Shown in pieces: positions 1 through 40,783 of a DNA stretch of 40,783 nt. The stretch spans positions 1-40,783 of the forward strand of contig CADBNN010000103.1 in NCBI GenBank assembly GCA_902796075.1. The letters run 5' to 3'. Made by a program: the position numbers and the translations under genes. The stretch's first letter is position 1; each line of letters starts with the position of its first letter. The stretch is from Oscillospiraceae bacterium. GTDB taxonomy: Bacteria > Bacillota > Clostridia > Oscillospirales > Acutalibacteraceae. The notes under the pieces were generated by a model that did no database searches, had not been told where the DNA came from, and saw only the letters and a list, made by a program, of their open reading frames with translations.

Positions 1-53
1 AAGAGCAGACGGACATGTTTACGGCGCGTGGTTATACGGAAGTGTGGTATTGA
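1..53 (+). CDS. C-terminal end of a gene cut by the window edge
   Basis: A reading frame open from the left edge ends in TGA at 51-53 and encodes EQTDMFTARGYTEVWY. The tail is compatible with the end of a small enzyme such as a GNAT acetyltransferase, but 16 residues are too few to name a family. No terminator hairpin with a T-tract follows; the hairpin cluster starts about ten bases later. Confidence 0.35.
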   Translation, partial: EQTDMFTARGYTEVWY

Positions 54-60
54 ATGATTT

Positions 61-205
61 TCGGCAATGATGTCGCTTCGCTAATGATGTGTGCCTGCAG
101 GCACATATGGCAAACATCGCATCATTGCGGCACGAAGTGACGCAACATCATTTCGGAGCGCAAGCGGAGATACATCATCAGCCGCTAGAGGCGGCGGCAT
201 CATTG
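61..205. repeat. Cluster of small hairpins separated by ATGATGT / ACATCAT spacers
   Basis: The spacer ATGATGT occurs at 67-73 and 84-90. Its reverse complement ACATCAT occurs at 145-151 and 172-178, with shortened copies (GCATCATT) near 119 and 198. The spacers alternate with short self-complementary segments: the perfect palindrome GTGCCTGCAGGCAC at 91-104, and GCCGC-TAGAG-GCGGC at 181-195. Spacers point one way left of the central palindrome and the other way to its right, so the whole block is roughly palindromic. It does not look like coding sequence. It could be a remnant of a mobile element end or a folded nucleic-acid element; I do not recognise a named family. Confidence 0.6.
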
Positions 206-231
206 ACATTTAATCATTTCGGGCTTATAAT
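203..231 (+). promoter_or_regulatory. Sigma-A promoter upstream of the 38-residue peptide gene
   Basis: TTGACA at 203-208 and TATAAT at 226-231 are both perfect consensus hexamers with a 17-base spacer. Transcription should start near 238, leaving about 145 bases of leader before the peptide start at 383. The -35 element abuts the last spacer of the hairpin cluster. Confidence 0.75.
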
Positions 232-345
232 TGATATATATGAACGAACAAACATACAAACCGATCCAAAACAACTGCGGCGCGATCAGACGTATGCTTA
301 TTTCATCAATAAAAACCATAAAAGAAAAGAGCGAATAGAAAATAG

Positions 346-365
346 AATCCCGACAAATCGGGATT
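346..365 (+). other. Perfect inverted repeat just before the peptide RBS
   Basis: AATCCCGA (346-353) and TCGGGATT (358-365) form an 8-base-pair stem with a CAAA loop, ending two bases before the GCGGAGGG ribosome-binding site. There is no T-tract, so it is not a convincing terminator. It may protect the 5' side of the ribosome-binding site or influence initiation. Confidence 0.5.
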
Positions 366-382
366 TGCGGAGGGAAATGCGT

Positions 383-499
383 ATGACAAGAACAGCAGAT
401 TTCAATGATAATATCGAGATTCTCGGCGCATCCGAAATGGTAGGCTCGGCAATCACTGTCGGCGGTTCATCGGCAACTTGTTCTTCAGTTGTCTTCTGA
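383..499 (+). CDS. 38-residue Ser/Thr/Cys-rich peptide, possible RiPP precursor
   Basis: The gene encodes a 38-residue peptide. The start at 383 is chosen because GCGGAGGG (367-374) lies 8 bases upstream; an ATG at 377 is too close to it. The first ~21 residues are acidic (two Asp and two Glu in FNDNIEILGASEM) and leader-like. The last 17 residues, SAITVGGSSATCSSVVF, contain five Ser, two Thr and one Cys, with a Gly-Gly that could mark a cleavage site. This leader/core layout is typical of ribosomally made, post-translationally modified peptides (azole, lanthionine or related classes). No modification enzyme or transporter is visible in the window, so the class is unknown. It has its own consensus promoter. 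It could also be an orphan remnant or an unmodified small peptide. Confidence 0.45.
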   Translation: MTRTADFNDNIEILGASEMVGSAITVGGSSATCSSVVF

Positions 500-571
500 A
501 AAGAAGATGTAGATTCAATGCTGTTTTCTCAACCGTCAGTTGGGTCATGTTTGCTTTTAAATCTCTTCAAA

Positions 572-594
572 TTTGAGCTATTGTCTGCTATAAT
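572..594 (+). promoter_or_regulatory. Probable promoter of the XRE regulator gene
   Basis: TATAAT at 589-594 is preceded by TG one base upstream (TGC-TATAAT), an extended -10. A -35 is weak or absent; the best candidate is CTTCAA around 565-570. The start codon is at 627 with AAAGGAG about ten bases upstream. Confidence 0.5.
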
Positions 595-626
595 TTTATC
601 GACTCAAAAAAAGGAGAATTCATAAA

Positions 627-1136
627 ATGAAGGAAACAATGGGACAAATCATCCGTCGGTTGCGTAAAGAGAGGAATCTAACGCAAGAAGAACTGGCAGA
701 GCAGCTAAATATATCTTCACAAGCAATTTCAAAGTGGGAGAATAATACTGCAATGCCGGATATTTCTCAGGTTGTTCCGCTTGCTAAATTGTTCGGTGTA
801 TCGACAGATTTTCTTCTCGGTAATGAAACAAGTGTAAGCGCCAGCAAAGATCAGGTAACGTACCCACTATGGGTAATGGGCATTTACAATACTGACGCGC
901 ATGCACACTTATATAATTTTTCTGTTGAGCTGATTCCAGTAATTCAGAGAAACATGAGCGAAAAGAGCTTTTTAGATATTGAATATCATCAAAAAAACGA
1001 TGACGGTAGAGTTGAGGTTACACTCTATTGGATAACCAAGGATGAAGTATTCAATTTCCGTGCAGGGGACAGCGAAGCCTGCAGAAAGGCCACTCTCCGA
1101 ATTTGCGAGAAAGGAATATATGATCATATAACTTAA
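627..1136 (+). CDS. XRE-family helix-turn-helix transcriptional regulator
   Basis: This is a 169-residue protein. Residues 1-66 are a classic Cro/CI-type helix-turn-helix (LTQEELAEQL, then SQAISKWE as recognition helix, and DFLLG at the domain end), as found in Firmicutes phage, plasmid and housekeeping regulators. Residues ~75-169 form a mixed alpha/beta domain without a recognised family. It contains no TPR-like or metal-binding pattern, so the signal it senses is unknown. The start ATG at 627 follows AAAGGAG. The gene is AT-rich like its left neighbours and unlike the GC-rich genes from 1531 on, consistent with horizontal transfer. It may regulate the peptide gene just upstream, but that rests only on adjacency. 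Confidence 0.8.
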   Translation: MKETMGQIIRRLRKERNLTQEELAEQLNISSQAISKWENNTAMPDISQVVPLAKLFGVSTDFLLGNETSVSASKDQVTYPLWVMGIYNTDAHAHLYNFSVELIPVIQRNMSEKSFLDIEYHQKNDDGRVEVTLYWITKDEVFNFRAGDSEACRKATLRICEKGIYDHIT

Positions 1137-1258
1137 CCAAACAACAACTGCAGGACGAGATCATGTCTCACGTCCGCCACGGTTTCTGTCGCACCTGTGG
1201 CGGCGAGGTAGTGTTCGAAGGTACGCCTGAACAGATCATCGGCTGTAAGGGATTCTAA
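1124..1258 (+). pseudogene. 3' fragment of a zinc-ribbon protein gene
   Basis: A frame open from 1124 to the TAA at 1256-1258 overlaps the end of the XRE gene. It reads TKQQLQDEIMSHVRHGFCRTC, then GGEVVFEGTPEQIIGCKGF. The first internal ATG is at 1163 and has no ribosome-binding site. CRTC and a lone Cys near the end suggest half of a zinc ribbon. The sequence looks protein-like, but there is no upstream start signal. I read it as the surviving 3' end of a longer gene joined to the XRE gene by a deletion. I do not recognise the parent family. Confidence 0.4.
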
Positions 1259-1288
1259 AACCGGAAGATATCTGAAAGAAATGATATA

Positions 1289-1306
1289 GACAAATTCAAA
1301 TTTGTC
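1289..1306. promoter_or_regulatory. 18-base palindrome, possible operator
   Basis: GACAAATT and AATTTGTC form an 8-base inverted repeat around a central CA. It lies in non-coding AT-rich sequence between the zinc-ribbon fragment and the two TATCATTATGG repeats. The symmetry and length suit a dimeric regulator, but no gene immediately downstream explains it. Confidence 0.35.
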
Positions 1307-1320
1307 GGGATAACAAGCGT

Positions 1321-1365
1321 GTATCATTATGGCGTTTTTAATAAGGTTTACGTATCATTATGGCG
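1321..1365. repeat. Two identical 14-base direct repeats carrying TATCATTATGG
   Basis: GTATCATTATGGCG occurs at 1321-1334 and again at 1352-1365, 31 bases apart (about three helical turns). The core TATCATTATGG recurs exactly at 5628-5638, over the -10 of the dockerin metallophosphoesterase promoter. It resembles the TATCA/TGATA half-sites at the xylB and repressor promoters. This may be an upstream binding site for the regulator at 4429. Confidence 0.45.
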
Positions 1366-1381
1366 CTCTTATACATGAAAG

Positions 1382-1416
1382 AAACGTCTTTTGTCTTCCG
1401 ACAAAAGACGTTTTTT
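1382..1416 (+). terminator. Strong intrinsic terminator
   Basis: A 14-base-pair perfect stem (1382-1395 with 1400-1413), loop TTCC and a following T-run. It insulates the AT-rich left block from the xylose genes. Confidence 0.85.
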
Positions 1417-1478
1417 CGTTATATTCGGCTTACGCCGCGTTTTATTGCGCGGCAAGGTCGGCAGACGGAAACCGTCCC

Positions 1479-1507
1479 TTTACAATTCCCCGGGAATATG
1501 GTATCAT
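1479..1507 (+). promoter_or_regulatory. xylB promoter with palindromic operator in its spacer
   Basis: TTTACA (1479-1484) and TATCAT (1502-1507) are 17 bases apart. The spacer holds the perfect palindrome ATTCCCCGGGAAT (1485-1497). The -10 overlaps TATGGTATCA (1497-1506), a 10-mer also present in the metallophosphoesterase promoter (5634-5643). The xylB ATG is 23 bases past the -10, with AAGGAGG at 1517-1523. Confidence 0.65.
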
Positions 1508-1530
1508 CAAAATAACAAGGAGGCGATCCC

Positions 1531-3009
1531 ATGGGCTATTATATCGGTATCGATCTGGGTACTTCCGCCGTGAAACTGCTGTTGGTGGACGAAGCCGGCG
1601 CCATTCTCAACCGGGTGAGCAAGCCCTATCCCCTGCTGTTTCCCCGGCCGGGCTGGGCCGAACAGGAGCCGGCCGCCTGGTGGAACGCCTGCCTGACCGG
1701 TTTGCCGGAACTGCTGGCCGGGTTTGACGCGGCCCGGGTGGCCGCCGTGGGCGTGGCCGGCCAAATGCACGGTTTGGTGGCGCTGGACGAGCGGGATCAG
1801 GTGATCCGGCCGGCCATTTTGTGGAACGACGGCCGCACCGGCGAAGAAACCGCCTATTTGAACAACACCGTGGGCAAAAACGTGTTGTCGCAACGCACCG
1901 GCAACATTGCCTTTGCGGGCTTTACCGCCCCCAAACTGCTGTGGATGCGACGCCACGAGCCGGAAAACTTTGCCCGCATTCGCAAGATCATGCTTCCCAA
2001 GGATTACATCAACTATCAACTCACCGGCGTGCACGCCTGCGATTATTCCGACGCTTCCGGCATGCTGCTGTTAGACGTGCAAAACAAGTGCTGGTCGGCC
2101 CCCATGCTGGCCGAATGCGGCGTGAGCGAAGCCCAAATGCCCCGCCTGTTTGAAAGTTATGAACCCATCGGCACCCTGAAAGCCGACGTGGCGGCGGCAT
2201 TGGGTTTGCCGGCCAACGTGCGGGTGGTGGCCGGCGCGGGCGACAACGCCGCGGCCGCCGTGGGCACCGGCACGGTACAAGACGGCGCCTGCAATATTTC
2301 GCTTGGCACCAGCGGCACCCTGTTTATTGCGGCCGACGCCTTCGGGGTGGACCCCCGCAACGCTCTGCACGCCTTTGCCCACGCCAACGGGCGGTTTCAT
2401 TTAATGGGCTGCATGCTGTGCGCCGCCGGGTGCAACCAATGGTTTTGCGGCGATATTCTGCAAACGTCCGACTACGCCGGCGAACAACAGGCCATCGATC
2501 CCCAACGGCTGGGCCGCAACCGGGTGTTCTTTTTGCCCTACTTAATGGGTGAGCGCAGTCCCATCAACGATACCGACGCCCGGGGCGCTTTTATCGGCAT
2601 GTCGATGGATACCACCCGGGCCGATATGGTGCAGGCCGTGCTGGAAGGGGTGGCCTTTGCCCTGCGGGACAGTTTGGAAGTGGCCAAAAGCATCGGCGTG
2701 CCTGTCACCCGTTCTCACCTGTGTGGCGGCGGCGCCAAAAGTCCCCTGTGGCAAACCGTGCTGGCCAATGTGCTCAACATTCCCCTCAGCCTGCCCCAAA
2801 CCGAAGAAGGCCCCGGTTACGGCGCGGCTATGCTGGCCATGGTGGGGTGCGGCGCGTATGACAGCGTGGCCGCCTGCGCCCGGGCGCTGGTGCGCACCGC
2901 CAAAACGGTGCAGCCCGACCCGGCCGTCGCCGCCCGGTATGAAGAACGCTACCGGCAGTTTCAGCGCATTTATCCCGCCCTGCGGGATCTGTTTCCCACA
3001 TTACGATAG
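1531..3009 (+). CDS. xylB: Xylulokinase
   Basis: It phosphorylates D-xylulose with ATP to xylulose-5-phosphate, feeding the pentose phosphate pathway in the cytoplasm. The 492 residues match the usual length of FGGY-family sugar kinases. Visible marks are the N-terminal phosphate-binding GIDLGTS (residues 6-12), GQMHG (77-81), WNDGRT (98-103), the catalytic Asp in GAGDNAAAA (D238), the second ATPase motif GTSGT, and the C-terminal GGGAKSPLW. The GQMHG segment and the partner gene favour xylulokinase over gluconate or glycerol kinase. The ATG at 1531 has AAGGAGG seven bases upstream. xylA follows after 14 bases, so the two are co-transcribed. Confidence 0.95.
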
Positions 3010-3023
3010 GAGTGTGCCGCCTT

Positions 3024-4340
3024 ATGAAAACGTTTTTTGAATCTCTTCCCCCCGTTCGATATGAAGGACCCCAAACCGCCAACCCCCTGGCCTTTCGGTT
3101 TTATGACGCCGACCGGGTGATATTGGGCAAACCCATGCGGGAGCATTTGCCCTTTGCCATGGCGTGGTGGCACACCCTGTGCGCCGCCGGCACCGATATG
3201 TTCGGCCGGGATACGGCCGATAAATCCTTCGGCGCCGAAAAAGGCACCATGGAACACGCCCGGGCCAAAGTGGACGCCGGCTTTGCCTTTATGCAAAAGC
3301 TGGGCATTCGGTATTTTTGTTTTCACGACGTAGACTTAGTGCCCGAAGCCGACGACATAAAAGAAACCAATCGCCGGCTGGACGAAATAAGCGATTATAT
3401 GCTCACCAAAATGCAGGCTTCCGGCATTCGCTGTTTGTGGGGCACCGCCAATTTGTTCAGCAACCCCCGCTATATGAACGGCGCCGGCACGTCCAACGAT
3501 CCCGACGTGTTCTGTTTTGCGGCGGCGCAAGTGAAAAAAGCCCTGGACCTGACCGTGAAACTGGGGGGCAAGCATTACCTGTTCTGGGGCGGCCGCGAAG
3601 GGTATGAGACCCTGCTGAATACCGACGTGAAGCTGGAGCAGGAAAACATGGCCCGGCTGATGCACCTGGCGGTAGACTACGGCCGCAGCATCGGCTTTGC
3701 GGGTGATTTTTATGTGGAGCCCAAACCCAAAGAGCCCATGAAGCATCAATATGATTTTGACGCCGCCACCGCCATCGGCTTTTTGCGGCAATACGGATTA
3801 GACAGAGACTTTAAGCTGAACATTGAAGCCAATCACGCCACCCTGGCCGGCCACACCTTTCAGCACGAACTGCGCATAGCATCCATAAACGGCATGCTGG
3901 GGTCTATAGACGCCAACCAGGGCGATCTGCTGCTGGGGTGGGATACAGACGAATTCCCCTGCAACGTGTACGACGCCACCCTGTGCATGCTGGAAGTGCT
4001 GAAAAACGGCGGCCTGACCGGCGGCTTTAACTTTGACGCCAAAACCCGCCGCCCCTCTTACACGGCGCAAGACCTGGCCCACGCCTTTATTCTGGGCATG
4101 GATACCTACGCCCTGGGGCTGATAAAAGCGGCGGCGCTGATAGAAGACGGCCGGCTGGACCGGTTTGTGGCCCAACGCTACGCCGGTTACCAAACCGGGA
4201 TAGGCGCCAGGATTCGCACCGGCCAAACCACGCTGGCGGAACTGGCGGCCTACGCCGAATCTCTTGGCGCCCCCGCCCTGCCCGAAAGCGGCCGGCAGGA
4301 ATACTTGGAAAGCGTGGTCAACAGCGTGCTGTTCGGCTGA
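3024..4340 (+). CDS. xylA: Xylose isomerase
   Basis: It interconverts D-xylose and D-xylulose, the step before XylB. The protein has 438 residues, the usual length of class II xylose isomerases. Active-site residues are all in place: His101 and Asp104 in HDVD, Glu232 and Lys234 in VEPKP, Glu268 and His271 in NIEANHA, Asp296 in IDANQGD, and metal ligands Asp307 and Asp309. I chose the ATG at 3024 over an in-frame GTG at 3012, because N-terminal [16 protein letters not shown] matches the family and GGAG at 3009-3012 is then upstream. The order xylB-xylA is reversed relative to many genomes. No xylose transporter is adjacent. Confidence 0.95.
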
Positions 4341-4358
4341 GCCAACACCAAGCCGGAC

Positions 4359-4409
4359 TTGCATTTCGCCGCAAAATGTGCTATGATGCTGTGGTAATGA
4401 TATATCATT
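4359..4409 (+). promoter_or_regulatory. Promoter and autoregulatory operator of the GntR/LacI repressor gene
   Basis: TTGCAT (4359-4364), a 17-base spacer and TATGAT (4382-4387), with TGC before the -10. Downstream of the expected start point is the perfect 14-base palindrome AATGATATATCATT (4396-4409), ideally placed for the repressor to block its own transcription. Its core TGATA/TATCA half-sites also appear at the xylB and metallophosphoesterase promoters. Confidence 0.65.
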
Positions 4410-4428
4410 TTGAAAGGGGCGTTTTTTC

Positions 4429-5544
4429 ATGAGCCACCCGGCGCCTGCTTTGTACAAAACCATTTATGAAAACATCAAAACCCGCATTTTGACCGGCGAA
4501 TTGGCCGAAAACAGCCGCCTGCCTACCGAAGCGGAACTCATGACCCAATACGGCGTGAGCCGCATTACCGCCAAACGGGCGCTGGACGAATTGCAAAACG
4601 ACGGGCTCATCCGCCGCCAGCGGGGCAGCGGCAGTTATGTTAACGCACCCCAAACCGGCGGGGACGATCGCTCCCGGCGCCGCATCGGTCTGCTGCTGCC
4701 CTCCCCCGCCTGGGATACGATTTCCCACATGGGCATATTGCAGGGCGCCACCGATTACGCCCTGCGCCACAACGGCCGGCTGGTGCTGTTCCATTCCAAC
4801 CGCAGCGAGCAGGCCGAACAACAGCTGCTGATGCAGGCCTGGACCGACGGCTGCGACGGGGTGCTGTATTACCCCGGGCCGGTGGAAACCGGGCGGGATA
4901 TTTTGCTGCGCATGGCGGCCTACCGCTACCCGGTGGTGATGCTGGACAAAACCATGGACGGCGTGCCCGTTTCCACCGTGGTGAGCGATAACGCGGGCGG
5001 CGCCCGGGCCTTGGGCGACCATTTGCTGGGCCGCGGCTGCCGGCATATTTTATATCTGTCCTCCGGGCCGGACCTGGGCGCCACCATCGGCGACCGGTAT
5101 TTGGGCCTTTGCCGGGCAGTGGCGGCGGCGGGTCTGCCGGCCGATACGGTGCGCACAGCCGGTTTGTTTGCCGATAAGCAGGACCTGTTTGCCAACGTGG
5201 AAAACTATGACGAAGTGGCCATTCGCCGCCTGACCGACCGTCTGCCCGTCTGGTTGGCTCAAGGCGTGGACGCCATATTTGCGCTCAACGACAATCTGGC
5301 CGCCCAAATCACGGTGGCCGCCAAAGCGGCCGGTTTGTCTATCCCCGGCGATTTTGCCCTCGCCGGGTTTGACGACGCGACTTACGCGCCCTATACCGCC
5401 CCGCCCCTCACCACCGTGCGGCAGGATTTTTACGCTATGGGTCACCGGGCGGCCCGGCAGGTGCTGCGGCAAATCGAAAACCCGGAAACCCCCGTTGACC
5501 ACGCTGTCATCCCCGCCGCGCTGGTGGTGCGGGAATCCGCTTGA
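4429..5544 (+). CDS. GntR-type DNA-binding domain fused to LacI-type sugar-binding domain
   Basis: This is a 371-residue regulator. Residues ~5-72 are a GntR-family winged helix: YENIKTRILTGELAENSRLP, followed by MTQYGVSRITAKRALDEL and the GSGSYV wing. Residues ~80-371 are a LacI/periplasmic-binding-protein-like effector domain, with RIGLLLPSP at its start, ALNDNLAAQI, FALAGFDD and the PPLTTVRQDFYAMG end. This architecture is that of AraR-type repressors of pentose use in Firmicutes, in which sugar binding releases DNA. Position after xylBA suggests it senses xylose, xylulose or a related pentose. Start ATG 4429 follows GAAAGGGG. The palindrome at 4396-4409 implies autoregulation, and a terminator follows. 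Confidence 0.9.
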   Translation: MSHPAPALYKTIYENIKTRILTGELAENSRLPTEAELMTQYGVSRITAKRALDELQNDGLIRRQRGSGSYVNAPQTGGDDRSRRRIGLLLPSPAWDTISHMGILQGATDYALRHNGRLVLFHSNRSEQAEQQLLMQAWTDGCDGVLYYPGPVETGRDILLRMAAYRYPVVMLDKTMDGVPVSTVVSDNAGGARALGDHLLGRGCRHILYLSSGPDLGATIGDRYLGLCRAVAAAGLPADTVRTAGLFADKQDLFANVENYDEVAIRRLTDRLPVWLAQGVDAIFALNDNLAAQITVAAKAAGLSIPGDFALAGFDDATYAPYTAPPLTTVRQDFYAMGHRAARQVLRQIENPETPVDHAVIPAALVVRESA

Positions 5545-5556
5545 ACCCGCTCTTTC

Positions 5557-5593
5557 AACGCCCCGTGTTATCCCGACACGCGGGCGTTTTTTT
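5557..5593 (+). terminator. Intrinsic terminator after the repressor gene
   Basis: AACGCCC/GGGCGTT plus GTGT/ACAC form a nearly continuous stem (5557-5568 with 5576-5588, one bulge), followed by seven T. Confidence 0.85.
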
Positions 5594-5604
5594 GGCAAAA
5601 GCCC

Positions 5605-5643
5605 TTGACAAACCGGCTAACTTGACATATCATTATGGTATCA
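5605..5643 (+). promoter_or_regulatory. Promoter of the dockerin metallophosphoesterase with overlapping operator-like repeat
   Basis: TTGACA (5605-5610), a 17-base spacer, TATCAT (5628-5633). TATCATTATGGTATCA (5628-5643) begins on the -10 and contains both the 11-mer shared with 1322 and 1353 and the 10-mer shared with the xylB promoter. A bound repressor would cover the -10 and start point. Confidence 0.65.
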
Positions 5644-5684
5644 ACTCCGTTATTTGGTATGTCAAAAAAGAAAGAGGTTACGTT

Positions 5685-8600
5685 ATGAAACGATGGATCC
5701 CGTTATTGCTGGTTTTGTTGCTGGCGCTGGGCCAACTGGCTGTGCCGGCCGCCGCGGAGCCGGAGCCGGTCAACATTTCCTTCCGCACCATGGACACCAC
5801 CGCCGGTGTGAACGGCGACGGCGACAAAACCACCGACGCGCGCCGTACCGAAGGCGCCGCATCGGTGAAGTGGCAATATGCAGCCGCTTCCGGCGACGTT
5901 CCCTGGTATTATGTGTACTGCGATAATTTTGGAGCCAGCGAAGGTGTGGACATTGCCGGCGCCACCCATATGATCTTCGATCTGTATGTGAGCAATATCG
6001 CATACCTGACCTTCACTTCCGGCGACGCGGGCATCAATCTTTCCGACAACAGCGGCGGCTGGAACAACAACGGCGGCCGGGTGTGGAAAGACGAATGGCT
6101 TTCTGTGCTGCAAAGCCTGAAAAGCGGCTGGAACCACGTGGTGCTGCCCATCGATTTTACCGATGCCACCGGTTCTAAAGTGTGGGCGTTTCGGGCTTAC
6201 AACACCAGCGGCAACGCCCCCGCCGGCTTTTATACCATGATGGACGACGTGCGTTTTGTGAACGAAGCCTATTTGAACAGCGAGGATTACGCCGACACGC
6301 TGGCGGCCAAAGACGTGATAGCCGCCATCAGTGAAGTTACGGCCGACACGTCGGCCGAAGCAGTGCAGCAGGTCCGGGCCCGGTATGAAGCCCTCACCCC
6401 CGCCCAAAAGGAAAAAGTGACCAACGCCGCCGATCTGGACCGGATCGAAAACCTGCCGGCGGTGAATTTGCTGTGGCACGCCTGCGAAGACGGCAATTCG
6501 TGGGACACCGAAAAATCTCACGGCTCCCTTTCTTTGTGGAACCAGTCGGCGGTGGGCGACAACTGCGTGCGCATCAACTGCACCGACGAAATGTTCTTTT
6601 TCTCCATTTGCCCCTTCGGGCCCCAGGATTTTACCTATGTTACCACGGTGGATTTTTGGTTTTATACCAATGATGAAAACATTTTTCAACACGGCGACTG
6701 CGGTTTTCAGCTTTCTTACACCAACGCCTGGCACAGCGGCGGCGTAGGCATTCCCCGCACGGTGCTGCGCGCCCTCACCCTGCAAAAGGGCTGGAACCAC
6801 CTGGTGCTGCCGTTGGACTTTTCGGCCATGACGGCTGACTGCGACCTGACCAAGATTCAGCGCTTCCGCTTTTTCTCGGTGGGGCTGGAAGCGGACAAAC
6901 AGTATGAACTGGCTATGGACGAGATCCGCTTTGCCAACCGCAAAGGCATTGAAAACGCCGAATATGTGATCGCCGGTCAGGTGGAGGACGCCATAAACGC
7001 CATCGGCACCGTGAACACCTACAGCGGCCCGGCCATTGAAGCCGCCCGCACCGCTTACGACGCTTTGACCGACGCCCGCAAGGCGCTGGTTACCAACTAC
7101 GCCGTGCTGCAAGCGGCGGAGGCCGCCTTCGAATCCTTACAAGATCAAACGACCGTCACCCTGCCGGACGACATGAAACAAAAACCCGCCCTGCCTGCGG
7201 AATCCAAAGTGTGGACCCTTTCGCATTGCGATGAGGAATCGCCTGTTTCGGCCGGCGGCTGTGTGTTGAAAAACGTGGTTTCGGTAGAAGGGGAATCCTT
7301 CACCGCCATGCAGGCCCAGGCCGTCAGCAATCCCATTCAGCTCATCGTGAAAGACTCGCTTATGCTGGATCCGGTTGCGGTGGAAGGCTATGCGGCCGAA
7401 GACCTGGCGCTGAAAATGCAGTTGTATATTTCCAACACCAAGGCTTTGAAACTGAGCGACGGCCAGATCGAGATCACCTCCTCCGGCCGGGCGGACGACC
7501 AGGAACTGCACTGGATGCTGGCCGACGTGCCCCTGCAAAACGGCTGGAACAACGTGTATCTGGAACTGCGCAACGCCGTGCCGGACAAGGGCGAATTGGA
7601 CCTGAGCAATATTTTGTTTTTCCGGCTGTACGGCTTTTTGAACCAGGACGTGGTGCTGGCGGTGGATGAGATCCGCCTGACCCCCCGCACCATGCCGGAA
7701 TTTAACGAAGATTTTGCCGATCAGGCGGCGCTGGCCAAGTGGCAAAGCGCAGCCGACCTTACCTGGGACCGGCAGGCCCTTTCCTTCACCGGCAGCGAAC
7801 CGGTGCAGGTGCAAACGGCGGCCTATGCGCTCAACATTCTGCAGCCCGACCGCACGCCCATTGAATTTACGCTCACCGCCGCGGATCCCGCCGCTCTTGC
7901 CGGCGTAACCGTGACCTTGACCGACAGCGCCGGCAAATCCGCCGCCCAAACCCTGACGCCCGGTTTTGACGCCGGCGGCAAAGCCTATTGCATGGCGGTG
8001 CCCGCCGATATGCAAGCCGACGCGGGCTTTAGCTTTGAAACCGCCGGCACCGTTACCTTCACCTTTGACCTGCGGGCTCAAACCACCCTGTGGCTGGACG
8101 ATATCACCACCAAAGTGCGGGCCGAAAAGTATTGGCGCGACTGGGTGTATGATGACACCGCGCAGCCCGGCGATTATTCCTTTGCGGTGATCCCCGACAT
8201 TCAGGAACTCACCGTAAACCACCCGGATATGCTCACCACCATTATGCAATGGATCGTAGACCACAAACAGTCTGAAAACATCCGTTACGCCATAGACGTG
8301 GGCGACGTGACCTGGAACGGCCACGCCGGCAGCACCCGGGAATTCGGCACGGCGGCCCGCGCGTTCAAAAAACTGCAGGACGCGGGCATTGAATATTCCA
8401 TCGCCTACGGCAATCACGACGTGCAGTCCGGCCGTGACACCACCCTGCTCAACCGCTATTTCCCCTTGTCTAACTACCAAACGTTTGCCTCCTACGGCGG
8501 CGTGAAAGAAGAAGGCAAGGTGGACAATATCTTCTTCCGCTTTTCGGTTTACGGCGTGCCCTATCTGGTGCTTTCGCTGGAATTTGATCCTGCCGCCGAT

Positions 8601-9416
8601 ACCCTCGCCTGGGCCAACCGTGTGGTGGCAGACCACCCGGACGATAACGTGATCATTTGCGTGCACGGCTATATGAGCATGGTGTACGGCGAACGGCTCA
8701 CCATCGGCAACACCATTTGGGAAAAGCTGGCCAGCCAGCACGACAATATCTTTATGGTGGTGTGCGGCCACGAATGTGTGGCGGCCGACCCCGGCTCCCT
8801 CAACTGGCGGGTAGACAAAGGCGTGAAGGGCAACACGGTGTATCAGGTCATGGCCAACGCCCAGGATATCGACGCGGAACGGGACGGCGTGGGCCTGCTG
8901 CTGATGCTGCGCTTTACCAACGGCGGACGCACCGTCAACTTCCATTACTTCTCCCCCTGCCACAACGATTTGGCCTTTAAGCGGGTCAATCAATTTTCCG
9001 TCACCCTGCCGGAAGGTCAGTTAAAAGCCGACCCGACCGCCTATGCGCCCGGCTTGGTGGCCGACGCGATCGACGCGCTCACCGGGGACGATCCCGCCGC
9101 CGTGGCCGCCGCCCGGGCCGCCTATGAAGCCCTTACCGACGAGCAAAAAGCCATGGTGCCCAACCTGGCCAAGCTGGAAGCGCTGGAAAACAAACCCGCG
9201 CCTTCGGTAGCCTATGGCGACGTGAACGGCGACGGCGCCGTTGACGCCAAGGACGCCCTGCTGGTATTGAAAGCCGCCGTGGGCAAAGCCACCCTCACCG
9301 CGGATCAGCACGTCCGGGCCGACGTGAACGGCGACAACGCCATTGACGCCAAGGACGCCCTGCTGATACTGAAAAAAGCGGTAATCAAACTGGACCGCTT
9401 CCCGGTTGAACAATAA
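5685..9416 (+). CDS. Secreted multidomain metallophosphoesterase with C-terminal type I dockerin
   Basis: The protein has 1243 residues. The start at 5685 (MKRWIPLLL) has AGAGG upstream and yields a clean signal peptide cleaved near residue 24 (AAA-E); an upstream in-frame extension is rejected. Three beta-rich modules resembling carbohydrate-binding domains (about residues 30-190, 255-425 and 500-670) alternate with Ala-rich three-helix repeats (YEALTPAQKEKV, YDALTDARKALV, YEALTDEQKAMV). The calcineurin-like phosphoesterase domain spans ~830-1100: PDIQ (837-840), GDV (873), GNHD (909-912), VHGY (993) and GHE (1028). The dockerin is at ~1177-1243, with two DVNGD calcium loops each followed by AIDAKDALL/AVDAKDALL. 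The first metal motif is D-x-Q rather than D-x-H. The substrate is unknown. A cohesin scaffold elsewhere is implied. Confidence 0.88.
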   Translation: MKRWIPLLLVLLLALGQLAVPAAAEPEPVNISFRTMDTTAGVNGDGDKTTDARRTEGAASVKWQYAAASGDVPWYYVYCDNFGASEGVDIAGATHMIFDLYVSNIAYLTFTSGDAGINLSDNSGGWNNNGGRVWKDEWLSVLQSLKSGWNHVVLPIDFTDATGSKVWAFRAYNTSGNAPAGFYTMMDDVRFVNEAYLNSEDYADTLAAKDVIAAISEVTADTSAEAVQQVRARYEALTPAQKEKVTNAADLDRIENLPAVNLLWHACEDGNSWDTEKSHGSLSLWNQSAVGDNCVRINCTDEMFFFSICPFGPQDFTYVTTVDFWFYTNDENIFQHGDCGFQLSYTNAWHSGGVGIPRTVLRALTLQKGWNHLVLPLDFSAMTADCDLTKIQRFRFFSVGLEADKQYELAMDEIRFANRKGIENAEYVIAGQVEDAINAIGTVNTYSGPAIEAARTAYDALTDARKALVTNYAVLQAAEAAFESLQDQTTVTLPDDMKQKPALPAESKVWTLSHCDEESPVSAGGCVLKNVVSVEGESFTAMQAQAVSNPIQLIVKDSLMLDPVAVEGYAAEDLALKMQLYISNTKALKLSDGQIEITSSGRADDQELHWMLADVPLQNGWNNVYLELRNAVPDKGELDLSNILFFRLYGFLNQDVVLAVDEIRLTPRTMPEFNEDFADQAALAKWQSAADLTWDRQALSFTGSEPVQVQTAAYALNILQPDRTPIEFTLTAADPAALAGVTVTLTDSAGKSAAQTLTPGFDAGGKAYCMAVPADMQADAGFSFETAGTVTFTFDLRAQTTLWLDDITTKVRAEKYWRDWVYDDTAQPGDYSFAVIPDIQELTVNHPDMLTTIMQWIVDHKQSENIRYAIDVGDVTWNGHAGSTREFGTAARAFKKLQDAGIEYSIAYGNHDVQSGRDTTLLNRYFPLSNYQTFASYGGVKEEGKVDNIFFRFSVYGVPYLVLSLEFDPAADTLAWANRVVADHPDDNVIICVHGYMSMVYGERLTIGNTIWEKLASQHDNIFMVVCGHECVAADPGSLNWRVDKGVKGNTVYQVMANAQDIDAERDGVGLLLMLRFTNGGRTVNFHYFSPCHNDLAFKRVNQFSVTLPEGQLKADPTAYAPGLVADAIDALTGDDPAAVAAARAAYEALTDEQKAMVPNLAKLEALENKPAPSVAYGDVNGDGAVDAKDALLVLKAAVGKATLTADQHVRADVNGDNAIDAKDALLILKKAVIKLDRFPVEQ

Positions 9417-9436
9417 GTCTTCTTCTCCTCTTTTCG

Positions 9437-9473
9437 GGGTCGGCGCTCTTTGCGGAGTGTCGGCCCTCTTTTT
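9437..9473 (+). terminator. Intrinsic terminator after the dockerin metallophosphoesterase
   Basis: A 12-base-pair stem including G-T pairs (9437-9448 with 9455-9466), followed by TCTTTTT. Confidence 0.65.
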
Positions 9474-9477
9474 GCAC

Positions 9478-9502
9478 AAAAAAACCGGGCCAGCGGCCCG
9501 GT
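9478..9502 (-). terminator. Intrinsic terminator after the MATE gene
   Basis: ACCGGGCC/GGCCCGGT stem (9484-9491 with 9495-9502), loop AGC. The A-run at 9478-9484 becomes a U-tract on the minus strand. Confidence 0.85.
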
Positions 9503-9518
9503 GTAATTTGGTTGTGTG

Positions 9519-10892
9519 TTATCGGTATTCATCAGGCGCGTCCTCCGACGGCAAACGGTGAAAAAAGCCCGCCGCAAACGGCAACGTGAGCGGCAGCGAC
9601 AGCACCAGCGCAAGGGGCTGGGCTTCCTGAATGCCCGCCAGGCCCCGCAAGTGAGCCAACACCAGCAAAATGGGAATAAACAGCAATCCGCTGCGCAGCG
9701 ACGAAAGCAGGGTGGCGCCCAACCGCTTGCCGGTGCTTTGAAACAGCATTTCAGTGGTCATGCAGGCGGGCAGCGCCAAATGGGCCAGCGCCTGCAGCCG
9801 CAGGGCCCGGGTGCCGATCTGCACCACCCGGGCGTCGTCCCGGAACAGCGCCACCAGCCGGGGGGCCAGCGCCACCAGCAGGCCGCAGCCCACCACAATA
9901 ATGGCTTCGGCCACCAGCACGGTAAACCAATACCCTTTGCGCAGGCGGGCGAATTTTTTGGCGCCGTAATTAAAGGCCGAAACGGGCTGAAAGCCCTGCC
10001 CCACCCCCAGCGCCACCGAAAAGGCGAAAAACACCACCCGGGATACTATGCTCATGGCGGCCACGGCCGCGTCGCCGTACACGGCGCATTGGGCGTTGAG
10101 CAGCACGGTGGTAAAACTGTTGAGCCCCTGCCGCAGCAGGCTGGGAAAACCGGTGGCCATAATGTTGCCCAAAATGGCGGGGGTAACGCGCGCGGCGTTG
10201 CGCAGGGTGATTTTGGATTCGGTTTTGCCCCGCAAAAACATGCCCAGCAAAATCAGCCAGCTCACAAACTGGCTCACGGCGGTGGAAAGCCCCGCCCCGG
10301 CGATCTTCATATCCAGCCCGAACATCAGAATGGGGTCGCCGATCATGTTCAGCACCGCGCCGGTCATCAAACCGATCATGCCCAGGGCCGCCTTGCCTTC
10401 ATACCGCAAAAAGTTGTTCATGGTAAGGCTGGAACTCATAAAGGGCGCCGCGATGAGAATGTAGGTGATATAGGTTTTGGCAAAGGGCGCAATGGTGGGG
10501 GTGCTGCCCAGCCAAAACACCATGTCGTCTAAAAACAAAAAGCCGAAGGCCATAATGAGCAAGCCGAACCCGAAAGAGGCGAAAAAGCCCACCGACGCGT
10601 GCACCGAAGCCTTTTGCCGGTCTTGCGCCCCCAGGGCCCGGGCCAAGATGCTGCCGGCCCCCTGGCCGAACATAAAGCCAAAAGCCTGTATCACGGCCAT
10701 AAAGCCGAACACTACGCCCACCGCGCCGCTGGCGCTGTTGCCAAACCGGCCCACAAAGGCCGTATCCACCAAATTGTACACGTTGGTGACCACCATGGAA
10801 ATGATGGCCGGCACCGAAAGGGTCAAAATCAGCCGGGGCACGGGGGTGCGGGTCATTTTATCATATTGTGAAAAGGGCCCTTGCGCTTTCAT
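9519..10892 (-). CDS. MATE-family multidrug/toxin exporter
   Basis: This is a 457-residue membrane protein with about twelve hydrophobic segments arranged as two six-helix halves. MATE-type antiporters expel cationic drugs, metabolites or toxins using Na+ or H+ gradients. The N-terminus shows the usual NVYNLVDTAFVGRFG signature, and the corresponding segments QGFQPVSAFNYGAK and GQGAGSILARALGA mark the two halves. The substrate cannot be deduced. Start ATG at 10892 has AAAGGATG just upstream on the minus strand. It lies 55 bases downstream of the DUF1846 gene with a hairpin between, so it may be transcribed by partial read-through. A terminator follows. Confidence 0.92.
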   Translation of the reverse strand: MKAQGPFSQYDKMTRTPVPRLILTLSVPAIISMVVTNVYNLVDTAFVGRFGNSASGAVGVVFGFMAVIQAFGFMFGQGAGSILARALGAQDRQKASVHASVGFFASFGFGLLIMAFGFLFLDDMVFWLGSTPTIAPFAKTYITYILIAAPFMSSSLTMNNFLRYEGKAALGMIGLMTGAVLNMIGDPILMFGLDMKIAGAGLSTAVSQFVSWLILLGMFLRGKTESKITLRNAARVTPAILGNIMATGFPSLLRQGLNSFTTVLLNAQCAVYGDAAVAAMSIVSRVVFFAFSVALGVGQGFQPVSAFNYGAKKFARLRKGYWFTVLVAEAIIVVGCGLLVALAPRLVALFRDDARVVQIGTRALRLQALAHLALPACMTTEMLFQSTGKRLGATLLSSLRSGLLFIPILLVLAHLRGLAGIQEAQPLALVLSLPLTLPFAAGFFHRLPSEDAPDEYR

Positions 10893-10916
10893 GGTTTCAT
10901 CCTTTACAAAGCAAGC

Positions 10917-10938
10917 GCCCGTTTGCGATCAAACGGGC
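10917..10938 (-). terminator. Hairpin between the DUF1846 and MATE genes
   Basis: GCCCGTTTG/CAAACGGGC form a perfect 9-base-pair stem with a CGAT loop. The downstream tract on the minus strand (GCTTGCTTT) is only moderately T-rich, so termination is probably partial. Confidence 0.6.
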
Positions 10939-10947
10939 GGCCGGCGT

Positions 10948-12435
10948 TTATTTTTTGTGATAGAGTTTTTTGACCTGATACACCGGTTCCATGGTCAGGT
11001 CTATGCCCAGTTTTTGAAAGGTTTTTTGGTCTACCGCCGACAAAATGACCGACGAATGGACCTGGCACCCTTTGAGCTTATATAACTGCTGCATGGCCAC
11101 TTCGGCCGTGGGGTTGGTGGCGGCGCTTATGGTGAGCGCCAGCAAGATCTCATCGGTGTGCAGCCGGGGATTGTGGTTGCCCAAATGGTCCACCTTCAAA
11201 TGCTGAATGGGTTCGATGATAAAGGGCGAAAGCAGATGGATGCCGTCGTCTATTTTGCCCAGTTTTTTCAGGGCGTTGAGCAGCATGGCCGAAGAAGAGC
11301 CCAGCAGTTTGGAGGTTTTGCCGGTAACAATGGTGCCGTCGGGCAGTTCCATGGCGGCGGCGGGTTCCCCCGTTTCGGCCGCTTTTTGGTTGGCGGCGGC
11401 CACCACCGGCCGGTCGGCCACGGTCAGGCCGGCCTGCTTCATCAGCAGTTCCAGTTTGCGCACGGCTTCTTCAGTGCCGGTGCCGGTTTTGTGGGCCAGC
11501 AGGCCGTTATAATAGCGGCGAATGATCTCGTCCCGGGCGGCGGCCCGCACGGCTTCATCGTCCACAATGCAGTTGCCCGCCATGTTCACGCCCATATCGG
11601 TGGGCGAACGGTAGGGCGAAACGCCCAAAATCTTTTCCAGCATGGCGTTTACCACCGGAAAGATCTCCACGTCCCGGTTATAGTTCACGGCGGTGGTGCC
11701 GTAGGCTTCCAGATGGAAGGGGTCGATCATGTTCACGTCGTTCAAATCGGCGGTAGCGGCTTCGTAGGCAATGTTCACCGGGTGTTTCAGGGGCAGGTTC
11801 CAGATGGGGAAGGTTTCAAACTTGGCGTAACCGGCCGGCACGCCCCGCTTGTAATCATGGTATAACTGGGAAAGGCAGGTGGCCATTTTGCCGCTGCCCG
11901 GGCCGGGCGCGGTCACCACGATCAGTTCGCGGCTGGTTTCAATGTATTCGTTTTTGCCGTAGCCTTCGTCGCTTACGATAAAATCCACGTTAGAGGGGTA
12001 GCCGGGGATCACGTAATGGCGATATACCTTCACGCCCAGTTTTTCCAGCCGCTGTTGAAAGCTTTCGGCCGCCGGCTGATGGGCAAAGCAAGTGAGCACC
12101 ACGCTGCCCACAAACAAGCCGATGCCACGGAAGGCGTCGATCAGCCGCAGCACGTCTTCATCGTAGGTAATGCCCAGATCGCCCCGCACCTTGTTTTTTT
12201 CAATGGCGGTGGAATTGATCACAATCACGATCTCTGCCTGATCCTTCATTTGCAGCAGCATTTGCAGTTTGCTGTCGGGCTGAAAACCGGGCAGCACGCG
12301 GGACGCGTGATAATCGTCAAACAGCTTGCCACCGAATTCCAAATACAACTTGCCGCCGAATTGGGCAATACGCTCCCGAATGTGCTGGGATTGCGTTTGC
12401 AGATACCGTTCGTTGTCAAATCCGATCTTTCTCAT
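10948..12435 (-). CDS. DUF1846 family protein
   Basis: This 495-residue cytoplasmic protein has the start MRKIGFDNERYLQTQS and the internal segments YLEFGGKLFDDYHASRVLPG and APGPGSGKMATCLSQLYHDY that identify the DUF1846 family, common in Firmicutes and gut anaerobes. The Gly-rich GPGSGKMAT resembles a nucleotide-binding loop, but the family's reaction is not established. MSGSS-like segments are absent and no membrane segments are present. The promoter at 12459-12487 and the GGGGGG-containing ribosome-binding site upstream of 12435 show that it begins a transcript. It is not obviously linked in function to the MATE exporter that follows. Confidence 0.9.
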   Translation of the reverse strand: MRKIGFDNERYLQTQSQHIRERIAQFGGKLYLEFGGKLFDDYHASRVLPGFQPDSKLQMLLQMKDQAEIVIVINSTAIEKNKVRGDLGITYDEDVLRLIDAFRGIGLFVGSVVLTCFAHQPAAESFQQRLEKLGVKVYRHYVIPGYPSNVDFIVSDEGYGKNEYIETSRELIVVTAPGPGSGKMATCLSQLYHDYKRGVPAGYAKFETFPIWNLPLKHPVNIAYEAATADLNDVNMIDPFHLEAYGTTAVNYNRDVEIFPVVNAMLEKILGVSPYRSPTDMGVNMAGNCIVDDEAVRAAARDEIIRRYYNGLLAHKTGTGTEEAVRKLELLMKQAGLTVADRPVVAAANQKAAETGEPAAAMELPDGTIVTGKTSKLLGSSSAMLLNALKKLGKIDDGIHLLSPFIIEPIQHLKVDHLGNHNPRLHTDEILLALTISAATNPTAEVAMQQLYKLKGCQVHSSVILSAVDQKTFQKLGIDLTMEPVYQVKKLYHKK

Positions 12436-12458
12436 AGTGAACCCCCCTACAAAGTGCT

Positions 12459-12487
12459 ATTTTACCATTTTTTGCGCCGCATTGCAA
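12459..12487 (-). promoter_or_regulatory. Sigma-A promoter of the DUF1846 gene
   Basis: On the minus strand TTGCAA (12487-12482), a 17-base spacer and TAAAAT (12464-12459). The start codon at 12435 is 23 bases downstream of the -10. Confidence 0.65.
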
Positions 12488-12521
12488 GACGAATTTTTGC
12501 GGTTTTTGCCACTTTTGCAAG

Positions 12522-12547
12522 AAAAAAAGCGACACGTGCGGGTCGCT
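12522..12547 (-). terminator. Intrinsic terminator, second in tandem after the zinc-ribbon gene
   Basis: AGCGAC/GTCGCT stem (12528-12533 with 12542-12547) followed on the minus strand by seven U. Confidence 0.75.
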
Positions 12548-12554
12548 CGTTATA

Positions 12555-12590
12555 AAGAAGATAGCTGAGTTAAAACTCAGCTATCTTCTT
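12555..12590 (-). terminator. Long hairpin directly after the zinc-ribbon gene stop codon
   Basis: A 15-base-pair perfect stem (12555-12569 with 12576-12590) with loop TTAAAA, starting five bases past the stop codon at 12595. It is flanked by short A/T-rich tracts and probably acts as terminator or 3' stabiliser together with the hairpin at 12522. Confidence 0.75.
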
Positions 12591-12594
12591 CTCT

Positions 12595-12843
12595 TTACAA
12601 GTTCCATGTGTAACCACATTGTTGACAGATGCACACGGTTTTTTGCTTGTTAATTGCTTTTTGCTTTTTTCTACCAAACACTTTGAATAATAAAGCAGGA
12701 AGTGTAAGAAACAACCATTTAAAAGGAATCCACCACCATCCAACGCAAAACCACCAAAAAAATCCATGATGCTTATTCTTAATTACGACTTCATTAACTA
12801 CTTGAACAGTTACGTTTTGACTTTGACATTTTGGACAATTCAT
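12595..12843 (-). CDS. Small zinc-ribbon membrane protein, function unknown
   Basis: The protein has 82 residues. The start is ATG at 12843, because AAGGG lies eight bases upstream; a GTG at 12852 overlaps that site. N-terminal CPKC and C-terminal CICQQC suggest one split zinc ribbon or two half-sites brought together. Between them is a Trp/Phe-rich stretch (GFFWWFCVGWWWIPFKWLF, then LTLPALLF) that should sit in the membrane. A basic loop (GRKKQKAINKQK) follows. Small proteins of this layout occur as hypotheticals in Firmicutes; no function is known to me. Base composition is far more AT-rich than the neighbours. Expression appears controlled by the structured leader at 12862-13031. Confidence 0.8.
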   Translation of the reverse strand: MNCPKCQSQNVTVQVVNEVVIKNKHHGFFWWFCVGWWWIPFKWLFLTLPALLFKVFGRKKQKAINKQKTVCICQQCGYTWNL

Positions 12844-12860
12844 TCTTTTCACCCTTCAAT

Positions 12861-12889
12861 AAAAAATGCGCACAGTTAGAACCGTGCGC
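12861..12889 (-). terminator. Leader terminator (attenuator) upstream of the zinc-ribbon gene
   Basis: On the minus strand GCGCAC and GTGCGC pair (12884-12889 with 12868-12873) and are followed by ATTTTTTATT. It lies 18 bases before the gene's start codon, between the promoter and the ribosome-binding site, the place for conditional termination. Confidence 0.75.
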
Positions 12890-13031
12890 CAAAAACGCAG
12901 CTCTAACTGTCGCCAAACATGTCACATATACGCAAAATTACGATATGCTTATAAGAGCATGCATTTTTATCAAAAGATAAAAATAGCATGTCGTAAATAA
13001 TGCGTTAGTATTTACTTGTGACACATTTGGC
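12862..13031 (-). ncRNA. Structured ~170-nt leader RNA with terminator/antiterminator switch
   Basis: The transcript predicted from the promoter at 13038-13066 starts at about 13031, exactly at the first base of a long rod. Closing stem: 13017-13031 with 12912-12926 (13 of 15 positions matching). Second stem: 12991-12996 and 13001-13005 with 12938-12943 and 12930-12934. Apical stem: 12976-12984 and 12986-12990 with 12963-12971 and 12958-12962, one bulged base, AAAA loop. After the rod, ACAGTTAGA (12910-12902) can pair with TCTAACTGT (12880-12872), and TGCG (12899-12896) with CGCA (12888-12885), which breaks the terminator. This is the layout of a cis-acting attenuator or riboswitch. It could alternatively be an independent small RNA ending at the terminator. 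I recognise no known class. Confidence 0.6.
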
Positions 13032-13037
13032 ACTTAC

Positions 13038-13066
13038 ATTGTATCATTTTTCAATGCTCCAGTCAA
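13038..13066 (-). promoter_or_regulatory. Sigma-A promoter of the leader RNA and zinc-ribbon gene
   Basis: On the minus strand TTGACT (13066-13061), a 17-base spacer, TACAAT (13043-13038). Seven bases further is 13031, where the leader's closing stem begins. Confidence 0.8.
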
Positions 13067-13121
13067 GAAAAACATGTGCTACCTGGCAACATTCGGAGAA
13101 TGAACACTTTCAGTTATATAT

Positions 13122-13162
13122 AAAAAAACAGATCGAAAGAGATTCCTTCAATCTGTTTTTTT
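13122..13162. terminator. Bidirectional terminator after the BspA/dockerin gene
   Basis: AAAAAAACAGAT (13122-13133) and ATCTGTTTTTTT (13151-13162) are perfectly complementary, with a 17-base, partly pairing loop. It has an A-run on one side and T-run on the other. It ends the minus-strand gene that stops at 13196. Confidence 0.8.
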
Positions 13163-13195
13163 GACTAATCGTAAGAAATGATACTATTGTAAACG

Positions 13196-15232
13196 TCAAG
13201 GCTCGGTGGGGGTGACGGCAGGGGGCGCGTCGTCGGCAGGAAAACGGTTGATCTTGCCCACCGCAAAGCGCAGGATCAGCAAGGCGTCCCGGGCGTCTAC
13301 CCGGCCGTCGGCATTGCCGTCCGCCACAGGCTTGTCTTCGTCGGCCAGGGCCAGTTTGCCCACCGCCGCCTGCAAAACCAGCAGGGCGTCCCGGGCGTCC
13401 ACCCGGCCGTCGTCGTTCACGTCGCCGGTGGGCCGCACCCAACGGATCTCATACGGGCCGAAACGGTGAATGGTGACCGAAACGTAGTCTACGCCGTCGG
13501 CCGACCACACGCTGCTTTTGGGCAAAGCGCGGCCGGTTTCCGTGTCGATAAAATGCACCCGGCCCACCGGCTCGTCCACCGTGAGCGCCAGCCGCAACGT
13601 GACCGGGCCGGGCAACGCCACCGGCCGGCCGGCTTCATCCGTATACGTCACGGTAACGGCCATGCGCTGTTGGGTCGGCTGGCCGCAGGTCACCTGCAAA
13701 CGACCGGCCGGCAAGGGCGTTGCGTCACCCGGCAAAATCAGGCAGGCGCCGCTGTCCGGGTCGGTTATCACCTGTTCCAGCGGTTCAAAAGCCAGGCCGT
13801 TGGCCCGGGCGTACCGTTCGGCGTTTTGGTCCGCGTGGCCCCGCAACACCGGATGCACGGCGGCGGTTTGGCCGCCAAACGCCCCTTCGCCCACCGCGGG
13901 ATCGCCCAACACGGTGACCGTTTTTAGGGCAACGCAATCGGCAAAGGCGTTGTTTTCTACCTGCACAACGCCGGCCGGCAGGGTGATTTGGTCAAACCCG
14001 CACCCGCGAAAAGCCCCCGCGCCAATGGCGGTGAGGGCGGTCATGTCAAAATCCGTCAGCGCGCCGCACCCGGCGAAGGCTTCGGCCGCCGCTTCGCACA
14101 ACCGGGGCGCGGTCACCGCCTGCAAGCCGGTGCAGGCCGAAAAAGCACCCCGGTCTACAAACTGCACGTTGGCCAGGTCCATGTGTTCAAGCCCGGTGCA
14201 GCCGGCAAAGGCATACGCCCCCAGGCTGTTGACCGTGAGGGGCAGCGTAACGGTTTCCAGCGCCCGGCAGCCCGAAAACGCGTAGTCTCCCACGCCGGCG
14301 AGCCCGGCGGACAAGGTGACCGAACGCAGGCTTGCACACCCGGCAAAAAACCGGTCGGGCAGGTCGAACATGGGCGGCAATTCCATTGCCTGCAGAGCGG
14401 TGCAGCCGGCAAATACGCCGGCGTTCCACACCGTTTGCCCCGTTTGGGGCAAGGTGACGGCGGCAAGCCCCGCGCAGCCGGCAAAAGCGTTTTCGCCCAC
14501 CGACACGGCGCCGGTCAGGTCTACCGTTTGCAAATTGTCCCGCTCGGCAAAGGCGGCGGGACCCACGGCGGTAACGCTCGCCGGCAGGGTGTAAGCGGCG
14601 GCGTCCGGGTCGGTAAAGGCCACCAGCGTTGCGCCGTCTTTGGTCAATACCACCCCGTTGCGGGCGGTAAAAAACTCATTTTGCGGGTCTACCCGCACCC
14701 GGTCCACACCCACAAGGGCGCCGCCCGACAAAGTGGCCAAATAGCGTGGCAAAATGAGCCCCGCCAGCCCCGTGCAGCCGGCAAACGCGCCGTCGCCAAT
14801 GGCGGCCAGCCCGGCGGGCAGCGGCATATCGGTCAAGGCGGCGTTATGGGCAAACGCCCGCTCTTGCACGGCGGTCAACGACCGGGGCAGCGATACCGTC
14901 TGCAAAGCGGCGCAGTCGGCAAAAGCTTCGGCCTGCAGGGTGGTAAGGCCCTCGGGCAGGGTGACGGTTTGCAGGTTTTCGCAGCCGCGAAAAGCCCCGT
15001 AACCGATGGCGGTAACGGGATAGCCTTCTATCAGCGCAGGCACCGCAAGGTCATAAAGCTCCGCCGGCTGTTCACAGCCGGTAATGACCGCGCGCCCCAT
15101 GGTGAGGGTGTAGCACAAACCGTCGGCGGTGGTACCGGTGCGTTCGCCGGTGGCCGCGCCGGCAGGCAAACCGCCCCAGCACAGGGCCAGCAGCGCACAG
15201 CAAAGCACCGCGCACACCATCCGTTTTTTCAT
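13196..15232 (-). CDS. Secreted BspA-like leucine-rich repeat protein with type I dockerin
   Basis: The protein has 678 residues. ATG 15232 is chosen because GGAGGG lies six bases upstream and MKKRMVCAVLCCALLALC then starts a signal peptide ending near AGA (residue ~27). Residues ~60-440 are tandem BspA/LRR_5 repeats of about 22-24 residues (pattern GAFAGCTGLAxVTLPxxLxxI). A beta-rich region (~485-595) follows. The dockerin is at ~603-665, with two loops, GDVNDDGRVDARDALL and DGNADGRVDARDALL. A 13-residue Pro-rich tail ends the protein. LRR_5 proteins typically bind host or cell-surface ligands; the dockerin implies docking to a cohesin. It sits at the 3' end of a housekeeping run, after a lipoprotein gene 30 bases away. 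Confidence 0.9.
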   Translation of the reverse strand: MKKRMVCAVLCCALLALCWGGLPAGAATGERTGTTADGLCYTLTMGRAVITGCEQPAELYDLAVPALIEGYPVTAIGYGAFRGCENLQTVTLPEGLTTLQAEAFADCAALQTVSLPRSLTAVQERAFAHNAALTDMPLPAGLAAIGDGAFAGCTGLAGLILPRYLATLSGGALVGVDRVRVDPQNEFFTARNGVVLTKDGATLVAFTDPDAAAYTLPASVTAVGPAAFAERDNLQTVDLTGAVSVGENAFAGCAGLAAVTLPQTGQTVWNAGVFAGCTALQAMELPPMFDLPDRFFAGCASLRSVTLSAGLAGVGDYAFSGCRALETVTLPLTVNSLGAYAFAGCTGLEHMDLANVQFVDRGAFSACTGLQAVTAPRLCEAAAEAFAGCGALTDFDMTALTAIGAGAFRGCGFDQITLPAGVVQVENNAFADCVALKTVTVLGDPAVGEGAFGGQTAAVHPVLRGHADQNAERYARANGLAFEPLEQVITDPDSGACLILPGDATPLPAGRLQVTCGQPTQQRMAVTVTYTDEAGRPVALPGPVTLRLALTVDEPVGRVHFIDTETGRALPKSSVWSADGVDYVSVTIHRFGPYEIRWVRPTGDVNDDGRVDARDALLVLQAAVGKLALADEDKPVADGNADGRVDARDALLILRFAVGKINRFPADDAPPAVTPTEP

Positions 15233-15262
15233 AGCAAACCCTCCTGCGTTCACGGGGACCGT

Positions 15263-16003
15263 TTATTCCATATAAGCAAATTGTGAAAAGCGCCAGCCGG
15301 CTTCGGTTTTAACCAGTTTGTAGGTAAAAGTGCGGGTGGTAAAACCGCTCATGTCCGCCGGCATGGTATAAATGGGATCGCCCGTGTATGCGTCGGCGGC
15401 ATACAGCGCCGTGGCGGTCCATTGCATTTCGGTTTCGGTGCGGCTGTCCACCGCAAACACGTGGCCGGCGTAGGTCACGTCCGACCCGCCGCCTGCGTCG
15501 ATCATGCAGGCCCGGTCATCTTCCCCGGCCCGCACACAGCCGTCGGGCGTAAGCAGTTCCTGTTGAATGAGCCGGTCGGTAAACAAGCCCGCCAAATAGG
15601 CTTTGCACTGGGTGTAGGTGGAAAAGGACGGATGCACGATGGGATGGCAGGGCATGCCGCCGATGTCATAGGTAACAGACGGATCCACCGTGAAACCGCA
15701 TTTGGCAAACGCGCCGTAAACGGCATAGGCTTCCAAAAACAAGGCTTGCAGGTCGGGTTCCACCGCCGGCGCGCCCTGGGCGGTAAGGGCCGGGTCGGGT
15801 GCCACGTCCACAGCCGGTTCAGAAGCCGGTTCGGACGCCGGCGCCGGCTGAGACGCCGGCTGGCTTGCCGCCGACGGATCGGGACCGGACGCGGACGGCG
15901 CGGAAGGCGCCGTTTGGGTGGGCGCCGCAGGGCCGCCCGTGCAAGCGGTGAAACACACCGCCGCCAAGCACAAGCACAGCAACCAACACAAGGCCTGTTT
16001 CAT
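15263..16003 (-). CDS. Lipoprotein with IseA-like C-terminal domain
   Basis: The protein has 246 residues. ATG 16003 has GGGAGGG upstream; an in-frame extension to 16087 is discarded because it buries the signal peptide. A lipoprotein signal ends at Cys21 (FTAC). Residues ~22-75 are a Pro/Ala/Ser-rich linker with repeated SQPAS/SEPAS-type units. The C-terminal domain (~85-246) has HPIVHPSFSTYTQCKAYLAG, then LFTDRLIQQEL and FTYKLVKTEAGWRFSQFAY. This pattern resembles the IseA / D,L-endopeptidase inhibitor family, proteins that restrain cell-wall hydrolases. That link is by pattern memory, not alignment. The gene is between the aminotransferase (19 bases) and the BspA/dockerin gene (30 bases), so co-expression is likely. 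Confidence 0.7.
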   Translation of the reverse strand: MKQALCWLLCLCLAAVCFTACTGGPAAPTQTAPSAPSASGPDPSAASQPASQPAPASEPASEPAVDVAPDPALTAQGAPAVEPDLQALFLEAYAVYGAFAKCGFTVDPSVTYDIGGMPCHPIVHPSFSTYTQCKAYLAGLFTDRLIQQELLTPDGCVRAGEDDRACMIDAGGGSDVTYAGHVFAVDSRTETEMQWTATALYAADAYTGDPIYTMPADMSGFTTRTFTYKLVKTEAGWRFSQFAYME

Positions 16004-16022
16004 AAACGATCCCTCCCTGCGA

Positions 16023-17273
16023 TTACAGCATGTCCCGCAGCACGTCCCGCAAGATCTGCAGACCGGCCAGCAGGTTTTCCTTTTCAATGGTAAGGGGCGG
16101 CATCAGCTTCAGCACGGCGTTATCGCGGCCCACCCGCTCCAGCACCAGGCCGTTTTCAAAACAGCGGTGCATCACGGCCGAAGACAGATCGCTGCCGCCC
16201 AGCGCCGAAAGGTCTACGCCCCACAGCAGGCCGATGCCCCGGGTGACGATGCCGGCGTGGATGGGTTCGATCTGTTCTTTCATAAAGGCGGCCACGATCT
16301 GCTCTTTTTCGGCCACCTGCCGGTCTACCTGTTCGTTCACAAACACTTCCAGCGCGGCTTTGGCCGCCACCAGCGAAAGCTGGTTGCCCCGGAAGGTGCC
16401 GGTGTGTTCACCGGGGGTCCACAGGTCCAGTTCCGGCTTCATCAGCAGCAGCGCCATGGGCATGCCGATACCGCCGATAGATTTGGAAACGGTGACCATA
16501 TCGGGCACGATGCCCGCCCGTTCAAAGGAGAAAAAGTTGCCGCTGCGGCCGCAGCCGGCCTGAATATCGTCAACGACCAACAGCACGTCCTGCCGGTCGC
16601 ACAGCGCCCGCAGGTTTTGCAGCCAGGTTACGTCAAAGGGATAAATGCCCCCGTCGGCCTGCACCGCTTCCACCACCACGGCGGCGGGTTTTTCCACGCC
16701 GGAATGGTCGTCGGTCATCAGCGTTTCCATATAGGCGATGGTGTCCAGTTCCGGGAACATATAGGGCGCGGGAATGTGGGTAACGCCCCCAAGAGGCGTG
16801 CCGGCGCCCCCGCGGGAGGCGGCGTCGGTGGTGAGCGCCAACGAGCCCATGGTCATGCCGTGGAAGGCGCCCATGAGGGCAAAAATGTTTTGCCGGCCGG
16901 TAACTTTGCGAGCCAGCTTTAAGGCCGCTTCCACCGCATTGGTGCCGGTGGGGCCGCAAAACTGGATCTTATAATCCAGCCCCCGGGGCTGCAGAATGGT
17001 GCGTTCAAAACAGTCGATAAAATCCGCCTTGGCAGGGGTGTACATATCCAGCGCGTGAATAATGCCGTCTCCCTGCAAATATTCCATCACCTTGCCCTTG
17101 ATGTAAGGGTTATTGTGGCCGTAATTGACCCCGCCGGCTCCGCTGAAGAAGTCGATGTAGGTCTTGCCGGCCGTGTCGGTGAGCAGGCAGCCCCGGGCGG
17201 TGGCGAACACCGTGGGGAAACTGCGGCAATATGAGCGGACGTTGGATTCATACGTTTCAAACGGTTGTTGCAT
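16023..17273 (-). CDS. ectB: Class III aminotransferase, EctB (diaminobutyrate--2-oxoglutarate transaminase) type
   Basis: This 416-residue PLP enzyme of EctB type transfers an amino group from glutamate to aspartate-4-semialdehyde, giving 2,4-diaminobutyrate. Diagnostic segments are FFSGAGGVNYGHNNP (42-56), QFCGPTGTNAVEAALK (104-119), GAFHGMT (135-141), DDIQAG (235-240) and SKSIGG with the PLP-binding Lys264. The start at 17273 is set by GGAGAG nine bases upstream; an in-frame ATG at 17300 lacks one. ectA and ectC are not adjacent, so ectoine synthesis is not supported here. The product may serve another pathway, or specificity may differ. It follows clpE by 27 bases on the same strand. Confidence 0.8.
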   Translation of the reverse strand: MQQPFETYESNVRSYCRSFPTVFATARGCLLTDTAGKTYIDFFSGAGGVNYGHNNPYIKGKVMEYLQGDGIIHALDMYTPAKADFIDCFERTILQPRGLDYKIQFCGPTGTNAVEAALKLARKVTGRQNIFALMGAFHGMTMGSLALTTDAASRGGAGTPLGGVTHIPAPYMFPELDTIAYMETLMTDDHSGVEKPAAVVVEAVQADGGIYPFDVTWLQNLRALCDRQDVLLVVDDIQAGCGRSGNFFSFERAGIVPDMVTVSKSIGGIGMPMALLLMKPELDLWTPGEHTGTFRGNQLSLVAAKAALEVFVNEQVDRQVAEKEQIVAAFMKEQIEPIHAGIVTRGIGLLWGVDLSALGGSDLSSAVMHRCFENGLVLERVGRDNAVLKLMPPLTIEKENLLAGLQILRDVLRDML

Positions 17274-17300
17274 GACGATTAACTCTCCTAACCTATGCAT

Positions 17301-19580
17301 TTACAGTATTTGCAAGCCGTTTTCCGTTAAACAAAAACCGGAAACGGCGCGTTCGGCATTTTGAATGATGGCTTGGGCAATGGGATCTTCCGCCCGGCGG
17401 CGCACCACGTTGCGCAGGTCACGGGCGCCCCGGGTCTTGCCAAAAGCGGCGTCGGCCAGCAGGCCGGGCACGTTTTCATCCCACGTAAGGGTGTAACCTT
17501 TATCGGCCAGCGAGCCTTTGAGCTCGGTGAGCATAAGCACGGCGATGCGGGCAAAATCCTCCCGGGTGAGGGGGTGGAAGCACACCACTTCGTCTACCCG
17601 GCCGATAAATTCCGGCCGCAAAAAGTCCTTAAGGGCTTTCATGGTTTTTTCATCGCTGAGCGCCTGCTCGTTTTTGCCAAAGCCCAGGCTGGTGCTGCCC
17701 ACGCTGCTGCCGGCGTTGGTGGTCATCACAATAATGATGTTTTCAAAATTCACCGTGCGGCCCTGGGCGTCGGTAATGCGGCCGTCGTCCAAAATCTGCA
17801 GCAAAATGTTCATCACGTCGGGATGGGCTTTTTCAATTTCATCGAACAACAGCACCGAATAGGGCTTGCGGCGCACTTTTTCGGTGAGCTGGCCGGCTTC
17901 GTCATACCCCACGTAGCCGGGGGGCGAGCCGATGATGCGGGACGCCGAATGCTTTTCCATAAATTCCGACATATCCAGCCGGATGAGGGTTTCGGGCGAA
18001 TCGAACAGTTCGTTGGCCAGCACCTTCACCAGTTCGGTTTTGCCCACGCCGGTGGGGCCGGCAAAAATGAAGGACGCGGGCCGGCGGCGGGGACTGATCT
18101 GCACCCGGGAACGGCGCACCGCCATGGCCACCAGCGCCACGGCTTCGTCCTGTCCCACGATCTTTTCTTTGAGCCGGTCTTCCAGATCGGCCAGCCGTTT
18201 CAGATCCCCCGCCTGGATCTTGGCGGCGGGAATGCCGGTCCACAGTTCGATCACCCGGGCCAGATCCTCTTCGGTCACCCGGTTTTCGGCGGTGGCGGCG
18301 GGCTTGAGTTCTTCCGCTTCCAGCATTTTTTGGGAAAGGGAGCTTTTTACGTTGGCAATGCGCTCATAGTCCGCTTCCTGCCCTTCGGCCGGCTGTTCCA
18401 GCGCTTCCAGCTGCTGTTCCAGGGCGCGCACGTCCTTTTGCAGCAAAAACAGTTTGTCGGCCGCTTTGTTGCGCAGGGCGGCGCAGGTGCAGGCTTCGTC
18501 CAGCAGGTCTATGGCCTTGTCGGGCAAAAACCGGTCGTTGATATACCGTTCCGACAGCGTGACCGCCGCCCGGACGATGCCCGGCGAAACGGTAACGTGA
18601 TGGAACTGTTCGTAATAATCCCGCACCCCGTCCAGCACGGCAATGGCGTCTTCCACCGAAGGCTCTTCCACCTTAACGGGTTGAAAACGCCGTTCCAGCG
18701 CGCTGTCTTTTTCAATATGCTTGCGATATTCGTTAAAGGTGGTGGCGCCGATGACCTGCACCTCGCCCCGGGACAGGGCGGGCTTGAGGATGTTGGCGGC
18801 GTTCATGGAGCCTTCACTGTCGCCGGTGCCCACCAGAGAATGGACTTCGTCGATAAACAAAATGATGTTGCCGTCGGCCTTCACTTCGTCTATCAGGCCT
18901 TTAATGCGGCTTTCAAACTGGCCCCGGAACTGGGTGCCCGCCACCAGAGCGGTCATATCCAGCAGGTGCAGTTCCTTGTCTGCCAGCTTGGCCGGCACGT
19001 TGCCGGCGGCGATTTTAAGGGCCAGCCCTTCGGCAATGGCGGTTTTGCCCACGCCCGGTTCGCCAATGAGGCAGGGATTGTTTTTGGATCGGCGGCACAG
19101 GATCTGCACCACCCGGTACAGTTCCCGGTCACGGCCGATGATGCGGTCGATTTTGCCCGCCCGGGCTTTGGCGGTCAGGTCGGTGCAGTACAAGTCCAGA
19201 TATTTGCGCTTTTTCGGTTTGGGCGCAGCCTGGCCTTTGCCGGTTTTTTTCTCTTCGGCGGGGGCTTCCTTGTTCTGATTCATCATTTCCTGCATAAAGG
19301 GAAAAGTGGCCGCCCCGCCGGGGGTAAAGCCTTCGCCGTCCCCGTCTCCGTCTTCATCGCCGCCGAACATTTCCATCATATGGCTCATTTCTTCCGAAGC
19401 GGCTTCCAGGTCTTCGTCCGAAAGGTTCATGCGGTTGAGCAGGTCGGTGACCGGCTTGATATTCAATTCCCGCGCGCACTGCAAACACAGGCCCTCGGGG
19501 GTGGATTTATCGCCTTCCACACGGGTGATGAACACCACGGCGGGGCGGGTTTTGCAGCGACTGCATAATCTGGGGTTCAT
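17301..19580 (-). CDS. clpE: ClpE-type HSP100 ATPase with N-terminal zinc finger
   Basis: The protein has 759 residues. It unfolds and feeds damaged proteins to ClpP. The N-terminus carries CSRC (Cys6, Cys9) and CLQC (Cys32, Cys35), a zinc finger that marks ClpE and replaces the ClpC N-domain. An acidic, Gly-rich linker (~70-90) follows. AAA module 1 has Walker A GEPGVGKT (173-180) and FIDEVH. A short middle coiled coil lies around residues 395-445. AAA module 2 has [19 protein letters not shown] and the sensor GARDLRN near the end. Its ATG overlaps the pgsA stop codon (ATGA), so the two are translationally coupled. No CtsR operator lies upstream of this operon, unlike for clpC at 32399. Confidence 0.9.
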   Translation of the reverse strand: MNPRLCSRCKTRPAVVFITRVEGDKSTPEGLCLQCARELNIKPVTDLLNRMNLSDEDLEAASEEMSHMMEMFGGDEDGDGDGEGFTPGGAATFPFMQEMMNQNKEAPAEEKKTGKGQAAPKPKKRKYLDLYCTDLTAKARAGKIDRIIGRDRELYRVVQILCRRSKNNPCLIGEPGVGKTAIAEGLALKIAAGNVPAKLADKELHLLDMTALVAGTQFRGQFESRIKGLIDEVKADGNIILFIDEVHSLVGTGDSEGSMNAANILKPALSRGEVQVIGATTFNEYRKHIEKDSALERRFQPVKVEEPSVEDAIAVLDGVRDYYEQFHHVTVSPGIVRAAVTLSERYINDRFLPDKAIDLLDEACTCAALRNKAADKLFLLQKDVRALEQQLEALEQPAEGQEADYERIANVKSSLSQKMLEAEELKPAATAENRVTEEDLARVIELWTGIPAAKIQAGDLKRLADLEDRLKEKIVGQDEAVALVAMAVRRSRVQISPRRRPASFIFAGPTGVGKTELVKVLANELFDSPETLIRLDMSEFMEKHSASRIIGSPPGYVGYDEAGQLTEKVRRKPYSVLLFDEIEKAHPDVMNILLQILDDGRITDAQGRTVNFENIIIVMTTNAGSSVGSTSLGFGKNEQALSDEKTMKALKDFLRPEFIGRVDEVVCFHPLTREDFARIAVLMLTELKGSLADKGYTLTWDENVPGLLADAAFGKTRGARDLRNVVRRRAEDPIAQAIIQNAERAVSGFCLTENGLQIL

Positions 19581-20164
19581 TTGGTCTCTCCTTCAAATCG
19601 TTCGGTTTCCACGTTATAGGCGCCGGACAAAATGCCCAAAAACACCGGCACGTAGGATATAAGAGCGGCGATCATGGCCGCGCTGCACGCCGCCGCCATG
19701 GCCCAGTAGGCCCAGGCCGGCAGCACAACGGCGCACAAGTCGGTTATCACAACGCCGAAAAACACAACGTATAACAGCACGGTGGCAGCCTTGCCCACCC
19801 ATTTGGACGCGGCCGGCCGGGTGCCCTTTTTATAAAGGATCAGCGCGCCGATGAGCATGATGAGTTCCTTTACCGCCAGCACGCCCATGGCCAGCCACAA
19901 AGCCGGGTGCCGCAGGGCAATGCCCAGCGCCACCGCCGCCATGGTAAGCTTGTCGGCAATGGGGTCCAGCACCTTGCCCAGGGTGGAGATCTGGTTGAAC
20001 CGGCGGGCAATGTAACCGTCCATCATATCGGTAACGCCCGAAAGAGCCAGCAGCACCGCCGCCGCCAAAAACCAGCCACGGCTGTAAGTAACAACAATGG
20101 GGGCGATGAGCAGCAGCCGCACCACCGAAAGCAGATTGGGCACCGTGTAAATCGAATCCTTCAC
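19577..20164 (-). CDS. pgsA: CDP-diacylglycerol--glycerol-3-phosphate 3-phosphatidyltransferase
   Basis: This membrane enzyme of 195 residues makes phosphatidylglycerol phosphate, the committed step to phosphatidylglycerol. The CDP-alcohol phosphatidyltransferase motif is complete: Asp46, Asp49-Gly50, Ala53-Arg54, Gly63, Asp67, Asp71. Several hydrophobic helices fit the family's six-helix fold. The length is normal. The start is GTG at 20164 with GAGGAG nine bases upstream. cvpA lies 30 bases upstream and clpE overlaps its end by four bases. Related CDP-alcohol transferases share the motif, but MKDSIYTVPNLLSVVRLLL at the N-terminus fits PgsA. Confidence 0.9.
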   Translation of the reverse strand: MKDSIYTVPNLLSVVRLLLIAPIVVTYSRGWFLAAAVLLALSGVTDMMDGYIARRFNQISTLGKVLDPIADKLTMAAVALGIALRHPALWLAMGVLAVKELIMLIGALILYKKGTRPAASKWVGKAATVLLYVVFFGVVITDLCAVVLPAWAYWAMAAACSAAMIAALISYVPVFLGILSGAYNVETERFEGETK

Positions 20165-20194
20165 AACAAAGGTCTCCTCTCCCCTGCGGGGGCG

Positions 20195-20890
20195 TCAGCG
20201 AAATACCGCCCGCAGCGCCTCGCTTAAATAATAATATATCAGCGAATTTTCCCGGGTGATCTCGGTTACGCCGAACAGGCCGTTGGGGTTGATTTGGGTG
20301 GAAAGGTTAAACAGGCCGCACACACCCAGGCTGAGCAGCACGCCGACGACCACCCCCACCAGCGCACCGGCAGCGGCGTTGATGCCTTTGATCACCGGCA
20401 GGTCGGCGGTGTGTACCAGCCCTTTGCTGATAAGGGCCAGCACGATCCACAACAGCACAAACAGCAAAATAAAGCACAGCACCCGCAGCAACAGCACCAT
20501 GGGCGGGCGGATAATATCATTTTTCACGGTGTTGGCGGCGTCGGTCATGGTTTGGCCCGCCACCTTTTGCACCGCTTTGTTTGTATCAAAGGCCAGCAAA
20601 CGACCCAGGCCGCCGATGACGGTGTCGGCTCCCAGCAGTTTTTCCACCGCCCGTTCGGCCGTTTGCACCGCCGCGTCTTCAAAAGCGGCGTCTACGGTGC
20701 GGTTCACGCTTTCGGCAAAAAACATATCATAAGCCCCTTGGGAAGCAGGCGCCGAAAGCACAAAGGCCAGCGCCAGCGCCACCACCACGGTCAAAAAGGA
20801 CAGCAGCATTTTCACAATGCCCCGCCGAAAACCCACGTAACCCGCCACGGCCACAATGAGCACCAATACGATATCAATGATCCACGTCAT
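20195..20890 (-). CDS. CvpA family membrane protein
   Basis: The protein has 231 residues. Hydrophobic segments at ~1-20, 25-45, ~130-155 and ~170-195, and the N-terminus WIIDIVLVLIVAVAGYVGFRRGIVK, are typical of the CvpA/colicin V production family. The family's biochemical role in Firmicutes is not settled. A longer loop between the second and third membrane segments (~48-125) is amphipathic and rich in Ala, Val, Glu and Asp. The start at 20890 has AAAGGA upstream and the promoter at 20914-20942 lies just before it, so this is the first gene of its own operon with pgsA and clpE. Confidence 0.85.
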   Translation of the reverse strand: MTWIIDIVLVLIVAVAGYVGFRRGIVKMLLSFLTVVVALALAFVLSAPASQGAYDMFFAESVNRTVDAAFEDAAVQTAERAVEKLLGADTVIGGLGRLLAFDTNKAVQKVAGQTMTDAANTVKNDIIRPPMVLLLRVLCFILLFVLLWIVLALISKGLVHTADLPVIKGINAAAGALVGVVVGVLLSLGVCGLFNLSTQINPNGLFGVTEITRENSLIYYYLSEALRAVFR

Positions 20891-20913
20891 ATCACGTCAT
20901 CCTTTCCTGTTGC

Positions 20914-20942
20914 AGTATACCAGTTTCGCCCCGGTTTTTCAA
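20914..20942 (-). promoter_or_regulatory. Sigma-A promoter of the cvpA-pgsA-clpE operon
   Basis: On the minus strand TTGAAA (20942-20937), a 17-base spacer, TATACT (20919-20914). The -35 overlaps the stop codon of the DUF5711 gene (20939-20941), allowing both read-through from upstream and independent starts. Confidence 0.7.
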
Positions 20943-22381
20943 GGGGTGATCTCGGTCATCACGTCGGATCCCAGCACAATGGCCCGGTTGCCCTTGCACA
21001 CCAGCGCCCGGCCGTCGTTTGCCAGGGCGGCTTCCTGCCGCAAAACGCCATTGCGGTTATAGAACTGCACCGTTTCGTCCGAAAGCAGACTGATCCATCC
21101 GCCCCGGGCGGCCACGGCGATCACCGGCACGGTCACGTCGGCCTGCCCCATCAGGTTCAGGTTGCGGTCCAACACCACCAACTGGTGGTCGCGGGCGTTT
21201 TGATACCGCTCCAGCACCAGCACGGCGCCGTCGGCCGACCGGTTGTCAAAACACGCCAGGGTGTTGCCTTCAAACATATAATCCTGCCGCTCGCCCGCTT
21301 TGGTCACCGACGACAGCCGATCGGTAAACAGCGCCACGCAGGTGGTGCCTTTCACATCCAGCGAAACGGGCAAACAGCCCCCGTAGGATTCCTCCAGCAG
21401 GGTGGTGCCCCGGCGGGTATCAAACAGCAGCAGGTCGGTGACCGCCTGACCGCCCTCCACATGCAGCGCAAACACGGCGGCATACCGCCCGTTGCCCGAA
21501 AGGGATACCGCCGTGATCTGGCGGGAGGAGGAGTGCCACACATACCGTTGTTGGCCGGCGGGGGTGTAAACCGTTACATCGGAAACATAGTCACCCGCGC
21601 GGGTCACCACGGCAAAGCTGCCGTTATCGGCCACGTCGGCGGTGGTAACGGCGCCCGAAGCCTCCAGCGAAAACAAGGTGCGGGCCCGGTTTTCCATACG
21701 CAGGCCCCGGCCGCCCCGGTCATACACCAGCACCCGGGCGGAGCAGCTGCACATGGCCGGGTTGGCAAAGCCGTGCTGGCGGTCAAACAGCAGCCGGCCG
21801 TCTGACCGGTATAATTGCAAAGAAGAATCGCCCAGCAGCGCCACGTCGCTGCCCACCGGCAGCATGGTGCGCACGCCGGCCGAAACCGCCACGGGGTATC
21901 CATCTCCCGTGCCGGCACCGGCAAACACGGTTTCTACATACTCGGGGATGCTGATGGGCACCAGCGCGTTGATGATGAACAGCGCTGCCACCACCAGGGC
22001 CGCCACGCCCACCCAACGGGCGATCTTGCGGCCGCGGCCCCCAAAAATGACCTGCAGGTCCTCCCGGGTAAGCCGCCGCCGGGGCGCGGCTTTCGGTTTT
22101 TTCGCCGGCGCCGGATCGGCCGGCGCATGCCTGGTTTGGGGCGCACGTGCCGGGGCAGCCGGCGCTTTGGCCGCCGCTTTGGCCGCCGCCTGCCGCTGTT
22201 CCTTTTGGGCCTGGCGGCGGGCGTCCCGTTCCATCTTTTCAGCCATTTTCTGCTCTTGCCGAGCCAACCGGTCCTGTTCTTTTTTGTTGTTTTTCTGGTC
22301 CCGTCCCGCGGCGATCACCCGCACCTTGGTGCGTTCCATGGCGGCGCGGCGGGCGTCGGGTCGTTTGTTTTCGTTGGCCAT
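20939..22381 (-). CDS. DUF5711 family membrane-anchored beta-propeller-like protein
   Basis: The protein has 480 residues. Residues 1-115 are highly charged and Ala/Lys/Arg-rich, with a coiled-coil-like stretch (KEQDRLARQEQKMAEKMERD), and should be cytoplasmic. One transmembrane helix at ~122-142 (WVGVAALVVAALFIINALV) follows. Residues ~160-480 repeat a pattern of hydrophobic strands and Asp/Gly/Ser turns (VALLGDSSLQLYRSDG, VSLSGNGRYAAVFAL, WISLLSDETVQFYNRNGVL), as in WD40-like or propeller folds outside the cell. This fits DUF5711, a Clostridia family without established function. It follows truA by 11 bases. The ATG at 22381 has AGAGGA upstream. Confidence 0.8.
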   Translation of the reverse strand: MANENKRPDARRAAMERTKVRVIAAGRDQKNNKKEQDRLARQEQKMAEKMERDARRQAQKEQRQAAAKAAAKAPAAPARAPQTRHAPADPAPAKKPKAAPRRRLTREDLQVIFGGRGRKIARWVGVAALVVAALFIINALVPISIPEYVETVFAGAGTGDGYPVAVSAGVRTMLPVGSDVALLGDSSLQLYRSDGRLLFDRQHGFANPAMCSCSARVLVYDRGGRGLRMENRARTLFSLEASGAVTTADVADNGSFAVVTRAGDYVSDVTVYTPAGQQRYVWHSSSRQITAVSLSGNGRYAAVFALHVEGGQAVTDLLLFDTRRGTTLLEESYGGCLPVSLDVKGTTCVALFTDRLSSVTKAGERQDYMFEGNTLACFDNRSADGAVLVLERYQNARDHQLVVLDRNLNLMGQADVTVPVIAVAARGGWISLLSDETVQFYNRNGVLRQEAALANDGRALVCKGNRAIVLGSDVMTEITP

Positions 22382-22392
22382 CGTATTGTCCT

Positions 22393-23127
22393 CTATTCGT
22401 AAAATACCCGGTTCAAATACAGTCCTTCCGCCGGAGCGGTGGGACCGGCGTTTTTGCGGCGGCGGCTTTGCACAATGGCGGGAATGCCGTCGGGCGGGAT
22501 CTTGCCTTCGCTCACCCGCAGCAGCGTGCCCACCATAATGCGCACCATGTTATACAAGAATCCGTCGGCCGTAACGGTAAACCTCACCAGATCCCCCTGC
22601 CGTTCCACCCGGGCGTTCATCACGGTGCGGGTCTTGTCTCCTTCTTTGGCCCGCTCGGCGCAAAAAGCGGAAAAATCGTGGGTGCCCACAAAATCCCGGG
22701 CGGCCCGGTCCATGGCTTCCACCCGCAGGGGAAACCGGTAATGATAGGCCCGGCCGTGGTAAAACGGATCCCGGTGGGCGCCGTTATAGATCACGTATAC
22801 ATACTCTTTGGCTTTGACCGAATACCGGGCGTGAAAGTCGTTGGGCACCACCCGGCAGGCGGTGGCGGCAATATCGTTGGGCAGACGCCGGTTGACGGCA
22901 CACACCACCCCGTAGGGGTCCCGGATCAGGTCGCTGTCGAAATGACAGCAATACATATTGGCGTGCACGCCGGCGTCGGTCCGGCTGCAGCCGGTCACAC
23001 CCGGCCGCTGGGGAAACATCTCGCACAAAGCGTCCTGAATAATGGGCTGGATGGCGCGGGCGTTATCCTGCACCTGCCAGCCGTGGTAGGCGGTGCCCAA
23101 ATAGCGCAGGGTGAGCAAATATCTCAT
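22393..23127 (-). CDS. truA: tRNA pseudouridine(38-40) synthase
   Basis: TruA converts uridines 38-40 of the tRNA anticodon stem to pseudouridine. The protein has 244 residues, the normal length. The catalytic Asp51 is in GCSRTDAGVHA; the N-terminus RYLLTLRYLGTAYHGWQVQ and the C-terminal FLYNMVRIMVGTLL are family hallmarks. The start is ATG at 23127, overlapping the TGA of ecfT as ATGA; a much longer in-frame extension into ecfT is rejected. Coupling of truA with ecfT-ecfA genes is common in Firmicutes ribosomal regions, though here the ribosomal genes are absent. Confidence 0.95.
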   Translation of the reverse strand: MRYLLTLRYLGTAYHGWQVQDNARAIQPIIQDALCEMFPQRPGVTGCSRTDAGVHANMYCCHFDSDLIRDPYGVVCAVNRRLPNDIAATACRVVPNDFHARYSVKAKEYVYVIYNGAHRDPFYHGRAYHYRFPLRVEAMDRAARDFVGTHDFSAFCAERAKEGDKTRTVMNARVERQGDLVRFTVTADGFLYNMVRIMVGTLLRVSEGKIPPDGIPAIVQSRRRKNAGPTAPAEGLYLNRVFYE

Positions 23128-23975
23128 AACGCGCCCCCCGTAAACAAGGCGTACAGCAGACCGGACGCCATCTGGTTGGCCGCAACGACCGCCCCGAAAA
23201 CCGCCGCCGTAACGGCGAAGGCCAGCCAATCGCGAGCCGAAAGGTGCAGCTGCCGCATGCGGGTACGGTCTTTGCCGCCGTGGTAACAGCGGCATTCCAT
23301 GGCGTCGGCCAGTTCGGCCGCCCGCCGGAACGAAGAAATAAGCAAGGGGATGAGCACCGGCACCAGCGCCTTCACCCGCCGCATCAGACCGCCGCTGTCC
23401 AGATCGGCCCCGCGGGCCTTTTGGGCGGCCATGATCTTTTCGGTTTCTTCTATCAGAGTGGGAATAAACCGCAGGGCGATGGTCATCATCATAGCCAGGG
23501 TGTGCACGTCCAGCCGCAGCAGCGCCAGCGGGGACAGCAGCCGTTCGATGGCGTCGGTGAGCTGGGTGGGAGAAGTGGTATAGGTAAGCAGTGAACTGGT
23601 GATGATGAGCAGGCAGATGCGCACCGCCATATACAGCGCCGTGAGCAGACCGCCGGTGGTGATGGTGATTTGCCAAACATGCACCACCACCGTGCCGGAA
23701 GACACGTACAGCGCGTTGATGACCGACGTGAGGATGATAATGGGAATAATGGGCTTGAGGGTTTTGAGATAGAGTTTAACGGGCATGCGGGTGAGAGCCA
23801 CCGCCGCCGCCGTAAACACCACGGTGCAGGCCACCGCCACCGCCACCCGGGCCAAAAAGATGAGCACGATGGCCGCCACGGTGAGCACCACCTTGGCGCG
23901 GGGGTCCATGCGATGCACCACACTGTTGCCGGGGTAATATTGACCGAAGGTGATATCGTTAAGCAGGGCGCTCAC
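23124..23975 (-). CDS. ecfT: Energy-coupling factor transporter transmembrane subunit EcfT
   Basis: The protein has 283 residues. It is the membrane scaffold of a group II ECF vitamin/metal importer, joining the ATPases to exchangeable substrate-binding S components encoded elsewhere. Five or more hydrophobic segments are present. The ATPase-contact motifs are AQKARGADLDS (first Ala-Arg-Gly motif) and a diverged second one (AMECRCYHGG). The start is GTG at 23975, overlapping ecfA2 by 17 bases. No S component gene lies in the window, so the substrate is not defined. Confidence 0.92.
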   Translation of the reverse strand: MSALLNDITFGQYYPGNSVVHRMDPRAKVVLTVAAIVLIFLARVAVAVACTVVFTAAAVALTRMPVKLYLKTLKPIIPIIILTSVINALYVSSGTVVVHVWQITITTGGLLTALYMAVRICLLIITSSLLTYTTSPTQLTDAIERLLSPLALLRLDVHTLAMMMTIALRFIPTLIEETEKIMAAQKARGADLDSGGLMRRVKALVPVLIPLLISSFRRAAELADAMECRCYHGGKDRTRMRQLHLSARDWLAFAVTAAVFGAVVAANQMASGLLYALFTGGAL

Positions 23976-24825
23976 CTTCTTTCCGCAGGCGCAGGATCTC
24001 GGCCGCCGCGTCTTCCACCGTATATAAGCCGGGCGTTACGGCAATGCCCTGCCCGGCCAGACCGTCTAAAATGCGGGTGACGGCGGGCACCGCCAGCGAC
24101 ATACCGGCCAGCGCTTCGCTTTGGGCAAACACCGCCCGGGGGGTATCAAAAAACGCGCGGGTCCCGTGGTCCAACACCAGCACCCGGTGGCTGAGCGCAG
24201 CCACGTCTTCCATGTTGTGAGAAACAAACAGCACCGCCGCGCCGCTTTGCCGGTTATAGGCGCGTATCATTTCCAAAATGGTGGCGCGGCCCCGGGGGTC
24301 CAGCCCGGCGGTTGGCTCATCCAGAATCAGCACCCGGGGTTCCATGGCCAGCACGCCGGCAATGGCCGCCCGCCGCTTTTCGCCGCCCGAAAGGTCAAAG
24401 GGCGACTGGGCAAGCAGTTCTTCCGGCAGGCCTACCACCGCCGCCGCCCGCCGCACCCGCCGGGCGATCTCGTCTTCCGGCAGGTCCATGTTGCGGGGGC
24501 CGAAGCCGATATCCTTTTCCACCGTTTCGTCAAACAACTGATATTCGGGATATTGAAACACCAACCCCACCTGAAACCGGCAGGCCCGCATGCGCTTGGG
24601 ATCGGCAAAAATGTCTTCGCCGTTAAGCAGCACCGTGCCCGATTGGGGCCGCAGCAGGCCGTTGAGCATTTGCACCAGGGTGGATTTGCCCGAACCGGTG
24701 TGGCCGATGATCCCCACGATCTCGCCCGCCTCCACAGCAAAGCTCACGCCGCGCACGGCGTGCTTTTCGTAAGGCGTGCCCTGACCGTAGGTATAGCACA
24801 GGGAGTTGGCAGATAAAACAGGCAT
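23959..24825 (-). CDS. ecfA2: ECF transporter ATPase EcfA2
   Basis: The protein has 288 residues. It is one of the two ABC-type ATPases that power the ECF importer. Walker A is GHTGSGKST, the Q-loop VGLVFQYPEYQLF, the signature LSGGE, Walker B VLILDEPTAGLD, and the H-loop FVSHNMED. The YPEYQLF segment after the Q-loop is typical of EcfA2. The C-terminal extension (~235-288) fits ECF ATPases. Start ATG 24825 has AAAGGA upstream. ecfA1 lies 16 bases upstream. Confidence 0.93.
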   Translation of the reverse strand: MPVLSANSLCYTYGQGTPYEKHAVRGVSFAVEAGEIVGIIGHTGSGKSTLVQMLNGLLRPQSGTVLLNGEDIFADPKRMRACRFQVGLVFQYPEYQLFDETVEKDIGFGPRNMDLPEDEIARRVRRAAAVVGLPEELLAQSPFDLSGGEKRRAAIAGVLAMEPRVLILDEPTAGLDPRGRATILEMIRAYNRQSGAAVLFVSHNMEDVAALSHRVLVLDHGTRAFFDTPRAVFAQSEALAGMSLAVPAVTRILDGLAGQGIAVTPGLYTVEDAAAEILRLRKEGERPA

Positions 24826-24841
24826 GAGAATAACGATTCCT

Positions 24842-25687
24842 TTATGATAAGATTTCCGCCAAACGGGCGGTACATTCCGCTTCGGTCAGCGGCAGCGGGT
24901 CCAGCGCAAGACCCGCTTCGGCCAGCCGCACGGCCAGTTGGCAGGGCACCGGCAGCGTAAGGCCGGTGGCTTCCAGTTCCCGGGCATGGGCAAACACCTG
25001 CCGGGGCGTTCCGTCTAACAGCACCCGGCCCCGTTCCAGCACCACGCACCGGTCGGCCAGGGCGGCTTCTTCCATATAATGGGTAATGAGCACCACCGTC
25101 ATGCCCCGCTCCCGGTTAAGGCGGCTAACAGTATCCAGCACTTCACGGCGGCCGCGGGGGTCCAGCATGGCGGTGGGTTCATCCAGCACCAGGCACCGGG
25201 GGTGCATGGCCAGCACGCCCGCAATGGCCACTCGCTGTTTTTGTCCGCCCGAAAGCCGGCTGGTGGAATGGGTGCGGTATTCATACATATCCACCGCCCG
25301 CAGGGCGTCGTCTACCCGCTGCCGGATCTCCTGAGGCGGCACGCCCAGATTTTCGGGGCCGAAGGCCACGTCCTCTTCCACAATGGAGGAAACGATCTGG
25401 TTATCCGGATTTTGAAACACCAGCCCCACCCGCTTGCGAATGGCCAGCTGGCTGGCTGCGTCGGCGGTGTTCATACCGTCTGCCAGCACGGCGCCGGCGG
25501 TGGGCAGCAGCATGCCGTTGCACATGCGGGCCAGGGTGGATTTGCCCGACCCGTTGTGCCCCAGCACCGCCGTAAAACCGCCCCGTTCCAGCGCAAGGGA
25601 AAAATCCTCAAACAGCGGCCGGGCCGGTCGGTCTTCGGCGGCGGCATAGGCAAAATGCATATGGTCAAATTGAATGATGGGGTCCAT
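24842..25687 (-). CDS. ecfA1: ECF transporter ATPase EcfA1
   Basis: The protein has 281 residues and pairs with EcfA2. Walker A is GHNGSGKST, the Q-loop VGLVFQNPDNQIV (the NPDNQIV form is typical of EcfA1), the signature LSGGQKQRVAIAG, Walker B LVLDEPTAMLD, and the H-loop LITHYMEE. The start ATG at 25687 follows AAGGAGG. The preceding methyltransferase ends 11 bases upstream, and the run from it is continuous. Confidence 0.93.
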   Translation of the reverse strand: MDPIIQFDHMHFAYAAAEDRPARPLFEDFSLALERGGFTAVLGHNGSGKSTLARMCNGMLLPTAGAVLADGMNTADAASQLAIRKRVGLVFQNPDNQIVSSIVEEDVAFGPENLGVPPQEIRQRVDDALRAVDMYEYRTHSTSRLSGGQKQRVAIAGVLAMHPRCLVLDEPTAMLDPRGRREVLDTVSRLNRERGMTVVLITHYMEEAALADRCVVLERGRVLLDGTPRQVFAHARELEATGLTLPVPCQLAVRLAEAGLALDPLPLTEAECTARLAEILS

Positions 25688-25698
25688 GCCCGTCCTCC

Positions 25699-26565
25699 TT
25701 ATTCCTTATGCCAAATGGCGGTGGCGCCGCAGGGCAGCACCAGGCCGGTGGCCGTGACCGGCAAGCCGATCTCATCACATTGCACGTTGCCCCCCAGTTG
25801 GGGCGGCAGCAGTTCGCCCAGCAAATAGCCCATGACCGAAGCCGAAAGGCCGGTGGTGTAGGAATTGATGATCAAAAAACAGCTTTCGGGCGTAAGCAGC
25901 CGGCGGCAATCGGTCAGCAGATCATACAGCTTTTCTTCCAGCTGCCACACTTCGCCCCCGGGGCCGCGGCCGTAAGAGGGCGGGTCCAGCAAGATCCCGT
26001 CGTAGGTATTGCCCCGGCGGATCTCCCGCTGCACGAATTTTACGCAATCGTCCACCAGCCAGCGCAGCGGCCGGTCGGCCAGGCCGGACAGGACGGCGTT
26101 TTCTTTGGCCCAGGCCACCATGCCTTTGGAAGCGTCTACATGCGTAACGGCCGCCCCCGCCGCGGCGCAAGCCAGCGTGGCCCCGCCGGTATAGGCGAAT
26201 AAATTGAGCACCTTCAGCGGGCGGCCGGCCTGCTGTATGGTGCGGCGGCACCAGTCCCAGTTCACCGCCTGTTCGGGAAACAGCCCCGTGTGCTTAAAAC
26301 CCATGGGCTTGAGCCCGAAGGTGAGTTCGCCATAGCGAATACGCCAGCTTTCGGGCATGGGGCGCAGCGTTTCCCAATGGCCGCCGCCGGTTTTGCTGCG
26401 GTGATAGCGGGCGTGAGCTGTTTGCCAGCGGGGGTCCCGCCGGGGACTGCGCCATAATATTTGGGGGTCGGGCCGGATGAGGATGATGTCGCCCCACCGT
26501 TCCAACCGCTCGCCGCCGGAAGTATCCAGCAGTTCATACTCTTTCCAACCGTTTGCCGCGCGCAT
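25699..26565 (-). CDS. Class I SAM-dependent methyltransferase, probable rRNA methyltransferase-like
   Basis: The protein has 288 residues. The SAM-binding loop is LNLFAYTGGATLACAAAGA (~120-138) with the acidic turn THVDAS. The catalytic-type DPPSYGRGP motif (~197-205) matches the RlmI/COG1092-like group, whose characterised members methylate rRNA cytosines at C5; specificity here cannot be read from sequence. The N-terminal ~85 residues lack a clear PUA domain, so it is not a standard RlmI. Its ATG overlaps the glmM stop codon by one base (TAATG), indicating translational coupling. Confidence 0.8.
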   Translation of the reverse strand: MRAANGWKEYELLDTSGGERLERWGDIILIRPDPQILWRSPRRDPRWQTAHARYHRSKTGGGHWETLRPMPESWRIRYGELTFGLKPMGFKHTGLFPEQAVNWDWCRRTIQQAGRPLKVLNLFAYTGGATLACAAAGAAVTHVDASKGMVAWAKENAVLSGLADRPLRWLVDDCVKFVQREIRRGNTYDGILLDPPSYGRGPGGEVWQLEEKLYDLLTDCRRLLTPESCFLIINSYTTGLSASVMGYLLGELLPPQLGGNVQCDEIGLPVTATGLVLPCGATAIWHKE

Positions 26566-27917
26566 TATAACAACCGTTCCTTTATGGTGTTCACGATCTC
26601 GCCGGCGTAGGCTTCTATCTGCGCCTGGTCGGCGCCTTCCAGCATCACGCGGATTTTGGGTTCGGTGCCCGAAAGGCGCACCAGCACCCGGCCTTCACGG
26701 CCCAGCCGGTCTTCTACCGAGCGGATGGTGTCGGCGATCACGGGATCGTCGGCAAACCATTCTTTGGCCTGAGGCGTTACCACTACATTGTGCAGGGTTT
26801 GCGGATACACCCGCATGCAGGCGGCCAGCTCTTGCAAAGACCGGCCCTTGCGGCGCATCACGTCCAGCAGCTGCACGCCGGTGAGCTGTCCGTCGCCGGT
26901 GGTAGCGTAACGGGTGAAAATAATGTGGCCCGACTGTTCGCCCCCAATGGCAAAGCCGCCCGCCAGCAGGTCCGCCAGCACATACCGGTCGCCCACGGCG
27001 GTTTTGCGCACCGCAATGCCGTTTTGTTCGGCAAACTTCCAAAAGCCCATGTTGGTCATCACGGTCACCACGGCGGTGTTGCCGGTCAGCTGGCCACGCT
27101 CTTTCATGTCAAGGGCGTGAATGGCGATGAGTTGATCCCCGTCTACCAGCCGGCCGTCGGCGTCCACCGCCAGGCAGCGGTCGGCGTCGCCGTCAAAAGC
27201 CAGACCGCAGTCCAGCCCGTGGGTCTTCACAAAATCCGTAAGGCCGGTCATGCAGGTGGAGCCGCATTCCCGGTTGATGTTGACCCCGTCGGGGGTGTTG
27301 TTGAGCAAAAACACGGTGGCGCCCAACCGGGTAAAAATGGCTTCGGCCGTGGCGGAAGCCGACCCGTTGGCACAGTCCAGCGCCACCCGCAGGCCGTCCA
27401 GCCGGCCGTCCACAGAGGCCGCCACGTGGTCAATATACGCCTGCACGGCGTCGGGGTCGCGGGTAATGCGGCCCACACCGCCGGCGGTGGGCAGTTCGTC
27501 CTTGTGCACGCCCTGGCGCACAATGGCTTCTATTTTGTCTTCCAGCGCGTCCGACAGCTTGTAGCCGGTGCTGCTGAACAGCTTAATGCCGTTGTATTCG
27601 CAGGGGTTGTGCGACGCCGAGATCATCACCCCGGCGTCACAGCCCAAATGCTGCACCAAAAAGGCCACGGCGGGGGTGGGCACCACGCCCACCTGCACCA
27701 CGTCGGCGCCCACCGAACACAGGCCGGCGCTGAGCGCCGCTTCCAGCATTTGGGAGGAAATGCGGGTATCGTAACCGATCAGCACCCGGGGCCGCCGGTG
27801 AGCCGAAGCCCCCGCCAGCACCTGGGCCGCCGCCCGGCCGATGTTCATTGCCAGTTCACAACTCAAATCGCCGTTGGCAATGCCGCGGGCGCCGTCGGTT
27901 CCGAATAAACGTGCCAT
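26565..27917 (-). CDS. glmM: Phosphoglucosamine mutase
   Basis: GlmM interconverts glucosamine-6-phosphate and glucosamine-1-phosphate for cell-wall UDP-GlcNAc synthesis. The protein has 450 residues, as usual. The N-terminal FGTDGARGIA, the phosphoserine loop ISASHNP (Ser102), the metal-binding DGDADR, the sugar-binding GGEQSG and the C-terminal RLSGTEPKIRVM phosphate-binding loop are all intact. It differs from phosphomannomutases by this motif set. Start 27917 has GGAG upstream; ruvB ends 25 bases before it. Confidence 0.95.
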   Translation of the reverse strand: MARLFGTDGARGIANGDLSCELAMNIGRAAAQVLAGASAHRRPRVLIGYDTRISSQMLEAALSAGLCSVGADVVQVGVVPTPAVAFLVQHLGCDAGVMISASHNPCEYNGIKLFSSTGYKLSDALEDKIEAIVRQGVHKDELPTAGGVGRITRDPDAVQAYIDHVAASVDGRLDGLRVALDCANGSASATAEAIFTRLGATVFLLNNTPDGVNINRECGSTCMTGLTDFVKTHGLDCGLAFDGDADRCLAVDADGRLVDGDQLIAIHALDMKERGQLTGNTAVVTVMTNMGFWKFAEQNGIAVRKTAVGDRYVLADLLAGGFAIGGEQSGHIIFTRYATTGDGQLTGVQLLDVMRRKGRSLQELAACMRVYPQTLHNVVVTPQAKEWFADDPVIADTIRSVEDRLGREGRVLVRLSGTEPKIRVMLEGADQAQIEAYAGEIVNTIKERLL

Positions 27918-27942
27918 AAATGATCCATACTCCTTAATGCGC

Positions 27943-28989
27943 TTAAAATATCGATTGCTGGGGATCGTTTTCCGCCGGCCGCGGCAGACCCAGATGGTCG
28001 TAAGCCGCCGGGGTGACCACCCGCCCGCGGGAGGTGCGGGCCAAAAAACCCAACTGCATCAGATAGGGCTCGCACACGTCTTCTATGGTGACCGCCTCTT
28101 CCCCCAGCGAAGCCGCCAGGGTTTCCAGCCCCACGGGGCCGCCGCCGTAATGGCGGATCATGGTGCCAAGCAGCCGGCGGTCAAAATCGTCCAGCCCCAG
28201 TTCGTCTATTTCAAAGCGGGACAAAGCGTCCTGCGCCACCGCCAGGTCGATCACGCCGCCGTGCATCACCTGGGCCACGTCCCGCACCCGCTTTAACAGC
28301 CGGTTGGCGATGCGGGGGGTGCCGCGGGACCGGGAGGCAATCTCCAGCGCCCCTTCCCGATCGATATCGATATGCAGAATGCCCGCCGAACGGGTGACGA
28401 TCTGCGCCAGTTCTTCGGGGGTATACAGCTCCAGCCGCAAAATCACGCCGAACCGGTCCCGCAGGGGGGCGGTGAGCTGGCCCGACCGGGTGGTGGCGCC
28501 GATGAGAGTGAAATGGGGCAGATCCAGCCGGATGGAACGGGCGGCGGGGCCTTTGCCGATGATGATATCGACCGAAAAATCCTCCATGGCGGGATACAAA
28601 ATCTCTTCCACGTTGCGGGACAGCCGGTGGATCTCGTCGATAAACAGCACGTCGCCTTCGTTCAAGTTGGTGAGCAACGCCGCCAGGTCGCCCTGCTTTT
28701 CAATGGCCGGGCCGGAGGTGATGCGGATGTTGACCCCCATTTCGTTGGCGATAATGGCCGAAAGAGTGGTTTTGCCCAGGCCGGGCGGGCCGTGCAGCAG
28801 CACGTGGTCCAGCGATTCGTGCCGGCCTTTGGCCGCTTCAATGTAAATGGAAAGGTTTTCTTTGGCCTTTTCCTGGCCGATGTATTCCGCCAGGGTGCGG
28901 GGCCGCAGCGAGGTTTCCAGATCGGCGTCGCCGGGGGTAAATTCCGGCGCTACGATGCGGTTTTCAAAATCCAGGTCCGTATCAAACAT
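27943..28989 (-). CDS. ruvB: Holliday junction branch migration helicase RuvB
   Basis: The protein has 348 residues. This AAA+ motor drives Holliday junction migration with RuvA. Walker A is GPPGLGKTT (67-75), Walker [10 protein letters not shown], sensor 1 [10 protein letters not shown], and the arginine/sensor 2 region [20 protein letters not shown]. The C-terminal winged helix ends [13 protein letters not shown]. Start ATG 28989 follows AAGGAGG. ruvA lies 12 bases upstream. Confidence 0.97.
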
Positions 28990-29001
28990 CCGTCTGCCTC
29001 C

Positions 29002-29604
29002 TTAAAATTTGCCCAGCGTCTTAAGCGCCTGCTTGATCAGTTGATCGGCGGGCAAGGCCGAATCCAGCCGCCCCACCGCCAGCGAGGCTTCCGACCGGCT
29101 GTAGCCGAAACTGACCAGTGCTTCCACCGCGTCGGCCGCGTTGCCGGACGCGTTGGCGGCGCCGGCGGCTTCCACCTCTTCCAGCACGCCGCCGGCGGCA
29201 AAGCCGCCCACTTTATCTTTTAATTCCAGCACCACCCGCTGGGCGATCTTGGCGCCCACACCGGGGGCCCGGGTGATGGTTTTGGCGTCGCCCGCCGCAA
29301 TGCACACCGCCAGCCGCTCGGGCGGCAGTTCTCCCAAAATGGCCATGGCCGCCTTGGGCCCCACGCCGGAAATGCCGATGAGCAGGCGAAACAGATCCAG
29401 TTCTTCCTGCTGGGCAAAACCGTACAGGTCCATGGCGTCTTCCCGCACGGCCAGGTGGGTGTACAACAGCACCTCGTTGCCGGGGGCGGGCAAGGCCCGC
29501 AAGGTGGTGTCTGAAACGGCGCACAAATAGCCCACGCCGCCGCAGTCTACCACCGCGACGCCGGGCCGGGCCAGCCGCAAAATGCCGTGTAACGAATAAA
29601 ACAT
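29002..29604 (-). CDS. ruvA: Holliday junction binding protein RuvA
   Basis: The protein has 200 residues. It binds four-way DNA junctions as a tetramer and recruits RuvB. The N-terminal OB domain (MFYSLHGILRLARPGVAVVD), the helix-hairpin-helix pair (ISGVGPKAAMAIL and APGVGAKIAQRVVLEL) and the C-terminal RuvB-binding domain (~150-200) are all present. Start ATG 29604 is chosen on N-terminal homology; a longer in-frame extension overlapping ruvC is rejected. ruvC ends seven bases upstream. Confidence 0.95.
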   Translation of the reverse strand: MFYSLHGILRLARPGVAVVDCGGVGYLCAVSDTTLRALPAPGNEVLLYTHLAVREDAMDLYGFAQQEELDLFRLLIGISGVGPKAAMAILGELPPERLAVCIAAGDAKTITRAPGVGAKIAQRVVLELKDKVGGFAAGGVLEEVEAAGAANASGNAADAVEALVSFGYSRSEASLAVGRLDSALPADQLIKQALKTLGKF

Positions 29605-29611
29605 ACCTTTT

Positions 29612-30109
29612 CTATTCCTTTCCCGTGGGGTGCAGCGGCGAACCGGCGGCATAGGCGTGGCACACCGCCAGCGCCAGCGCGTCGGCCGTATCGTCGGGCT
29701 TGGGCACCGATTCCAGCCGCAGCAGCACACGCGTCATTTCCTGAATTTGTGTTTTTTCCGCCCGGCCGTAACCGGTCACGGCGGATTTGACCTGCAAAGG
29801 CGTGTATTCAAAAATGGGCACCCCCGCCTGATAGGCCGCCAGCAAGATCACGCCCCGGGCTTCCGCCACCTGAATGGCGGTGGTGGTGTTGGTGTTAAAA
29901 TACAGTTTTTCCACCGAAAGGGCGTCCGGCGCCGCCTTGGCCAGCAGGGCCGTCATATCCCGGTATATTTCCGCCAGCCGCCCGTTAAAATCGGTGTGGG
30001 CCGGCGTGGTGATGGCGCCGTAACCCAACGTGGCGAACCGGTTTTTTTCATATGCCACCAGGCCCCACCCCACAATGGCAAAGCCCGGGTCTATTCCCAA
30101 TATGCGCAT
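29612..30109 (-). CDS. ruvC: Crossover junction endodeoxyribonuclease RuvC
   Basis: The protein has 165 residues. It cuts Holliday junctions symmetrically. The four acidic catalytic residues are Asp7 (GIDPG), Glu67 (SVEKLY), and Asp140 and Asp143 (DDTADALALA). This is the first gene of a long minus-strand run. Its promoter is at 30164-30193 and the start ATG at 30109 has GAAGGAG upstream. Confidence 0.96.
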   Translation of the reverse strand: MRILGIDPGFAIVGWGLVAYEKNRFATLGYGAITTPAHTDFNGRLAEIYRDMTALLAKAAPDALSVEKLYFNTNTTTAIQVAEARGVILLAAYQAGVPIFEYTPLQVKSAVTGYGRAEKTQIQEMTRVLLRLESVPKPDDTADALALAVCHAYAAGSPLHPTGKE

Positions 30110-30163
30110 GGTTGCTCCTTCGCCGCGGGGCGGCCGTACTTACTGCCCATAATTATTCATAGT

Positions 30164-30193
30164 ATTATATCATAGTTACCACGAACTTGTAAA
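30164..30193 (-). promoter_or_regulatory. Sigma-A promoter of ruvC
   Basis: On the minus strand TTTACA (30193-30188), an 18-base spacer, TATAAT (30169-30164). It drives the long minus-strand run beginning with ruvC and faces away from the ctsR promoter. The ~85 bases between the two promoters hold no gene. Confidence 0.75.
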
Positions 30194-30279
30194 CCATAAC
30201 CACCCAAAAAAATGCGTTTCGCCGCAAAAAAATTCCCCCGCGCGCCAGCCGTCAGAAAAAATTTCAAAAAATTTGAATT

Positions 30280-30296
30280 TTTGACCTTTTTTGACC
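30280..30296 (+). promoter_or_regulatory. CtsR operator
   Basis: TTTGACC-TTT-TTTGACC matches the CtsR heptad direct repeat (in the reverse orientation of RGTCAAA-N3-RGTCAAA) at every conserved position. It lies one base upstream of the -35, so bound CtsR represses the operon, including its own gene. Confidence 0.92.
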
Positions 30297-30325
30297 TTGA
30301 CTTTTCCTGACCTTTGTGCTATACT
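30297..30325 (+). promoter_or_regulatory. Sigma-A promoter of the ctsR operon
   Basis: TTGACT (30297-30302), a 17-base spacer, TATACT (30320-30325), with TG one base before the -10 (TGCTATACT). The heat-shock control is through the adjacent CtsR site. Confidence 0.85.
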
Positions 30326-30378
30326 ATGGACAAACAAGAAAAAACACGCCCTGCGCGTGTGGGAAAGGAAGTGCCGAA

Positions 30379-30828
30379 ATGCGTGTAAGCGATCTGGTTT
30401 CACAAGCCATTCTGGATCTGCTCAATCGGCAGAACGGCAGCGCCGAGATCCGACGCAACGAACTGGCGGAGACCCTGGGCTGTGTGCCCAGCCAAATCAA
30501 CTACGTCATCACCTCCCGCTTTACGCCCGAACACGGCTATGTGGTAGAAAGCCGGCGGGGCGGCGGCGGGTACATCCGCATCACGCGGGTGCGGGTAGAC
30601 CGCAGCACGGCGGTGATGCACCTGGTCAATTCGGTGGGCGACGCCATGGACTACCCCACCGCCCGGGCCATTATCGGTAATTTGAAGGAACAGCAGTTTA
30701 TCGCCCCCCAAACCGCGGCGGTGATTTTGGCCGCCATGAGCGACCGGTGTTATGCCGGCCTGCCCGCGTCTGCGCGGGACGGCTTGCGGGCGGCTTTGTT
30801 AAAGCAAATGCTGCTGCACACCCTGTAA
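30379..30828 (+). CDS. ctsR: Transcriptional repressor of class III heat-shock genes, CtsR
   Basis: The protein has 149 residues. It represses clp genes and is inactivated by heat and by McsB. Residues 1-70 are a winged helix with the RVSDLVSQAILDLLNR start and LGCVPSQINYVITSRFTPEHGY. The wing RGGGGYIRI (~71-79) is the thermosensing Gly-rich loop. The C-terminal four-helix domain (~85-149) binds McsB. I chose ATG 30379 with AAAGGAAG upstream, rejecting an upstream in-frame ATG at 30316 inside the promoter. First gene of the four-gene operon. Confidence 0.95.
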   Translation: MRVSDLVSQAILDLLNRQNGSAEIRRNELAETLGCVPSQINYVITSRFTPEHGYVVESRRGGGGYIRITRVRVDRSTAVMHLVNSVGDAMDYPTARAIIGNLKEQQFIAPQTAAVILAAMSDRCYAGLPASARDGLRAALLKQMLLHTL

Positions 30829-30841
30829 GGAGGTTTTTGTT

Positions 30842-31348
30842 ATGCGTTGCCAAAAATGCGGCAAACAACCGGCCACCACCCGCTTTAAGCGCACGGTGAA
30901 CGGCGTTACGGAAGAATGGATGTTATGCGACGACTGCGCCGCCGCCATGGGCTTTAACCAGTTGTCCTTTTTTACAGGCGGCTTTTTGGGCTCGCTGTTC
31001 GGGCCGGATATTTTAGAGCAGGCGGCCGACCATGCCATTCGCTGTCCCACCTGCGGCACCAGTTTTGAAGAGATCGCCCGCACGGGGCTGATGGGCTGTG
31101 CCGACTGTTATAACCAATTCCGCCACCGGCTGGCTCCCACCATTGAAAAACTGCACGGCCGGGCGGAGCATGTGGGCAAACGGCCCGCCGGCGCCAAAAC
31201 CGCCCCGGCGCAGGCCGAGCCCGCCGATGAGCTGGCGGCGCTCAGGCAGGCGCTGGCGCAGGCGGTGGAAGCCCAGGAATATGAACGGGCCGCCACGTTG
31301 CGCGACGAGATCCGGGCCAAGGAGGAACAAAACCATGAACAACAATAA
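30842..31348 (+). CDS. mcsA: McsA, zinc-binding activator of McsB kinase
   Basis: The protein has 168 residues. It stimulates McsB and helps release CtsR. Two zinc-binding pairs are seen near the N-terminus (CQKC, CDDC) and two more in the centre (CPTC, CADC). A UVR motif of ~35 residues ends the protein (LRQALAQAVEAQEYERAATL, then RDEIRAKEE). The end overlaps the mcsB start by 14 bases. Confidence 0.93.
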   Translation: MRCQKCGKQPATTRFKRTVNGVTEEWMLCDDCAAAMGFNQLSFFTGGFLGSLFGPDILEQAADHAIRCPTCGTSFEEIARTGLMGCADCYNQFRHRLAPTIEKLHGRAEHVGKRPAGAKTAPAQAEPADELAALRQALAQAVEAQEYERAATLRDEIRAKEEQNHEQQ

Positions 31349-32357
31349 GTGGTATCGCAAGCCCGGCAAGCAGGGCGACGTGGTGGTGAGCACCCGCGTG
31401 CGGCTGGCCCGCAATTTCCGGGATTACCCCTTTCCCGGCAAAATGACCGCCGACCAGCGGGATGACGTGAACGAGCTGGTACGCAAAGCGTTGGCCGACA
31501 GTGACGATCCCCTGGCGGCGGGGCTGGGCTATTCCGCCCCCGGCACGCTTTCTACCGACGCCCGCCGCGCCATGGCCGAACGGCACCTGGTTACCCGGGA
31601 ATTTGCCGAAAGCGGCCGCCAGCGGGCCATGCTGTTGAGTGAAGATGAAGCGGTGTGCCTGCTGCTGTGCGACCGGGATCACGTGCGCCTGCAGGTGATG
31701 GCGGCCGGGCTGGCGCCGGAAGAAGCCTATGCCGTGGCCGACCGGTTAGACGATGTGATCGGCCGCCGTGCGGCCTACGCCTTTGACGCCAAGTGGGGCT
31801 ATTTGACCGAGCGGCCCACCGACCTGGGCACCGGCATGAAGGCTTCGGTTTTGCTCCACCTGCCCGCGCTGGAAGCAACCGGGGACATTGAGACCCTGGC
31901 CAAAGCCGTGAGCAAGATCGGCCTTTCCCTGCGGGGCACCTTCGGGGAAGGCAGCAGCGTTTCGGGCAGTTTATACCAGCTTTCCAACCAAATCACCCTG
32001 GGTATGGACGAAGCCGCCGCCCTGCAAAACCTGCAGGCGGTAACCGAACAGGTGATAGAACAAGAACAGCAGGCCCGGCAAAATCTGCCCGCCCTGGCCA
32101 CCGAAGACGCGGCCTGGCGCGCCCTGGGGCTGCTGCAAAACGCCCGCATATTACCCGTGCGGGAATTTACCGACAACCTGTCCCGCCTGCGGCTGGGGGT
32201 CTCTATGGGGCTTATCCCCTCGGTTTCGCCCGAAACGCTTAACGCCCTGAACGCGGAACTGCACCCCGCCACCCTGCTGCTGGGCCATCCCGACGCCGAC
32301 AGCACCGAAAAACGCGACGTGATAAGAGCCACCGCCGTGCGGGAACAATTAGGGTGA
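31335..32357 (+). CDS. mcsB: Protein arginine kinase McsB
   Basis: The protein has 340 residues. It phosphorylates arginines, marking proteins for ClpC-ClpP, and inactivates CtsR. The phosphagen-kinase-like fold shows the STRVRLARNFRDYPF ATP-binding start, LCDRDHVRLQ, ERPTDLGTGMKASVLLHLPA and RGTFGEGSSVSGSLYQLSN. Start ATG 31335 (MNNNKWYRKPG) is set by GGAGG at 31321 and by family N-termini; a longer N-terminal extension lies in the McsA reading region and is rejected. Confidence 0.95.
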   Translation: MNNNKWYRKPGKQGDVVVSTRVRLARNFRDYPFPGKMTADQRDDVNELVRKALADSDDPLAAGLGYSAPGTLSTDARRAMAERHLVTREFAESGRQRAMLLSEDEAVCLLLCDRDHVRLQVMAAGLAPEEAYAVADRLDDVIGRRAAYAFDAKWGYLTERPTDLGTGMKASVLLHLPALEATGDIETLAKAVSKIGLSLRGTFGEGSSVSGSLYQLSNQITLGMDEAAALQNLQAVTEQVIEQEQQARQNLPALATEDAAWRALGLLQNARILPVREFTDNLSRLRLGVSMGLIPSVSPETLNALNAELHPATLLLGHPDADSTEKRDVIRATAVREQLG

Positions 32358-32398
32358 GCGCATCTTTATTCCATTTCTCCCAAAGGAGTTGAATCGCT

Positions 32399-34840
32399 AT
32401 GTATCGTTTTAACGGATTTACCGAAAAAGCCAACCAGGCTTTGAACATCGCCATTGAACAGGCCCAGGACTTCGGCCACACCTATATTGGCAGCGAACAC
32501 ATTTTGCTGGGCATTTTGTATGAGGGCAGCGGCACCGCCGCCGCCTTGCTTGCCGCCGGCGGCGTTACGGCCGAAGCGGTGAGCGACCTGCTGGCCGAGC
32601 GGGTGGGCCGGGGCAGCCGCACCCGGCTGAGCCCCTCTGACTTTACCCCCCGAGCCAAACGGATCCTGGAACTGTCACTTTCCACCGCCCGGGCCATGAA
32701 CAGCGGCTACGTGGGCACCGAACACATTTTGTTCGCCATCATTAAAGAAGGCCAAAGCTACGCCGTCGGCTTTTTGGAAGAGCTGGACGTGGACACCGAA
32801 GCCCTGGCCGAACAGATCGCCGGCGCCGGCGCCCAGCAGGGTCCGGTGCATCACAGCGGCCGCAAGCCCGGCAAAAAAGATTCCGCCACCCCCACGCTGG
32901 ACCAGTTTGGCCGTGACCTGACCGCCGAAGCCGCCGCCGATAAGATCGACCCGGTCATCGGCCGCAGCAGCGAGATCGAACGGGTCATCCAGATACTGAC
33001 CCGCCGCACCAAAAACAACCCCTGCCTCATCGGCGAACCGGGCGTGGGCAAAACCGCCATTGCCGAAGGCCTGGCCCTTAAGATCGCCCGGGACGAAGTG
33101 CCCGAATTGCTGCACGGCAAGCGGTTAGTGGCGCTGGACCTGACCGGCATGGTGGCCGGCACCAAATACCGGGGCGATTTTGAAGAACGCATCAAAGCTG
33201 CCATGGACGAAGTGGTGAAGGCGGGCAACGTCATTTTGTTTATCGACGAAGTGCACACCCTCATCGGCACCGGTTCGGCCGAAGGCTCCACCGACGCGGC
33301 CAATATTCTCAAGCCCGCCCTGGCCCGTGGCGAAATGCAGGTCATCGGCGCCACCACCATCAGCGAATATCGCAAAAACATTGAAAAAGACGCCGCGCTG
33401 GAACGCCGTTTTCAGCCCGTTACCGTGGGGGAACCCACCGAAGAAGAAGCCATTGAGATCTTAAAAGGCCTGCGGGATAAATACGAAGCCCACCATCGGG
33501 TAAAGATCACCGACGAAGCCATTGAGGCCGCCGTGCGGCTTTCTTCCCGCTATATTTCCGACCGGTTTTTGCCCGACAAGGCCATCGACCTGATCGATGA
33601 AGCCGGCTCCCGGGTAAAACTGCGCAGTTACACCCCGCCGGAAGAGATCAAACGGCTGGAAGAAGAGATCAAACAACTGGAAGCCGAAAAAACCGCCAGC
33701 GTGAACGCCCAGGACTTTGAAGGCGCCGCCAAACTGCGGGATAAAGAAAAACACGGCCGGGAACTGCTGGCTCACATGAAAGAGGAGTGGAAAGAAAACC
33801 AGGAACACTCCATGGGCGAAGTCACCCCGGATGAGATCGCCGCCATTATCGCCGGCTGGACCGGCATTCCCGCCACCCGCCTTACCGAAGAAGAAGGCAA
33901 ACGCCTGCTGCGCATGGAAGACGAACTGCACAAGCGGCTGGTTGGGCAGGATGAAGCCGTAACCGCCGTTTGCAAAGCCATTCGCCGCGGCCGTGTGGGA
34001 CTGAAAGACCCCAAGCGGCCCACCGGTTCCTTCCTGTTTTTAGGCCCCACCGGCGTGGGCAAAACCGAACTGTGCAAAACCCTGGCCGAAAGCATGTTCG
34101 GCACCGAAAACGCCATGATCCGTTTCGATATGTCCGAATATATGGAGAAACACACCGTGTCCCGCCTGGTGGGCTCGCCTCCCGGCTACGTGGGGTTTGA
34201 CGAAGGCGGCCAGCTCACCGAAGCCGTGCGCCGCAAGCCCTACTGCGTGCTGCTGTTTGACGAGATCGAAAAAGCCCATCCGGACATTTTCAACCTGCTG
34301 CTGCAGATCCTGGATGACGGCATTCTCACCGACGCCCAGGGCCGCAAGGTCAACTTCAAAAACACGGTCATCATCATGACGTCCAACATCGGCGCCAAGG
34401 CCATCAGCCAGCGCACCGCCTTCGGCTTCAGCGCCGCCGCCAACGACGACGCCCCCGACCAGAAAAAGATCCGCGACGAAGTGATGAGCCAGCTCAAAGA
34501 CGCCTTCCGGCCGGAATTTCTCAACCGCATAGACGATATCATCGTGTTCAAGCAGTTGACCAAAACCGACATTCGGGAGATCGCCCGCCGCATGCTGGCC
34601 ACTTTGGCTGAGCGGGTACAGCAAAACGTGGGGGTCACCATTTCCTTCAGCGACGCCGCGCTGGACCGGCTGAGCGAACTGGGGTTTGACAGAATCTACG
34701 GCGCCCGCCCCCTGCGCCGCGCCATTCAATCCCATGTGGAAGACCCCTTGAGCGAAGCCATTCTGGACGGCTCTGTGGCCGCCGGCGACACGGTGGTTTG
34801 CACCCTGAAAGACGACGCTTTCACTTTTGAAAAACAATAA
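32399..34840 (+). CDS. clpC: ATP-dependent Clp protease ATP-binding subunit ClpC
   Basis: The protein has 813 residues. This AAA+ unfoldase works with ClpP and McsB-marked substrates. The N-domain (~1-150) shows repeats of [20 protein letters not shown] and [14 protein letters not shown] module 1 has Walker A GEPGVGKT (212-219) and FIDEVH. A UVR-like middle segment (~410-480) is the McsB/adaptor-contact type. AAA module 2 has Walker A GPTGVGKT (549-556) and [11 protein letters not shown]. The C-terminal sensor [13 protein letters not shown] is intact. AAAGGAG precedes the ATG at 32399. It closes the CtsR-controlled operon; a terminator follows. Confidence 0.97.
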
Positions 34841-34854
34841 TCCCCCTATAGAAC

Positions 34855-34900
34855 ACCCGCGCCGGCAGGCCGTTGCCTGCTGTGCGCGGGTTTGTTGTTG
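34855..34900 (+). terminator. Intrinsic terminator after clpC
   Basis: ACCCGCGC/GCGCGGGT (34855-34862 with 34884-34891) and inner GCAGGC/GCCTGC form a long interrupted stem, followed by TTTGTTGTT. Confidence 0.8.
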
Positions 34901-34906
34901 CAACGC

Positions 34907-34936
34907 TTGACACCGGTCCGCCGCCTGTGCTACAAT
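34907..34936 (+). promoter_or_regulatory. Sigma-A promoter of the glycosidase-like gene
   Basis: TTGACA (34907-34912), an 18-base spacer, TACAAT (34931-34936), with TG one base before the -10 (TGCTACAAT). Its layout is nearly identical to the promoter at 36219. Confidence 0.75.
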
Positions 34937-34997
34937 ACCGTTGAGCCCGGACGGCGCGCCGCCCGGCGCAACTTGACCACCTGAGGAGGGGACAGTT

Positions 34998-36107
34998 TTG
35001 CATTCCGCAAAAAATGAAGCGCTTTATAAAGCGACCTACGGTTCCATGCTGGACCGCACCCACGAAAACGGCTACGCCCAAACCTCTATCACCGGCGCCT
35101 ACGGCGGCATGTTCGGGCGGGATTCCTCCATTCAGATCATGGCCCACGTGGCGGCGGGCGATTATGATCAGGCCCGCCTGATCATGCAGTACATCCTGCG
35201 CTATCACCAAACCTATCGCCTGCCCTACATCATCCACGTGATGGACTGCGACGCGCCGCCCGCGTCCTTAAAGGTGCAGATCGACACCACCTTTTTCTTT
35301 TTGCACGCCTGGTATCTGTTTGCCACCCAGGCCCCCGCAACCGACGAAAACAAAGCGTTTTTGGCCGCATACGAAAGCCAGATCAAAGCCCTGGCCGATT
35401 ATTATCTCACCGATGAATACCAAAAAGAAAACGGCCTGTTTCTCACCCCCAGCCTGGAACACAGCCGGGAGGGCCGTTATTGGATCTGCTATGACCTGCT
35501 CACCAACACCTACGCTTCTCAGGCCCTGCATGAAATGAGCCTGTATTTTGCCCAAACCGATCCCCAAAGCGCCGCCCGGTGGGGCGAAGCGGCCGACCGG
35601 ACAGCCGCCGGCATCCACGCCCATTTGACCTATGAGATAGACGGCAAGCGGTTTTATGCCGAACTGATCGACCACGAACACGGCGACGCGTTCATCCCCG
35701 GCTTTTCCTGGGTAAACCTGGCCCCCATGGGGTGCGACTGGTACGCCGCTGACCCGGAGCTGCTGGAAAACACCTATCAGCTTTATCTGCAATACGGCGC
35801 CTGCACCTATTACGGCAAGTATTATATGCTGGACGTGGTGAACACCTACAACGGCAAACCCATTGAAAAAGGCAACCACGTCATCGGCAAAGGCCTGGCG
35901 TGGGAAATGCTGTATTGCAAAAAAACCGGCAAGCTCGACCGGCTCAACGAACTGGTGGATTTTGTGGCCGAATACAGCGACGAAATGTACCGGGAAACCT
36001 GGTGGTACGGCGGCGGCGGATCGGATACCGCCAACCAGGAACACGCCAGCTGGATGCTGTATGCCATGACCCTGTGCCTGCCGGAATTGAAAGAAAAACG
36101 CAAATAA
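34998..36107 (+). CDS. Six-hairpin glycosidase-like protein
   Basis: The protein has 369 residues and is predicted cytoplasmic, as there is no signal peptide. Helical repeats with aromatic-rich turns, GGMFGRDSSIQIMAHV near the N-terminus, FVAEYSDEMYRETWW and TANQEHASWMLYAM near the end fit the (alpha/alpha)6 six-hairpin glycosidase fold. The GRDS segment is the usual mark of the catalytic cleft in such enzymes. I cannot assign a GH family with confidence. GH125-like and GH78-like enzymes are possible. The start TTG at 34998 is supported by GAGGAGGGG at 34983-34991. Context with GH130 suggests mannose-containing or related oligosaccharides. Confidence 0.65.
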   Translation: MHSAKNEALYKATYGSMLDRTHENGYAQTSITGAYGGMFGRDSSIQIMAHVAAGDYDQARLIMQYILRYHQTYRLPYIIHVMDCDAPPASLKVQIDTTFFFLHAWYLFATQAPATDENKAFLAAYESQIKALADYYLTDEYQKENGLFLTPSLEHSREGRYWICYDLLTNTYASQALHEMSLYFAQTDPQSAARWGEAADRTAAGIHAHLTYEIDGKRFYAELIDHEHGDAFIPGFSWVNLAPMGCDWYAADPELLENTYQLYLQYGACTYYGKYYMLDVVNTYNGKPIEKGNHVIGKGLAWEMLYCKKTGKLDRLNELVDFVAEYSDEMYRETWWYGGGGSDTANQEHASWMLYAMTLCLPELKEKRK

Positions 36108-36121
36108 TTTCACTCGCGCTG

Positions 36122-36156
36122 CCGGGCGTTCTTGTGCTGAGAACGCCCGGTTTTTT
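36122..36156 (+). terminator. Intrinsic terminator after the glycosidase-like gene
   Basis: CCGGGCGTTCT (36122-36132) and AGAACGCCCGG (36140-36150) are perfectly complementary, followed by six T. Confidence 0.9.
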
Positions 36157-36218
36157 GCGCTCACATTGCCTGAATTTATCTTTTTTTATGCAGATATCCC
36201 GCAATACTCGCCGCCCTC

Positions 36219-36248
36219 TTGACAGCCCTTTTCCCCCCGTGCTACAAT
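36219..36248 (+). promoter_or_regulatory. Sigma-A promoter of the GH130-HAD operon
   Basis: TTGACA (36219-36224), an 18-base spacer, TACAAT (36243-36248), preceded by GTGC exactly as in the promoter at 34907. No operator-like palindrome is visible within it. Confidence 0.75.
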
Positions 36249-36322
36249 GCTTTTACCGGCGAAAAAGGGCCCGTTGGCAGAGCCTTTACCGCCCACTTTT
36301 TGCAGATTCAGGGGGAATCATT

Positions 36323-37342
36323 ATGGCAAATTTCAGAAAAATCGACGAATCCTTGTTTACCACCGCGTCCTGCATCACGCGCCACCCCACTCCGGTGCTT
36401 TCCTATAAGGACGTGCCTTATCAATCGGCCCTCACCTTTAACGCAGGCGTGCTGAAAAAGGACGGCAAGTATATCATGATCTTCCGCAACGACGTAGGCG
36501 ATTTTGAAGCTCAGCGCCTGTTTGCCAACGAAAAAGGCTGCATCACCAACCTGGGGCTGGCTTTTTCGGACGACGGCGTACACTGGAACGTGGAGCCGGA
36601 GCCCTGCTTTGACCTGCACGACAGCGAAATCGTGCGGGCGTACGATCCCCGGGTGACCTTTATTGATGGCGAATACTGCATCTGCTTTGCGGTGGATACC
36701 CGCCACGGCGTGCGGGGCGGCATGGCGGTGTCCAAAGACCTGAAGCATTTTGAGATCAAATCCATGTCGGTGCCCGATAACCGCAACATGGTGCTGTTCC
36801 CCGAAAAAATCGGCGGCAACTACGTGCGGCTGGAACGGCCCATGCCCGTGTATTCCCGGGGCGGCCACGTGTTTGATATGTGGCTTTCCGAATCCCCCGA
36901 CCTGGTGTACTGGGGCAAATCCCGCCTGGTGCTGGCCACCGAAGACGTGCCCTTCTGCAACGATAAGATCGGCCCCGGCGCGCCGCCCATCAAAACCGAA
37001 AAAGGCTGGCTGGTGATCTTCCACGCGGTGGACGTGGACCCCGAGCGGGGCAAGCACGGCTGGGAGCCCAAATGGCAAAAACGCTATACCATCGGCATCG
37101 CCCTGCTGGATCTGAACGATCCCTCCAAGGTCATCGGCATGTCTAAACGGCCGCTGATCGTACCCGAAGGGTATTATGAGATGGAACAAGGCTTCCGCAC
37201 CAACGCCCTGTTCCCCTGCGGCATGCTGCTGGAAGAAGACGACACCGTGCGCATTTATTACAGCGCCGGCGACGCCGTTGTGTGCATGGCCACCGCTCCC
37301 CTGGATGAACTGCTGGCCCTGTGTACCGACCCCAGACAATAA
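36323..37342 (+). CDS. GH130 family glycoside phosphorylase (beta-mannoside phosphorylase type)
   Basis: The protein has 339 residues. GH130 enzymes phosphorolyse beta-mannosidic links, giving mannose-1-phosphate plus a shorter sugar; the exact acceptor cannot be fixed from sequence. A five-bladed propeller is suggested by recurring strands. Family segments visible are RNDVGDF, LAFSDDGVHWN, YDPRVTFIDGEYCICFA, LFPEKIGGNYVRLERP, WGKSRLVLAT, KIGPGAPPIKTEKGWLVIFH, and NALFPCGMLLEEDDTVRIYY. ATG 36323 follows AGGGGGAA. No signal peptide, so action is cytoplasmic on imported oligosaccharide. The HAD gene follows by 15 bases. Confidence 0.9.
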   Translation: MANFRKIDESLFTTASCITRHPTPVLSYKDVPYQSALTFNAGVLKKDGKYIMIFRNDVGDFEAQRLFANEKGCITNLGLAFSDDGVHWNVEPEPCFDLHDSEIVRAYDPRVTFIDGEYCICFAVDTRHGVRGGMAVSKDLKHFEIKSMSVPDNRNMVLFPEKIGGNYVRLERPMPVYSRGGHVFDMWLSESPDLVYWGKSRLVLATEDVPFCNDKIGPGAPPIKTEKGWLVIFHAVDVDPERGKHGWEPKWQKRYTIGIALLDLNDPSKVIGMSKRPLIVPEGYYEMEQGFRTNALFPCGMLLEEDDTVRIYYSAGDAVVCMATAPLDELLALCTDPRQ

Positions 37343-37357
37343 ACGGAGGGCTTTGCG

Positions 37358-38305
37358 TTGAATTGGATTTACAAACCCGCTTCCATTGTGGTGCAGCCCT
37401 TTGAAAACCGGCAGATCCGCTATGCTTTTCACGATATCGACGGCACCCATTCCCTTATTCGCGAATGGCCGCCGGTGATGAGCATCGTGCTGGACTACGC
37501 CTCCCGCGGTGGTGTGCCCGAAGGGTATGACAGCGAAGAAAACGCCCAAAAACTCATTGCCGCCGCCGGCACCAAACCCCTGCCCGAAACCGACCGGTTT
37601 TGTGTGGAATCGGCCGGCCTTTCGGCCCTTACCCAAATGGAATGGGCCCTGCGCCGCGCCATTGACGCCGGGGTGGAAACCGTACCCTGCGACAAAGCCG
37701 ACAACCGGGCCAAAATCGCCGCCATCGGCGAAGGGGAAGAAATTTTCGACCGGCCCGACACCCCGGAACTGGCCGCCTTTTTGGCCGCCCACACCCCCCG
37801 GCTGTTCAAGTTTTACGAACGGGTGTTAAACGGCTATTGCCGCGATAAAAACCTGGCCATCGCCAAAACCGATCCCGACCGGTTCATTGTGCCGGGATCC
37901 GTGGCCTTTTTGCGGCACCTGCGGGACGCGGGCGTGAAGAATTACTTTGTCACCGGTGCGGTGGTAGAGCGCGGCATGGGCATGTGGGAAGAGGTGGAGA
38001 CCCTGGGCTTCCAAACCGGCCCCGGCCAGATCGTGGAAGACATTATCGGTTCCACCTGGACGGACAAACTGCCCAAAGACGTGATTATGCAAAACCTGCT
38101 CAAGACCCTGGGCGCCGACGGCCGGAACGTGCTGGTGGTGGGCGACGGCCGGGCCGAAATTTCGGCAGGCGTGGGCATGGGCGCCCTGTGCCTGAGCCGC
38201 CTGGGCCCGGAAGAAGACTACAAACGGGCCCTGCACAAAAAGCTGGGCACCCACATGATCGTGGCCGACTTCACCGATCCCGCTCTGTGGGATATGATGG
38301 CGTAA
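37358..38305 (+). CDS. HAD-family phosphatase-like hydrolase
   Basis: The protein has 315 residues. HAD motif I is FHDIDGT (catalytic Asp26 and Asp28), a threonine-bearing motif II lies in YFVTGA (~190-195), and motif IV is VVGDGRAEISA near residue 270. An inserted cap domain of ~110-130 residues sits between motifs I and II. It may dephosphorylate a sugar phosphate, perhaps one released downstream of mannose-1-phosphate; the substrate is inferred only from adjacency. The start is TTG at 37358 with GGAGGG upstream. Shared operon with GH130; a strong terminator follows. Confidence 0.75.
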   Translation: MNWIYKPASIVVQPFENRQIRYAFHDIDGTHSLIREWPPVMSIVLDYASRGGVPEGYDSEENAQKLIAAAGTKPLPETDRFCVESAGLSALTQMEWALRRAIDAGVETVPCDKADNRAKIAAIGEGEEIFDRPDTPELAAFLAAHTPRLFKFYERVLNGYCRDKNLAIAKTDPDRFIVPGSVAFLRHLRDAGVKNYFVTGAVVERGMGMWEEVETLGFQTGPGQIVEDIIGSTWTDKLPKDVIMQNLLKTLGADGRNVLVVGDGRAEISAGVGMGALCLSRLGPEEDYKRALHKKLGTHMIVADFTDPALWDMMA

Positions 38306-38316
38306 TAAACACAAAC

Positions 38317-38359
38317 AAACCGCCGCAGGGGGAAAGCCTGTTCCCTCTGCGGCGGTTTT
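38317..38359. terminator. Bidirectional terminator between the HAD and gltA-like genes
   Basis: AACCGCCGCAG/CTGCGGCGGTT, extended by a further GGGAA/TTCCC pairing, form a very stable stem, followed by TTTT on the plus strand and AAA on the other side. It serves the two convergent genes. Confidence 0.85.
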
Positions 38360-38370
38360 CGTATGCCGTT

Positions 38371-39756
38371 TTATTTGTTGTTTTGAATATACTCGTCAAT
38401 GGCTTTGGCGGCTTTTTTGCCGGCCCCCATGGCCAAAATCACCGTGGCGGCGCCGCTCACGGCGTCTCCCCCGGCAAACACGCCCGGGCGGGAGGTGCGG
38501 CCCTCATCGTCCGCCACAATGCAGCCACGCTTGTCGGTTTCCAAACCGGCCGTAGTGGTGCGAATGAGCGGATTGGGCGACGTGCCGATGGCCATGATCA
38601 CACAGTCTGCCGCCAGCGTAAAGGCCGAATCCGGCTTTTCCACCGGGCGGCGGCGGCCGGAAGCGTCCGGCTCGCCCAGTTCCATTTCCACGCAGGTAAT
38701 GCCGGTCACGTTTTTGTGTTCGTCCCCCACAATGGCGGTGGGGTTGCACAGCACCTTAAAGGCAATGCCTTCTTCACCGGCGTGTTCCACTTCCTCCCGG
38801 CGGGCGGGCATTTCGGCCATGCTGCGGCGATACACCACCGTTACTTCCGCCCCCAGCCGCTTGGCACAGCGGGCGGCGTCCATGGCCACGTTGCCGCCCC
38901 CCACCACCGCCACCCGGGCGGGGTGCTGAATGGGGGTGTCGCTGTCCGGACGGTAGGCTTTCATCAAATTCACACGGGTGAGAAATTCGTTGGCGGAATA
39001 CACGCCCTTTAGGTTTTCACCGGGAATGTTCATAAACCGGGGCAAACCGGCGCCGGTGGCGATATATACCGCCTCGAACCCGTCGGCAAACAGCTCGTCT
39101 ACCGACAGCGTCTTGCCGATGACCGCGTTGGTTTCCACCGTAACGCCCATGGCCTGCAGGCCCTCTATTTCCCCTGCCACAATGGCTTTGGGCAGCCGGA
39201 ATTCGGGAATGCCGTACACCAGCACGCCGCCGGGCATATGCAGCGCTTCAAACACCGTAACGGCGTAGCCCATGCGGGCCAGATCGCCCGCGCAGGTAAG
39301 CCCCGAAGGGCCCGACCCCACCACCGCCACCTTGTGGCCGTTGGGGGCCGCCGGCGCCGGCTTTGTTCGGGCGGTTTGGTTGTGGTGGTCGGCCACAAAC
39401 CGTTCCAGCCGGCCGATGCCCACCGGCTCGCCCTTTATGCCCCGCACGCACAGCTTTTCGCACTGGTTTTCCTGGGGGCACACCCGGCCGCACACGGCGG
39501 GCAAGCTGCTGGAAGCCGCCAGCACGGCATAGGCGCCTTCCAAATCATTTTGGCGAATTTTTTCAATAAACCGGGGGATCTGAATGCCCACGGGGCAGCC
39601 GGCCACGCAGGGCATGTGCTTGCAGTTCAAGCACCGCTGGGCTTCGGCGGCCGCCAGTTCCGGGGTGTACCCCAGGGCCACTTCGTTAAAATTGCGGCTG
39701 CGCACGTCCGGCGCCTGGGCGGGCATGGCGTTTTTCACGGGCGACATATCAGGCAT
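38371..39756 (-). CDS. NfnB / GltA-like NADPH-dependent flavoprotein oxidoreductase
   Basis: The protein has 461 residues. The N-terminal ~125 residues carry two [4Fe-4S]-type Cys clusters (CLNCKHMPCVAGCPV; CGRVCPQENQCEKLC). An FAD-binding GSGPSGLTCAGDLA (~150) and a second nucleotide-binding GGGNVAMDAARCAK (~285) follow. The C-terminal GDAVSGAATVILAMGAGKKAA binds FAD. This is the glutamate synthase small-subunit fold, also used by NfnB, the large subunit of NADH-dependent ferredoxin:NADP+ oxidoreductase. Pairing with the NfnA-like gene, overlapping by eight bases, favours the Nfn assignment over glutamate synthase. Confidence 0.88.
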   Translation of the reverse strand: MPDMSPVKNAMPAQAPDVRSRNFNEVALGYTPELAAAEAQRCLNCKHMPCVAGCPVGIQIPRFIEKIRQNDLEGAYAVLAASSSLPAVCGRVCPQENQCEKLCVRGIKGEPVGIGRLERFVADHHNQTARTKPAPAAPNGHKVAVVGSGPSGLTCAGDLARMGYAVTVFEALHMPGGVLVYGIPEFRLPKAIVAGEIEGLQAMGVTVETNAVIGKTLSVDELFADGFEAVYIATGAGLPRFMNIPGENLKGVYSANEFLTRVNLMKAYRPDSDTPIQHPARVAVVGGGNVAMDAARCAKRLGAEVTVVYRRSMAEMPARREEVEHAGEEGIAFKVLCNPTAIVGDEHKNVTGITCVEMELGEPDASGRRRPVEKPDSAFTLAADCVIMAIGTSPNPLIRTTTAGLETDKRGCIVADDEGRTSRPGVFAGGDAVSGAATVILAMGAGKKAAKAIDEYIQNNK

Positions 39757-40597
39757 GGTCTTCTTCCCCCTTCAACAAGCGGCACAGGTGTTCGTGGGCG
39801 GCCCGTTCGGTCGCCCGGTACATGCCGCCCCGCTCCATGGCTTCGTCAAAGTCCACCAGATGGCCGTCAAAATCCGGCCCGTCCACGCAGGCAAATTTGG
39901 TTTCGCCCCCCACGCTCAGGCGGCAGCCGCCGCACATGCCGGTGCCGTCTATCATAATGGGATTCATGCTCACCACGGTTTTCACGCCCCATTCTTTGGT
40001 GAGGGCGCACACGAATTTCATCATGATCAGCGGGCCGATGGCGATCACTTCGTCATACTGTTCACCGGCGGCCAGCAGGGCGCGCAGGGCGTCGGTCACC
40101 AGCCCTTTTTGGCCGGCGGACCCGTCGTCGCTCATCAAAACATACCGGTCGCTCACGGCTTTGAATTCTTCTTCCAAAATCACCAGCTCCCGGTTGCGGA
40201 AGCCCACAATGGAATGGACCTCACAGCCCTGCCGGTGCAGTTTTTTGGCCACGGGGTAAGCAATGGCGCAGCCCACGCCGCCGCCCACCACGGCCACTTT
40301 TTTCAGGCCGTCGGTTTCGGTGGGGCGGCCCAGCGGACCCACAAAATCCCGCAAGGCGTCGCCCGGGTTCAGGCGATTCAGTTTTTCGGTGGTGACCCCC
40401 ACGATTTGAAAGATCACCGTTACGGTGCCCGCCTGCCGGTCATAATCCGCCACGGTAAGGGGAATGCGTTCGCCGGCGTCGTCCACCCGCAAAATAACGA
40501 ATTGCCCCGGCTGGGCCTTGGCGGCCACCCGCGGCGCGTGAACGACCATTTGGGTCACGGTGGGATTCAAACACCGTTTGGCAACAATCGGAAACAT
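39749..40597 (-). CDS. NfnA-like FAD/[2Fe-2S] oxidoreductase subunit
   Basis: The protein has 282 residues. It has a ferredoxin-reductase-like FAD domain (VILRVDDAGERIPLTVADYD), an NAD-binding loop (VAVVGGGVGCAIAYPVAKKL) and a C-terminal [2Fe-2S] Cys pattern (MCGGCRLS and FACVDGPDFD). This is the layout of NfnA and of dihydroorotate dehydrogenase electron-transfer subunits (PyrK). With the downstream NfnB-like partner it should form an electron-bifurcating NAD(H)/NADP(H)/ferredoxin enzyme of anaerobes. ATG at 40597; the ribosome-binding site (GGTAGAG) is weak. Confidence 0.88.
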   Translation of the reverse strand: MFPIVAKRCLNPTVTQMVVHAPRVAAKAQPGQFVILRVDDAGERIPLTVADYDRQAGTVTVIFQIVGVTTEKLNRLNPGDALRDFVGPLGRPTETDGLKKVAVVGGGVGCAIAYPVAKKLHRQGCEVHSIVGFRNRELVILEEEFKAVSDRYVLMSDDGSAGQKGLVTDALRALLAAGEQYDEVIAIGPLIMMKFVCALTKEWGVKTVVSMNPIMIDGTGMCGGCRLSVGGETKFACVDGPDFDGHLVDFDEAMERGGMYRATERAAHEHLCRLLKGEEDHA

Positions 40598-40629
40598 AGC
40601 TCTACCCGCTTTGTAAAAAAGATTAGTTT

Positions 40630-40658
40630 ATTATAGCAAACGCCGCCCCGTTTGTAAA
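40630..40658 (-). promoter_or_regulatory. Sigma-A promoter of the nfnAB-like operon
   Basis: On the minus strand TTTACA (40658-40653), a 17-base spacer, TATAAT (40635-40630). The start codon at 40597 is 33 bases past the -10. Confidence 0.8.
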
Positions 40659-40689
40659 CGGTTGGCGGCAAAAAAATGTGAAAAAACCG

Positions 40690-40722
40690 AAAAAACGGCC
40701 GCCGGGCAACACCCGACGGCCG
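40690..40722 (-). terminator. Intrinsic terminator after the gene at the right edge
   Basis: CGGCCG/CGGCCG and inner CGGG/CCCG stem (40696-40706 with 40712-40722) with one mismatch and loop CAACA, preceded by a six-A run that becomes a U-tract on the minus strand. Confidence 0.8.
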
Positions 40723-40736
40723 AAACAAGGGATGTG

Positions 40737-40783
40737 TTATTGCAGGGGGATGGTAACTTTCTCAACCGTCAGATACGGAATGA
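40737..40783 (-). CDS. C-terminal end of a gene cut by the window edge
   Basis: A minus-strand frame open from the right edge ends in TAA at 40737-40739 and encodes IPYLTVEKVTIPLQ. It stops about 15 bases before the terminator at 40690-40722, which supports a real gene end. The beta-strand-like tail does not identify a family. Confidence 0.5.
   Translation of the reverse strand, partial: IPYLTVEKVTIPLQ

Follow-up and report, generated by a model that had tools for sequence, protein, structure and literature searches.

A putative riboswitch-type leader RNA found before genes for secreted and membrane proteins in one bacterial class

The window analysed here, a stretch of 40,783 nucleotides from an Oscillospiraceae bacterium, carries on its minus strand a leader RNA that precedes an ORF of 82 amino acids. 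Judged from sequence comparisons, this leader probably works in cis as a riboswitch-type transcription attenuator, belonging to an RNA family of a single bacterial class that has not been filed in the databases. These comparisons establish the homology of the copies, the position of the promoter, the stems and the location before genes, as well as (by covariation) the pseudoknot and the antiterminator; that the alternative pseudoknot and antiterminator states control termination in cells is what we infer from them. We propose the family as a candidate for a new riboswitch-like class: it has a conserved complex fold with covariation and, on sequence and energy, a mutually exclusive expression platform adjoining the gene.

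Anatomy and alternative folds of the leader

The first-pass annotation, made from the letters of the window, had described a sigma-A promoter (TTGACT-N17-TACAAT) with its start on the first base of a structured rod, a terminator and an antiterminator with specified pairings, and then a ribosome-binding site and the 82-residue ORF. All of these lie where it had placed them (Table 1). The -10 element ends 6 nt upstream of the first nucleotide of P1, which puts the predicted +1 at G13031. The folding energy of the entire leader is -66.1 kcal/mol (z = -7.9), a value equalled by none of 200 shuffled sequences, and the terminator segment taken alone gives z = -5.2. The terminator and the antiterminator overlap and are mutually exclusive. 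What the annotation did not contain is the pseudoknot between GCUC and GAGC that we have found here. It had also drawn an alternate hairpin of five base pairs (12945-12949 with 12956-12960) as a further sign of switching; many copies among the relatives have a weaker form of this hairpin or none (GCAGGCUC forms), and its bases overlap the GCUC strand of the pseudoknot.

Table 1. Elements of the leader and its gene, in positions of the window
Element	Position	Strand	Remarks
-35 element TTGACT	13061..13066	-	17-nt spacer to the -10
-10 element TACAAT	13038..13043	-	ends 6 nt before P1 nt 1
Leader RNA	12861-13031	-	5' of the 82-aa ORF
P1 5' arm GCCAAAUGUGUCACA	13017..13031	-	partner 12912-12926; covaries
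J1/2 internal loop, 5' strand	13006..13016	-	conserved UNAAUA at 13009-13014
P2/P3 5' strand	12986..13005	-	partner 12930-12948; covaries in alignment
P4 apical hairpin UAUUUUUAUC-UUUU-GAUAAAAAU	12963..12985	-	nearly invariant
J4/3 strand	12949..12962	-	includes pseudoknot strand GCUC (12955-12958)
P3/P2 3' strand	12930..12948	-	pairs with P2/P3 5' strand
P1 3' arm UGUGACAUGUUUGGC	12912..12926	-	pairs with P1 5' arm; covaries
Conserved linker GACAGUUA and GAGC	12900..12911	-	GAGC at 12900-12903, choice strand for pseudoknot or antiterminator
Pseudoknot GCUC/GAGC	12958-12955 with 12903-12900	-
Antiterminator hairpin	12872..12910	-	-19.6 kcal/mol
Intrinsic terminator	12861..12889	-	stem 12868-12889 (-15.2 kcal/mol), U-tract 12861-12866
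Shine-Dalgarno-like GAAGGGUG	12850..12857	-
Regulated gene, 82-aa protein	12595..12843	-	two CxxC pairs, Trp-rich hydrophobic middle

The arrangement suggests the following switch. Transcription would start at the first base of P1 and the rod would then form P1, next the conserved internal loop, which is asymmetric, and then P2/P3 and P4, with the J4/3 strand remaining free. If the GCUC of J4/3 pairs with GAGC, the latter would become unavailable to the antiterminator, and the terminator would form and stop transcription before the gene; with the pseudoknot absent or opened, GAGC would join the antiterminator and the gene would be transcribed. By simple energies the antiterminator of the window is the more stable of the two hairpins (Table 1), so that transcription would read through by default if no pseudoknot held GAGC back. 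Because of this default, our guess is that a small molecule or ion stabilises the pseudoknot and so turns the gene off, an OFF switch being somewhat favoured over an ON switch. Averaged over the copies, the two hairpins have similar energies (-12.9 kcal/mol for the antiterminator and -13.7 kcal/mol for the terminator).

Transcription-terminating riboswitches with a pseudoknotted aptamer include those for preQ1, ZTP and fluoride. As in these systems, a choice between a pseudoknot and an alternative pairing would decide the fate of an intrinsic terminator, with the ribosome-binding site directly behind it. However, the sequence, the 120-nt rod and the invariant P4 of the leader match no Rfam family, and its start is fixed on P1.

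Conservation among the copies

The promoter and the fold follow a single plan in 169 distinct copies. The spacer measures 17 nt in 141 of them, the distance from the end of the -10 to P1 is 6 nt in 143, and 156 have the TG of an extended -10. P1 occurs with 38 different 5' arms, and its seven outer pairs are all standard in 162/169 copies. The motif UNAAUA in the 5' strand of the internal loop (nt 10-32) is found in 110/169 copies, against 19 expected in shuffles, and the P4 hairpin (U5AUC/GRUAAAAA) is almost invariant. In J4/3 the copies share a strand RCUCU that forms the pseudoknot with GGAGY, just 3' of P1; the same GGAGY doubles as the 5' arm of the antiterminator, which excludes the terminator. 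In a few copies the terminator is broken, or an ORF is missing within 230 nt.

When 27 copies are aligned with MAFFT, 91.5% of the cells are paired and 21 pairs have changed on both sides, a result reached by 0/500 shuffles; sliding the pairs abolishes the covariation signal. The columns of the pseudoknot were misaligned there (49% paired), and we have therefore tested it separately, sequence by sequence. Its mean Watson-Crick helix is 4.20, compared to 3.60 +- 0.054 for permuted strands (maximum 3.78 in 1000 permutations), and in the 93 copies that do not have the common GCUC/GAGC pair it is 3.98 compared to 3.37 +- 0.079; the antiterminator helix gives 3.93 compared to 3.37 +- 0.073, with related copies counting more than once in all of these permutation tests. 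The pseudoknot strands vary together, as GACUC/GAGUC, GCUUC/GAAGC, CAAAUUCC/GGAGUUUG and GCUUUGGUU/AAUCAAGGC. The annotation had named compensatory changes as the check on its pairings, and such changes are now seen in the stems P1 and P2/P3, in the pseudoknot, and in both the terminator and the antiterminator. The resemblance of the J4/3 strand to the 5' half of the terminator is weak (3.46 versus 3.33 +- 0.051), and we have set it aside as evidence.

Several variations on this plan were observed. At L005, L008, L087, L091, L099, L111, L114 and L118 the RNA is of a longer subtype, whose rod contains one more hairpin in its 5' strand; the strands of the pseudoknot are here mostly of the AAUUCC/GGAGUU type. 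At L054, L050, L094, L127, L189, L206 and L225 two or three units stand in tandem, each with its own promoter, the gaps being mostly 44-100 nt with one of 180. In one genome (G025) the contigs C3, C9, C28 and C8 end 34-57 nt past an RNA copy (L100, L101, L103 and L104); the 40 nt downstream of these copies are nearly identical (GAAATTGTCAAGAGAAAGTATACAATAAAAAAGTGCATAATA), and it thus appears that a repeated sequence follows them.

Distribution, downstream genes and the nature of the signal

BLAST searches with the leader alone gave matches in 79/398 genomes of the family, before different genes. A covariance model (R1) built from the 27 aligned copies finds the RNA in 22/60 relatives and, with the best 11 candidates per genome scored, in 65/245 genomes of the class. 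In a sample of 249 genomes from across the phylum the window's own genome is the sole match (0/248 others), and this sample serves also as a negative control for the model. The copy number ranges up to 26 per genome, with one copy in the window's genome and 0-11 in its sister genomes; with the limit of 11 scored candidates per genome, counts from the large searches are lower bounds. Many of the copy-bearing genomes are fragmented into dozens of contigs each. The class is probably Clostridia, on the basis of class-level kinship and one named relative of the 82-aa protein, and we take genomes of this kind to be those of gut bacteria.

As the first-pass annotation had anticipated, the RNA falls into no known class. 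In Rfam 15 no family scores above threshold anywhere in the window, and none reaches E<=1 for the leaders of ten loci; the leader alone, in the covariance-model search that the annotation had suggested, gives only unrelated matches below threshold and none at the gathering score. A check of the open-access literature turned up no description of the leader; most motifs of a 2017 set of 224 candidates, which lay outside this check, should be in Rfam. The family is thus apparently both widespread and undescribed. Just upstream of the copy at L040 there are two sub-threshold matches to the Gut-1 RNA (RF01706), at 1215-1287 (+) and 1329-1417 (-).

An ORF of at least 40 amino acids with a Shine-Dalgarno sequence follows 137/169 copies, its start codon lying a median of 20 nt past the U-run. 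According to a simple hydrophobicity rule, 69% of the downstream proteins are membrane-bound or secreted, compared to 34% of the other ORFs at the same loci (p = 1e-10). They fall into 63 clusters, the largest with 47 members. The most frequent Pfam domain is the BspA-type LRR_5 (30/132 downstream proteins), followed by AbrB/MazE-like, copper-amine-oxidase N-terminal, SLH and CHAP domains. The regulon is mainly one of secreted and membrane proteins of accessory type, and its diversity yields no metabolic hint to the signal.

Tentatively, we suggest a new class of riboswitch that reads a signal not recognised so far (a gut metabolite or a second messenger, perhaps) and would set the surface-protein repertoire in many gut bacteria of one class, with 1-26 copies per genome. 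If the attenuator reading is right, the family would be an orphan regulatory RNA common in a large bacterial group that is poorly cultured, and would offer a direct handle on the control of BspA-type surface proteins, S-layer-type proteins and secreted hydrolases. With the pseudoknot, the antiterminator and the terminator now defined, the question of the ligand is testable on synthetic RNA.

The strongest competitor, which we hold to be rather unlikely, is that the RNA responds to a protein acting in trans, which would bind it to promote antitermination or termination, rather than to a ligand. The covariation would be the same, since the stems could equally serve a protein, and a large mixed regulon suits a global regulator. 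Nevertheless, no common RNA-binding protein was identified, and the pseudoknot and internal loops would seem to resemble a pocket. The processive antitermination elements of the LoaP or RfaH type likewise act in leaders, but LoaP exceeds the curated NF033641 cut-off in 0/60 relatives (22 of them carriers of the RNA), and the terminator here lies within the leader itself.

A free small RNA, near genes by chance, would also have its own promoter and terminator, and could account for the copies that are tandem or have no ORF; it is improbable given the many copies that stand so close before a translatable ORF, and an antiterminator would serve it no purpose. Numerous copies before surface-protein genes are typical of the c-di-GMP riboswitches of Clostridia, and both the copy number and the type of regulon recall them. 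We nevertheless give a variant of that class very little credence: Rfam has no match, and a GGDEF domain at E<=1e-10 is absent from 14/22 carrier genomes, one of which has 11 copies. A leader-peptide attenuator or a tRNA-controlled one (T-box) would likewise have a leader ahead of a terminator/antiterminator choice, but is hardly credible, with short frames having a Shine-Dalgarno and a start in only 50/169 leaders, no match to the T-box model in Rfam, and varied, mostly secreted or membrane genes downstream rather than mainly amino-acid genes. An integron attC-like site was considered as well; the order of the boxes and the promoter and ribosome-binding context do not appear to fit.

Carriage as phage or plasmid cargo was rejected, there being no blastn match in phages or plasmids. 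In IMG/VR a long pattern gave zero matches, and with a shorter one two contigs were found that carry a true element at their edge (L235:1-146 (-) and L236:12694-12839 (+)); another match there, L240, is not an element. A large serine recombinase is encoded near the copy in L236, so that copies may be carried by mobile elements.

The locus in the window

The first-pass annotation had seen the leader as the property of a gene for a zinc-ribbon membrane protein and had proposed to look for its stems among homologues of the 82-residue protein, where they are not conserved: the closest relatives (54-68% identity) have ordinary upstream regions, with the leader absent in covariance-model searches. 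The leader RNA outlives this result because it is common to unrelated genes. Zinc, which the annotation had offered as a possible ligand, finds no support. No zinc-uptake gene lies downstream of the copies, and the excess of CxxC proteins there (23/137 versus 8/216) comes in part from one AbrB-like group and one Cys-rich family. The annotation is thus partly supported, right in its observation and half right in its interpretation.

Family searches place the 82-aa protein in no clear family above the curated cut-off, and in four sister species there is no leader module upstream of the neighbouring gene (window 10948-12435). The segment here is AT-rich relative to its flanks (33-38% GC), and the module has the look of an acquisition. 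A hairpin, AAGATAGCTGAGTTTTAACTCAGCTATCTT, 3' of the ORF at 12555-12585 is probably the gene's terminator. The product of the upstream neighbour (13196-15253, minus strand) is itself a secreted repeat protein and ends in dockerin-like repeats; similar repeats occur in another large secreted protein, encoded at 5541-9416 on the plus strand.
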